Shown here piece by piece: positions 1 to 64,000 of a stretch of 64,000 nt of DNA (its first letter is position 1; each line of letters opens with the position of its first letter). The notes beneath the pieces were generated by a model. The model had not been told where the DNA came from and ran no database searches. It saw only the letters and a program-made list of their open reading frames with translations. Made by a program: the position numbers and the translations under genes. Location of the stretch: contig JAPQWV010000766.1 in assembly GCA_027422505.1 (NCBI GenBank), positions 1-64,000 on the forward strand. The letters are read 5' to 3'. Origin of the DNA: Craterostigma plantagineum (taxonomy: Eukaryota > Streptophyta > Magnoliopsida > Lamiales > Linderniaceae).

Positions 1-2476
1 GTGGTTGCAGCTTAGACTGATCTTCCACATCAGAAAAGATACTAGTAGGTTGCTGGTAGATTTTGACGTCCATGGAGAACGACGGAGGAATGATCAAGCT
101 GACAGTAACGAATTACTCCATATGCAAATCAAGGATGGAGGATTACCTTTATTGCAAAGACCTCCATGATCCAATCGAAAATGCAGGCAAGATGCCTGAA
201 GGCGAGAATGCTGACCTATGGAAGAAATTGCAAAGAAAAGACGTTAGGTGTGATCCGCCCATGGGTGGACATAAGCCTCTACAACCACGTCCGAAGACAG
301 ACCCCTACAAACTCTGGACAAAATTAGAGGGTATGTACGAGGTGACAAATGCGTTGAGCAAGGTATTCATGATGCGGAAACTCATGAATGTGAAGCTGAA
401 CAAGGGACGATCAGTTGCTGAACATCTGAATGACTTTGAAGGGCGGGTAACTCAACTCACAAGTGCCGGTCTAATCCTTGATGATGAGCTACAAGCATGT
501 CTACTACTGGGTTCTCTACCAGATAGTCGGGATACGTTGGTGGTATCGCTCACTAACTCGGCACCAAGCGGTAAAGTCACGATGGAGATGGTGAAAAATA
601 GACTCTACAATGAAGAGCTGCAACGAAAGGATGCTACCAATACCAATACGGGAAACCAGGCCCTTGTCACGGAAAATAGGGGTCGGAGAAAGAGTAGAGG
701 AACAAAAGGTTACGGCAAGTCAAAAGATAGATCCAAGTACAGGGAGATGACGAAGTGCTACCATCGTGGAAAAAACTGGCCACAAACAAAGAAACTGTAG
801 GCTTCTCAACAGAAAACAGAAACAAGATGATGACAAGAACACGTCTATGATCAACTCCAACGATCGAGGAGAGGTTACTCTGGTGAATGAAGCAGACTGC
901 TATCATGTTGCGGATGCAAGCACCGAATGGGTAATGGACTTTGGTGCCTCTTATCATTGTGTTCCAAGGCTTGAATACTTCTCGACATACAAGGCGGGAA
1001 ATTTTGGCAATACCAAGATGGGTAACCAAAGTGTTTCTAAAATAGTGGGGATCGGTGATCTGTATCCAGACGAGCGTAGGGTGCACATTACGGCTAAAAG
1101 ATATGTGATACATTCCAGACATGCGTCTCAACTTGATTTTTGTGAAGGTGCTGGACAAAAAGGATACTATAATGAGGTGGCGAATAGGAACTAGAAACTC
1201 ACCAATGGATCGTTGGTGGTAGCGAGAGGAAAGCTATGCTACTCGCTGTACAAGATACACGCAACGATGTGTGCTAACCAACTGAATGCTGTTGAAGATG
1301 TTGCTTCTCCAAATTTGTGGCACAGACGGCTGGCGGACGTAAGAGAGAATGGGTTGAATGTCTTGGCTAAAAAGTCCCTCATACCAGTAGCCAAGGAGAA
1401 AGCGCTGAACCCCTGCGATTATTGCTTATTTGGAAAGCAACATAGAGTTTCATTAGCGAAGAACTCAACCAGACGAATGAAGAAGTTGGAGTTGGTACAC
1501 TCTGATGTATGCGGACCCATGGAAGTCGAATCTCTTGGAGGCAGTAAATATTTTCTGACTTTTATTGATGATGCATCTCGTAAGACCTGTATATATCTGT
1601 TGCGGACGAAGGACCGGGTGTTCTATTATTTTAAGAAGTTCCATGCAATGGTGGAAAGGGAAACGGAAATGCCGCTTAAGTGTCTACGCACAGATAATGG
1701 TGGTGAATACATCTCTCGGGAGTTCAGAAATTATTCCACGAAGCAGGGCATTAGGCATGAGAAGAGACTTCCTGGCACTCCTCAGCAAAATGGTGTCGCG
1801 GAGAGAATGAACCGGACCATTATGGAGAGAGTCCGAGCGATGCTCAAGATGGCTAATCTATCTAAGTCATTTTGGGGGGAAGCTGTCAATACTGCAGTCT
1901 ATCTTATCAACCGACTACCTTCATCGGCGTTGGATTTCGATATACCAGAGATGGTGTGGACCGGTAGAGACATCTCATATTCGCATTTGAGATTGTTTGG
2001 CTGCAATGCGTTCATGCATGTGGTAAAGGAACAAAGATCGGAGCTCGATGATAAATAGAATCCTTGAATTTTTGTTGGGTACGGAGACAAGGAGTTCGGC
2101 TACAGACTTTGGGATCAAAAGAAGAAGAAGACTGTTCGAAGTCGCGATGTAGTATTCCATGAGCATGAGACCATGGGCGACTCAAAGGTGGATGCGGCGA
2201 AATCCACAGGTGGCGGTGTAGAAAATTATACACCAGTCAGTATTCCATACGACGGTGCCACGGAGGAAGGAATGCAACAATCAGAACCTGAACCAGAACA
2301 GCCAACCATTGATGATTATGAACCTGTTGTAGATGAACACACTGAAGATACTGAGCAGGGGGAGCCTTTAGATGTGCAAGAAGCAGTTGAACCTCAGTTG
2401 AGAAGGTCAACTAGGGAACGCCAACCATCTACGAGGTATCCGAGTTCTGATTATATTTTGATTACCGACGAGGGGG
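1..2476 (+). mobile_element. Ty1/Copia (Tork/TNT1-like) element, 5' part, decayed
   Basis: The window opens inside a copia element: a 62-base leader is followed by gag, a zinc knuckle, protease and integrase in the copia order, all on the plus strand. No 5' LTR or primer site is visible, so the element begins left of the window. It is cut at 2476 by a Gypsy insertion and resumes after 13693, where the RT frame continues. Several frameshifts and stops show that it is dead. The gag and integrase wording resembles the TNT1-94-type proteins common in eudicots; the clade call is from memory of the family, not a search. Confidence 0.85.
63..1194 (+). pseudogene. copia gag, CCHC knuckle and protease, frameshifted
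   Basis: Gag would form the cytoplasmic virus-like particle. The opening MENDGGMIKLTVTNYS and the later TDPYKLWTKLEGMYE block are typical of copia UBN2-type gag. Between about 240 and 295 the frame is wrong for roughly 16 codons; the expected gag wording is in another frame, which implies two compensating indels. The zinc knuckle is split by a frameshift near 770: the first Cys is in one frame and the GHKQRNC half is in the next. The protease motif reads DFGAS where copia has DSGAS or DTGAS, so the residue next to the catalytic Asp is changed. Dead as read. Confidence 0.8.
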
Positions 2477-2481
2477 TGTAG
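1213..2481 (+). pseudogene. copia pre-integrase and integrase, interrupted
   Basis: Integrase joins the cDNA to host DNA. The pre-integrase zinc motif is partly visible (WHRRLADVRENG, then CDYCLFGKQH). The catalytic triad is readable: Asp in HSDVCGP, Asp in RTDNGGEY and Glu in NGVAERMNR. The frame stops at 2056-2058 (TAG), with another stop a few codons later. The integrase C-terminal wording (VGYGDKEFGYRLWD) then continues without a start. The acidic linker before RT (about 2170-2470) is present and ends at the Gypsy insertion; its apparent stop at 2479 is supplied by the inserted LTR. Homology is clear but the protein is not functional. Confidence 0.85.
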
Positions 2482-3234
2482 GACCCCGGTCCCTGAAAAT
2501 TAGGCCGGCCAATAAATTATGTGTATGACTAACGTGATTTTGTGTTAATTACGTATATGTTCTACTTTTACGTGGATTCATGAAATTTCATGCTCGTGAT
2601 TTTGTGAGAATTACGTGCGATTACGGGACGATGAATACGTACTATGACGATCCCTAAATTAGGTGAGTGATTTTCGAAGATAATGGCTAATGATAGTCAA
2701 GTGAGGGTTGGGCTAGGAATTTAATTATTATTGGGCTCTAAATTAATAATAGGCCCAAAATTACAAGAAATCAAATTGGGAGACAACTCCCCTAAAACAA
2801 GTAAGAGCCCACGCCACTTTGTGCCTTGTCTACCAAAAGCCATAGAAGATATCTACCTAAAAACAACTCAATACACTTTAACCTCAAAAGAAAACCCACG
2901 AAAGAAGAAACCAAGAAAAAGTCGAAGCAAGAAAAAGGAAAAGAGAAGAAGCCGAGCCAAATTGAACCGAGAAGCTTGAGAATTCGAAGTTGGTAAGTAA
3001 AACCCCCTCCTTAAGTTCTAAATTCTTTACTTTAGGTGTAGTTGAAGAGCATTAATGGCATTAAAAGCAAACGGTTGGAGAAAACGCGAGAAACCCTAAA
3101 AAGCCGAGCTAGGGTCATAATAAGGGTCTCGGTAGGAATAAATGTGAAGTTAAGTAGCTTAGTATGTGATTTAGAGCTCATGATTCTAGGAAGAACAAGT
3201 TATGAAACGAATTCGAGGGAGAAGAACGACGGGA

Positions 3235-4270
3235 AATCGAAGAAGATGATGAAAATGTCGAAGCAAATGATAGATGTCGAATGCTTGAAATGTCGACATA
3301 ACATGCATATCGACATCTCAATAAATGTCGAGACACCATGTGAATATCATGTCGACAATTTCTAATGAAAATGTCGAAACACAAAGTCGGATATTGTTAA
3401 GAAAAGGTCGATATAAAATGCGTAAGACTCGACATCTTTATGTAGATAAATGTCAAAGGATGATGAATGGCGATATTAAAGTCGGCCTTCAAAATGTCGA
3501 GATCTTAAATCATGTGAGATGTCGAGGCCCATACAAGCCTCATGTCGACATTTTTAATGAAAAATATCGAAACCCTACTAAAGAGAAAATGTCGGGCTAA
3601 GCATGAAATGTCGAAGTAACCTCCATATCGACATCTTATAAATGTCGAAGCCTATGTGAGAATTTATGTCGACATTCCCAAAGATAAATGTCGAGTGGTA
3701 GATGTAAAAAGTCGAGAGAAAAGGAATGAAAGTGTCGAGTTAAATGTCGACAATAAAATCGAGATGCAACGTCTAGATAAAATAGCTAAAAATGTCGAGC
3801 TTCATAAACATGTCGAGACCCTAATTGAGTTAAATGTCGAATCATTCTATAAGGAATAAAAATGCCGAGTTCTTTCACTTAGACGAAATGTCGAGTGGAA
3901 TCAAGTATAAAATGTCGAATCCTTTTAGAATGATATCGAGATCTTTACAATCATAATGTCGAGATCTTCAAATCGTTAAATGTCGAGTTCATACACACAA
4001 AAATATCGGAACCTCCTAACCAGATAAATGTCGAATGAAAGGTATAAATGCCAAGTTGAATACCGAGAGGAAAAGAGATGAAAATGTCGAGTCAAATGTC
4101 GACAAAGTCGAGATCGATGTCGAGTAGAATTAAGTAGAAAATGTCGAGGTCTCAAATCATGTAAATGTCGAGACCTTATAACCGAATAAAAGATCGAGAA
4201 CTAACAAAATGTCCAAATCTTAAACATCATGCCGAAGCATATCTCGACATTGGTATATCATAAGTAATCT
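3235..4270 (+). repeat. TGTCGA-motif array inside the 5' LTR
   Basis: About 1 kb in which the short motif AAATGTCGA (often AATGTCGAG) recurs several dozen times at irregular spacing of roughly 15-40 bases. Some copies are the self-complementary ATGTCGACAT (3293, 3349, 3540 and 3667 area). Copies occur in both orientations, mostly forward. The spacers differ from each other, so this is not a simple tandem satellite. The same array is present in the 3' LTR. The short ORFs that cross it are by-products of the repeat. Confidence 0.9.
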
Positions 4271-4726
4271 CGGAAACACATAGCGAGATCTTTACGAACA
4301 ATATTAAGGAAAATATTTCAACACTTTTCAAAAACATAACTAACCAATATTTAGATAATGTACTGATATAATAATTTTATGATAAAGGTCGTACGTTAGG
4401 AGCAAACGGGGAAAATACTAACTTCGCCCGGACGACAGGTAAGTAGAAATTCAACTACGACACGTAACTTGCCTGCGTCCAATTATGTGAATTACGTGCT
4501 CGTGTATCTTCTATGAAATGCGTACGTATGATAGGATTTAATTCTATGCATGATAGCATGATCTGCATATGTATATGAGCATAACATGAGCACTTGCAAG
4601 CATGAGTAGTATGTAAGGAGCGAGGTATGAGCGTGCATAAGATCGCCTGTGTGCGATGTAAATTCGCCGATATTGGCGTTTGTGTCGACTCGAACGAAGA
4701 GTCACGGCTTCCCTTATGCAGCCTTT

Positions 4727-4945
4727 AAGGCCTGAATAAGAGGCTGGGGACATACCCCGTACGCTAAGGCCTGAATAAGAGGCTGGGTAAATACCCCGTA
4801 CGACAAGGCCTGAATAAGAGGCAGGGTAAATACCCCGTACGATAAGGCCTGAATAAGAGGCTGGGTAAATACCCCGTACGATAAGGCCTGAATAAGAGGC
4901 TGGGAAAGAACCCCGTATGATAAGACGAAATAAGAGGCTGGGGAA
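4727..4945 (+). repeat. 39-base tandem repeat in the 5' LTR
   Basis: Copies start at 4727, 4766, 4805, 4844 and 4883, with a degenerate sixth at 4922. Each begins AAGGCCTGAATAAGAGGC and ends near CCCCGTACG. The period is exactly 39 bases, a multiple of three, which creates a long open frame on the minus strand that I do not regard as a gene. The block lies about 540 bases before the LTR end, probably in the transcribed part of the LTR. Confidence 0.95.
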
Positions 4946-5486
4946 ATGAAAGCCGAGGGCCCGTAAGAAATAAGAGTATAAGAAAAAGAGTAAGGGCGAA
5001 AGAAAAGAGTACGAGTATGAGAAAAAGAGTACGAGCGTTAGGAAACGACGACGTGGATTGTCGTTCGTTAGGACACGTGCATTCATGCATAATTTCTGCT
5101 TACTGAGCCTCGGTGGCTCATTATTTATGTTACGTGTTGTAGGTACTGACGATCACGGTACGTGATCTGACTTTTATGCAAGGCCGATCTTTTGACGCAG
5201 TACGACCGCTTTTGAGGTGGGAGTGTGTGTATGGATGACGACCTGTGAAGGCCGGGCGCATAGGGAGCTTTTGGCTGCACACACACACGTACACTTGTAT
5301 TTTGTAGACAAGGGCATGATGATGTCGAACGATGTAAAACATTCTTTTGACATGTATATAAGATTTTCGCATGTATTTTAAAAATGAAAAATTTTATTCG
5401 CATTTTTACGTATCCTCACAATACCAAAGCGTTAACATCTAGAATTAGAACGGAATACGAGGGCGGGACGACGGGTCCTGACAGAG

Positions 5487-5498
5487 TGGTATCAGAGC
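5487..5498 (+). other. Primer binding site, initiator tRNA-Met
   Basis: TGGTATCAGAGC lies three bases after the LTR end. It is the standard plant complement to the 3' end of initiator tRNA-Met and would prime minus-strand cDNA synthesis. Confidence 0.95.
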
Positions 5499-5706
5499 AC
5501 AACCTCTCACAGTACGGTGCTGGTTCGGGGACGAACCAGGCGGAAGCTGGTGGGCATGTGACGCCCGGGGCCGACGAGGGCGGGGAGTGATCGCCGGTGC
5601 CAAAGAGATGCACGGACAAGGAGCGGCTCCTGGCAGGCTTCTAGGCGAAGGGGTACATGAACGAACCGATCCGACACCCGAATGAGAGGGGATCCTGAGA
5701 CTGACA

Positions 5707-6023
5707 ATGTATGGGCATGTCAGGCTAAGAATCGTATAAAAGAATTGATAGTACTACTCATATCACCAAGGTCGACCTACCTTTTCGGGAGTCCATCCGA
5801 AAGAACTTCGAAGTTAAGCGTGCTTGACTTGAAGCAATCTTAGGATGGGTGACCCCCTGGGAAGTTTGCCCAGGGTGCGTGTGAGCGAGGACGAAGCACG
5901 CTGAAAGGTTAATTGGTGGTACAGTGGGGCCAGACTATCAGTCGGAGTGTGGTGGGCCCAACCCCACAGGTCTCGGTAGGGACGGATGCTACAGTGACAC
6001 CCGATATGGGACGGGATGTTACA
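5707..6023 (+). repeat. Cassandra-like LTR segment inside the Gypsy leader
   Basis: The segment starts near TGTATGGGCATG, carries a 5S-rRNA-like block in its middle, then a GGGCCC-rich stretch, and ends GGGATGTTACA two bases before a second tRNA-Met primer site. This order matches the published architecture of Cassandra TRIM elements, whose LTRs carry 5S rRNA sequence. The 3' boundary is clear. The 5' boundary is a guess. No flanking target duplication was found. Confidence 0.65.
5770..5890 (+). ncRNA. 5S-rRNA-derived sequence with pol III internal promoter boxes
   Basis: The block GAAGTTAAGCGTGCTTG (A-box region, near 5810-5826) followed by AGGATGGGTGACC and CTGGGAAGT (C-box region, 5842-5865) matches plant 5S rRNA in order and spacing. 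The flanks diverge from 5S: the normal 5' end and the GTGTTGCA-type 3' end are missing. It is therefore a derived copy, not a functional 5S gene. In Cassandra such blocks can keep pol III promoter activity; whether this one does is unknown. Confidence 0.75.
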
Positions 6024-6025
6024 GG

Positions 6026-6037
6026 TGGTATCAGAGC
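6026..6037 (+). other. Second tRNA-Met primer-site sequence in the leader
   Basis: A second exact TGGTATCAGAGC, two bases after an LTR-like GATGTTACA end. Its place supports the view that the preceding segment is an LTR. It may be a relic rather than the priming site used by the Tekay element. Confidence 0.8.
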
Positions 6038-6377
6038 TTCGGTCACAGGTCCTGCAGACTGTCCATACACACACACTCAAAAGCGGAAGCGGCCTTGCTT
6101 GTAAGTACGATGTTATGTGAATTTATTGTATGGTTTGATTTATTGGCCATAGGAATTATCAGGAGGTAGGTTGAGAAAAAGGTAAGACTTAGAGGAGAAG
6201 GAAGCAGGGAATCTGATCAGGGTAGGGACACTAATAACCCCCCTGACAGTCTGGGATGCTACCATCCTGCAGCTGACTGAACTGGTCCGGCAACAATCGG
6301 CCCAGATTCAGCAGCTGATCCAGCAAAATGCTGGTGGGCAACCAGCCAACTTACCTCCCCCACCGGAACGAATTGAG

Positions 6378-7886
6378 ATGATCGGGGAGAGGTTCAGAAA
6401 GCTCAATCCTCCACTGTTCGAGGATGCTGCAGACCCTACCTCCGCTGAAGACTGGCTAAGGACGCTGGAGAACATGTTCCAGCATAGCCGCACACCCGAA
6501 GCGGAAAAGGTCATGTGCGCTGCCTACCTGCTAAGGGGGAGCGCCGGACACTGGTGGGACACCGTCTCAGCTATCAAAAATCCACTAACGATGAGTTGGG
6601 ATCGGTTTAAGGAGATTTTCCGAGGAAAGTACTACACCGCCCCGGTCAGGGCCCAAAGGATGAACGAATTCATCAACCTCCGCCAAGGAGCCATGACAGT
6701 GGCGGAGTACATCAGGAAGTTCGAGCAACTTTCAAGGTTCGCTGCTCATATGGTCAGCACAGACGCGCTCAAGGTCGAGCGGTTCATGGAAGGACTGAAG
6801 CCCGAGTTATATCGGGATGTAAGTATGGCGGGTGTGCAAGGGGCCACGTATGCACAAGTGGCTGAGAGAGCGCTCGTGGCGGAGCAGGCCGAGTCTAGAA
6901 TAGCTCGCGCCCAAGAAGCTAAGCGTAAATTCGCACAAGGGCCGCAGGGGAGCGGAAGTAATCCGAAACGGCAATTCGTGGCCCAGGAAGGGAAACAGGG
7001 GCCTCAATATCGACCTGGACCACCCCCACAGTTCAAGCCCAACCAGGGTAGGCCCCAGCTGGATCTACCCGTATGCCCGAAATGCGCACGGAGACACCCG
7101 GGAGTCTGCAACTCCCAGAACGCCGTTTGCTACAAGTGTGGCAAGACGGGCCATTATTCGAGGGCATGTCCGGAAGATGGATCCGGAAGCCAAGCTAGGA
7201 ACCCGATAGAACCTCCAAGGGTACCGGCCAGGGTCTACACCATAACCTCCGAAGAAGCAGAAAATAACCCGGCCGTGGTGACAGGTACCCTCCTCGTTTA
7301 CCAGACCCCCACATGCATACTAGTCGACTCAGGAGCGACCCATTCGTTCGCGTCTACTAAGTATGTCGCGAGAGTAGGAGTCACGCCTCACCGAGCTGAG
7401 TGCGAATTTAGGGTAACAGTTCCGAACGGGAATTCCACCCAAACCAATCAGGTCTTACGGGATTGTCCAATAGTAATCGGGGACAAGGAACTGCCCACAG
7501 ACCTCATAATAATTCCCATGAATGATTATGAGGTAATCCTTGGAATGGATTGGCTATCAAAGTACGGAGCTGTCATAGACTGCCACCGCAAGATAGTCAC
7601 ACTCAACGTAGACGGAGATGAACCCCTTAAGTTCGTAGGAACTAGTAAAGGGACCATGATCTCCAGAATATCAGCGTTGAAAGCTCAGCGACTGATCAAA
7701 TCGGGGTGTGAAGCCTATCTGGTATTCGCTATCAAGTCGGAAGAGACCGCCTCCCCGAAACTCGAGGAAGTACCAATAGTTAAGGACTTCCCCGACGTAT
7801 TTCCCGAAGAGTTACCGGGACTACCCGCCCGAACGGGAAATAGAGTTCGTTATAGATCTGGTACCTGGAGCGGCACCAGTATCTAA
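6378..7886 (+). CDS. Gypsy gag-protease
   Basis: Gag assembles the particle and protease matures the polyprotein. The retrotransposon gag domain covers about residues 15-145 ([19 protein letters not shown], then GHWWDTVSA). Next come a Gln-rich linker and a CX2CX4HX4C zinc knuckle, [14 protein letters not shown], at 7129-7170, preceded by a second Cys cluster, [12 protein letters not shown]. The aspartic protease active site is VDSGATHSF at about 7324-7350, with VILGMDWL downstream. The frame ends early at 7886: one extra C in the run near 7826 shifts the frame, and the pol reading continues in the frame that opens just after. Start chosen at the first Met of the open frame; homology extends upstream. 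Confidence 0.9.
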
Positions 7887-7914
7887 GACGCCCTATCGGC
7901 TAGCACCGACGGAG

Positions 7915-10644
7915 ATGAAGGAATTAAAGGATCAACTCGACGAACTCATGCAGAAGGAGTTCATACAGCCGAGTTTCTCTCCTTGGGGAGCGCCGGTGCT
8001 ATTCGTGAAAAAGAAAGACGGATCCATGAGATTATGCATAGACTACAGGGAGTTGAACAAGTTGACGATCAAGAACAAGTACCCACTCCCTAGAATAGAC
8101 GATCTATTCGATCAACTGCAAGGTGCAACGGTCTTCTCCAAGATCGACTTAAGATCGGGCTATCACCAACTAAGGATCCGGAAAGAAGACGTCCCGAAGA
8201 CGGCCTTTAGTACCCGTTATGGCCACTACGAATTTCTGGTGATGCCATTCGGGTTGACTAATGCGCCCGCAGCCTTTATGGACTTAATGAACCGGGTGTT
8301 CAAGCCATATTTAGATAGGTTTGTCATCATTTTCATTGATGACATCTTAATCTACTCAAAGACGAAGGAGGAGCACGAAGAACACCTGAGAACAGTTCTA
8401 GGAATACTACGGGAGAAGCAACTATACGCCAAGTTCAAGAAGTGCGAATTTTGGCTTGACCAAGTCGCCTTCTTGGGGCATATAGTGTCAGAAGAAGGAA
8501 TTTCTGTGGACCCGAAGAAGATAGAAGCTATTAGCAATTGGCCCAGGCCGACGAACGTGACGGAAATACGAAGCTTCCTCGGTCTGGCAGGATACTATAG
8601 GAAGTTCATAAAGGACTTCTCGAAGATAGCATCGACACTGACGAGGCTGACCAAGAAGAATACGCCTTTTCAGTGGACCGTAGAATGTGAACGGAGCTTC
8701 CAAGAGCTGAAGGAAAGGCTTACGACGGCCCCAGTTCTCACAATCCCATCGGGAACAGGAGGGTTTACCGTTTATAGCGATGCGTCGAAGAACGGGTTAG
8801 GGTGTGTGCTAATGCAGAACGGGAATGTAGTAGCATACGCCTCTCGTCAACTGAAGGAGTACGAGAAAAATTACCCGACGCACGACTTAGAATTGGCGGC
8901 AGTGGTCTTTGCTCTCAAAATTTGGAGGCATTACCTCTATGGAGAGCGGTGTGAGATATACACCGACCATAAGAGCCTCAAATACTTCTTTACGCAAAAG
9001 GAGTTAAATATGAGGCAGAGGAGGTGGTTAGAGTTAGTTAAGGATTATGACTGCGTAATCAACTACCACCCAGGCAAGGCGAACATAGTAGCCGATGCCT
9101 TAAGTCGAAAAGCAGTCAGTGCAGAACTACAACTGCTGGAAGTAGCTGTCGTAAGGTTAGGCGAAGTTGAGGCGCAACTAGCAGCCTTAACTTTGCAACC
9201 AACACTGCTGGAGCAGATCAAGACAGCGCAAGGAGCAGACGAGTTATATGTAAAAATTAAGGAGGCACAACCGGAGCAAACCACTGGAAACCTTATGATA
9301 CGGGAAGACGAACGATTATACTTCAAAAACCGGGTGTACGTGCCAGACGATGCCGAACTACGACGGCTAATAATGACGGAAGCACACGCTACAGCATACT
9401 CGGTACATCCAGGAGCAACGAAGATGTACAGAGACTTAAAGAAAAACTACTGGTGGCCGGGCATGAAAAAGGATATCGCGACCTTCGTGGGTCAATGCCT
9501 GACGTGCCAGCAGATTAAAGCCGAGCATCAACGGCCGGCAGGAACCCTACAACCGTTACCCATTCCGGAATGGAAATGGGATAACATTACCATGGACTTC
9601 GTAGTAGGACTGCCTAGAAATGCGAAAGGGCACGACGCGATTTGGGTAATCGTTGACCGACTAACCAAGTCTGCCCATTTCCTACCAATAAGTACGACGT
9701 ATTCCATGGAACGATACGCGGAGCTCTATATCCAAGAAATAGTGCGACTGCACGGCGTTCCATCGTCGATAGTCTCGGATCGCGACTCCAGATTTCTATC
9801 GAAATTCTGGACTAGCTTACAAAAGGCGATGGGAACCAGGCTATCTTTTAGTACCGCCTACCATCCACAGACGGATGGTCAATCCGAGCGAACCATTCAG
9901 ACGCTGGAGGATATGCTCCGAGCGTGCGTACTCGATTTCAAAGGAGATTGGAGTAGGTACCTTCCACTAATCGAATTCTCGTACAACAATAGCTACCACG
10001 TCACAATCGGGATGGCACCGTACGAAGCACTATACGGGCGTAGGTGCAGATCCCCAGTACATTGGGACGAGGTCGGTGAACGGACAATGTTAGGCCCCGA
10101 CATCGTACGAGAAATGACGGAAGCCATTTCTATGATACGAGAAAGAATGAGAACGGCACAAAGTCGACAGAAGAGCTACGCAGATCGAAGACGTCGACCG
10201 CTGGAATTTGAAGAAGGAGACATGGTGTTTGTAAAAGTATCGCCAATGAAGGGCGTGAAGAGGTTTGGGAAGAAAGGGAAGTTAAGCCCTAGGTACATAG
10301 GACCCTTTGGGATACTAAAAAGGGTAGGCGAGGTAGCATACCAGTTGGAGCTGCCTGCGTCACTAGCGCAAGTGCACGACGTGTTCCACGTCTCGACACT
10401 GCGGAAATACCTAGCTGACCCAAACCACGTGCTAGGAAACGAATCCCTACATCAACAATTGAAGCCGGATCTAAGTTACGAAGAGATCCCGGTGGAGATA
10501 TTGATGTACGAGACTAAGAAGCTTAGGAATAAGGATATTCCTTTAGTGAAAGTACTGTGGCGAAATCAGTCCACAGAAGAAGCCACATGGGAACGGGAGG
10601 ACGAAATCAGAATTCGTTATCCCGAGTTGTTTCACACAGGCTGA
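7915..10644 (+). CDS. Gypsy pol: RT, RNase H, integrase, chromodomain-like tail
   Basis: The open frame of 909 residues begins at the first Met, but pol homology starts upstream at about 7830, directly after the frameshift in the protease-RT region. RT has the catalytic [10 protein letters not shown] at 8330-8360. RNase H has [10 protein letters not shown] near 8775 and TDHKSLKYF near 8960. Integrase has the HHCC zinc region ([13 protein letters not shown] to CLTC, about 9403-9510), the first Asp in TMDFVVGLP, the second in VSDRDSRF and Glu in DGQSERTIQ. The C-terminus ends in a chromodomain-like segment typical of Tekay chromoviruses, thought to guide integration to heterochromatin. No internal stop. 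All catalytic residues that I can place are intact. Confidence 0.95.
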
Positions 10645-10666
10645 TTTCGAGGGCGAAATCCTCCCT

Positions 10667-10679
10667 AAGGGGGGGAGGA
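10667..10679 (+). other. Polypurine tract of the Tekay-type element
   Basis: AAGGGGGGGAGGA directly precedes the 3' LTR and would prime plus-strand DNA synthesis. Confidence 0.9.
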
Positions 10680-13600
10680 TGTAGGACCCCGGTCCCTGAA
10701 AATTAGGTCGGCCAATAAATTATGTGTATGACTAACGTGATTTTGTGTTAATTACGTATATGTTCTACTTTTACGTGGATTCATGAAATTTCATGCTCGT
10801 GATTTTGTGAGAATTACGTGCGATTACGGGACGATGAATACGTACTATGACGATCCCTAAATTAGGTGAGTGATTTTCGAAGATAATGGCTAATGATAGT
10901 CAAGTGAGGGTTGGGCTAGGAATTTAATTATTATTGGGCTCTAAATTAATAATAGGCCCAAAATTACAAGAAATCAAATTGGGAGACAACTCCCCTAAAA
11001 CAAGTAAGAGCCCACGCCACTTTGTGCCTTGTCTACCAAAAGCCATAGAAGATATCTACCTAAAAACAACTCAATACACTTTAACCTCAAAAGAAAACCC
11101 ACGAAAGAAGAAACCAAGAAAAAGTCGAAGCAAGAAAAAGGAAAAGAGAAGAAGCCGAGCCAAATTGAACCGAGAAGCTTGAGAATTCGAAGTTGGTAAG
11201 TAAAACCCCCTCCTTAAGTTCTAAATTCTTTACTTTAGGTGTAGTTGAAGAGCATTAATGGCATTAAAAGCAAACGGTTGGAGAAAAACGCGAGAAACCC
11301 TAAAAAGCCGAGCTAGGGTCATAATAAGGGTCTCGGTAGGAATAAATGTGAAGTTAAGTAGCTTAGTATGTGATTTAGAGCTCATGATTCTAGGAAGAAC
11401 AAGTTATGAAACGAATTCGAGGGAGAAGAACGACGGGAAATCGAAGAAGATGATGAAAATGTCGAAGCAAATGATAGATGTCGAATGCTTGAAATGTCGA
11501 CATAACATGCATATCGACATCTCAATAAATGTCGAGACACCATGTGAATATCATGTCGACAATTTCTAATGAAAATGTCGAAACACAAAGTCGGATATTG
11601 TTAAGAAAAGGTCGATATAAAATGCGTAAGACTCGACATCTTTATGTAGATAAATGTCGAAAGGATGATGAATGGCGATATTAAAGTCGGCCTTCAAAAT
11701 GTCGAGATCTTAAATCATGTGAGATGTCGAGGCCCATACAAGCCTCATGTCGACATTTTTAATGAAAAATATCGAAACCCTACTAAAGAGAAAATGTCGG
11801 GCTAAGCATGAAATGTCGAAGTAACCTCCATATCGACATCTTATAAATGTCGAAGCCTATGTGAGAATTTATGTCGACATTCCCAAAGATAAATGTCGAG
11901 TGGTAGATGTAAAAAGTCGAGAGAAAAGGAATGAAAGTGTCGAGTTAAATGTCGACAATAAAATCGAGATGCAACGTCTAGATAAAATAGCTAAAAATGT
12001 CGAGCTTCATAAACATGTCGAGACCCTAATTGAGTTAAATGTCGAATCATTCTATAAGGAATAAAAATGCCGAGTTCTTTCACTTAGACGAAATGTCGAG
12101 TGGAATCAAGTATAAAATGTCGAATCCTTTTAGAATGATATCGAGATCTTTACAATCATAATGTCGAGATCTTCAAATCGTTAAATGTCGAGTTCATACA
12201 CACAAAAATATCGGAACCTCCTAACCAGATAAATGTCGAATGAAAGGTATAAATGCCAAGTTGAATACCGAGAGGAAAAGAGATGAAAATGTCGAGTCAA
12301 ATGTCGACAAAGTCGAGATCGATGTCGAGTAGAATTAAGTAGAAAATGTCGAGGTCTCAAATCATGTAAATGTCGAGACCTTATAACCGAATAAAAGATC
12401 GAGAACTAACAAAATGTCCAAATCTTAAACATCATGCCGAAGCATATCTCGACATTGGTATATCATAAGTAATCTCGGAAACACATAGCGAGATCTTTAC
12501 GAACAATATTAAGGAAAATATTTCAACACTTTTCAAAAACATAACTAACCAATATTTAGATAATGTACTGATATAATAATTTTATGATAAAGGTCGTACG
12601 TTAGGAGCAAACGGGGAAAATACTAACTTCGCCCGGACGACAGGTAAGTAGAAATTCAACTACGACACGTAACTTGCCTGCGTCCAATTATGTGAATTAC
12701 GTGCTCGTGTATCTTCTATGAAATGCGTACGTATGATAGGATTTAATTCTATGCATGATAGCATGATCTGCATATGTATATGAGCATAACATGAGCACTT
12801 GCAAGCATGAGTAGTATGTAAGGAGCGAGGTATGAGCGTGCATAAGATCGCCTGTGTGCGATGTAAATTCGCCGATATTGGCGTTTGTGTCGACTCGAAC
12901 GAAGAGTCACGGCTTCCCTTATGCAGCCTTTAAGGCCTGAATAAGAGGCTGGGGACATACCCCGTACGCTAAGGCCTGAATAAGAGGCTGGGTAAATACC
13001 CCGTACGACAAGGCCTGAATAAGAGGCAGGGTAAATACCCCGTACGATAAGGCCTGAATAAGAGGCTGGGTAAATACCCCGTACGATAAGGCCTGAATAA
13101 GAGGCTGGGAAAGAACCCCGTATGATAAGACGAAATAAGAGGCTGGGGAAATGAAAGCCGAGGGCCCGTAAGAAATAAGAGTATAAGAAAAAGAGTAAGG
13201 GCGAAAGAAAAGAGTACGAGTATGAGAAAAAGAGTACGAGCGTTAGGAAACGACGACGTGGATTGTCGTTCGTTAGGACACGTGCATTCATGCATAATTT
13301 CTGCTTACTGAGCCTCGGTGGCTCATTATTTATGTTACGTGTTGTAGGTACTGACGATCACGGTACGTGATCTGACTTTTATGCAAGGCCGATCTTTTGA
13401 CGCAGTACGACCGCTTTTGAGGTGGGAGTGTGTGTATGGATGACGACCTGTGAAGGCCGGGCGCATAGGGAGCTTTTGGCTGCACACACACACGTACACT
13501 TGTATTTTGTAGACAAGGGCATGATGATGTCGAACGATGTAAAACATTCTTTTGACATGTATATAAGATTTTCGCATGTATTTTAAAAATGAAAAATTTT

Positions 13601-13688
13601 ATTCGCATTTTTACGTATCCTCACAATACCAAAGCATTAACATCTAGAATTAGAACGGAATACGAGGGCGGGACGACGGGTCCTGACA
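10680..13688 (+). repeat. 3' LTR of the Tekay-type element
   Basis: Near-identical copy of 2477-5483, two bases longer. It repeats the TGTCGA array (about 11439-12475) and the 39-base tandem block (about 12932-13150). It ends CCTGACA and is followed by the GGGGG target duplication. Confidence 0.95.
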
Positions 13689-13693
13689 GGGGG

Positions 13694-13866
13694 AGCCGGA
13701 GAGCTTCCACGAAGTACAATCTTGTAGGGACGAAGATTGTTGGATAAAGGCCATGCAAGAGGAGATGTATTCTCTGAAAAAGAATGATACGTACGAGTTA
13801 GTTCGATTGCCGAAAGGAAAGAAGACACTCAAGAACAAATGGGTGTACAAATTGAAGAAGGATGAT
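13694..13866 (+). pseudogene. copia reverse transcriptase N-terminal fragment, continuation of the split copia
   Basis: Immediately after the target duplication the copia frame resumes: EPESFHEV-like wording, then WIKAMQEEMYSLKKNDTYE and KNKWVYKLKKD, the invariant opening of the copia RT domain. It joins the linker that was cut at 2476. Copia homology stops at about 13866, where unrelated GGGCCC-rich DNA begins, so the rest of RT, RNase H and the 3' LTR are missing. Confidence 0.9.
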
Positions 13867-14516
13867 GGTGGTGGGCCCCTCGGTGGTCAGTGGGCCCACC
13901 ACTTGTTGGGAATGGTGGTGGGCCCCACAGCGGAATAGGTCCCGATTGGCGCAGTACGACGATCGGGAGAAGTGGGACCCACGGGGTAAATTTGGTGGGA
14001 CCCGCACAGTAACTACCACAGTAAAAAAAATTACCATAAGGTAAGAAAGAACACCAGAACTTTAATGTGGAAAACCCTCTGTTAACGAAGAGGGCAAAAC
14101 CACGGCCGAGTCAGCAAAATCTTCACTATAGTAAAAATTACAACCCTCGAATTTTTACTATCTCACTTTTACCACTCATGTTTACCTCATACCTCTCTGT
14201 AGATGTGGAACCCTATTAGTTTCTACCTGAACTGATAACCTCATAATTCACTCGAACTACTTCTCTCTATTTAGTAAAACTTGAATGAGCTTGTGATGAT
14301 AGTAACTGAAGAACCTCAGCCTATTTATAGATGGCTCAGCTCTTCTGAAACACTCGAAACGGGTGGCCAGGAATCGCCCGCGTCACCTTTCAGTATAAAC
14401 CATTCATAATTTTATTATATATATAAAATAATATTATAATATAATATTAATAATGTTATATTATCTTTTTCCTTCAGCTTTGGTGGGCGGCAGCCTTGCA
14501 AGGCTAGATCCTAACA
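13867..14516 (-). repeat. Probable truncated or solo LTR, minus orientation
   Basis: The right edge reads GATCCTAACA, so the minus strand begins TGTTAGGATC like many copia LTRs. On the minus strand there is a TATA-like CTATAAATAGG at 14320-14330. Segments such as GTGGAAAACC with AGGGCAAAACCACGG resemble LTR-proximal DNA seen in plant copia elements. An AT-rich run lies at 14410-14465. The left boundary is unclear and no partner LTR is in the window, so the class is uncertain. Confidence 0.4.
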
Positions 14517-15281
14517 ATTGTGTCCACGATCAGTAAGATCTGTGCATATTACAAAATAGAATGGAAGCATTCTTGATAACATATTGTGAACTTGATGAGG
14601 CTTATCGTATCAAAGCAAATTTTCCAGGCACGGGTAGTTTAGAACCAAGAACTGTCTGGCAAACCCGTGTCTCATACGGAATCCATCGTTTTCTCTGTCA
14701 TACGATTTCTTTTGTGATAATATAAATTTCGTTTCAAACCGAAATAGGCAAAATGGGTAAAGCATAACCGTAAGAATTTTGCAGATGAATGTGTTGCCGC
14801 CACTCAATGAAAAAACAAAAGACATCTTTTGGGTTGTGGTTGTAATCCTTTTAAGTCAATAGCACTTTAAAACTCAATTATACTTATTTGGCATGTTGCT
14901 CAGAAAAGTTCTGTTTCCCAGGTATGTCTTTTGTATTGTTGATCGATTGAATGGTCTTTCCATGCATGTTCAATAAATTAGTTTATTAAATATTATCTTT
15001 TTATTACTGCCAACAAAGACGATGTTACGACGAGGTCCGCTTTGAGGGTTATTTTGGACGGGGTGAGAATGTTTCTTACGAACATTTATGATTTTCCTTA
15101 TGCCCCTTGGGTTATGTATGTTTTTTATTTTGTGTAGAGGTGTGGAGGTCTCTGGTACTGTCTCGGATGAGAAGGCGGTTTTATAATTTATTACGATTGG
15201 TCGTTGAGCAGAAGGGCGGTTTTAGTGCAACAACCATCAACCCAAAGACATATGGAGGTAATTCACTTCATACATCTATTT
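14517..15281. other. Unclassified DNA between LTR-like segment and Sirevirus-like insertion
   Basis: No frame here has recognisable homology. A short open stretch at 15107-15289 (plus) runs into the following LTR and is not convincing. I see no RNA gene or repeat. Before the Sirevirus-like insertion this DNA was continuous with 32898 onwards, so it may include intron or flank of the ankyrin pseudogene. Confidence 0.5.
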
Positions 15282-15286
15282 CATGT

Positions 15287-16329
15287 TGAGGATATAAATG
15301 TGCCTAAGAGGGGGGTGAATTAGGCTTATAAAATTTTATGCTTCTTTTCACAAATCCTTAGTGTGGTGACTTAGATATGCCTAATAATATTGTGACGAGT
15401 ATGCCTGTTATATCCTAGTACCGTCGGATGTGTTTCGGGTCTGTCTCACAGTGATAACGAAATAACTGAAAAGTAAATGCGAGACAGGATCTTTATAGAG
15501 GTTATATCCCCAACTGTGGTTTCCTCCTCTCCTTGGAATTTGCTTCCCAAGAGTTTAACCAATCACTATAATGCACCGTAGCTGGATACAAAACTGATTG
15601 GTTAGCCCAATACACAACCGAAACAAGTCGAACACTAGACACTACTAGGTTACCACATGCCGAGTTCGTTCCTCGCAATCTCCTTGATCCCGACAGACAC
15701 AGCTCGCTACCGAAGGGCCCCCGGACTTGTCCTTCCCTTCACGTGTGCATAAACGTCGACCTTGCCTCCTTGGTATTGCTCACGTCCGAAGACAACACGT
15801 CCGAAGACAGATATGGCAGGGGATAATGGAATATCGGATAAATCACTCGCTCAGTGATGGATACGCATGTAAACGCTCAGTAAGGCAGAAAGCAATCGCA
15901 AATGGGAACTCAGGAATCTCTTTATCAGTTTCTGCTCAAAGATCTCTCGCAGCTTTAAATTCGCAAATTCTCTGTTCTATATCAACGGATATATCACTTT
16001 CCATATATAAACAGCATATTTTCCTTTTATAACTCAGTAGGATATCTCATGCATTATTTCCATATATAGCACAGAACGATATATCCTATCTCATGAACTG
16101 TCTATAACATGCGATCACCTAGTTCCATCAAATCATCACAAAATCACACGCAATTCAAATATTCAACACTAGCAATTTTCAGCTCATTAGCAATGCATGG
16201 TTGAACATTATCATTAACTTAGACATTTTATTTGTCCCAAATCGAATTGCTTATTTTATAGACCTAATGTCATTACAATTACATCGCTCATCAAAACTCT
16301 CTAACATATATGGACCAAAAAGGTCAACA
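15287..16329 (-). repeat. 3' LTR of the Sirevirus-like element, shortened
   Basis: Starts TGAGGATATAAATG and ends GGTCAACA on the plus strand. It is 1043 bases against 1702 for the other copy. About 650 bases are missing at 15979 (between CTCTGTTCT and ATCAACGGAT). Outside the gap the two copies match closely with scattered substitutions. Confidence 0.9.
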
Positions 16330-16920
16330 TTCTCCCCCTTTTTGATGATGACATGTAATTGATGCAGCACGGAAGCAAGTAAGCATATTCGATTACGCAA
16401 GTCCTAGCGCATATGTCTAAGTGTTCCATAATCACAAAGCAGAGCATACGATATTTCCTAATCACATGTGATACCCATTTGCTCCCCCTGTCTATGTGCA
16501 GTTATCTCTATGACATGCATAAGATATATCATGATCAATTTTGCTGCCCCTGTCTAAGTGCGGATATATCCTATCTATTTCTATGTTATATCTTGAGTAC
16601 AAAATTTCGAAATTTACCCGTGAGTGTGCTCCCCCTACCTAAGTGCGCATTTTCCAAGCATGGTTCAAGCAATCATGTAATCATCGCAGCAGGCACTTCG
16701 CACTTATCATGAAATCTTACGCAAGTCAATTCGCACATTTAAGTATCAGAGTATAAGATCAGCACATGATATATCCATAGATCAGAGTAAAGATGTTAAA
16801 CATAAGAGATACATCATAAAAGTAGCAAATATATTAGGGTTCAACAAACTTCCCTACATACCAAAAACACTTAGACTTGGACGTAAAACGCCTAAAACTT
16901 ACCTTACTACTCCCCCTTTA
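16330..16920 (-). other. Polypurine tract and upstream tract-like repeats of the Sirevirus-like element
   Basis: Directly beside the LTR the minus strand reads AAAAAGGGGGAGA, the likely plus-strand primer. Further tracts written on the plus strand as GCTCCCCCTGTCTATGTGC (16481), GCTGCCCCTGTCTAAGTGC (16543), GCTCCCCCTACCTAAGTGC (16628) and CTCCCCCTTTA (16910) form a spaced series. Clusters of extra polypurine tracts are a described feature of Sireviruses. Confidence 0.7.
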
Positions 16921-17019
16921 TTATCAAAAAGGTGGGAGGGACACTTAGGAACTAAACGATACTGGCAGAGCGGAATAACCTAGGGGCTACTAGGAGCAGA
17001 GTGGAACTAGAGGGGCAGC

Positions 17020-18526
17020 CTATTGGCTTGAAGATGTTTCAGAATCGGCGTGCTTAGGAAGGGACTTCTTAACGAGCATTGAGAGCTTGGATAGTTTCAG
17101 TGTCAGCTCGGTATACTGCTCTTTGAGCTTCCGGAAGCGCTTCTGATTATCAGCCTTGATATCAGAAATATCGCGGCGCAATACTGAGATTCCTGCCTTC
17201 CCTACGCTCAGCTCATCCTCGTAGTCATCGTCCTCGTCGCTTTTGATCTTCGCTTTCCCCTTCGCAGCCGACCGTTTCTGGGCGCTATCCACTGATCTGT
17301 TCTCTTTGGCCTTGAACCAGCCCTGACCCTTAGTGTGATGAATCCCCATGCATTTCAGAGTCACAAGATCCACAATGTGGATGGCCGTATCTTCCCATGA
17401 CGGCGGCATCTGAACTTCTTCACACTCAAGGAAGTGCGTGAGCAACATTCCATAAGGCAAAGCCTTGTCTTTGTTTTCAACAGCCTGGATCATGTGCTTC
17501 AGGATCACATACCCGAGGTTGAAATTGCGATTCTGGGATATCATGTACACGGCAAAAGTGCTCATAAAATTCATAGTGGTAGAGTGGCGGCCACTTCCGA
17601 TTTTGGCACTCCACAAGGTCATGTTCAGCAGCTTATGAAGGAAGAAGAAATCTATGGGGAGTTGATTGAGAGCTTCTCCGTCTGAAAGCGGGGCTTAGTA
17701 CGGGTATTCCAGAGTTTCTGAAGTACATCACTAGAGTCGAAGCCATCAGCATGGCACCAGTCGTTCATGTCGTAGTGGCAGAAGGGTTCATCAGGAACTC
17801 CAAGCATCTCGTTGATCTTCTTCGTGGTCCAGTGGATTCTGCCTCCCAGCACATAGGAGCGGACATTGATGTGTCCCTCATACTCATCGTAGTCAAAATT
17901 CACGTAGAAGAGCTTGACAGCTTCTAGGTAGTAAGGCTTGTTGATACTCAGGAATTTCTCCCATCCGTAGTCTTTCAGCCAGGTGATAACAGTGCCAGCA
18001 GGTAACTTGTCGAATGCGACGCCTCGACCACGAGCGATATCTCGGTTGCTGAAGCTTTTGTAGACGGTTCGGTTACTTTCTTCTAGGAACAGGGCTTCAA
18101 CTGGGATCTCAGTTGGGTTGGACAGATCAATAGAAGGGATATCAGAAGTTTTAGTGCTTGGTTTTGGAGACGGCGAGGCCCTATCAAATGGGGAAGGAGA
18201 TTTCTGGGTTTCCTTTGGCGTTGGGCTTCTAGAGCGGGATTTTTGGGTTTCGTCATGAACTTCTTCAGGAATTTCGGAACTTGAGGCAGGCTTTTCTGGT
18301 TCGGGCGTTTTGGATTTCTTGGTCTTCTTCTTCTTCTTGGCAGTTTGAGAGGGGTTGAGATCTTTTCAGAGGATTTGGCTTTAAAACGGGTTTTGCGAGC
18401 AGAAGGCGAGACTTGTTTTGGTGATTTGGAAGGTGAGTTGAGCGGGGTTTCATCAGTGTCAGACATGGGTTCCTTACGTTTACGGCTTGATGATTCAGGA
18501 TTGACAGCTTTGGAAGTTTTAGCCAT
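17020..18526 (-). pseudogene. Sirevirus third ORF with plant-transposon domain, frameshifted
   Basis: This frame lies between pol and the 3' LTR on the minus strand, the place of the env-like ORF in Sireviruses. The N-terminus (from 18526) is very basic and rich in Ser, Pro, Lys and Arg (MAKTSKAVNPESSSRKRKEP). The middle, read across at least two frameshifts (near 18100-18300 and 17640), has the plant-retrotransposon domain wording RGVAFDKLPAGTVITWL, YGWEKFL, NVRSYVLGG and HWTTKKINEMLGVPDEP. The C-terminus is charged with a likely coiled coil (LKEQYTELTLKLSKLSMLV). I see no signal peptide or membrane segment, so an envelope role is not supported. Function unknown. Confidence 0.8.
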
Positions 18527-19088
18527 TGATGAAGGTTTGAAGGTCGAGGAGAAATTTGAAGAAGATGATTGAATGATGAAGGTTGAAGAACGGTTTGGAT
18601 CTTTTAAAGGAATGGGGTCGGTTTATTTTTGGGAGGGATAAGGACGGATTTCGAAATTTGAAATTTGAAATTTCAAAGTAGAGAGTGGAAAACTGTCAGA
18701 TCGGACTGATTTGACGGGATTTCATAATTAAGGGAGGGATGTGACTGGACTGAATAGGAATATATTTTAAATAAATGAGTTCCCTAAAATAACTGAACGG
18801 CTGAAACGATATCCACGCGTTCCTTCCTTAAATAACCTGATCACATTTAAGGGCAGTTCCAGAACATCGGATATTCCTAAAATAAACTAGATGGCTGAAG
18901 GAATGTCTTGGAAAGGATAACGACGAATTTCTTCCTAAAATACGAGAATCACACTTAAGGAATAGATCTATAAGATCCATGGAAATATTCTAAGAGTTGA
19001 ATGAATATCTTAAGGTAGGATAACTATGAATTCTTATCTAAAATAGAATATCCTAGAGTAAATGATAGAATTAGGCAGATTTACTAAC
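18527..19088. other. Non-coding Sirevirus DNA between pol and the third ORF
   Basis: No coding homology. It contains repeated sentences such as CCTAAAATAAC, TCCTAAAATAC and TTCCTTAAATAACC and purine-rich TGAAATTTGAAATTTCAAA near 18660. It forms the intergenic spacer between pol and the third ORF. The last codons of pol (before the nested insertion) lie at its right edge near 19070-19088. Confidence 0.6.
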
Positions 19089-19093
19089 CTTAT

Positions 19094-20570
19094 TGATAAG
19101 TTAGGATTTTACACTATTTTTATACCCCGTAAAAGCATATTTTCGATCGTTATTTATATGAATAAGCTTATATCCGACATTCATGTTTGCATTTCGTATT
19201 TTGTAGACATCGGAGCAAAAAGGACCAAAACCTGGTTTTATGGGCTCTTTAGTCGAAGCGAAGCTAACAAGATATATGGCCCAAAATTTATTCTTTGGCC
19301 CAAACCATCATATGTGGAGGCCTCATGAAAATGCATTATTTGGAAATCAAATGGGGAGATCTACACTTCACGATGCATACACACTTGGGTGGAAAGAAAG
19401 ATCAAGAAGGCCCACATGATGGAATTCAATTATTTAAATAGCCGACATATATTAAAGAGGAAAGATACACGCAATCATATATGAGAAAATATGGAGCATA
19501 TATCGGGCGAAGATCTCTCAAATACCAGGCAACTCTTTTTACCTATATATAGACTTTTGCACAGCGAATAAACAGATGCTTGGACGCTGAAATAGAGAGC
19601 GATCAACGGCGAATAATAGGAGACGACTTTTGACGGCTAAGAAGACTAGAGAAAGCTAAGAGCGATCCCGAGGGTCTCCAAGGCGTTTCTCCGTCGTCCA
19701 CACGACGGAAGACGCCGCGGCGACGCGTGACGACTCGAGCATTGTGAGGTGCGAATTCTATACCTTTATTATCTCGTTTTCAACAATGTTTTCTTTTGAT
19801 TCGTTGTTGATTTCGTTTATTCCCATGTTAGCTTAATTTCTTTCGTGATTGAGGCCGTGCGAGGCCGGATTATGACTACGTACTAAAGCAATTATTATTT
19901 TATTTAATCATATGATTTGAGTTATGTATTCTTTGTTTGTGCTTCATATGCGTACGTGTGATTGGCCTCCATGCGTATGATTATTGATTGGTTTATGAGA
20001 CAGACTAAGTGATTAAATCGATTAGAACGAAACATTGAATACCACTACGTAAAACCGACCAGAGATGGAATTCGGTTTCGTATGTGTGGTTTCCGATAGT
20101 TTAGGCGCCGAAAGCGTTTAAACTCCGGGAATTTCATAAAGATCGAATGCACGTATAGGAACTACAGTCATATAGACATATAGTTGATTGGTTCTCTATT
20201 TATGTAGGGTTGCTATTGCGGGACAAACGAGTAGCACGTATGTTAGGAAATTTTACCTTGACTATGATTCATATTGATTAGATAAATTAGATTGCATGGA
20301 GACGTAGGAATAATTCGTGCCGAGTATGTGTCTTGATCACGTCGTCGTCACTGCTTTATCCTTATCTGTTTTACTTGCGTTTATTTTATTATTTGCGTTT
20401 TTTATCTCTTTTATGAAATCATCAAAACTATAAAAATTCCTTTAGTCTAAATTAGAATTAAGAATATTTTCTTAGAATTAATCGAGCTGTCTTCGTGGAT
20501 CCATACTCGGACTTCGTCCGTTTTACTACTTGCACGACCTAGTACACTTGCTAGTATTTTGAGCGTGTCA
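19094..20570 (+). repeat. 5' LTR of the gag-protease element
   Basis: Starts TGATAAGTTAGG and ends GAGCGTGTCA. It differs from the right copy by a short indel near 19325-19345, a four-base difference near 19455 and a few substitutions. A TATA-like CTATATATAGAC occurs at about 19540-19552, a candidate promoter. Confidence 0.95.
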
Positions 20571-20576
20571 AGTTTT

Positions 20577-20594
20577 TGGCGCCGTTGCCGGGGA
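20577..20594 (+). other. Primer binding site, tRNA-Asp type
   Basis: TGGCGCCGTTGCCGGGGA follows the LTR after six bases. It is the primer site characteristic of plant Athila/Tat Gypsy lineages, complementary to the 3' end of tRNA-Asp. Confidence 0.95.
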
Positions 20595-20680
20595 CAGCGG
20601 TATTATTAGTTTCAGGATTTTATTCCAGTTTTAGTTTAGATTTATTATTATTTTTATTATTATTTTCTTTCGCAGGAATA

Positions 20681-21772
20681 ATGGAGAATCAGGAACACGA
20701 GGGGGTTCCTCCACGACCTACTTTACTAAGTCGAGCACTTCCGGGACTTTTCGATGACAACGATCCAATTGTCATTCCCGCCGGGCCAAATAATCATTTC
20801 GAGATCAAACCTGTTACTATACAGATGGTTGCGAGTTCAGCTCAATTTCATGGGCTGACAAATGAGGATGCAAATTCGCATATTTTGAAATTCACTCAAA
20901 TTTGCAAAACTATTAAGTATCTCGGAGTCTCTACAGAAGTGATAAAATTGACATTTTTTCCCTTTTCTCTGACAGGTAAAGCTTCTGAATGGTTTTCGTC
21001 ACTGCCACACGCATCCATCACTAGTTGGGAACAAATGGTGGAGTGTTTCTTGGGCAAGTACTACCCACTCTCTAGGACTAGCGAGATAAGGAGCGAGCTT
21101 TTGAACTTCAAGCAAGAAGGGGGCGAGACATTGAGCGATGCATGGAGTAGATACAAGAGCCTTCTCAGGCAATGCCCGAACCACAGGATACCCTTGAGCG
21201 TTCAAATGCAGTCATTTTTCCTGGGACTTAGCACGCAGAACAAGCGCATTGTCGACGGAGGATGCAACACAAATTTTATGGAGCTCGATGATGCCGACGC
21301 ACTTGCAGCCATCGAGAGGATCGCGGCCTACCCTGCAAGATATACTGAGCAAGGTTTGGACCGTCGGACGGCTGGGGTACATGAGATTAGTAGCTCACTG
21401 GAGGCGCAATTTGAAGCTATACATCAGAGCCTAGACATGATGCAAGCCAAGAACCCCGAGGAAGTGAAACAAATCCAGTCGAGGCAAAAGAACTTTTACT
21501 CGAACACGTACAACCCAAGTTGGAGGAATCATCCGAACCTATCCTATGGAAACTCACACTACGAGAAGCCACCACAACCACCGAAAGCGGACTGGGAGAT
21601 AGCATTTGAGAAACTAACGGACTATCAAGGCGGTCAGAATCGTAAGATAGATGTGGGGCTTAACAAGATAGAGGATACAATGCATAGTCTGGTGACTACA
21701 ATTGGACATTTAACAAGTTCAATGGCCGAGCGACACCGAAAAGAACCCTCGAGAGTATGCGAATGCCATTAA
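20681..21772 (+). CDS. Athila/Tat-type gag, frameshifted at its end
   Basis: The Met at 20681 (MENQEHEGVPPRPTLL) is the likely start; the open frame extends upstream through the primer site, which is not expected to be translated. The gag domain has the lineage wording FEIKPVTIQMV, FHGLTNEDANSHI, GKASEWFSSLP, SWEQMVECFLGKYYP and AIERIAAYPARY. Near 21700-21722 the frame shifts: the LPSDTEKNPREYANA-type junction to the protease region is read in another frame, and the gag frame stops at 21772. Whether this is damage or a programmed shift cannot be told from one copy. Confidence 0.9.
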   Translation: MENQEHEGVPPRPTLLSRALPGLFDDNDPIVIPAGPNNHFEIKPVTIQMVASSAQFHGLTNEDANSHILKFTQICKTIKYLGVSTEVIKLTFFPFSLTGKASEWFSSLPHASITSWEQMVECFLGKYYPLSRTSEIRSELLNFKQEGGETLSDAWSRYKSLLRQCPNHRIPLSVQMQSFFLGLSTQNKRIVDGGCNTNFMELDDADALAAIERIAAYPARYTEQGLDRRTAGVHEISSSLEAQFEAIHQSLDMMQAKNPEEVKQIQSRQKNFYSNTYNPSWRNHPNLSYGNSHYEKPPQPPKADWEIAFEKLTDYQGGQNRKIDVGLNKIEDTMHSLVTTIGHLTSSMAERHRKEPSRVCECH

Positions 21773-22616
21773 ACTAAGAAGTGAAAAGAAGCTTCAATCT
21801 CTCCAAGAGACCAAGGAGTTGGAGGTAGCAAAAGAGACAGAGACATACGATCAGAGCGAGGTCACAACCACGAACACTAGGGTTTACGAAAAGGACAAGC
21901 AGGCCGAGAAAGTAGAGGACGAGCCAGATTTACTCTTGGAGGAAAACAAGGTCAACCCACGCCCACCGATAAAAATCCGACCTCCATATCTAGCGGCTTT
22001 ACGAAAAGGGAAGAATCATGAGGATTTTGATCGTTTCATTAATATATTTAAAAAACTTGAAGTTAATATCCCTTTTGTTGAGGCTTTGTTGCAGATGCCT
22101 AAGTATGCCAAATGCGTAAAGGAGCTACTATTCAAGAGAAACAAATTAGAAGAAAACGGAACAGTAGCTCTCACCGAAGAATGTTCAGCGGTACTACAGA
22201 AGAAGCTTCCGCCGAAGCTTAAGGATCGAGGGAGTTTCTCTATTCCTTGTGCTATTGGATCTCTTTCATTTAATAACGTATTATGTGATCTTGGTGCCAG
22301 TATTAATTTGATGCCATTTTCATTATTTAGGAAATTGGGACTTGGCGAGCCGAAACCCACATCGACTATCCTCCAGCTTGCCGATAGATCAATCACGTAT
22401 CCACGAGGAAAAATGGAAAACGTATTGGTGAAAGTAGGAGAGCACTACTTCCCAGCTGATTTTATTGTGTTGGATATGGAAGAAGACGATGATCTCCCAT
22501 TGATACTCGGACGTCCGTTCCTAAACACGGCAAGAGCTATCATTGATGTCGGTAACGGTAAACTTATTTTGCAAGTCGGGGACGAGAAAGTTGAATCGAT
22601 GTTTATAAATCTATGA
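21723..22616 (+). CDS. Gag C-terminus and aspartic protease of the non-autonomous element
   Basis: This frame follows gag in a different phase. It starts without a clear Met at the conserved NPREYANAIKLRSEK junction, so it would need frameshifting or a fused transcript. The N-terminal half is charged. The protease half has FSIPCAIGSLSFNNVLCDLGASINLMP, of which the key part is CDLGAS (near 22280): the catalytic Asp is present, in the DLGAS form used by Athila/Tat. It is followed by LADRSITYPRG and the flap-distal LILGRPFLNTARA near 22500. It ends with the normal protease end and a stop at 22616, where RT would begin in a full element. Confidence 0.85.
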   Translation, partial: WPSDTEKNPREYANAIKLRSEKKLQSLQETKELEVAKETETYDQSEVTTTNTRVYEKDKQAEKVEDEPDLLLEENKVNPRPPIKIRPPYLAALRKGKNHEDFDRFINIFKKLEVNIPFVEALLQMPKYAKCVKELLFKRNKLEENGTVALTEECSAVLQKKLPPKLKDRGSFSIPCAIGSLSFNNVLCDLGASINLMPFSLFRKLGLGEPKPTSTILQLADRSITYPRGKMENVLVKVGEHYFPADFIVLDMEEDDDLPLILGRPFLNTARAIIDVGNGKLILQVGDEKVESMFINL

Positions 22617-24839
22617 AACGCCCTACTGATGATTCTTGTTCCTTTATCGATATCTTTCACCCTTGTGCTTTTAAGTGTTCTGAGTCTTTCAGGTACAACT
22701 TGTCTGGAGAGAATACCAGCAAGCTGAAAGACCGCCAGAACACTGAGGCTGAAGCTCGAATAGATGCGCCGAACGGGAACGAGACTAAATCTAACTATAA
22801 CCTAGTTTGCTCTGTGTTGAATTTTAACAGATGGACGCTGTGGACTAAAATAAGCAGTGGCTCTAAATCTAACAAGAAGGTGGTCCCACCAAAGAAAAAG
22901 AAGAAGCCCCGTCCGAAAGACTACACAGAGGGTGCCATCTACATATGGCGAAAAAAGGAGAACCCTCGACCCCGCACGATGATGCAGACACTCACCAGGA
23001 AGAGGGGAACCCAAGGCGTACAACGATCGAGATGTTTGGAAAGAAAACTCGATCAACATTGACTATCCACCAAAATAAGCGATTTGTGAGTCGAGCTAAC
23101 GACTATAAAAACAGCGCTTCTTGGGAGGCAATCCAAGGCCTATCGATGCATATATATTATATATTATATTTAGTCCTATTATTCTAAGTCTTATTTTTTT
23201 TCTTTCTTTCTTTCTAATAAAACTCGCTTTCACGGTTCGCCTAGTCATGTTTATTTCGCAGGCTTATAACTAGTTTGGGGGTTGCATGTCCGTGACTGTT
23301 GCTTGCTTACGGCGAATCAACAAAGTCTTCTACATCGATCAACGGAAAATTCAGGGCAGTGTCACTTCTACTCTCTCTTTTCTTTTAATTTACACATTGA
23401 GGACAATGTGCTATTTAGTTTGGGGGTGGGATGTGACACATGCTAGACACATGCTAGATTTAATATGCTTACATATTTAGGTATCGATGTGCTTCGGTCT
23501 TTTAGTGGGTATAACTAATGAAGGTTGCGATTTGAACGCCATCTGTGGAATCTCCTGTCAATGATGAAAATTTTTAAATTTTTTGTCGCGATATGATTCG
23601 ATGAATTGAGTGTGATAGTCTTACATGTTGCATTGTCATGATATTAGCATGATTATTTGGCTATATTGACTGCTTTAGGAGAGTATTGCGTATCAAGATG
23701 CAAAAATCCAGCTATATATGTGAGTTTTTGAGCCTCAGAGATTAATTCAGAGCAACTCATTATGCTCGGTGTTTAGTCTTGTGTGACACGCATGGACTGA
23801 ATATTTTCGAACTTGCACTGTTATGCATGTCAGTGGTTACTATGTGGATTTTTGTGTGCGAAAATGAGAAGGGCACTAGGATTTAGTCATTGGCCTAAAT
23901 ATTTCCCTACCTTACGTATTTACCACTTAGTGAGCCCCTTTGAGCCTTATTTGACTTATTTGTTGATTTGGAGCCCAGATATTTAGCCTGATTGCCTCAA
24001 ATTTAGCCTATACGACCCCTTATCAACGTGTTAATATCTCGATATCGTCAAAAATGGCTTGTTGGTTGAGAAGGAGCTAATCGTCGATGCATGTTAGTTG
24101 TGAACTCGTCCTATGATATAGATCTCTCGTCGTAGCGAACTAGAAACCTCTCCATAAGACGTAGAAAAAAGATAGGAGGGGCTGGTTCCAAAAAAAAAAA
24201 GAAAGAAATGTAAAAAAAAAAAAGAAGAGAAAGAAAAATATTGAAAAAAAAAGATAAACCAGGCGAGAAGAACTAGAAAAGGAAAAAGGACGAGTCGAGT
24301 GAAAAATAGGCACGGCGTCAGAAGAGCGAAATACGGCGTTAGAAGAGCGATTTGATGATTGACACGTTTGATATTTTTAGCTCACTTTCCCATATGACGC
24401 ACCTTTGAAAACCCGAGCCCCATTACAACCTTTGATGAAAGACCCTTTGAGTCGTGCATGACTTCTATTATGTGACTATGATGTGATATATTTGCAAGGC
24501 TAGAGTATTATCTTTTCATGTCGTGAATTGAGCGTCTTTAAACAGATCCCTTTGAAAACACCCGAGCGAATTGAGCGATCCTTGTTAGAGTTGTGGATTG
24601 ATGCGTGGTATAATTCTAGAAATGTCTTTCATGCTATGATAAGATTGCGATATATTACCTCATGCCTCGTGTTTTGACTAGATCGTTCATTAGTTGACGA
24701 TTATCTCAACTTTATATGCTTTCACATTTTCTGAGATGAAACAGGGGAATTTCATTGACTGATGTTCTATAATCCTAACTTGATTTGATTTTATTTTGCT
24801 TTTATGATCGATGACGATCGAAGCTAGTTTGGGGGTTGT
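22617..24839 (+). other. 3' untranslated region of the non-autonomous element
   Basis: No RT, RNase H or integrase homology in any frame. Recognisable relics are the motif AGCGCTTCTTGGGAGGCAA at about 23115, which in Athila/Tat elements lies at the end of pol; CATTGAGGACAATGTGC at 23395; and three TAGTTTGGGGGT purine tracts at about 23271, 23415 and 24825, the last being the functional tract next to the LTR. A poly-A-rich stretch occurs at 24190-24300. Short open stretches at 22613-23187 have no similarity that I recognise. Confidence 0.75.
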
Positions 24840-26306
24840 TGATAAGTTAGGATTTTACACTATTTTTATACCCCGTGAAAGCATATTTTCGATCGTTATT
24901 TATATGAATAAGCTTATATCCGACATTCATGTTTGCATTTCGTATTTTGTAGACATCGGAGCAAAAAGGACCAAAAGCTGGTTTTATGGGCTCTTTAGTC
25001 GAAGCGAAGCTAACAAGATATATGGCCCAAAATTTATTCTTTGGCCCAAACCATCATATGTGGAGGCCCCATAGGAAATCAAATGGGGAGATCTACACTT
25101 TACGATGCATACACACTTGGGTGGAAAGAAAGATCAAGAAGGCCCACATGATGGAATTCAATTATTTAAATAGCCGAGATATATTGTTTTAAAGAGGAAA
25201 GATACACGCAGTCATATATGGAAAAATATGGAGCATATATCGGGCGAAGATCTCTCAAATATCAGGCAACTCTTTTTACCTATATATAGACTTTTGCACA
25301 GCGAATAAACAGATGCTTGGACGCTGAAATAGAGAGCGATCAACGGAGAATAATAGGAGACGACTTTTGACGGCTAAGAAGACTAGAGAAAGCTAAGAGC
25401 GATTCCGAGGGTCTCCAAGGCGTTTCTCCGTCGTCCACACGACGGAAGACGCCGCGGCGACGCGTGACGACTCGAGCATTGTGAGGGGCAAATTCTATAC
25501 CTTTATTATCTCGTTTTCAACAATGTTTTCTTTTGATTCGTTGTTGATTTCGTTTATTCCCATGTTAGCTTAATTTCTTTCGTGATTGAGGCCGTGCGAG
25601 GCCGGATTATGACTTTGTACTAATGCAATTATTATTTTATTTAATCATATGATTTGAGTTATGTATTCTTTGTTTGTGCTTCATATGTGTACGTGTGATT
25701 GGCCTCCATGCGTATGATTATTGATTGGTTTATGAGACAGACTAAGTGATTAGATCGATTAGAACGAAACATTGAATACCACTACGTAAAACCGACCAGA
25801 GATGGAATTCGGTTTCGTATGTGTGGTTTCCGATAGTTTAGGCGCCGAAAGCGTTTAAACTCGGGGAATTTCATAAAGATCGAATGCACGTATAGGAACT
25901 ACAGTCATATAGGCATATAGTTGATTGGTTCTCTATTTATGTAGGGTTGCTATTGCGGGACAAACGAGTAGCACGTATGTTAGGAAATTTTACCTTGACT
26001 ATGATTCATATTGATTAGATAAATTAGATTGCATGAAGACGTAGGAATAATTCGTGCCGAGTATGTGTCTCGATCACGTCGTCGTCACTGCTTTATCCTT
26101 ATCTGTTTTATTTGCGTTTATTTATTATTTGCGTTTTTTTATCTCTTTTATGAAATCATCAAAACTATAAAAATTTCTTTAGTCTAAATTAGAATTAAGA
26201 ATATTTTCTTAGAATTAATCTAGCTGTCTTCGTGGATCGATACTCGGACTTCGTCCGTTTTACTACTTGCACGACCTAGTACACTTGCTAGTATTTGAGC
26301 GTGTCA
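24840..26306 (+). repeat. 3' LTR of the gag-protease element
   Basis: Starts TGATAAGTTAGG, right after AGTTTGGGGGTTGT, and ends GAGCGTGTCA. It matches 19094-20570 with few changes. Confidence 0.95.
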
Positions 26307-27602
26307 CTTATTTAGCTCGATAATTCCCAATCGATCACAGATGTCGCAGAATCTTGCCTCAATTAGGGGTTTCGTGAAGATATCAGCAAGCTGATCATTT
26401 GTTCCTACTAATTCCACACTGATATTCCCCTTCTGAACATGGTCTCGTATGAAATGATGTTTAACCTCAATATGCTTAGTACGAGAGTGATGCACGGGAT
26501 TCTTAGTGATACTAATAGAGCTAGTGCTCTCACACATAATAGGAATCTTGTCATAACCTAACCCAAAATCACTAAGGGTTTGTTTCATCCAAAGAACTTG
26601 TTGACAACAGTTTCGTGAGGCCATATATTCAGCTTCGGTTGTGGAGAGGGCGACAGCATTTTGCTTTCTACTAGACCAAGTTACTAGGGAATTTCCAAGT
26701 AATTGGCAAGTTCCACTAGTGCTTTTCCTATCTTCCCTACAGCCGGCATAGTCGGCATCGGAATATCCCATTAATGGGAATTCATTCGTATGAGAGTACC
26801 ACAGACCAAATTACAGTACTCTTGATATATCTAAGTATACGCTTAACTGAGGTCAAGTGGGATTCCCTAGGGTCAGACTGATATCTCGAACACATACCAA
26901 CAGCAAACATGATATCAGGGCGACTAGCAGTTAAGTAAAGACGGCTTCCGATCATACCTCGATATTCTGTTTGATCCACTGGTGTACCTGATTCGTCACT
27001 GTCTATTTTGGTGGTCTGATGCATGGGAGTGGAAATCGCTTTGGAATCGTTCATCCCGAATTTTATCAGTAGTTCCCTGCTATACTTTGTCTGGGATACG
27101 AAAGTTCCATCGTCAAGTTGCTTTATTTGCAACCCAGGGAAGTAGTTCAGCTCACCCATTAAACTCATCTCAATTTCCTTCTGCATAGACTTAGAGAATT
27201 CCTCGAAAGAAGGATATTAGTACTACCAAATATGATATCATCAACGTATATTTGGACCAGTATCATGTGATCACCTTCATACTTAATAAACAGCGTGTTA
27301 TCAATAGTTCCAGTCGAAAATCCTATGTTAATCAAGAACTTACTTAGCCTTTCATACCATGCCATAGGTGCTTGCTTTAAACCATATAGTGCTTTATTCA
27401 ACTTAAAAACATGGTTTGGAAAATCTTCCCTAGCAAAGCCCGGTGGTTGTTCTACATAAACCTCTTCATTTATAAAGCCATTTAAAAATGCACTTTTTAC
27501 GTCCATTTGAAAAAGTTTAAAACGTTTAAAGCATGCATATGCAAGTAAGACACGTATAGACTCTAATCTAGCTACCGGAGCAAAGGGTATAACCTTTTGC
27601 AA
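26304..27602 (-). pseudogene. Sirevirus-like reverse transcriptase and RNase H, frameshifted
   Basis: RT copies RNA into DNA and RNase H removes the RNA. In minus-strand order: FAPVARLESIRVLLAYAC, MDVKSAFLNGFINEEVYVE, KALYGLKQAP and the catalytic YVDDIIFGSTN (near 27240); a frameshift near 27190; GELNYFPGLQIKQ and YRGMIGSRLYLTASRPDIMF; a break near 26780; then RNase H with SDADYAGC, RKSTSGTC, LSTTEAEYMA and DIFTKPL. A few codons between the linker and FAPVARLE appear deleted near 27600. The final stop at 26304 is created by the inserted LTR; the original codons continue at 19088 leftwards. Confidence 0.9.
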
Positions 27603-28334
27603 CTAACCTCGCTTTGTTCCTTGTGACATTACCATGTTCGTCGAGTTTGTTGCGGAAGACCCATTTGGTTCCTATGATGGATTTTTCATTCGGTCTCTCT
27701 ACGAGTGTCCACACTTGGCTCTTTTAGAACTGAGCCAACTCATCTTCCATGGCACAGACCCAGGATATATCATCCAAAGCTTCATGGATTGTTTTTGGTT
27801 CCATCATTGAAAGTAGTACATCATGAGATTCCTCCGTATCCTGATTTCGCACAGTTGCTCGAGTTTTGATTCCAGATCTGATATTTCCTATCACTTGATC
27901 TGTTGGATGACTGGAAGCATGTTTCCATTTTCTAGGTTGCAGTTCATCAGCTTCCTGTTCCAGTGTCTCTGCATTTTCATCTTTGGGAATATCTTCCTCA
28001 CTGTCTTTAGTATCCTGTAATTCTGCACAGGGCAAATCTATACCTTCCTCATCAGTAGTATCTGCGTTAGGTATCTCATCAAAAGTAACATGTATGGACT
28101 CCTGAACAGTCAGCTCCTTTTATTATAAACACGATATGCCTTAGAGTGAAGACTGTAACCAAGGAATATCCCTTCATCAACCTTAGAGTCAAATTTTCCT
28201 CTCTTATCTCTATCGTTCAAGATAAAACATTTGCATCCAAACACACGAAAGTAACTTATATTTGGAGTTCTACCATGCCAGATTTCATAAGAAGTCTTCT
28301 TTAATATCGTCCTAAGGAAGACACGGTTAGACAC
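27603..28334 (-). pseudogene. Sirevirus-like integrase C-terminus and linker to RT
   Basis: The minus strand reads SNRVFLRTILKKTSYEIW, the integrase C-terminal GKRGKFDSKVDEGIFLGYS and YRVYNKR, then a one-base shift near 28115. It continues through an acidic linker (SEEDIPKDENAETLEQEADE) to the start of RT (ISWVCAMEDELAQF). A stop at 27724-27726 interrupts this start, and the following KSQVWTLVERP continues in frame. Dead as read. Confidence 0.85.
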
Positions 28335-28361
28335 ATAACAAGCTGTACTAACAGCTTCCGC

Positions 28362-29357
28362 TCAGAACTGTTTAGGAATATCATACTCATGTAACATAGA
28401 TCTAGCCATTTCCTGTAATACCCTATTTTTACGTTCAACTACGCCATTCTGTTGGGGAGTTATAAGGGCAGAGAAGTTATGACTATATCCGTACTGATCA
28501 CAGAATGATGCAAATGACTTACTATCAAATTCCAGTCCGTTATCACTGCGTATCCTACATAAGTTTGTTTCTTTTTCATTTTCAAGTCTCTTAACTAGCG
28601 ATGCAAGGTTATCTAATGCCTCATTCTTATGTGCAAGGAATATCACCCAAGTATACCTGGAGTAATCATCAAAGATAACAAAGGCATATCTTTTACCTCG
28701 CAGACACATCGTCTGAACAGGACCAAAATGGTCGAGATGCAGTAGTTCCAGAGGTCTGGATGTGGATATCACATTCTTTGCCTTGAACGACGTCTTGGTC
28801 TGCTTGCCCATTTGGCATTCCTTGCATGTTTTGTCCTTGACGAACTTTATGTCAGGAACACCTCGGACCAGTGCATTGCTTGTGATGTGAGACAGTAATT
28901 CCATGTTGGCATGTCCTAAGCGTCTATGCCATAACCAGGTGTTATCCTGTGTAACTGCTAAGCACTTGACGTTCTGGTCAGTGATATCATCAAGAGTTAT
29001 GCAATAAATATTCATATCTCTAGATGCACTAAACAGTACCTTATCATTGTTTCTAACAATACACTTATCATTTTCAAAGGTTACCGTATGACCCTTATCA
29101 TATAATTGACTAATGCTGATGAGATTATGTTCTAGATTCTTAACTAACCATACGTCATCTATAGTGGTATGTAAAGTGTTACCAACAGTTCCAACCCCTA
29201 TGATCTTAGCATTAGTGTTGTCGGCGTAGGAGACATATCCTCCATCATAGGCTTTCACCGACACAAACTTGCTGATATCACCTGTCATATGGTGGGAACA
29301 CCCACTGTCGAGGTACCACTTGTTCTTTTTGCTGGATTTTCTTCTTTGTACCTGCAT
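28362..29357 (-). pseudogene. Sirevirus-like protease, pre-integrase and integrase core
   Basis: The frame opens with the protease site YLDSGCSHHMTG (catalytic Asp present), continues to the pre-integrase zinc region (WLWHRRLGHANMELLSH, then CKECQMGKQ), and then to the integrase core with Asp in LLHLDHFGP, Asp in RIRSDNGLEF and Glu in NGVVERKNR. It stops at 28362-28364 (TGA) after YDIPKQF, where copia normally has Trp. The homology carries on in the same frame to about 28110, so this is a single nonsense change. Confidence 0.9.
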
Positions 29358-29360
29358 GAA

Positions 29361-29774
29361 TCATTTCTTTTCTGAGGTGCCCAACTTCATGGGTCCTAAA
29401 AGGTCAGTGGCAAAATAACTCCTGTTAACACATGATATATCATCTATCACAGACTGTGATCTCACAAACACAGGCGCGCCAGTGTTAGAACTTTGATTCT
29501 TAGGAATCTGCTTTGGCCTCCAGATATATCTAGTTTTATCAACTTTCTTCAAGAAACAGTTGTTAGCATAATGACCATGACGGCCGCATGAAAAACATTT
29601 AGGCTTTCTAATATCTTGTGAAGGTGCAGCATGCTTAGGTGTTGTGGAATATCCTATCCCTGTTTTTCCAACATGTCTAGGAAGACTGAGTATCATGTTG
29701 AGATTTTGTTGTCCTACAAGAAGTCTATCATTTGTACGAGATTTTTCTTCTAAGAAATCCTTAAGAACAGACAT
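29361..29774 (-). pseudogene. Sirevirus-like gag-protease linker with second CCHC knuckle
   Basis: Contains CFSCGRHGHYANNC, a CX2CX4HX4C knuckle at about 29560-29600, in a basic linker between gag and protease. It is separated from gag by a break near 29790 and from the protease by a stop near 29358. Two knuckles (with the one in gag) fit a Sirevirus. Confidence 0.85.
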
Positions 29775-29814
29775 GTCTCTAGATATATTTTCTTGCTTCC
29801 TAAGCTTTTCGCAA

Positions 29815-31131
29815 TTACACGACTTTCTCTTCCTTAAGAATTTCTAACTCGGCTTTCAGACGCTCATTTTCTAGATCTGTTTGATGCTTCTCTCTAGCTA
29901 CGTCATCTCGTTGCCTAATCAGACTCTTTACTTGTGAGTTGAGCGACTTAATCCTTCTTTCTGCGTTTTGAATAATTTCAAACATCTCTTCCTTTTCATC
30001 TACTTCAGGAACTGAGGAAGCGTTATCATGATATTCATCTTGCCTAGCATATAATTCATTTAGAAAGAGAATTTTCTTAATAGTGGATGAAGAAGATACC
30101 TGATCATCATCATTGGCCATGTAGGCGAGATCTTCCTCTTCTTCGCTTTCGGCCTCTTCCCAGTTAGTGACCATTGCTTTCTGCTTCTTTACCTTTTTGT
30201 CACCATTTTCCATCGGGCAGTTTGAGGCGAAGTGGCCTGGCTTGTTGCACTTGAAACATTTTTGCACGTTGTTCCCCGATGACGATATTCCCTTGTTCCT
30301 AGGTTGCAACTTGGAGTTTCCCTTGAACTTCCTTCTCATCCGAAACTTTTCAAACCTTCTGGTCAGCATGGCATTCTGCTCCATTAGTTCCTCCTCAGTT
30401 TCTTCTTCACCTTCTGAAACGTTTTCATGTTCGGTGTTAAAGGCAATGTTTGGTTGATTTCGAACGGTTGGTTTCTCTTTGATGGAGATCTGAGTCATCT
30501 CGTAGGTGGTAAGAGATCTGATGAGTTCTGACGCGGAAAGTTCGTCCAAGTCCTTTGCTTCGTAGATGACAGTTACTTTGGGATTCCATTCTCTTGGAAG
30601 AGATCTCAGTATTTTCCGCACTTTCTCACCGTCCGGTATTTTCTTTCCCAACGAGAACATTTGATTGATAATGTTCATGAATCTCGCGTACATATGGCTT
30701 ATGGTCTCGTTGTCCTCCATTTTGAACAGCTCGTATTGGTGAGTTAAGAGGGCTATTCTTTCTTGTACAACTCGAGTGGTTCCCTCATGTGTGACTTGAA
30801 GCATCTCCCACATATCCTTGGCAGATTCGCATGAACTCACACGATTGTATTCTTCTCTTGTAAGCGCGCAGGCGATCATGTTCTTAGCTTTGGCATTCAA
30901 GGATATTACTCGCTTGTCTGTTGCATCGTACTCGGAACCTTTATTTGGAGTTCCATCCGCCTTCTTGGGATTGTAAGGTCCAGTCGTGATGATATCCCAC
31001 AGGTCACAGTCAGTAGCAAGCAGGAATTCCTTCATACGATTTTTCCATATAGCATAGTTTGTTCCATCGAAGAGTGGTGGCCTAGAATGGGATTGTCCTT
31101 CTGCAAAAACATCAAAACTCGAAGAAGCCAT
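29815..31131 (-). CDS. Sirevirus-like gag
   Basis: An uninterrupted 438-residue frame starting 46 bases inside the primer site. DUF4219/UBN2-type gag: PPLFDGTNYAIWKNRMKEF near the start, LNAKAKNMIACALTREEY, AKDMWEMLQVTHEGT and VRKILRSLPREWNPKVT. The zinc knuckle CFKCNKPGHFASNC is at about 30225-30265. The tail is acidic, then a predicted coiled coil (VDEKEEMFEIIQNAERRIK onwards). This is the only intact frame of the element. Start chosen at the first Met after the primer site. Confidence 0.9.
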   Translation of the reverse strand: MASSSFDVFAEGQSHSRPPLFDGTNYAIWKNRMKEFLLATDCDLWDIITTGPYNPKKADGTPNKGSEYDATDKRVISLNAKAKNMIACALTREEYNRVSSCESAKDMWEMLQVTHEGTTRVVQERIALLTHQYELFKMEDNETISHMYARFMNIINQMFSLGKKIPDGEKVRKILRSLPREWNPKVTVIYEAKDLDELSASELIRSLTTYEMTQISIKEKPTVRNQPNIAFNTEHENVSEGEEETEEELMEQNAMLTRRFEKFRMRRKFKGNSKLQPRNKGISSSGNNVQKCFKCNKPGHFASNCPMENGDKKVKKQKAMVTNWEEAESEEEEDLAYMANDDDQVSSSSTIKKILFLNELYARQDEYHDNASSVPEVDEKEEMFEIIQNAERRIKSLNSQVKSLIRQRDDVAREKHQTDLENERLKAELEILKEEKVV

Positions 31132-31176
31132 TAGATCTTTAACTCAGGCTTGTTAGGCCCGTCGTTTGAGTAACCT

Positions 31177-31188
31177 GCTCTGATACCA
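31177..31188 (-). other. Primer binding site, tRNA-Met, of the Sirevirus-like element
   Basis: The minus strand reads TGGTATCAGAGC two bases inside the 5' LTR boundary. Confidence 0.95.
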
Positions 31189-31190
31189 AA

Positions 31191-32892
31191 TGAAGATATA
31201 AATGTGCCTAAGAGGGGGGTGAATTAGGCTTATAAAATTTTATGCTTCTTTTCACAAATCCTTAGTATGGTGACTTAGATATGCCTAATAATATTGTGAC
31301 GAGTATGCCTGTTATATCCTAGTACCGTCGGATGTGTTCGGGTCTGTCTCACAGTGATAACGAAATAACTAAAAAGTAAATGCGAGACAGGATCTTTATA
31401 GAGGTTATATCCCCAACTGGGGTTTACTCCTCTCCTTGGGATTTGCTTCCCAAGAGTTTAATCAATCACTATAATGCACCGTAGCTGGATACAAAACTGA
31501 TTGGTTAGCCCAATACACAACCGAAACAAGTCGAACACTAGACACTACTAGGTTACCACATGCCAAGTTTCGTTCCTCGGAATCTCCTTGATCCCGACAG
31601 ACACAGCTCGCTACCGAAGGACCCCCGGACCTGTCCTTCCCTTCACGTGTGCGTAAACGTCGACCTTGCCTCCTTGGTATTGCTCACGTCCGAAGACAAC
31701 ACGTCCGAAGACAGAATACATGGCAGGGGATGATGGAATATCGGATAAATCACTCGCTCAGTGATGGATACACAAGTTAACGCTCAGTAAGGCAGAAAGC
31801 TATCGCAAATGGGAACTCATGAATCTCTTTATCAGTTTCTGCTCAAAGATCTCTCGTAGCTTTAAATTCGCAAATTCTCTGTTCTTTTTAAAATCTGAAG
31901 TGCAGCTCATATATAATCCTTTTCAAATAGCACTTCACATGGAAAGTCATATCAAACAATAATCACCAAATCAAGCATAGTTTCCATGTAGCTTTCGAGT
32001 CAATCATACCATATAAATCATGCTTCTAATAAATCATCACAACGGTTATATAGCACATTAAAGCATGATTATATTCCATATAGAGACTCAATTTCGTTCT
32101 TAAGCATATTCAACCACTTTGCATATATTTTCCATATCAGAATTTTCCATAGGTGATTCCCTGCTATCAGTTCCTAGTAACGAGTCAATCCAGATTTACT
32201 TTCCAAGTATGGCACACAAGATAGCAAGGCATCAGCACGTTTTCCATGTACAGCTCATAGCATTTAATCAATATATTTACCATGTTTAGCACACAAGTCA
32301 GATCAGAGCTTACTTAAATCGATTTATCACATCATGGCACAACTTTCCTTTTTGAGAGATATCACCCGTTATACCACATACCATATAAGAGCACTTTATC
32401 CATAAGGTTGATCAAATCAAATCTTTCCTAAATATAATAATTCAATCAGCATAAGGAAAGATATTAATTCAATATTGCACATTAAATACAGTGGAAAGCA
32501 TGCAAGAATCGTATAAGTGATTTTCGTCCAGGAATAAACAAGTATCAACGGATATATCACTTTCCATATATAAACAGCATATTTTCCTTTTATAACTCAG
32601 TAGGATATCTCATGCATTATTTCCATATATAGCACATAATGATATATCCTATCTCATGAACTGTCTATAACATGCGATCACCTAGTTCCATCAAATCATC
32701 ACAAAATCACACGCAATTCAAATATTCAACACTAACAATTTTCAGCTCATTAGCAATGCATGGTTGAACATTATCATGAACTTAGACATTTTATTTGTAC
32801 CAAATCGAATTGCTTATTTTATAGACCTAATGTCATTACAATTACATCGTTCATCAAAACTCTCTAACATATATGGACCAAAAAGGTCAACA
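31191..32892 (-). repeat. 5' LTR of the Sirevirus-like element
   Basis: 1702 bases, TGAAGATATAAATG to GGTCAACA on the plus strand. It contains about 650 bases (roughly 31886-32541) missing from the other LTR. The segment is AT-rich and has no coding homology. Confidence 0.9.
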
Positions 32893-32897
32893 CATGT

Positions 32898-33457
32898 TAC
32901 TCAAAATATCTCATTGGAGTAGCTTTAGGTAATCGTTATCTTAATATAACATCGTCCAAACTCTATATGTTTTCTTAGCTGGATGTATAGCAAAAAGTAA
33001 CATAAACAAATACGCCTAAGATGATGGTGGTAAAGACAACGTTGCTGCTTGTAAGGGGCTTTTGGAGAAGCGGGACTTGAACGTTACCAGTTTGCCCTTA
33101 TAATACCCTAAAATCATGTTATAGTTGTTTAATACCGATACTCATTTGCATTCCTTTTCTAAATACCATGATTTATAAATTTGTGATATTGAGTTATTAA
33201 ATTAAGTCCCATGTTTTGTTTTCTAGACAGGTAAAGATGGCTGCTCTTGATGAACAAATAGTAATTAAATTTGATTGAAATTTATTTTATTCGTAGCATG
33301 GAGTTTGGTATCTTATGATATTAGTGATAGTTATAGTCATGTTGCCTGACAATTTGACAAAAGCGGCGGAGGTTGATTTTATTTCTCTTTTCATTAATTT
33401 AATTAACGAAGCTAATTGTTCTTTAAAGTACTAATGTTCGCTACTTATGCTTTCCAG
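32898..33457. other. Flank and probable intron of an ankyrin pseudogene
   Basis: No repeat boundary or coding homology. The DNA is AT-rich and ends in a splice-acceptor-like TTATGCTTTCCAG before the pseudogene exon. A short open stretch near 33020-33110 (GGKDNVAACKGLLEKRDL) might be an exon relic, but I cannot support it. Confidence 0.5.
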
Positions 33458-33906
33458 ATAGTTAACGTATTGTTACACCTCCCCGATTCTAACGTAAATG
33501 CACTAAACAACGACAAGACTGGACATAGCAGTAGCTCTCCCTCTATCCGAATAATTAACAAAAAATAAAAGAAACCCTCTGTTAGTACGGAGCAGCTCGA
33601 GCAAACGAGTTGAACCAACCTAGAGACCGTCATTCAGATTTAAAACGACGTACCAACAAGAACGTGCACAAGATAGCCAAGGAGCTGAGGGGGATCAACA
33701 ACGCTTTCGTCACGATGTTGTTCACCACAGTGGCTGTAAACGCCATCTTCACGGTACCTCTTCACCTCCATGGAGGTCCTGGTGGTCCATGGCGGAGAGG
33801 CGCGTGGTGGAGGTCATCAACAAGCGCATATTGGTGATGGGCCTCGGTGGCCTTCATAGCCTTTTCCTACATCGTGCTGGCGGAGTGGGCCGCTATATTG
33901 TAGACG
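33458..33906 (+). pseudogene. ITN1-like ankyrin repeat / PGG-domain protein, last-exon relic
   Basis: After an acceptor-like AG at 33456-33457 the frame reads IVNVLLHLPDSNVNALNN, an ankyrin repeat. Then, with stops and shifts, come ANELNQPRD, TNKNVHKIAKELRGINN and AVNAIFTVP, the PGG-domain signature of plant ITN1-like proteins. The last membrane segment is still legible in another frame near 33838-33900 (WASVAFIAFSYIVLAEW). The family works at the plasma membrane in salt and defence signalling. Several stops, a frameshift near 33830 and loss of the HREG-type residues show a pseudogene. Upstream exons were not found; the Sirevirus-like element lies 560 bases upstream and may have split the locus. 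Confidence 0.8.
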
Positions 33907-34139
33907 CGTTCAATTTGTAAGAGAGTGAAGCACGCCAGGAGTGGATCGCTCTTCGCATCAATCAAAATTGTTTATTTTGAGTGATCTATCTCGTATTAGA
34001 AATCTTTATCACATTAGACAAGGTTAGGAGGACTCGGCCTCATCTACTCAGATCGTATCTGATATGGGTATGTGAAGAAAAGCTCAAGTATCTGAATAGC
34101 ATAATCTATAAAGGTTTTCTTTGTGTACGTGATTTATTG
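33907..34139. other. Spacer between ankyrin pseudogene and CACTA element
   Basis: No feature seen. It may be the 3' flank of the pseudogene. Confidence 0.5.
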
Positions 34140-34154
34140 CACTAGTACAGTACG

Positions 34155-34475
34155 GACTTTTGGCGACTGTTCTTATGAAGTATGGGCGACTGTTGTGCGG
34201 GGTCGCCGAGAGCACCGACGCACATACTTCGGGTTATTGGCGTCTGTTGTAAACAGTCGCCTATACCTCAACTTTGGGCGACCCTTGTTCCGCAACAGTC
34301 GCCCATAGTTTCAAAATGTAAAAATAAAAATTAAATAAAATAGGAATGGGCGACTGTTTCTCGGTACAACAGTCGCCCATAGTGGTACGCATTGTCGACT
34401 GTTGTATGGAAACAGTCACCCACAGTTACGCGGATTGGAGACTGTTCTTTTACAACATTCGCCCATAGCTATTTT
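34155..34475. repeat. Left subterminal palindrome array of the CACTA element
   Basis: The motif GGGCGACTGTT and its complement AACAGTCGCCC recur at about 34161, 34186, 34244, 34291, 34348, 34368, 34394 and 34434. Pairs form hairpins such as GGGCGACTGTTTC with ACAACAGTCGCCC. CACTA transposase accessory proteins bind subterminal repeats of this kind. Confidence 0.9.
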
Positions 34476-34689
34476 TTTTAATATATTATTTATTTTTTAC
34501 TACCCAAAGACCTGTATATATAATAAGCAGCTCGAATCCCAAAATAAACAGCGCTCAATGATACACGTCACACATAAGAAAGTTCAATTCAATATCACCA
34601 TAAGCATGTCAATAACATAATCACAAAACAACGTAAAGTCTCAAGTGAGCATTACATAACAATATTCATAAGTCTTCACCTAAAACTAT

Positions 34690-37680
34690 GTGCTCTCATG
34701 CAGACATACTTCAATGAAGTGCTTTGCCCACAACTCTCGAATTTCTTCATGCGCTCTTTTACGTAGATAGCGTGTTCCAATTGCTAAAATATGAACATGA
34801 TTCATAAAGTAACTAAATATATTTGATATCAATGCTTTAAGTTTATCGTACCTTTGTCAGATTTTGCGTCTGATAGCCGACATTTCGCGCAATGTCATAC
34901 ATGTAGCGCATGACAAAATTTCCACATAGTTGACTATCACCCGGTTGGCGTGGGCACTAAGTTTAAACAAAGATCATATTATACATTAACCTAATATCGT
35001 TATAATTTCAATAGAAATCGCTATTAAGAAAGGCGAACCTTGCATGTTTTCTAAGTAGTAGAGGAAGACTTCGTCTTAACTTGAGACGCTCCAAACATTG
35101 TTGAGATCTTCAATGCACTGAAATTCAAAAGTATATATTAGAAGTATCTCATATAAAATAAGTATACCATGCTGCTTTTTATATTGCACTTACTTGTTCA
35201 CTTGATCACGAATTCCAATCTTTCTGATCCCCACCTTAGGTGCCAACGATTCGAAAACATATGCAGTGTTCGCGGCATAATGGATGACCAACAGTATCCA
35301 ATGATCACTACAAATACAACAAAAAATACTATGTAAAATAAAAACTTTATATATAAAAAATAAAGCAAATCTTGTACTTTCCCTTCACAATAAGGCGTGA
35401 AGAAGTACGTCGATGAGTTATACGAATTTTTAAAAACTGTAGTCATATATTCAACTTCTGAGGGGTCATTTTTCATCAAGCTTAACCGATTAGGGTTGAA
35501 GCACGCAATCTCCGGCGCCAATTCCAAACGAAGATACCTACAATGGACGATAGTCAATAAAATTTAACGTTAAATTTAAACTTAAAACATAACCTACCTC
35601 AAGATAACTTGAATGACGCTGGCATCCAAACTCTCGCCCGTAAATAAGTGCTCAATATCGGTGATGTCGATGCCGGCATCTAACGGCTCTCCTTCCGGAT
35701 TGTAGTAAACATCTCTCATAGAGAATACAAAAGAACTCTCACTCCGAGAGGAGATGACATCGAATACATGCCGACAATACTTGCCTAGACCTGCGATATC
35801 GCCGTCATTGCACTGAACAGTGCTAGACTCCAATGAAGAATTCCCTAACGTCGGCATAGGAAATGTCTACATAGGAATATACAATTTAATTTATTTTATT
35901 GATCAATTTTACGTACTTATTTACATACCACATTTGACGACAATGTCAAATCGTGGGGCCACTGTACGAAGCTGCCCAGTGCATCTCCTAACGTCATAAG
36001 CTCCGAGGTTTGTATGGAAAGATATTCCCCCTCCCTTCCGTGAGCTATGAGATCGACCGTGACTACGACGTTCGATTTGGACACTGGGACATGATGAACA
36101 CTATCACGTCCCTTGACGACTGTCCCAAGAGCGACGACATCTAAGGCCCCGTGGAAATTACGAATCGCTAGTCGGACCTTGGATACTATACGATTTCAAA
36201 TAAATAAAATATTAATATAAAATAAATCCGATACGTTAAACAATAAACGTTCAACATAAAAGTTTTACCGAAATGGGATTCGACGAGGGAAATTGATCGA
36301 GTGACGCCGATACAAAAGAACTTCAGACAGTATGAGGTAGGACGCCGACGCCGGTATTGGAATTGTGTTCCTGGTTCGTGTTTCGGCATAGCGATACCCA
36401 TTTGAGAGAATATCGCACTCATCTCGGCCCTCACCCCGGCCCTTACCTCCTCTCTCAATCTGGCCACCACCTCGGCTTTCACCTCCTCTCTCAATTTAGT
36501 CTCCATCTCGGCCCTCAACTGATCCATCGACGGAAAGCTACAAGAACCCCTCTGGCCATCGGTAGGGTTGTCGAACACATCTCAAATTGAGTAGTGGGAA
36601 GGGAACCCCCTAGGATGCCCGCTGTGATCAGGCTTTCCCGGAGCCTTCGTCAACGCATCATGTTGCCTCGTGGGGAAAAATTCTCCTCGGCTCTCTTCTT
36701 CATTCACCCGTGCCTGTCAATTTGTATCGTTTACTAGTTAAACATAATTAGTTTGTCAAATCTACGCAGAAATAGAATTAGAGTCTAAAACTTACTAGTT
36801 TCTCGGCTCGCGTCACACGGAAATATGAACGACCCATCTTTCGTTCTTACGGTTCGACTCCGAATGAAGTTTGCGCCTCGTACACTTCCCTCTTTCAACG
36901 GCGCTATCAAGTTCGTGGGAAAATTAGCGAGGTTCGAAATCGGGTCGTCTTTTTCCCAATTGGCCATGTGGCCTCTATACCCCCCACGTGCCGAGATGGT
37001 GAGGATACATATTTTGAGATTGACTTTGTCTAGCATTCTCACTAATTTCCTGCAATATGCATAAACACAAATTTAGATCGCTCTTAGTAAAAACGGAATA
37101 AAATCAATATTATTACCTGAAATTCAGAGGTCTCCCTCATGTTCCTCCACGCGGCCACTCCTTATTGGGAGATGTGTTCGTATTCGCTCGCCACACTTGG
37201 ACCCTTTTTCCTTTCCTTCGCGCTGTACTTGTGCTTCCAGTTTTTTCGTAAGGACCCAGCTTTCTTAAGGACCTTCACCTTGATAGTTGGATTGTCTGGC
37301 AACTTCCACGTAGTCTGTCGAATAATAAATACAAAATTAATTATATACCATATTAATATTTTCTAGTACATAAATCACCTTAACATCTTGCCAAAGCGCC
37401 TCCTTGAGGTCGGGGTCGATCTGGCGCCAATCTGTGATGAAGTCCTCCACCTGCGCCCTCGCCACACGACCGATGTAGTTGCTAAACTTCGCCATCGCAT
37501 CTTGGTCAGGGCCGATAACATTACCCTTGTCATCGAACTGGAGAATGCACTCCTCGGACTCCGGATTTAATCGTCTTCTTAAGTCCTTGCCGTTTATGGA
37601 CCTCTCGTACGCTTAACCGACTCAGTCGACTCGTTACCAGTCGAGGAAGACGTAGGATGCTGTGAAGACATCTCGTTCTA
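34690..37680 (-). pseudogene. CACTA second gene: Transposase_24-like region, coiled coil, DUF8039-like and Ulp1-like (C48) protease
   Basis: Read on the minus strand in pieces. From about 37672: MSSQHPTSSSTGNES, then MAKFSNYIGRVARAQVEDF, then LRKNWKHKYSAKERKK (37190-37330) and MYPHHLGTWG with GHMANWEKDD (36790-37040). This is the layout of plant En/Spm Transposase_24 proteins. A coiled coil follows (MDQLRAEMETKLREEVKAE, 36430-36580), then a DUF8039-like block (VVVTVDLIAHGREGE, TLGDALGSFVQWP; 35940-36180). The end is a Ulp1-like protease: HWILLVIHYAAN near 35290, FESLAP where the usual Asp is Glu, and QPGDSQLCGNFVMRYM near 34930 with the nucleophile Cys. Introns, stops and shifts occur throughout. 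Confidence 0.75.
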
Positions 37681-37799
37681 AGCAATCTGTACCCTGAAAA
37701 AAAAACAACATTTACAGAAAAAAATTAGTTAATTTCAACAAAATTCAGTCGAAATTCGTAAAAAAAAGGGCATAATTTAAAAGATTTCACATACGTTTA

Positions 37800-40797
37800 T
37801 CAACAATACATTCCTTCATTGTGGTCCGGAACGATATATCTATGAAAAATTGCGTCATCATCAGCGATAGCGACATGTTCCACACCGGTAGGAAACGAAA
37901 ATGTTTCATCGCTCTCGTCATATTCCCTTTCATCGTCCACATCAACAATACGAACAATACTCTTCTTCCCTTGAAGGACAATATGCCATCCAATATTAGT
38001 CGGATCTTGTATGTAGAATACTTGTTTAGCCTGCATTACCAGAATGAAAAGGATCGTTCGCGTAGCCCAATTTTTGCAAATCAACCATCGTAAATCCCAA
38101 TTCGGGATCTATTCGAACGCCTCGTCTATTATCAACCCATTTACATCGAAGTAAAACAAATTTCACATTGTTTTTATAGACGAGTTCCCAAATTTCTTCG
38201 ATAAACCCATAGTACGTACTTGCATTACTCGACACTTGGGCATCTTTCCCACGAGAAACTTCTCTTGACAATGCAACTATCGTGACCCCACTGTTCTGCG
38301 ACGCGCTTTTATCGTCTCGCTAGAAAGTATACCCATTAATGTCGTACCCTCCATATGTTACGACATTCCATTTGGGTCCCCAAGCAAGCCACTTAATCAT
38401 TTGACTACAATCTGAACCATTTTCTGCGGAGATCGTCCTCGTTCTGAACCAACCTAGAAAAGATCGATTATGCTCCTTAATGTACCAGATTTTGCTTCTA
38501 TTAGGATATTCTCGCCGTAATGAAGCCATGTGTTCCTCCATGAAAGGATGCACGTCGGGAATATGCCGTAAGATGAAAAACTGTGCTGACTCCCATAAAT
38601 CTCTCGATACCGTAATGAACTGTGGTTTCGACAATGGCTTTCCTCCTACTCGTCCATCGTGGCGAGAAGTCGGCAACCCTATCGATTAGACATTTGCCAA
38701 GTAGGATGTGCAAAACTCAACACGCTCCTCTGTTGTGTACCCTTCAACTATGCTACCTTCAGGTCGATATCGATTTCTAACATATCCTTTGAGAATCTTC
38801 ATATATCGACATGTATCTCATGTACACAGGTCCACATATCTTGATTTCTCGAACTAAATAAACGACGAGATGCACCATAACATCGAAAAATGATGGAGGA
38901 AAGAACACTTCGAACCGACACAATGTCACTACCACATCAGCCTGCAACTCATCTAGCACCTCGGGATCAAGAACTTTGTTGCATATAGCATTGAAGAAGA
39001 AGCACAATTTCGATATGCATTGACGAACATGCTTAGGCATGATACCATGAATTGTGATCGGCAACAAATGTTGCATCAGTGCATGACAGTCATGAAACTT
39101 GTATCCGACTAACTTCAGATCCTTCAATGAGACACATCTCCGTATGTTGCTAGCATATCCAGTGGGAACTTTAATACCTTTAAGACATTCGCAGAAACTT
39201 AATTTCTCAGCCTTGCTCAGCGTAAAGCAAGCCGGTGGAATAAAAGTCCTCTTTCCTTGTTCTATCGGTGATAATTCAGGCCTCATTCGAAGTTCGACCA
39301 TATCTTTTCTTACTTTAAGTCCGTCTTTCGTCTTACCTTGCATATTCAAAAGAGTTCCCACAATACTATCACAAACATTTTTCTCCACATGCATCACATC
39401 GATGCAATGTCTCACGTCGAGGTTTTTCCAGTAAGGGAGCTCCCAAAATATTGACCGCTTTTTCCAAACACTACCATCTTTTGATGGTTTGAACTTCTTA
39501 CCAAACTGGACATTAACGTTCGCGACTATGTCACTCACTTCTGTGCCTTTGGTAATTTAGCCCTTGAAAGCTCGCTCTTCCCGTTAAACAGCAATAGCAG
39601 CTTTTTCTTCGTTCAATATTCGTGGATACGCGGCGGGAATTTTTTATGGCCCATGTAAATGTGTTCCCTACAATTGTTCAACCACTGGCTATCTGTATCA
39701 TCCCCACAAATCGGACATGCTTTCTTTCCCTTCACACTATAGCCAGACAAATTACCGTAAGCTGGAAAATCATTGATGGTACAAAATATCATAGCTCGAA
39801 GAGTAAATCTTGATTTTGCATATGCATCGTATACCTCGACGCCTTCGGACCATAGTTTTTTCAGATCCTCAATTAACGGAGTCAAGTATACGTCAATGTC
39901 ATTACCAGGTTATTTCGGACCAGATATTATACACAAAAGCATGATATGCTTTCGTTTCATCGAAAGCCATGGAGGGAGGTTGTATATACAAAGCAGCACC
40001 GGCCAAGTACTGTGACGGCTGCTCAAATCCCCGAACGGGTTTACCCCGTCGGTACAAAGCCCAAGCCTTAAATTCCGTGCTTCATTTCCAAATGCCGGAA
40101 ACAACGAATCAATGTTCCTCCATTGAGGAGAATCTGCCGGATGTCTCAATTTTTCGTCCTTTTTTCCTTTCCTCATCATGCCATCTAAGCATTTTAGCAT
40201 CATTGGTGTTGGAGAACATTCGCTTAAATCTAGGTTTTATCGGCAAATACCATAGAACCTTAGCATGAGCCCCACCAACTTCATCCTTTCGCTTGTAACC
40301 CCAAGTGTCACACAACGGAAATTTATCAGCCGATTCATACTCGCCTCTATATAGCACGCAGCCGTTGGGACAAGCATGTATTCTTTCATACTGCAGTTCA
40401 AAGGGCAAAACAGCTTCTTTGCCTCGTAAGTTGACACCGGAAGTTCATTCCCATCGGGAAGCATATCGGCGAGCGTTTCTAAGAGTGTTGAGAAACATTT
40501 ATCCGAAATCCCAAATTTAGCCTTAATGTTCAACAATTTGAACACAGCAACAATTTTGTGTATTTAGAACATCCGTCGTACAAAGGGATTCTATTACCCC
40601 TTGACTATGAGATGATCCCTAACAATCTCACTAGTCCACCACTTTATATTAATACAATTACGACAAGGACATGAAATCTTGGATTGCCTCTTTTTTCTAT
40701 GATTTTGCTTCGCATAATTCATAAACTCTTCTACGCCATTCAAATATTCGGCCGTTGTTCGCTTACTAGACATCCAACCCCGACCCATCCCAACCAC
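37800..40797 (-). pseudogene. CACTA TNP2-type transposase, multiply frameshifted
   Basis: The transposase cuts and joins the element ends. On the minus strand: the Transpos_assoc domain with MGRGWMSSKRTTAEYLNGV and ISCPCRNCINI (40594-40797); the TNP2 start region KFGISDKCFSTLLETLA and ACPNGCVLYRGEYESADKF (40240-40540); the Transposase_21 catalytic core with LGLCTDGVNPFG (first Asp, near 40050), then LTPLIEDLKKLWSEGVEVYD, CPICGDDT, and HCIDVMHVEKNVCDSIVGT (39400 area); then DUF4218 (GYKFHDCHALMQHLLP, PEVLDELQADVVVTLCRFE) and DUF4216 (VLLRCKWVD, QVFYIQDP) to 37800. At least six frame changes or stops. Domain order is complete, so the parent copy was full length. Confidence 0.9.
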
Positions 40798-41635
40798 CTA
40801 AGTTAGATAAACAAACAAATTTACATCGTAAAACGATAGAGGACGTTTAAGAACGGTCCCAAACGGGGTCCATTCAAGGTTTCCTCCAAATGAGCAAAAC
40901 TTGAATGTATCTAAGCTTAATGAAACCAATAAATTCACAAATCATAGGCAATTTCAAACAAATACGAAGCACAAAAATAACTATCCAAGCACAAAAATCT
41001 CGGGTACCCAACAGTCGAACCCGTCGGATACCATCGGGTCGGGTCGCAATTTCTTTTATTTTTTAACAATTAGGATTTCTAACATGGTATAGGACGTTAA
41101 TAGAACCTAAATCACAATATTGAACCGAAATAGAAAGCAAACATAAATTCCCCAAATTAAATAAGTTAGGGTTAAAAAAATACTACCTTTAATTTGGGCC
41201 GGGCGGCTGCGGTAGGGCGGAGAGGGGAGGGGCGGGGCGGCGAGGTCTGTGGTTGCGGCGGCGAGGACTGCGGTTGCAGCGGCTGGGGCTGCGGTAGCGA
41301 GCGGGTTGGGGCGGGCGGCTGCGGCTGCAAGCGATGGGCGCAGCGAGCAGGTTGGGGCGCGGCGCGGCTGCGGGGCGGCTGGTGAGGCGCGGAAGCGACA
41401 GCGAGATGGTGCGTCGGCAGAATTGACGGGCGGCGATTGCTCGTTCGGGGTGCGGTGACTGCTCGTTCAAGCGTGGGGCGCGATGGCGATGACCCGGGTG
41501 GCGGAATGATGGCGAGGCACGGCGGCTGAAGAAAGGAAGGTTCGGTCGGCGAGTGTGCGTCGTCGATGTGAGTCGTCTGTGTGCTGTGAGTGTTCGACTG
41601 AGAGTGTTCGATTGGATATCAGTATTTAACCTCAT
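40798..41635 (-). promoter_or_regulatory. GC-rich 5' region of the CACTA transposase gene
   Basis: Between the right terminal array and the first transposase exon. 41190-41560 is strongly G-rich on the plus strand (GGGCGG, GGCTGCGG repeats) and contrasts with the AT-rich surroundings. It is probably the promoter and untranslated leader. Open frames here on either strand are rich in Arg, Pro, Ala and Gly and are composition artefacts. Confidence 0.55.
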
Positions 41636-42095
41636 TGGCGACTGTTGTGAGCGTAACAGTCGCCAATAGTGATAAAATAATAAAAAAAATTTAAAAACTA
41701 TGGGCGACTGTTGTCTATAACAACAGTCGCCAAAGCTAAATAAAAAATAATTAATTAACGAAAATAAGTATGGGCGGCTGTTCTGCCTGAACAATCGCCA
41801 ATTGGCAAAACAGTATGGGCGACTGTTGTCCCCGTAACATTCGCCAATAGTTATAAAATAAAAATTAAAATAAAAAGGGAAAAATCATTGGCGACTATTA
41901 CACCAGAAACAGTCGCCCAATGTGGAAAATAAAAAAAATAAAAACGAAAAAAGCATTGGCGACTTTTACGTCAGAAACAGTCACCCAATGTCGAAGAAAA
42001 AAAATAAAAACTAAGAAAATCATTGGCGACTTTTACTGTTGAAACAGTCGCCAAACATCAAAGTTTTATACTATACAACAGACGCCCATAGTGCC
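41630..42095. repeat. Right subterminal palindrome array of the CACTA element
   Basis: Seven successive hairpin-like units of the form ATTGGCGACT...AACAGTCGCCAAT, spaced about 55-65 bases apart (starting near 41634, 41700, 41772, 41817, 41889, 41954 and 42024). Arms are 10-14 bases with a loop of about 8-12. AT-rich linkers separate the units. Confidence 0.9.
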
Positions 42096-42123
42096 GTAGC
42101 CTATTCCATTTTCTGTACTAATG

Positions 42124-42266
42124 TTAGTCTTTGAGATCTTAATCAAAAGTTGGGAATTTCGAAGGTGTTTAATTGGTGTTTTCTCATTGATGCAGTGAAG
42201 TTGGGGCATTAATATGGATGGACCTGCCAAGCCAGAAAACCTCCTGGGTTTGAAGGGGGAGGGAGG

Positions 42267-42335
<69 letters not shown>

Positions 42336-43800
42336 TTATTTGCAAGCGTAGATGTGTTATGTTGTTTATCTATCGTGTTCAATTTAATTTGTTGCTCTTT
42401 TTTGGATATCCTTGCTATGTGGAGTTCCTTTATCATAGTCTTTTTACTTTCTTTAGTTGTAGTTACATTGATATCTACCAACGGTAATCTGCTAGAGAAA
42501 GTGAGATAGTTATGTTCGTTCGATATTGTTGTAATATGGTTAGCTACATTTCTTATGATTTTGTTAAATATATAAACATAATGCTACAAATTCCAATTTA
42601 TTTCATTTATGTTGTTTATCCTATTTGATACTAGCATAGCAATGGTTCCACAAATTTCTAATACTCAGGTCAAAGTTTTCCGTTGACAGACTATTATAAT
42701 ATAAGTTAGTAGCTACTAATAACGTCAATGTTGTACGACTTTGTATTTGCACGATTGATTATTGTATGACTGTGAAACTACAATATGTTTCTTAAATAGT
42801 TTTATTCAATCACACAGTCTTATGTTTCTTAAATTATTGTAATCAACCTCAGTCTTACGTTTCTGGAATAGTCTTACACTATTATATTTAGTTTTTCAAG
42901 TTATAGTAAACAGTCTCACAATAGTACGACTGTTGTCAATTATGTTTATGCAGTACATCCGGCAACTGTAATGTTACAATATACAATAGTTATAATGTTA
43001 TATGTTGTTTTACAATCCAATTGCACGACCTATTATGATAAGACTTTTTTCTACCTCAAATTAGTAGTGATCTACTGGTGTATTATACTCGTTAGTGTTT
43101 CCAAACTGCATCGGGTGACATAACTCTTCAACAGTCTTACTTATGTTATAACACTGGCCAGCAAAACAGCGTTACAAATCAAAACGGTCATACAAAATGA
43201 ACAATACTAATAGTCATACATACAACCGTGGCTATTGTTTGTGTGTGAATGATATTTCATCAATCTTGAGTTTACATGTGGCTCAAAAATGGTTATACGC
43301 AACGAACTCGATTGTGTTTTAACACGGTTTCGGATTTTAAGGAGAATAAGAGAGAGAGTGCAAACGGTAATAAAAAGCTAGCTCCAACTCCACAATGTTA
43401 TGTTCTCTTCGAATTATTTACATTGTAAGAATTGTTTAACATCAATATTGTAAAACTGCTCCATCGATCGACAATTATTATATGCAAGTCGACAATGTAA
43501 GATTTTTTCTCAAAATAATGTTGTAAGGCTGGGGTTGACACATATGATAAAATTGTCTTGTAAGAATTTTCAATATAATAACGCACGAGAGTCAAATGTC
43601 ACTGACTAAGACTGGTCATATACAAAGTTCCCAGAAATTCAACGATTCGTAAGATGTCGAAGAGTCCTCCAATTCGCATACTGTATTCGGATAATTGTGT
43701 TTCCATTTATTACTAAGTATAAACCACACGGGCAACACCTAGTATGTAAGAAGAATCATCCCACCGTCTTATTTTTATGCGTTTCCTGGAATTCTTTCGG
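42124..43800. other. Intergenic DNA between the CACTA element and the oxidase-like gene
   Basis: No coding homology on either strand. It holds one GA microsatellite (listed separately) and AT-rich DNA with loosely repeated TCTTACGTTTCT and TTGTAAGACT phrases at 42780-43560. The last 200 bases are the 3' flank of the oxidase-like gene. Confidence 0.6.
42256..42333 (+). repeat. GA microsatellite
   Basis: About 78 bases of GA repeats with a few GAGACA and GATA interruptions. Confidence 0.98.
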
Positions 43801-45141
43801 CTAAGGGTTGACCATATCTGAACTCCAAAGCTTATTCTCATCAACACTCGACTCGAATGTAAACATTAGCCTCTCATTGCTCTTCAAGTTCAAATAATCC
43901 ACCTTTGCGGTAGGAAAAAGAACATCACATCAACCACCACTAAAACTGAAGCGAAAAAAATATTAAACCATTTCTTCTAACGGAGAAAACGGAGCAATTT
44001 ACAAACCTTTTCGGGCTCAAGTATAAGCAGACAAAACGCATCCACGGGCCCAACCAAAGGATCTAAGGAAGGAGTTTTTCCTGGGCCTTGCTCATTTATT
44101 AGTGGGAGTCCCGGCGTAGGCGAAATGTACTGTAGTCTTGATTTCGGAGACGAGGCAAACCAAGATTTCTCTCTTTGCTGTGGATAAGATATCATTGCAC
44201 TCATTGTAATAAAGTTAATTGAGTATCACGATTGCTGATTTACCATATTCAGTTAATGAATGCTCGATGGAACTGAATGATCTTTTACTTTACCTGAAGT
44301 TTTAGTGGACTGGGATTTGTGGCATCGATGAGATCTATTCGTCCGCTTAATCGAAATTGCTCCCAAGTCTCGGTGAAATACCAGCATATCTAAATTTGCC
44401 ACATTTTAGTAGGCAATGGCAAGAAAGTCAAGACATGGTAACTTAACCTAACTATTGTAATAACTCAAACACATTGAAGCTGATTGACATAAAAGAAAAG
44501 GACTGCGAGGAGATCTCGGGTACCTCGGTGAAGGGGCAGTGCTTGAGATCATCAATCTGAAAATCAGACAATGATTACTGTAATACTCAGCCAAAAACTG
44601 TTAAATCTCGCGAGCAAGAACTAACTAATGATCAACAAAGACAAATTCATATTCCTAAGCAACAGCAGAGATTCGATACGAAGAATCAGGATAAAGAAAG
44701 GTGAAACAAAACAGAAATTACCTTGCGAGAGCGAGAATCGGTGTTTACAAGAATCTTATCGGTGTCATCTTCGAACCCTCTGATTCGAATGAACAGTCAA
44801 TTGTAAGACGAGAAAAAAAATCCCCAAATAAGAAGGTAATAAAGTCGCTCACAATCAAACCTAAAAACAACTGTTCGATTACTAGGTCTGCCGTTTGATG
44901 CAACTGTCGCCTGATACCAATCAATCATATAGTATCGTAAATCAAAGAGATACCAATAAGGGAGAAAAATTCGCTGATACTGAAGAAGAAGAAGAAGAAG
45001 AAGAAGAAGAAGAAGAGGTAAGTAACGCATATGATGGTCACTTACAAGCTGGAAATAGGTATGATGTTTGAGGTGAGAATTGGCTTCAATGGAGCTGAGT
45101 AGAAGCTGCTTCCAAGGCACCACAGCCGAGGAACTGCTCAT
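43801..45141 (-). CDS. Pyridoxamine-5'-phosphate-oxidase-like FMN-binding protein (7 exons, 201 aa)
   Basis: Intact host gene. Exons on the minus strand: 45141-45046, 44910-44861, 44779-44722, 44556-44524, 44389-44294, 44177-44007 and 43902-43801. They total 606 bases, all introns are GT-AG, and the frame is kept to a TAG stop. The protein opens MSSSSAVVPWKQLLLSSIE, then SNGRPSNRTVVFRGF (FMN-phosphate region), NTDSRSRKIDDLKHCPF, ICWYFTETWEQFRLSGRID, QREKSWFASSPKSRLQYIS, and ends VDYLNLKSNERLMF. This matches, from memory, the Arabidopsis At2g46580 type (about 200 aa). The family is tied to vitamin B6 or related flavin chemistry; the substrate of this branch is not certain. Start chosen at the first Met, where family similarity begins. 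Confidence 0.9.
44982..45017 (+). repeat. GAA microsatellite in intron 1 of the oxidase-like gene
   Basis: About 12 GAA units lie in the first intron (44911-45045). Read through on the minus strand they produce a false poly-Leu stretch. Confidence 0.97.
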
Positions 45142-45624
45142 TTCTTTGGGCTCAATACTTTCTACTGTATTACTACTGCCTGCTATTTGGGTTTTAATTT
45201 AGGGGAATTTTCTATTCAGTACTAACTTCTAAACCGTTCAGCCCTGTCAGAGACACTATTAGTTTCTAAGGACCAAGTTTTTTTCGTAAATAGCAGAGTT
45301 TAGGCTTAAAAATAAGTATTGATGAAAATATCCTTCCTAACATACTGTAATAAGAGTTAGTTTTTGGCGACTTTCTGTTATGCTGTTATATTATATTGTT
45401 ACCAACGTCTGACGAACTGTTCTTTTTCATTCCTTATCTGTTACGATGCAGAAAATTGTTATCGACAGAGAATATTTATTTTATGAATGTCGTTTTTGCA
45501 GTGAATCGAGCTTCGAAATCTCGAATGCCCATTAACCAACCAATTTCGGCGTGTAAGGTAGGATGTATTGTGGTATTGACGAAGCAAGATGTAAGATTTG
45601 TAATGAATTTTTATCTTTCTATTT
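45142..45624 (-). promoter_or_regulatory. Upstream region of the oxidase-like gene
   Basis: Expected promoter and 5' leader of the minus-strand gene. No clear TATA box was found at the usual distance. No other gene is visible. Confidence 0.45.
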
Positions 45625-46400
45625 AGGGTTCCAATTTGCGAAATAAGATGAAATCAAATCCGTTTTGGCAACGATTACATCAAATATGTATAAATTTGAA
45701 GTACCCATAGCATGGGCAGCTCGGTGCGGCACATTATTTGGTCGTTCATCCGACGTTCATCTTTTAATTTTGCGAAAATACGGTCGACCACAATAATTTG
45801 GGTATATGTTTACTATGTCAAAACTGCAAATCTGTTACTCGGAGTATCAAAACCGTTACTAGGTGTATCAGAACCGTTATTAAACTGCAAATAATTGTTA
45901 CCATGTGTAGGGTTCTGTTTGCAAAAATAAGATGAATTCAAAGCCGTTTCTGACAACGATTTCATCTAATTTGTATAAATTCAAAGTACCCATAGTATGA
46001 GCTGCTCGATTCGGCACATGTTTTGGTCGTTCGTCCCACGTTCATCTTTTAATTTCGCAAAAATACGATCGACCCAATAATTTGGGTATATTTTTAATGT
46101 GTTAAAACGGTTACTCAGAGTATCAAATATGTTACTTGGAGTATCAAAACCGTTACTAGGTGTACCAAAACCGTTATTAAACTGCAATTAATTGTTACCA
46201 TGTGTAGGGTTCTAATTTGCGAAAATACAATGAATTCAAATCCTTTTTGGCAACGATTACATCTACTATGTATAAATTCGAAGTACTCATAGTATGGGCA
46301 GCTCGGTGCGGCACATTTTTTGCTCGCTCGTCCGGCGTTCATCTTTTAATTTCGCGAAAATACGGTCGACCCCAAAAAAAATTTGATTTTATGAGCACAG
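45625..46400. repeat. Tandem repeat A, about 290-base unit, three copies
   Basis: Units start at about 45625, 45909 and 46206, each opening AGGGTTC with AATTTGCGAAA-like wording. Then come CAACGATTACATC, ATGTATAAATTCGAAGTAC, GGGCAGCTCGGTGCGGCAC and TTCATCTTTTAATTTCGCG, followed by GTTACT-rich phrases (AAAACCGTTACTAGGTGTA). Copies diverge by roughly a tenth by eye. The third is cut short. No coding homology. Confidence 0.9.
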
Positions 46401-46449
46401 TGCAAGAATGGAATCTTGTATGCGCGACATAGTGGGGACTTCGTAAATT

Positions 46450-47600
46450 GATATATTTTAGTGAATGTAGCGTGTTTGAAGTATGAAAATCATAAGTAAA
46501 CTAATTATATATTAAATTGTTATTGTGACTACGTATTCCGTTACTCGTGTTGTGTTTCCTTGTACCTACATATCAGTTTCTGTTATCTTCTCTTCTTCAA
46601 TTGTTGTTGATCATTCTTAAACCGTTACTGCATGAAATCAGAAAACAACATAGGGTTTACGTTTAAGATTACTTGAAGATATCATTATTTTTGTTGAATC
46701 ATTTATGTCAGGTTGACCATCTGGATTGTAATAAACAACTAATAGTTCATTAAGTAGAATCAATTTCGTAGAAGCATTATCATCCTTTGAAGAAGAGTGA
46801 TACTTGTTTTCCATACTATATACTCCAACTTCTTCAAGTCCAACATTACCTCCACGAAAATCACAACCTAAACTAATATATTTTAGTTTAAAACTTCTCA
46901 AATTCATATCTTTCAGTGAATGTAGCGTGTTTACAATATAAAATTGGAAAATCATAACCTAAACTAGTTACATATGAAATTGTTACTGTGACTATGTATT
47001 CTGTTACTCGTATTGTAGCTCCTTGTTACCATAATATACATTTATGTTCTTTCCTCGTCTTAATATGTTACTGATCATTGTTAAACGGTTACTGCAGGAA
47101 ATCAGTAAACGGCATATGGTTTACGTTTAAGATTAATTGAAGATGTCACTAATTTGTTGAATCATTTATGTTAGGTCGACCATCTGGATTGAAATAAACA
47201 ACTAATAGTTCATATCCACAAGTTTTGAGTAAGTATAATCAATTTCGTAGAAGCATTATCATCCTTTGAAGAAGAGTAATACTTGTTTTCCAAACTATAT
47301 ACTCCAACTTCTTCAACTCCAACATAACCTCCACAAAATCACAACCTAAGCTAAAATATTTTAGTTTAAAACTTCTCAAATTCATATATTTTAGTGAATG
47401 TAGCGTGTTTACAATATAAAATTGGAAAATCATAACCTAAACTAGTTACATATGAAATTGTTACTGTGAAAAGGTACTCTGTTACTCGTATTGTACCTTC
47501 TTGTTACCGTAATATACATTTGTGTTACTTTTCTCGTCTTGCTATGTTACTGATCATTGTTAATCGGTTACAGCAGGAAATCAGTAAACAACAGATGATT
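46450..47600. repeat. Tandem repeat B, about 455-480-base unit, 2.4 copies
   Basis: Units start at about 46451, 46906 and 47384 with ATATATTTTAGTGAATG TAGCG-type wording. Each contains TACTCGTATTGTA, GATCATTGTTAA, CGGTTACTGCAGGAAATCAG and CCATCTGGATTG. The minus strand keeps a short open stretch in the first two units (up to 105 codons), which decays in the second, so I do not call a gene. Confidence 0.88.
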
Positions 47601-48216
47601 TATCATAATCACGCATACATTTTCAGCAATAGAATCGAAAGTTGTTCAAAAGAAACATCCTACACATAAGTCTCATATGCACATAGCAGCCAAACCGGCT
47701 AGATCTGCACCCGATATGATTGGTGTCACCGGTCCTGTTGATTTCATCCCATGTCGTCGTTGCTAGTGGGATGGCTCGCTACTTTCTACGATTTCCTCAA
47801 TTTCTTGGCCATTGTCGCCGTCGCTGCTTTGGGGGTTATTGTCAACAATAGAGCCATATATGTTACTTTGAAGTGTACTACACAAATTTTTCAATAAAAC
47901 GCGATTTTATTGATAAAATATCATTTTTCAGATCTGTTATTTTTACTGACAAATTTGTTATCTGAATTAACTGTGTAGTTACTAAGTGTTGATGATTTCT
48001 TATTAGCGAAATACAGAATTGTTATTTCTTGTCAATATTTTGTTAGTCAGATAAAGTTTAATAACATGATATTATGGTTGATTATTTCTCAATTTTCGGC
48101 AATTGAAGCTGAGATTCCACCACTAGATTTTCGAATTGGTTTGAAGTAATATTTCGGTATAAACCTAATTAACCTATCTGGTCGATATCGTCGACATTTC
48201 TGCGAATTTAACATTT
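47601..48216. other. Unclassified spacer between tandem blocks
   Basis: No gene recognised. It contains further GTTACT and TTGTTATC phrases (47860-48060) that link it by composition to the flanking repeat blocks. Confidence 0.5.
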
Positions 48217-48816
48217 TATTAGAGTCGTTGCTAATTTTCGTAACAAAGAATTGTTACTGGACAATTGTTACTTCTGTTCAATGATCAGTTACTGTATTTG
48301 TTATATATGTTACTATTGTGGTTACATGTGTTACTTAAGTTGTGGACTTGTTACCCAGTTATCTTGTTCACAAAATCTTCAATATACGTACGTCGCATCA
48401 AAATTCTTCGCTACTTCTTCTTAAGCTCACTAACTCTCGTTCATTCTTAAGACCCATTATCAAATTCACTCAGTTTCGTCTTAGTCGGCCATTAAACTCG
48501 ATGATTCTCGTTCATTATTAGAGTCGTTGGTGATTTTCGTAACAAAGAATTGTTACTGGACAATTGTTACTTTTGTTCAATGATATGTTACATTATTTGT
48601 TAAATCTGTTACTATTTCGGTGACATATGTTACTTAAGTTGCACGAAATATTACCCAGTTATCTTGTACACAAAATCTTCAATATACGTTCGTCGTATCA
48701 AAATTCTTCACTACTTCTTTCTTAAACTCACTAATTCTCATTCATTATTGAGATCAATTATCAAATTCACTCAATTTCGTCTTAATCGGCCATTAAAATC
48801 GATATTTGGTCCATTT
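48217..48816. repeat. Tandem repeat C, about 300-base unit, two copies
   Basis: Copies at about 48217-48517 and 48518-48816. Both open with ATTAGAGTCGTTG, then GTAACAAAGAATTGTTACTG, ACAATTGTTACTT, TTACCCAGTTATCTTG, CAATATACGT and CGTCTTAATCGGCCATTAAA. About one base in ten differs. Confidence 0.9.
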
Positions 48817-49204
48817 ATATTCTCCTTTTCTCGAAGTGGAATTTCGACATTATTTCTTCTTACACTGAATTATTCGTTTATTATAACTACCCATGAGGAA
48901 ACAAAGTCAATCCCATCTTATTTGCACCTTAACAACGACATTTCAGTCTGTTCTAGAGTTCTCACACCAACCCCAAATGGAAAGATGGAGACGATGGCGA
49001 ATGGCTGTAATTTTTGCCAACTACTAAGGACATATTTGTCATTTCATGTCACATGGATCCTTCAAACTTATGTTTTCGGTACTTAGGTCCTTCAGCCTAA
49101 ATTAAAAGCTTATGGGGCCTGAACTATATTGGAAATTGCTTATTAGGGCCTGAATCCAAATTTACCCTTTAATTTAATGCGTGGGAAGGTGTATCTTTCT
49201 AGGG
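48817..49204. other. Spacer without a recognised gene
   Basis: A frame at 48664-49086 is partly made of tandem unit C and has no homology that I recognise. Nothing else is seen. Confidence 0.5.
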
Positions 49205-49540
49205 GAAAATGAGTCGAATTGGTTTATGAACTGAACGAACTTGAGTTTGAGCTAATTTATGTCGAGCTCGAGCTCATACATTAGAGCTCGAAAGTTCGCA
49301 AGTTTTATTTTCAATTTTATTTACCTTTTTTAATTGATTTACTAAGTTTTTTTTTATGTTTTTATTATTAAAAACTTCGAGCTCGATGAGCTTCACGAAC
49401 TCGAGCTCGAATTCGAGCTCACCAGGGATTAAATGATCTCGAGCTCTAGTCCTGAGCTAAAACCTCGACAACCTCGAGCTCGGGCCCAGAAAATGAGCCG
49501 AGCTCGACTCGAAGTCGGCTCATTTACACCTATAGGTCTT
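49205..49540. repeat. GAGCTCGAG-rich dispersed repeat
   Basis: Repeated GAGCTCGAGCTC phrases over about 335 bases, including a terminal palindrome ATGAGCCGAGCTCGACT with its complement AGTCGGCTCAT. The same phrase occurs at 53648-53695. This type of DNA is dispersed in many plant genomes. Confidence 0.6.
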
Positions 49541-49867
49541 GCTACACTTAATTGCCTTAAGTTACAAAAAAAATTATTAGTCAATACTATGTTATACTTT
49601 TAATTAGGTCTACCTTCCCTTATATTATTAATTTTAATTATTTTTACTTTCTTCTTCTTTTTTTTACTTATTAATTTTTATATTTATTCGCTTCTGTCTC
49701 TCACTTTTAATTTTTCTATTTTTATTTAATATGTTTTATTTTTATATTTACTTTTTTTATTTTTAAATGTATGTTAACTCTATCCTATATTTTTTATTTT
49801 AGTTTGTTTATTTTTTAAAATTTTTTTATTATGTTTTAGTTTGCATTTGATTTTAATTTACTGACAT
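49541..49867. other. AT-rich low-complexity DNA
   Basis: Runs of T and A, with no gene or boundary recognised. Confidence 0.6.
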
Positions 49868-50226
49868 CTACATATAAATACCTACTTGACTAAAATTTTT
49901 ACAGATAGGTACCAATGTCAAAAAATTTTACAGATAGGTACCCGGTTTAATGTTTACCAGTGTTTTCAGTCACGCCGTACCTTCATGTGTGTATATGGCA
50001 TAACATAACACGTTGATATAGGGTACCTAAATGTGTCTGTACGGCGTACCTTATGTGTTAAAGATGGCGTACCTAAATGTGCTAATACGGCGTACCATTT
50101 TCTCAACGTATGACCTACCACAATACGTTGATGTAGGGTACCTAAATGTGTTGTATGGCGTATATGCGGTGTATCGGGTAACTATCTGTAAAAAAATTAT
50201 TCTACTAGGTACTTACATATAAAAAA
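49868..50226. mobile_element. MITE-like element with about 45-base inverted termini
   Basis: The left arm ACATATAAATACCTAC..TTTTTACAGATAGGTACC (49870-49913) is matched in inverse by the right arm at 50174-50222 with some changes. Between them the phrases GGGTACCTAAATGTG and GGCGTACC recur five or six times. No coding frame. Target duplication not defined. Confidence 0.55.
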
Positions 50227-51696
50227 ATCTGACAGGGTACTAAATTACAAGTTTTTTTTTTCCAAATGGGTATTTATGTGTAAAGACCCCCTGTAATTTA
50301 TTACTCTTTATTGCCTCTTTAATTTTTATGTTAATTTATTACTTGCATTTTTTTATTTTTTCCTCTTTTAGTGCTAAATAATAATTTCTTAAGTGTTGTC
50401 AATCACATGCGCGCATCATTTTCGATCAAAATTAATGATCATGCTAACAAAGGACCAAATTCAACACCAGATACAAAATCTGTACACACAAAACATTATG
50501 GACTAAACTAGTATATTACTCCAAAAGGGACGAGTCACTCTCAGTTGAGTCAACTCTTTTATTAAGAAGGGACTTACGCGGAAAATAAACAAAGGAAAAG
50601 GAAATGAACTAAACATGCATGTGGGCTAAACTATCCGTGTAAATAGTACAAGCATAACGTCATAAGTAGCAACGCGATAAATTGTGCTTAAAACATGATA
50701 AAGGCTTACATATTTTTCCTTCAATAGAGCATGCAATGATACTACGTTCTAAGTGTTTCGTACCTTTCCTCCCCCTTAGGCTCTCCAAGAACCATAGAAC
50801 AATAATTTGGCAAATATATATACATATATATGTATACTAATTGATAATGGCCCAAATAACAAGTTAAATGCAAATAACCTTTTGCGTGAGGGTCCTTAAT
50901 ACACTCAGTATGATCCTCGACTCGCTTAATTTCCCCGACGCCTTAAAAGCCGTCCGACGGAATTGAACTGCGCTTTCTAACAACACAAATCGTACGATCA
51001 ATCAACTTTTTTCTCCTTGTATGTCGCGTCGTGAAAAAGTGCGCTCATATATCGATGAATCGAAGTTTTTGTTCGCTATTATTACATGCCAATTCACCTT
51101 GACATTTTGCACATCACCTTGGTTCTATACTGCGCATGCATTTACTTACATATACAATATTGATTTTACTAAAGAGGGAAGGGAAACAAGCAATAAAGAG
51201 TGGCTAAAATAATTAAAACCCCATCTGCACTTAGATTTGGTGTAAATAATACAAATATCAAATAACTTACCATGAGTGGCGGCGCGATAATTGTGTAAGA
51301 AGCCTTACATGTTTTAGTGGCTTCGAAATAGCTTCTTCATTCAGCGCGCATTATATATGTTGTATTTGAGTTAATTATTGTTTACTTACTGCGATCGAGT
51401 GGATAAATGATATGGCAATAACAGTACAATAATGGTAATATTAGTTCCAAATTTCGCCATGGAATTACGAATATGGGCTTATTCATTATGAAATACAACG
51501 TAAAAGATCGAATGAACATGTGGAAAAATTCCACTTCAACGTTCACTTGCTCCCAAGGCTCTGAATGCATGCTGTAATTATTTCATTATTCGTTTTATTA
51601 TCTTATTGTTAATCCTGCGTATATAAAACAATGCTACGTCAGCTTTGATAAAAAGTAAACCAAAGATTCGAAATCTCAATCCTATTCAAAACAATG
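50227..51696. other. Intergenic AT-rich DNA
   Basis: No coding homology. GCGCGATAA(A)TTGTG phrases at 50675 and 51280 and similar surroundings hint at an old duplication. A 20-base phrase around AACAATGCTACGTCAGCTT occurs twice at 51628 and 51690, at the 3' end of the following gene relic. Confidence 0.5.
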
Positions 51697-52247
51697 CTAC
51701 GTCAGCTTGTAGGAATGATATTTCTCGTAGGATGCATAATTCTTATCTGATGTTGGAGACTTGTAAGAAGGATATTTCTCGTACGATGGGTACTTCTCCT
51801 CTGATTTTGGAGACTTGTAGGAAGGATATTTCTCGTCGGGTGGGTTCTTCGCATATGATTTTGGAGACTTGTATGAAGGATATTTCTCGTGATGGGTACT
51901 TCTCCTCTGATTTTGAAGACCTGTAAGAAGGATATTTTTCGTAAGGGTACTTCTCATCTGATGATGGAGACTTGTAAGAAGGATATTTCTCGTACGAATG
52001 GTATTTCTCATCTGATTTCGGAGACTCGTGGGAAGGATATTTCTTGTATGAAGGGTACTTTCCGTATGGCTGAGGCTTGTAGGAAGAATTTTTGTCATAC
52101 AGTGGTGACTTGTAAGAAGGAAATTTGTCGTCACGAAGATGATGTCTCATCGTTCTTATCTGCATTTGTAATAGATAGGGAGCCAACAGTTAGTAAAGCT
52201 AGCAAGAGCGGAGCCATGTTAGAAGGATTTATTGTTAATGTTCTCAT
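51697..52247 (-). pseudogene. Secreted Tyr/Lys/Pro/Ser-rich repeat protein, two frameshifts
   Basis: From the Met at 52217 (another in-frame Met is ten codons upstream at 52247) the minus strand reads a signal peptide, MAPLLLALLTVGSLSITNA, then DKNDETSSS and a stop. One base of shift near 52130 opens the main repeat frame: KFPSYKSP, then repeated EKYPSYKSPKSDEKYPSYE-type units of about 10-18 residues. A two-base loss near 51890 shifts again, and the last third continues in the third frame to a TAG at 51697. The make-up (Tyr, Lys, Pro, Ser, Glu; no Cys) resembles plant cell-wall structural repeat proteins. I do not recognise the exact family. The frameshifts could be decay or assembly error. 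Confidence 0.7.
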
Positions 52248-52285
52248 CTTCGAATGAATGTGTGTAACATCACCTCCATTCCCCC

Positions 52286-52297
52286 TTTTAAATATAG
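52286..52297 (-). promoter_or_regulatory. TATA-box candidate for the repeat-protein gene
   Basis: The minus strand reads CTATATTTAAAA about 40 bases before the upstream Met. Spacing would allow only a very short leader if the Met at 52247 is used, and suits the Met at 52217 better. Confidence 0.5.
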
Positions 52298-52299
52298 AT

Positions 52300-53600
52300 T
52301 GTGTTTAGATTTATCGTAAGGATAGGGTTTCGTTGCACTAATTACGATGTTGATATAACTAAAATGTGGTTTAGAGCTTTAAGTGTAACAATCAAATTGC
52401 CGTTTGAGTAAAAGTCTATCGTTGTTGTTGAGGAAATATCTTGTTTTACTTCTAAATGTTAGTTATGTTTAGCAATGGATAAATTATGCGACTTATTTAA
52501 TTTTTGTTTATATGGACTATCTAAGATTGAATTACTTTTAAACAAATTCTTGTTACATAAGAGAGAGGTGCACGTATTGATGAACTACTCTTTTGGTTTG
52601 CCTCTATGCAATAAAATTCAGATTATTATGCTATTTTGTTTCTTTTGTCTGTTTAATTCTTCAATCCGTTCCAACTATTTATAACTGCTCTCAATATTGT
52701 TTATATTTTTGAAACTAATTATAATTATATGTATATACATATCAACATTAAATTAACTTATCCGATAGTAATCTTTTGCCTAATTTAGTTTAATTTAATC
52801 TCGTTTTGAAAGCAAGTGAAAATTTTTTCATTTAAAAGCAAAGATGTTGGGGGATGAACACGAGTTAGGTTTTTATTTAATTTATTGCCAACATACCATT
52901 CCATATTTTTAATTTGTGTGACATCAAACCTTAACAAAAACTTGTAAATATCGAATTTACGTAATTCAGGCAAATTCCACACTTTATACTATACGTATAC
53001 GGATCGTGATATTTTTAGTATCTTCAAATATTGATCAAAAGGAAATTTTATTTATCATGAAACTATTGCACACATTAGGATCAGGTCGGGTCAGTCGGGT
53101 TGAGTTGGGCTTTTTTAATCTATACTATATGATGCTCGATAACTATAATTTTTAAACTAAAATGCCAAAAAATTCCGTCCCAACCCACCACCTCATTATT
53201 TACCATACTAACATGTTTCTTTAGTAAACTCGGTATGGGTGCAAATATATCAAGTTATTTTATATGTTTTAGATTTTATATTATTTATTAACTTATTTTA
53301 AAAATAAAATTTTAATTGAAGGATAAATTTGTAATAAATTAAAATATTAAGAGTAAAATTGTAACTAAGCAATTAAGGATAAAACTATAAATAATCTTTT
53401 ATCACAACTTCAGACCAATTTCATAGTTTCATCCACCATACGCTATTTATAAAACAGTATAGATAATTAGAATTTTTTATTTTTATTCCAAATTGTCAAC
53501 AAGGGACAAAATTTACGAGTAAATAAACAATCGAGAAAAAGGAATTTCCAATTAAACAAATAGATTAAATTGGTATAAATAGTACACATCAAATAATAGG
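52300..53600. other. Intergenic DNA
   Basis: AT-rich, with no gene, RNA or repeat boundary recognised. A frame at 52475-52684 has no homology that I know. Confidence 0.5.
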
Positions 53601-53956
53601 CATGTCAGTAGATTTGCGCAGCTTATTACAGAATAGGCTCAAGCAATGAGCTCGAACTCGAGCTCGAGCTCATCATCGGAGCTCGAGCTCATTATAATTA
53701 AATTTTATAATATAAATTAATACCCTATCAATATAAATTTCAGTATTAAGGACCCATTATGTTTCAAAGTTAAAGCTCGAAAAGAGAGCCCAAATTAGAT
53801 CTGACCAAGGCATGTCAGTACCCATTATTACAGAATAGCAATTTATATCATATATAAGTTTTATAATAGAATTCAGACCCTATCATATAAATTTCAGTAT
53901 TAAGGACCCATTATGTTTCAAAGTTAAAGAAAAGGACCCAAATTAGATCTGACCAA
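53601..53956. repeat. Imperfect tandem duplication with GAGCTC insertion
   Basis: CATGTCAGTA opens both copies (53601 and 53811). Both carry TTATTACAGAATAG, ATAAATTTCAGTATTAAGG, ACCCATTATGTTTCAAAG and CAAATTAGATCTGACCAA. Copy one is longer because a GAGCTCGAG-rich stretch (53648-53695) lies in it. Confidence 0.85.
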
Positions 53957-55559
53957 ACTACCCTTACAAAAGCTGTATAATAAAATGTATTCATAACATG
54001 TTTTCTTTTACCATCGTTAACCACATTATTAAAAAAAAACTGATCCAAATTCCTCGCATATTCCACGATCATCCAAAGCGAAATTCGATCTGTCATCGAG
54101 GGTGTATTATGACATCGTCAATATAAATTTACGATGGGTATTCTTTCGAATTTAGTTGACGCACATAAGAAAAAAAATAGTAAATTGATTCATGCTTTCG
54201 ACTAAATTGTAGCTAATATGTATAAATTCGAGAAACCCATAACTTGGATCTTATTTGTTTCACTGTGTCGGATTCATCGTTCCTTTTCAAGGTTAATGGA
54301 ACTGAAAATCACACCGATGGAAAATAATCAATGCTTCTTAATGTGGTATGAATTTCAAATCATTTGTCCTAGAAACAAGAAAGAGGTATCTAATATGAAA
54401 CATGTAGAACTATATTTTTCGCGAAAAGGTACCGAAAAAGGTTTAAGTGGTATGTATTGTCAGTTATTTGGTATAGTTTTGAGTTTGAGGATTTTGGCGG
54501 AATTTTTAAGGTGACTGAAGTTTTTGGCGGGATTTTAGAAATATTCAAAAAGGTTAAGTGTTATTATAAGCTATTATTGTGTACGGTCAAATAAATCATC
54601 GGAAACATAAAGCATAAATCATTGTTCCGTAATCTTGACTAAAATATAATATCCAATAATTTTGACGGGAAGCAATTTTGATGCTTTTTGGGTAACACTT
54701 GTCTTAAAATTTGTTTTCGCAAGAAACACTTACACATTGGAAAACCGTCGGCGACACCAAAAAAATCGTTGAAACCGTTGGCTTCTCCACGTTAGTGACC
54801 GGATAAGGTTAAGTCGACCTCAATTTATCATGGATCTTGATCGCAGCGTGTACATTAATATATTAAATAAAGATTCGTGCGAGTTGGTTAATTAAAACGA
54901 ATATGTTATAACTAACACCACGTGCGATAGGCAGTGTACCTGTCGTTTGTAGAATAAGCTATAACAAGTATATGATTATCAAACACGATGAATAAATTAA
55001 GTACTAGTAATAACCTATCAATTTGATATTTAGCCTAAATAAATATTTTTTTTAGTTGTATATAAAATAAATTCTAACAAACCAAAAGCTTGAACACAAC
55101 TTAAATATTTAAAGAAATAACTTTTATATAAAACTAAAGTTCTTGGGATTACGAATCCCGCTAGGTATCACTAACGAGCCGTAATTATCGTTAACACAAA
55201 AATAATGACTAAGTCACGGTAATTCCTACTCACGCCCGAATTGCTGTCGCCCTAGACGGTTGTGGGAATATATATTAATTTACCTACAGCGATGATCGAT
55301 TATTTGTTGTCGTCCTAGACGGTAACTCCTATCATTTTATGAATAGCCTAATCGTTTACCTAGCTATCGCCCCTAAAACAATATTACCACGAAATCACAT
55401 CAACACATAGACATATCGAAGTGATATTCAATCCAACATATAGACATACTGACTTGAAGAACAAAATCATAGCCAACATTTAATGTTCACGAGTACTTTA
55501 CATCCAATATTTCTACCTAGCGTTCATCTCATCCCCTAGCACATGATAAACTTAGCTAT
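53957..55559. other. Intergenic DNA with short direct repeats
   Basis: No gene recognised. At 55244-55330 the phrase GTCGCCCTAGACGGT or GTCGTCCTAGACGGT occurs twice about 70 bases apart, with CTATCGCCCCTA further on. A frame at 54218-54514 has no homology; its first codons resemble a phrase in tandem repeat A by base sequence. Confidence 0.5.
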
Positions 55560-56325
55560 TCATAATCACGATGGAAACAAGAGAATACGTAAATCAAAGT
55601 GAAGACATAGTTTCTTCCCTGATATTTGGCTCGTATCACGTCGTGTCCGTCAATGGCTCCCGTTCGCGAATAGGTTCTGCCACATGTTTCTTCTCAGCCC
55701 GTGTGCGTACCACTGCCCTCCACTGCGTGTGTGCGTCGCGTGAGCTTCAGTTGCCCGCTGCTTTACGTGCGTAGTCGTCGAGTGATTTCGTCGAGCGGGT
55801 GGTGAGCGAACGAAGATGGCTGCCGTTTCAACTCCTTCTGCTGTCCCTCAACGCAAGCATCCCCCCCCCCCAGAGCAGCGAACTCATTTTCCCCTCAACC
55901 GTGTATGTAAATGCTTCAATTAACTCCGAGGAGGTTGCCGGAGTGAACTTGGACTGCGAGTTTGACCGGCAGCTGCGAGCTTGAAAGGTGGCTGAATTCT
56001 GCTTCAAAACCTCCCAGCTGCGAGTAATTACAACCTGGACAGCTGCTTACTTTAATTTCTTGCACCCGTGAAGTGCTCGATGGGTTCCTTGAAGCTGTGT
56101 GGTTAGATTCCTAGTTGCAGCGCGTGCTTTGAGAGGTGTATGCTTGATGGTATATGAGCTTGAAGAGGTGTGCGCTATGATGGCTGAGGGTACTACGTCC
56201 TTGGCGAGGTGCCGCCTTGAGGTGGGTGCTTGAGAGGTTGGGTGTGCAAGGTCTCGACGTGGGCGATGGTTGAGAGGTGCTTGCTTCCTGGTGAAGTTCG
56301 ATCAGTCTGCCTTTTTATAGATGAT
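55560..56325 (-). repeat. LTR-like DNA on the minus strand, interrupted by a copia insertion
   Basis: Moderately GC-rich, with repeated GAGAGGTG and TTGAGAGG phrases. At 56311-56320 the minus strand reads TATAAAAAGG, a TATA candidate. The segment continues after the copia element at 60468 (ACAGACATAATCTTC). No internal element or LTR boundary can be shown. Open frames here are not convincing. Confidence 0.35.
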
Positions 56326-56330
56326 GAAGA

Positions 56331-56572
56331 TGTAGGAATAATCCTTGTGATTCACTTTCTTTAATTAGCTTAGGCTTAGTTTATGAGAATACTTGACTTA
56401 GGAGGTGATTGTGTTTTCCTTATTAGGCTAGGCTAAATTAGTGGCCTGATTGTAGGCATTTATTAGTTTCCATGTATCTATTTAAGCAATGCAATGACTA
56501 CAAAAAACGCCGCAGATTTCAGCAGCACCAAAACAAGATCGTGTTCACTGTGTTCGCGTGAGTTTTCCAACA
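56331..56572 (+). repeat. 5' LTR of the short-LTR copia
   Basis: TGTAGGAATAATCC to TTTTCCAACA. The primer site follows at 56573 as ACTAGTATCAGAGCG, a variant of the tRNA-Met type with A in place of the usual second G. Confidence 0.93.
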
Positions 56573-56642
56573 ACTAGTATCAGAGCGAGTTCATCCAGGG
56601 TCCATAGGCGATGAGAGCAAGAAAGTTGATGCCTCCGGCATC

Positions 56643-57311
56643 GTGATCGTGGGCGAAGGGAGCAAGAAAGCCGATGCCTCCGGCGTCGTGATCCAGCGAG
56701 TGATTCGTGAGGTGGGCGGCGGGAATAGCTACCCCGTTCTCACCAAGACCAATTACTTTGACTGGGCGCTCATGATGAAGGTGAAGCTGAAGGAGAGAGC
56801 GCTATGGATCACCATCGAGAAGGGCACTGTCGATGAGCGGGAAGACATGATGGCGCTCGATGCGTTGGTGAGTGCGGTTCCACCCGAAATGGTGTCGACG
56901 ATCGGCTCCAAGGAGACAGAAAAGGAGGACTGGGACGCGATCGCGACCATGCGGATCGGGGACGATCGTGTGAAGAAGGCAACAGCGCAACAGCTGCATC
57001 GCAAATTCGACCTCGCCATGTTCAACGGCGACGAGACCGTCGAGGAGTTCGCGCTGCGACTTAATGGCATGGCGGCGCACCTCACCACATTGGGGGATGA
57101 GGTGAAGGATGAGGAAATCGTAGCCAAGATGCTACGAAGTCTGCCTCCCCGCTTCAAACTGATTGCGATTGCGATCAAGACACTGCTCGATCCATCCACC
57201 ATGACGGTCGCCGATCTCACCGGGCGATTACAAGAGGCGGAGGAAGAGCTGGATGGACTACCAGCGTCACTACAGTATGAGGGCAAGCTGTATCTCACTG
57301 AGAAGGAGTGA
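56643..57311 (+). pseudogene. copia gag of the short-LTR element, truncated
   Basis: UBN2-type gag: YPVLTKTNYFDWALMMKVK, then EREDMMALDALVSAVPPEM, LHRKFDLAMFNGDETVEE and MLRSLPPRFKLIAIAIK. The protein normally continues to a CCHC knuckle and protease. Here it ends at 57311 (TGA) after LYLTEKE, and the downstream frames jump straight to the pre-integrase region. Start taken at the first in-frame codon after the leader; an ATG was not clear, so it may lie at an internal Met. Confidence 0.85.
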
Positions 57312-57399
57312 GACGCGTGGTGAAATAAGCGGGAGGCGGAGAACCACTCCCGCGGCGGTGCAAGAGGCGGTGCACGGACGCAGCGAGGGTAATGCGCGA

Positions 57400-58469
57400 G
57401 GCGAACCGCTTGTACCTGCTCCGAATCAAGAAGCTCAGTCGACGTGCTTAGCGGTGCACAGACGCAGCGATGAGGTGGCATGGCGCTGGCATGATCGCTT
57501 CTGCCATGTCAACATGGCGGCGCTCCGAAAGTTAGCTCGGGAGGAGCTACTGCTAGGCCTGCCGGAGATCGGGCAGGTGGACCAGCTGTGCGACGCATGC
57601 CTAGCTGGGAAGCAGAGGTGCACCCCATTTCCGGCAAAAGCAGAGTACCGCGCGAAGCAGTGACTTGAGCTTGTGCACGGCGATCTGTGCGGGCCGATCA
57701 CGCCAATGACCCCAAGCGGCAACAAGTACTTCTTACTGCTCGTCGACGACCTCAGCCGATACATGTGGGTAGCCGCGATCCCTTCAAAGGATCGTGCTGC
57801 GGCTGCCATCAAGGAACTCCAAGCACGGGCAGAGGGGGAGTCCGGGCTGAAGCTGGGGGTGCTTCGGACTAATCGTGGTGGAGAATTCACGTCGATCGAG
57901 TTTGCGGAGTACTGCGCGAGAGAAGGGACATCGCCAACACACTGCACCATACAGCCCGCAGCAGAACGGCGTGGTCGAGCGACGGAATGGGACAGTGGTG
58001 GCGACAGTGAGAAGTATGCTCAAGGCGAAAGGGCTGCCGGGGTGGTTCTGGGGCGAGAACGTGACCACCGCGGTATGACGCCATTCGAAGCGTGGCATGG
58101 TAAGAAGATAGAAGTGCATCACCTGAGAACGTACGGAACACGACGCCACATCTGAAGAAGCTCAAGGATCGTGGCTGTAAGATGATCTTCATCGGCTACG
58201 AGCGCGGCTCCAAACCGTACCGCGCTTACGACCCTGTCACGAAGCGTGTCCACGTGACGCGCTACGTGGTGCTCGACGAGGGAGCACAGTGGGACTGGGG
58301 CTCTGTAGAGGTCGACGGCAAGCCGAACGACAACGAGGACGTGTTCACGGTGGAGTACTCGATCGCAAACCAGGGACCTCCGGCGGCCAATGGCATTGAG
58401 GAGGTACCTGGAACTGCAACTGAGGAGGGCGAGCTGACGCCGACAGCACTGCCTCATGGTGGTGGATGA
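57400..58469 (+). pseudogene. copia pre-integrase and integrase, damaged
   Basis: Pre-integrase: WRWHDRFCHVNMAALRKL and CDACLAGKQR. Integrase: Asp in LVHGDLCGP (57669 onward, after a stop at 57661), the second catalytic Asp replaced by Asn in RTNRGGEF where RTDRGGEF is usual, and Glu in NGVVERRNG in another frame near 57960. About 14 codons are missing between FWGENVTTAV and MTPFEAWHGK near 58077. The C-terminus (GCKMIFIGYERGSKPYRAYD) is at 58170-58240. Four or more breaks. Dead. Confidence 0.85.
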
Positions 58470-60207
58470 GTTGTACCTGCGGGATCCAGCGGGGCACAAG
58501 AGGTGGAGTTCGCCTCACCACCGAGCGAGGCCGGCGAGCACCTAGATGCCGACCACGACGACAATGCTCCCCTTCAATTTCAGAGTATCGACAACATCAT
58601 TGGGCCGGCTTTGCGCCACGGGCACTGGTGGCGGAGGAGCTCTACGTCATGAGCTCCGACGAACATGCATCGTTCGCCGAGGCAGAACGCAGCCCCAGCT
58701 GGAGGAAGGCGATGATGGAGGAGATGGACTCGATTGAGGACAATCGGACGTGGTCTCTCGCCGACCTCCCGCTGGGCCGTCGGACGATTGGCTTGAAGTG
58801 AGTCTTGATGGTGAAGAGGGACGAGCATGGGGTGGTGTCCAAGCATAAGGCTCGCCTCATGGTGAAGGGTTACGCACAGCAGCATGGCATCGACTACGAC
58901 GAAGTGTTCGCGTCGGTGGCGCGGTTGGACTCGGTGCGCCTGATCATCGCCCTCGCGGTGCATGAAGGATGGGAGGTGCACCACATGGACGTCAAGTCGG
59001 CGTTCTTGAACGGACAGTTGGAGGAGGAGGTCTACGTTGAGCAGTCGCCAGGGTTTGTCATCACCGGCAAGGAGCACAAGGTTCTCAAGCTCCGAAAGGC
59101 ACTGTACGGGCTGCAACAAGCGCCGCGCGCATGGAACGCGAAGCTGGACAGTACGCTGTTGTCGTTCGGCTTCAGGAAGAACCCGTCCGAACACGCCATC
59201 TACATTAGTCAGAAAGACAGCAAGCACTGGTCATCGGGTCTATGTCGATGACCTCGTGATCACCGGCTCGAACGGCGGCGACATCAAGTCATTCAAGGAG
59301 GAGATGGCGGCCGCGTTCAAGATATGTGACCTCGGTCTGCTTCACTACTACCTTGGAATTGAAGTGAAGCAGGCTGCGAGGGGGATCTCGCTGAGCCAGG
59401 GCGCCTATGCCGGCAAGATCCTAGAGAAGAGCGCATGGCAGGGTGTAACCCATGTCACGTGCCCATGGAACTGCGCCTGAAGTTGAGCAAGCTCAGCACA
59501 GAGCCGCCGGTCGATGCGACTGCATACAGGAGCGTCGTCGGGAGCTTGAGGTACTTGGTCAAAACTTGCCCCGATCTAGCGTTTGCGGTTGGCTATGTGA
59601 GTCGGTTCCTGGAAGATCCACGCGAGGATCACCTCGCAGTTGTGAAGCGCATCCTGCGTTATGTGGCCAGGACCCAAGATTGGGGACTTTGGTTCGGCTT
59701 GAGGGAGAAAGATGAGCCTTATCTGACAGGCTTCAACGACTGTGATCATGCCGGGGATGTTTATGCAAGTAAAAGCACAACTGGTGTGATTTTCTTCCTC
59801 AGCGAGAGCCCGATCACCTGGCAATCTATGAAGCAGAAGGTGGTGGCTCAGTCCAGCTGTGAGGCGGAGTATATAGCAGCTGCTAACGCTGCTCGTCAAG
59901 CACTGTGGCTTGCTTGCGTGTTGTCTGAGGTGTAAGGAACAGCAGCAAGTGCGCCAATGTTGAGGGTGGACAATAAGTCCGCCATTGCTTTGATCAATAA
60001 TCCAGTACTCCACGGACAGTGTAAGCACATTCGATTGAAATACCACTTCGTCTAGGAGGCTGCAGAAGAAGGCTGATTGATGTAGAGTTCATCAGAAGCG
60101 AGGATCAGCTGGGCGACATTCTGACGAAGCCGCTTGGAAGGACCAAGTTTCATGAGCTACGGGGTAAGATCGGCCTGATCGACATCAACGATGGACACAA
60201 GGCTTAG
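58466..60207 (+). pseudogene. copia RT and RNase H of the short-LTR element, damaged
   Basis: RT opens near 58640 (SSDEHASFAEAERSPSWRKA). A TGA at 58799-58801 replaces a Trp codon. MDVKSAFLNGQLEEEVYVEQ and KALYGLQQAPRAW follow. A frameshift near 59235 precedes the catalytic YVDDLVITG (59241 onward). Another shift near 59450 precedes YRSVVGSLRYL. RNase H has DCDHAGD, SKSTTGVIF and SSCEAEYIAAANA, a stop at 59933-59935, and decayed continuation ([13 protein letters not shown], then GDILTKPLGR) to about 60200. Confidence 0.88.
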
Positions 60208-60215
60208 GAGGAGAT
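60206..60215 (+). other. Polypurine tract of the short-LTR copia
   Basis: AGGAGGAGAT directly before the 3' LTR. Confidence 0.7.
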
Positions 60216-60462
60216 TGTAGGAATAATCCTTGTGATTCACTTTCCTTAATTAGCTTAGGCTTAGTTTAGGAGAATATACTTAACTTAGGAGGTGATTGTA
60301 TTTCCTTATTAGTCTAGGCTAAATTAGTGGCTTGATTGTAGGCATTTATTAGTTTCCATGTAAACTTCTATTTACACAATGCAAAGACTACAGAAAATGC
60401 TGCAGATTTCAGCAGCACCAAAACAAGATCGTGTTCACTGTGTTCGCGTGAGTTTTCCAACA
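60216..60462 (+). repeat. 3' LTR of the short-LTR copia
   Basis: TGTAGGAATAATCC to TTTTCCAACA, followed by the GAAGA target duplication. Confidence 0.93.
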
Positions 60463-60467
60463 GAAGA

Positions 60468-60985
60468 TACAGACATAATCTTCAAATGGCAACTCAAAGG
60501 CTGCTGCGGGAGATATTCTTCCTATAGCCGTGAGCTTCTTGGAGGCATAAGATTTCCTTCGACCTCTCTTTGCAAATCTCCATCTATGTGTGCTTGTGGG
60601 GCTTGTGTGCTCGTTCATAGCTTTAATTATTTTTTTCCTTCATGCACAATGGACTTAGGCTGAGTTTTAATGGACAGATTTGTAATGGGCACAAATTATT
60701 TTTATTTGGGCCGATCTTCGACTTAGGGATCCTCCAATTTCCTCCGAATCTGAATATTTTTTGTTGTAATTATCTTTCTTTAATATCCGTCGAAAATAAA
60801 ACATAAACGCATAATATTCGAGGAAAATTATATCTATATCAACCGGTAATGCGCTTTAATGGAGTAAGTTATAGCGCAAAATTGATTTATCAGATCTTGA
60901 TAATCAATCAAAATTTCTTAGGTTTATTACCGAATAATGCTTCAAATCATATTGGAAAATCTCGCTGAAACGGGTGGAGTAATGC
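60468..60985. other. Continuation of the LTR-like DNA, no gene
   Basis: Continues 55560-56325 across the copia insertion. No coding homology. Confidence 0.4.
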
Positions 60986-60989
60986 TCCC

Positions 60990-61970
60990 AAGTCCACTTT
61001 TTTCGAATGTATTAAGATTGGTCATGGAAATATAAGAACTGATGAAGATAAACCGGCAAATTCATTAAAAAGACATTTTATGTTTTGCTTGTAGTCGAAT
61101 GTTGAGGTTATTAGTCATGTAGACGTATACTCGTTCTTACCAAAACCAAGATTACTATATCTTTCAATGAAGCATAACATGTGAATTTCATCACAAAATG
61201 TTCAAAGTTTATATTAAATCACGAATAATATTTTACGGACCTTAACCCTAAACTCAAACCCGAACCATAAACCCTAAATCCGAATCCGAAACCCTAAACC
61301 CCAAACCTATAATATTTTTATTATCGTATGACAAGATCAATAAATCATATTACCAAAATTTTATGTTGTTAACCCTTAATCTTAACCCAAAGCCTTAAAT
61401 TATTTAAATAATTTTTGAAAACACATACTGTGGTATCCATAAGCGTTTAATGTGTTAGCGTAAATGTTTTAGTGTTACGAAGAGTTGTTTATCTGTTATT
61501 AATGTTTATGCGGCAATCTATCTAGATATAATATTTTTTGAAGCTTCGAGGTCAAGGCGAAGGGTTCGACACAAAAATTTGGGAATATGATCAACGCCTT
61601 ATAGTTTATAGGATACAACCTTAAAAAATTTTGAGTTTTGGGGTTTAGGGTTTAGGGTATATGGTTTAGTGTCCGAGTGTTTCGAATTTTGAGTTGTGCT
61701 CTATTAAATGTTATCCGTGCTTTAATGTTGAACTTTATACATTCGTGATGGAATTCATGTTGTTATGTCTCATTGAAAGAGATACTAGCTTATATATTGC
61801 AATGAAAAGATCTATATGTTTACATGACTAATGACCTTAACTTCAACTTATAACATCGGTATTTGCATAACGTGTATTTTAAAGGAATTCGATGGTTAAA
61901 CTTCATCAAATCATATATGATCAATATATCCACGAATATCAACCTTATACATCCAAAAAGAAAGATCATT
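60990..61970. mobile_element. Fold-back element with about 330-base imperfect inverted arms
   Basis: The left arm (about 60990-61320) and the right arm (about 61622-61970) are inverse copies along most of their length. Examples: TTATTAGTCATGTAGAC against GTTTACATGACTAATGA; TCTTTCAATGAAGCATAAC against TTATGTCTCATTGAAAGA; and the telomere-like tracts at the inner ends. The loop is about 300 bases and has no gene. It could be a MULE-type or fold-back MITE. Target duplication not established. Confidence 0.75.
61241..61308 (+). repeat. Telomere-like CCCTAAA tract (left arm)
   Basis: AACCCTAAACTC, AAACCCTAAATCC and AACCCTAAACCCC phrases, a degenerate form of the plant telomere repeat. The inverse tract lies at 61636-61664 (GGGTTTAGGGTTTAGGG) in the other arm. 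Confidence 0.85.
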
Positions 61971-61974
61971 TATG

Positions 61975-62408
61975 AACGAAATCAGTTGAATTAGTGATGT
62001 TGTATAAGAAACATATGATGTGGTATCAGTATGAATCAATGTGTCATAAATTTGGTACATGTTTTGTTGGTCCAGATTATCCAACTAAACAACTAATGAA
62101 ACGATGTTACCACGTTATGATGATGAAACAAGTTAAATGCGTGGGGTGCGTGTGTGCGTGTTCGTAAGAATGGTTGGGAGCTTTTCTCAAAATTCTTTCT
62201 CTGTATTTTTCCACACACACAAGACACCTAACTATGTGTTAGGGTTTTAGTATTTATACCACATGTCGGTATATAATAATTGGGCCCTTGTAAGCCCATT
62301 ACTAATAAAAGCTTACTGGGCTTTACAAAGTAAAAGCCCAGTTCACTTAAATAATTACAAGATTAAGATAACTAATTTAATTGAACATAATAAATTAATT
62401 CCTAACAA
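61975..62408 (-). repeat. Probable 3' LTR of a minus-strand copia-type element
   Basis: The right edge is AATTCCTAACA (62398-62408), followed by ATCTCCCCTTTGTG, the complement of a polypurine tract. That is the usual order at the 3' LTR of a minus-strand copia element. A TATA candidate (GGTATAAATAC) is at about 62250 on the minus strand. The left boundary is unclear; a start near 62137 would give about 270 bases. Confidence 0.5.
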
Positions 62409-64000
62409 TCTCCCCTTTGTGTTCAATTTTCAATTCAGCGCTGGTTATCTTCGTCTTGTAATTGTCCTGAGTCCTCAAAGGACACGTATCGGAGTTGCGT
62501 ACATGAAAGCTTTTGCATGCGTATTCTTCTTCAATCATATCCTTCTTTGTCTTGTCTTGTGACCTCTTATTTAAAAGATCTTCAAGCTCACCGTCTCTTG
62601 AACTTCTCTTCTCTTAAGTGTTCAAGCAGCTTGTTGGATCGTCTCATTTTTGTGTTCGATCTCTCCCTTGGATAGTCACCACTCCTCTGCATTTTATCAA
62701 CCTTGTGTTGGGATTGGAAACTTCTTTAAAGTCAGAGAGTGTACTTGAGGCGACAACTTCAATCGTTGGTCTCTGTGGCATTCACTTGATTATTTGACGA
62801 CGCTTTATATTGGCATTTTCTGATCGGTATTGCACTTTAGTGGTGGTGTTGCTCCCATTTTGCTTTCGTACCCCTCCCTCTCAAGATTGAGCTGGGAGAT
62901 CGTCATGCGACGGGTCAAAATGGGGCATCGTCTTTGGCAAGAAGATGGCATTTTCGGGACAAGATAATGGAGTTGATTGGTGGTCACGATTACTCTACTT
63001 CCCGGTGTCAGATTCATCATCTTCTAAGGAAGTTGTCTGGTTCGACCTCGAAGAAGAGAAGAAGGTAGGCGTGGAGTGTGTTTTCTGACAATGTGTTTGG
63101 GCTCCTTGAGATTATCCATTCAATTGCATGAGAGCCCAGCTTCAGAGTGGTTGGCGTGGCAGAAATAGTGGATACTCAGGTTAGTCTTCTCCTTCACTGG
63201 AGTTGAAACGTGGTGATCTTCTTCTTCACGGCTCCAGATTCGTCATCGCCGAAGGAAGTTGTCTGGTTTGGCCTCGGCGAAGCTCGTCTGGCTCCCGAAG
63301 AAGGTGTATGTGGGGTGTGTTTCAAGTTGTATCGATGCTCCTTTGGAATGTTCCATTCAACTTCCGTAGAGCTCGGTTTCAGAGTGGTACGCTCGGCGGA
63401 AATTTGGTGGGTGGTCCGACCTGTTTATTTGTATGTATCCCCTTCTCCCCCTCATGGCGATTCGTGTGAACGAGATCGGCAAGCTTGTATAGGAGGCTAA
63501 GAAGGACACAAACAACAGGTCGGTTAGGGTAACAACCAGACAGAGCCACTTAGGCGATCCGTCGACACGGCTTCAGAGACAAACTCTGAGACGTGGCCTG
63601 CGAGAATAGAACTTGATGAATTGGGGTCACATAGGCAGCCCGTTAACATTGTTCTTGAGACTAGCTTGAAGACGATGGCCTGAATCGTTGTTGTTTGATG
63701 TTGCAACGGCAGGACTTCCTTCCAATCATCGAAGCATGTCTTAGAATGACATGTCTACGGAAGTTGTGATCTAGTCACGAAGTCTAGATAAGAAAAAGGT
63801 ATATGTGTCCTAAAAAGGACATCTAGACTCGATGTGTTCAAGAAAGTTCCGTGGTGTGGGGCTGATTACCACTTAGTTCAATATCTCCAGCTTCCAAGTG
63901 AAACAGTGATAGATTACGTGGCTCCTCGTGATTTGATAAACATCGGTCTATTGGGAGATAGATGAGTGGATAAGTCTCGGTTTTGCATGCGCCGTTGGAA
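62409..64000 (-). other. Probable internal non-coding DNA of the same copia-type element
   Basis: If the LTR call is right, this is the region upstream of the tract, and pol would lie beyond the window. No RNase H or other retroelement wording is seen in any frame. It contains an imperfect duplication at 63020-63420. Confidence 0.4.
63020..63420. repeat. Imperfect tandem duplication, about 200-base unit
   Basis: AGATTCATCATCTTC and AGATTCGTCATCGCC open the copies (about 63009 and 63236). Both carry AAGGAAGTTGTCTGGTT, TCCATTCAA, AGAGC and TTTCAGAGTGGT or TTCAGAGTGGT. Divergence is high. Confidence 0.7.

Follow-up and report, generated by a model that had tools for sequence, protein, structure and literature searches.

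Cassandra, which has been described as widespread in vascular plants, is a TRIM with a 5S promoter according to the accessible text of two studies (Kalendar 2020, PMC7215508; Maiwald 2024, PMC10853983). Its autonomous partners are called unknown in the accessible part of the former (Kalendar 2020, PMC7215508), and no indication of the responsible autonomous family is given in that of another study (Kojima 2024, PMC10886601). The latter source describes Helenus and Ajax, small non-autonomous LTR elements with Pol III-type LTRs whose partner is inferred from the primer-site region; in its accessible text they differ from the present case in that nesting in a helper is not described (Kojima 2024, PMC10886601). 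Of 289 TRIM subfamilies, 11 have been reported to possess larger relatives, of which four are putatively autonomous and one is a Copia element with a duplicated primer-site stretch, and Cassandra is not named among these 11 in the accessible text (Gao 2016, PMC4717578). OsajLTRA10, the putative autonomous Copia partner of the TRIM OsajRetroS10, is such a large relative and carries a duplicated 25-bp stretch that includes the primer site; the two have an LTR in common, and the TRIM derives from the large element according to the authors (Gao 2016, PMC4717578). Unlike in that pair, the LTRs at the locus reported here are unrelated, and a whole TRIM unit is nested between the primer sites. A literature search on Cassandra combined with Gypsy, Tekay, chimera or partner, covering titles, the starts of abstracts and few subscription papers, found this arrangement nowhere recognised, and double primer sites in leaders were not described in the literature that it reached.

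The window, the 64-kb stretch of Craterostigma plantagineum DNA that was analysed, carries a full-length Ty3/Gypsy element with paired LTRs and a 5-bp target duplication, GGGGG (Table 1). The 3.0-kb LTRs differ by 2 substitutions and 2 gap positions across 3007 aligned columns. The preliminary description, made from the sequence of the window, had proposed a full-length, recent Gypsy insertion, and the near-identical LTR pair and the duplication confirm this. The domains occur in the order gag, protease, reverse transcriptase, RNase H, integrase and chromodomain, the gag-protease frame overlapping the pol frame. The rve match (27.6 bits) was below the Pfam cut-off of 32.6, and the Chromo match (22.3 bits, E = 1.2e-4) slightly missed the cut-off of 25.1. 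Since its frames encode gag through this weak chromodomain, the element is a chromovirus, putatively of the Tekay type, the label given in the preliminary description. It resembles Tekay-like Ty3/Gypsy chromoviruses in its gag, protease, reverse transcriptase, RNase H, integrase, chromodomain and long LTRs, and differs from them in its leader, which contains a foreign second LTR and has two primer sites. Both of its LTRs contain tandem repeats of ~39 bp (about 4726-4950 and 12931-13155; self-comparison). A Copia-type polyprotein-like stretch was seen by eye around or beside the chromovirus (1-2476 and 13694 onward), and a further TGGTATCAGAGC on the minus strand at 31177-31188 is possibly the primer site of another element.

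Table 1. Features of the chromovirus and of the Cassandra block in its leader (positions in the window).
Feature	Position	Strand	Basis or remark
Left target duplication GGGGG	2472..2476	.	Read from LTR flanks
Chromovirus 5' LTR (TGTAGGACCCC...GGGTCCTGACA)	2477..5483	+	LTR pair comparison
Cassandra internal region, about 72 bp, including primer site 1 at 5487-5498	5484..5556	+	Comparison with free arrays
Complete Cassandra LTR, 467 bp (TGTGACGCCC...GGGATGTTACA)	5557..6023	+	Free arrays start exactly there, with 5-bp duplications
5S-rRNA-like stretch	5750..5880	+	Rfam RF00001, 22.9 bits, below cut-off of 38; fold
Box A, AGTTAAGCGTGC	5812..5823	+	Exact, published Cassandra query
Box C, AGGATGGGTGACC	5842..5854	+	Exact, published Cassandra query
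Primer site 2, identical to primer site 1	6026..6037	+	Exact 12-mer, TGGTATCAGAGC
Chromovirus own leader	6038..6377	+	Starts as directly after the PBS in a block-free copy (L041 versus L026)
Gag and protease open frame	6186..7883	+	ORFs, domain search
Reverse transcriptase, RNase H, integrase and chromodomain open frame	7780..10641	+	Frame differs from that of gag
Chromovirus 3' LTR	10680..13688	+	LTR pair comparison
Right target duplication GGGGG	13689..13693	.	Read from LTR flanks

Within the leader, the block is bounded by primer site 1 (5487) and by primer site 2 (6026), the second exact copy of TGGTATCAGAGC that had been noticed previously, and comprises a Cassandra internal region and a whole Cassandra LTR (539 bp). 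The stretch 5484-5700 is 96-100% identical to free Cassandra arrays. In the preliminary description, the Cassandra part began at 5707. This position falls within the LTR, whose start is at 5557 since free copies begin there. With the internal region (5484-5556) included, the block amounts to a complete internal-plus-LTR unit, equal to the repeat of free Cassandra. The claim that a Cassandra LTR with its primer site lies inside the leader of a recent Gypsy element is upheld. The 5S boxes A and C are in the reported order ahead of the PBS, with exact matches at 5812 and 5842, and their spacing of 18 nt, with the PBS downstream, fits the published linked Cassandra query. On the plus strand, this linked query had one match in the 64-kb window (5812-6037) and none in any of 200 dinucleotide shuffles. 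As both 5S boxes are exact, the 5S similarity does not fall to background. An Rfam scan of the window at the gathering score yielded no match. The 5S-like RNA over 5757-5885 folds at z -4.29, equally good folds being found in none of 200 shuffles, and no unusual fold was detected in the short Cassandra internal region (z -0.59).

The likeness to Cassandra, as the accessible literature describes it, lies in the 5S boxes A and C at the published spacing, in the PBS TGGTATCAGAGC and in tandem arrays that share LTRs; the difference is that here one internal-plus-LTR unit is located inside coding Gypsy elements. The leader block has one LTR only, where free copies in this genome have the two LTRs of a Cassandra element. 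The block is a captured Cassandra unit, not a complete Cassandra, and its carrier is a chromovirus with a second LTR module.

Free Cassandra was identified by comparing 5484-6377 with the window's own 1.7-Gb genome, the scoring of 40 of 5011 first-look candidates giving at least 89 matches. Many of the matches listed were tandem units covering about positions 3-554 of the query, with a period near 539 bp and 97-99% identity, and the 539-bp unit of the leader is the repeat unit of these free arrays. In the arrays that were fetched, the first unit begins at query position 74, with TGTGACGCCC, and adjoins a different flank. Tandem arrangement with common LTRs, as in Cassandra, was found in the free arrays L009-L013 and not in the leader. 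Target duplications of 5 bp, perfect at four sites and with 4 of 5 bases at one (C11), flank the free elements: ACGGT on contig C94, GAAGC on C21, GTGAT on C1200 and TGAAC on C598, the last also on C434, whose flanks equal those of C598. The free two-LTR copy on C1200 measures 1006 bp (467+72+467), longer than the 968 bp given for the largest Cassandra of a published data set in its accessible part (Maiwald 2024, PMC10853983). Genome-wide, 2481 Cassandra internal regions were found at up to 2 mismatches, 928 of the internal regions lying after a ATGTTACA-type Cassandra end (up to 1 mismatch). Counting carriers by subtraction failed because GTCGTTACA terminates not only one Gypsy LTR group but also a second subfamily of Cassandra.

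The expectation that the block would recur at the same place in the leader was borne out by the search of this genome. Exact junctions of the gag-leader type, at which the primer site and TT come after a Cassandra LTR end, number 75 on many contigs, by a hand count of rows without mismatch; the 1310 rows at up to 2 mismatches, which may include ordinary Cassandra junctions, were not used. A backwards control pattern gave 0 junctions, even at up to 2 mismatches, and the scan of viral contigs for a junction of LTR end and primer site also gave 0. A Cassandra LTR stood ahead of a gag leader in 15 of 15 places examined among the 75. Of the eight exact junctions on contigs C1 and C2, four lie 517-520 bp downstream of an exact Cassandra internal region in the same orientation. 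At all five extra junctions, drawn from 44 exact places, the Cassandra LTR directly precedes the gag leader; the internal region is present in two, absent in two, where other sequence directly precedes the LTR start, and the LTR is truncated in one.

A single unit with an intact primer site 1 and a non-Cassandra LTR end upstream was read at 17 places (the window, C710, C129, C205, C4, C370, C188, C11, C406, C48, C789, C419, two on C1, C5, C1062 and C4:18.70M); at C58 and C5:9.79M, the unit is present and primer site 1 is damaged. The LTR ends of the carriers differ (GGGTCCTGACA, GGGTCATGACA, GGGGCGCCACA, GGGTCGTTACA, GGGTCGCTACA and GGGTCGCCACA). The leader holds a single unit flanked by two primer sites in no fewer than four Gypsy LTR groups that cannot be aligned with one another: the window type, C4, C11 with C406, and C188 with C48 and C789. 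A blastn comparison of the sequence ahead of primer site 1 (up to 2.2 kb) gave no match of 100 bp or more between groups; the copies on C1, C5, C419 and C58 have only short or partial stretches in common with one or another group. This recurrence between two primer sites in several LTR groups rules out a one-off insertion with its own target duplication. Target duplications were read at four full-length carriers (window, GGGGG; C710, GGTAA; C11, CCCGC; C789, GAGGT), and the LTR pairs of the window, C710, C11, C789 and C188 elements are 98.7-99.9% alike, the pair on C188 having 0 mismatches and 2 gap positions over 2714 columns.

Contig C4 harbors two adjoining copies of one family, one with the Cassandra unit and one without. 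The block-free copy joins LTR, primer site and leader directly, and the aligned rest is 98-99% identical to its neighbor. The pair is compatible with either gain or loss of the unit. Leaders without the block were also found in L036 and in a more distant relative, L031. At L019 (C48) and L021 (C419), stretches of the LTR (201 and 307 bp, 99%) reappear within 4.5 kb and no gag match was obtained; for both reasons, these loci may be short non-autonomous carriers of the Cassandra unit. At L052 (C10) and L053 (C14), unrelated flank gives way directly to a Cassandra LTR, with the primer site and the gag leader after it; these are possibly elements that are themselves bounded by Cassandra LTRs.

In two insertions, each flanked by a perfect 5-bp target duplication, a Gypsy LTR supplies one terminus and a Cassandra LTR the other. 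The insertion on C370 (contig positions 257495-266727) lies between two copies of GTTTC. On the left it terminates in an inverted chromovirus LTR U5 end, with TA where CA is expected, and on the right in a Cassandra U5, ahead of which come gag-pol, the element's own LTR, primer site 1 and the Cassandra internal region. The insertion on C1062 (13840-25160) is flanked by TCTAA and has a Cassandra U5 end on the left and a chromovirus U5 end on the right. When its flanks are joined with one TCTAA, they align without a gap at the join to another satellite stretch, corresponding to the empty site (97% over 304 columns). The main duplicated parts inside the two insertions are 99.5-99.9% alike, and the composite 3' end is present in both. 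The two ends are joined in a single integration event, so LTR ends of both kinds must have been accepted by one integrase, and it is strongly implied that the chromovirus integrase accepts Cassandra LTR ends too. An alternative priming site had been suggested previously for the leader. This suggestion gains support from the two insertions, which end exactly at the Cassandra LTR; priming at the second site would be the presumed route. Both insertions have an inverted 5' part and are therefore by-products, and the loci examined included no regular element flanked on either side by composite LTRs. At C65 and C804, two of the four hybrid-type loci, a Cassandra LTR is paired with a chromovirus LTR, and a target duplication was looked for and not found.

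Two-U5 insertions with inverted parts were seen in both Cassandra and carriers, at C1062 (L027 and L034), C370 (L037 and L015), C1996 and C804 (L028 and L032). That on C1996 is a free Cassandra array (L009) with the duplication ATATC; a target duplication is thus present at three of these loci and absent at C804. A satellite array of about 217 bp surrounds the C1062 insertion (L033, L034; C1062:5000-30000).

The relationship between leader and free Cassandra was analyzed by identity and by phylogeny. Among 10 elements (45 pairs, which are not independent), gag amino-acid identity ranged from 51 to 99.7% versus 92 to 99% for the Cassandra LTR, with a Spearman coefficient of -0.008. The window and C205 elements are 96% alike in gag and 94% in the Cassandra LTR, the window and C370 elements 58% and 98%, and the sister elements C129 and C205 93% in both. 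In an IQ-TREE phylogeny of 47 near-full Cassandra LTRs (23 leader or hybrid and 24 free, shorter pieces and duplicate contexts being dropped), leader and free rows were mixed, and leader Cassandras as a single clade were rejected (p-AU 3.6e-33, an earlier tree having been inspected ahead of the test). Starred branches force at least 4 label changes in this tree and 5 in a 43-row tree. The labels were more clustered than shuffled ones (8 changes versus a mean of 16, with 0 of 500 shuffles as low), partly because array units are near-copies. The C11 carrier groups with the free array on C94, and the free copy L045 is joined by C205 and the two C1 carriers. Since leader copies do not form one clade and their identity does not follow gag identity, these results indicate repeated exchange with free Cassandra. 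What the tree shows is mixing, not the direction of exchange. The preliminary description had offered a chimera made by template switching or a family-wide feature. The block is indeed chimeric, with junctions at the primer site, and recurrent; single inheritance within a family did not hold, the unit having been acquired or exchanged repeatedly across several LTR families.

In the one genome from which all loci, counts and trees were obtained, chromoviruses probably co-package, reverse-transcribe and integrate Cassandra, leader chimeras having arisen repeatedly. Cassandra RNA would enter chromovirus particles, in which both RNAs would be reverse-transcribed together, and the polymerase would switch template at the common primer site, many times over. 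In the chimera, the Cassandra internal region and LTR stand between primer site 1, which follows the chromovirus LTR, and primer site 2, after which come the chromovirus leader and gag-pol. Priming at site 2 would copy the Cassandra LTR and the element's own LTR into a composite LTR consisting of the own LTR, primer site 1, the internal region and the Cassandra LTR, as at the 3' end of the C370 and C1062 insertions. Template-switch chimeras of LTR elements, made during reverse transcription, were reportedly described by Sabot and Schulman in 2007. Exchange between blocks that already exist could also come from chromosomal gene conversion.

It is unlikely that a single ancient capture was inherited by all descendant families, with selection, or conversion by free copies, maintaining the likeness of the block. 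The primer-site position of the junctions read, the 97% likeness of the block's first 217 bp where gag nucleotides are only 72% alike, and the clustering of labels on the tree agree with such a history, but the scatter of leader copies among free ones, the rejection of the single clade and the block-free copies of one family do not. Nor do C129 and C205, whose Cassandra LTRs are no closer than their gag sequences, C205 siding with the C1 carriers and L045. Purely chromosomal recombination at the shared primer site, in which Cassandra arrays and Gypsy leaders undergo ectopic crossing over or gene conversion and need no common particles, appears decidedly improbable. Although Cassandra arrays are common and conversion between 540-bp blocks could spread subfamilies, homology at the first junction is only about 12-17 bp, and the LTR pairs of carriers are nearly identical and their target duplications clean; moreover, chromosomal recombination alone does not yield the hybrid-ended insertions that duplicate TCTAA and GTTTC. 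Repeats pose difficulties for assembly, but an assembly artefact or a chance resemblance is scarcely credible in view of the exact junctions on many contigs, the empty backwards control, the Cassandra LTR before the gag leader at every junction place examined and the fitting target duplications.

A further alternative concerns function and is compatible with the co-packaging of Cassandra by chromoviruses: the chances are about even that the unit, although part of a real chimera, is a neutral passenger useless to its carrier. On C4, a copy bearing the block and one lacking it lie side by side, and 17 ATG codons are present from 5484 through 6378, 11 of them between 5556 and 6016, so that gag translation should be burdened. 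Against this stand the recent moves of carriers in several families, as dated by their closely similar LTR pairs. As a speculation, a gag RNA start further down the leader would make sense. More tentatively than co-packaging itself, chromoviruses may act as helpers in which the leader unit provides the carrier with two alternative modules of primer site and LTR, the cDNA ending in either LTR, a single integrase serving both and parts still being swapped.

In view of the hybrid ends, the strongly implied integrase acceptance and the presumed template sharing, these chromoviruses are likely to be the autonomous partner of Cassandra in this plant. Hybrid ends together with repeated capture at the primer site provide a direct, checkable candidate for the helper of Cassandra. 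Two-U5 inverted products could mark shared particles generally, and insertions whose two ends come from different elements offer a general route to the helpers of non-autonomous LTR elements.
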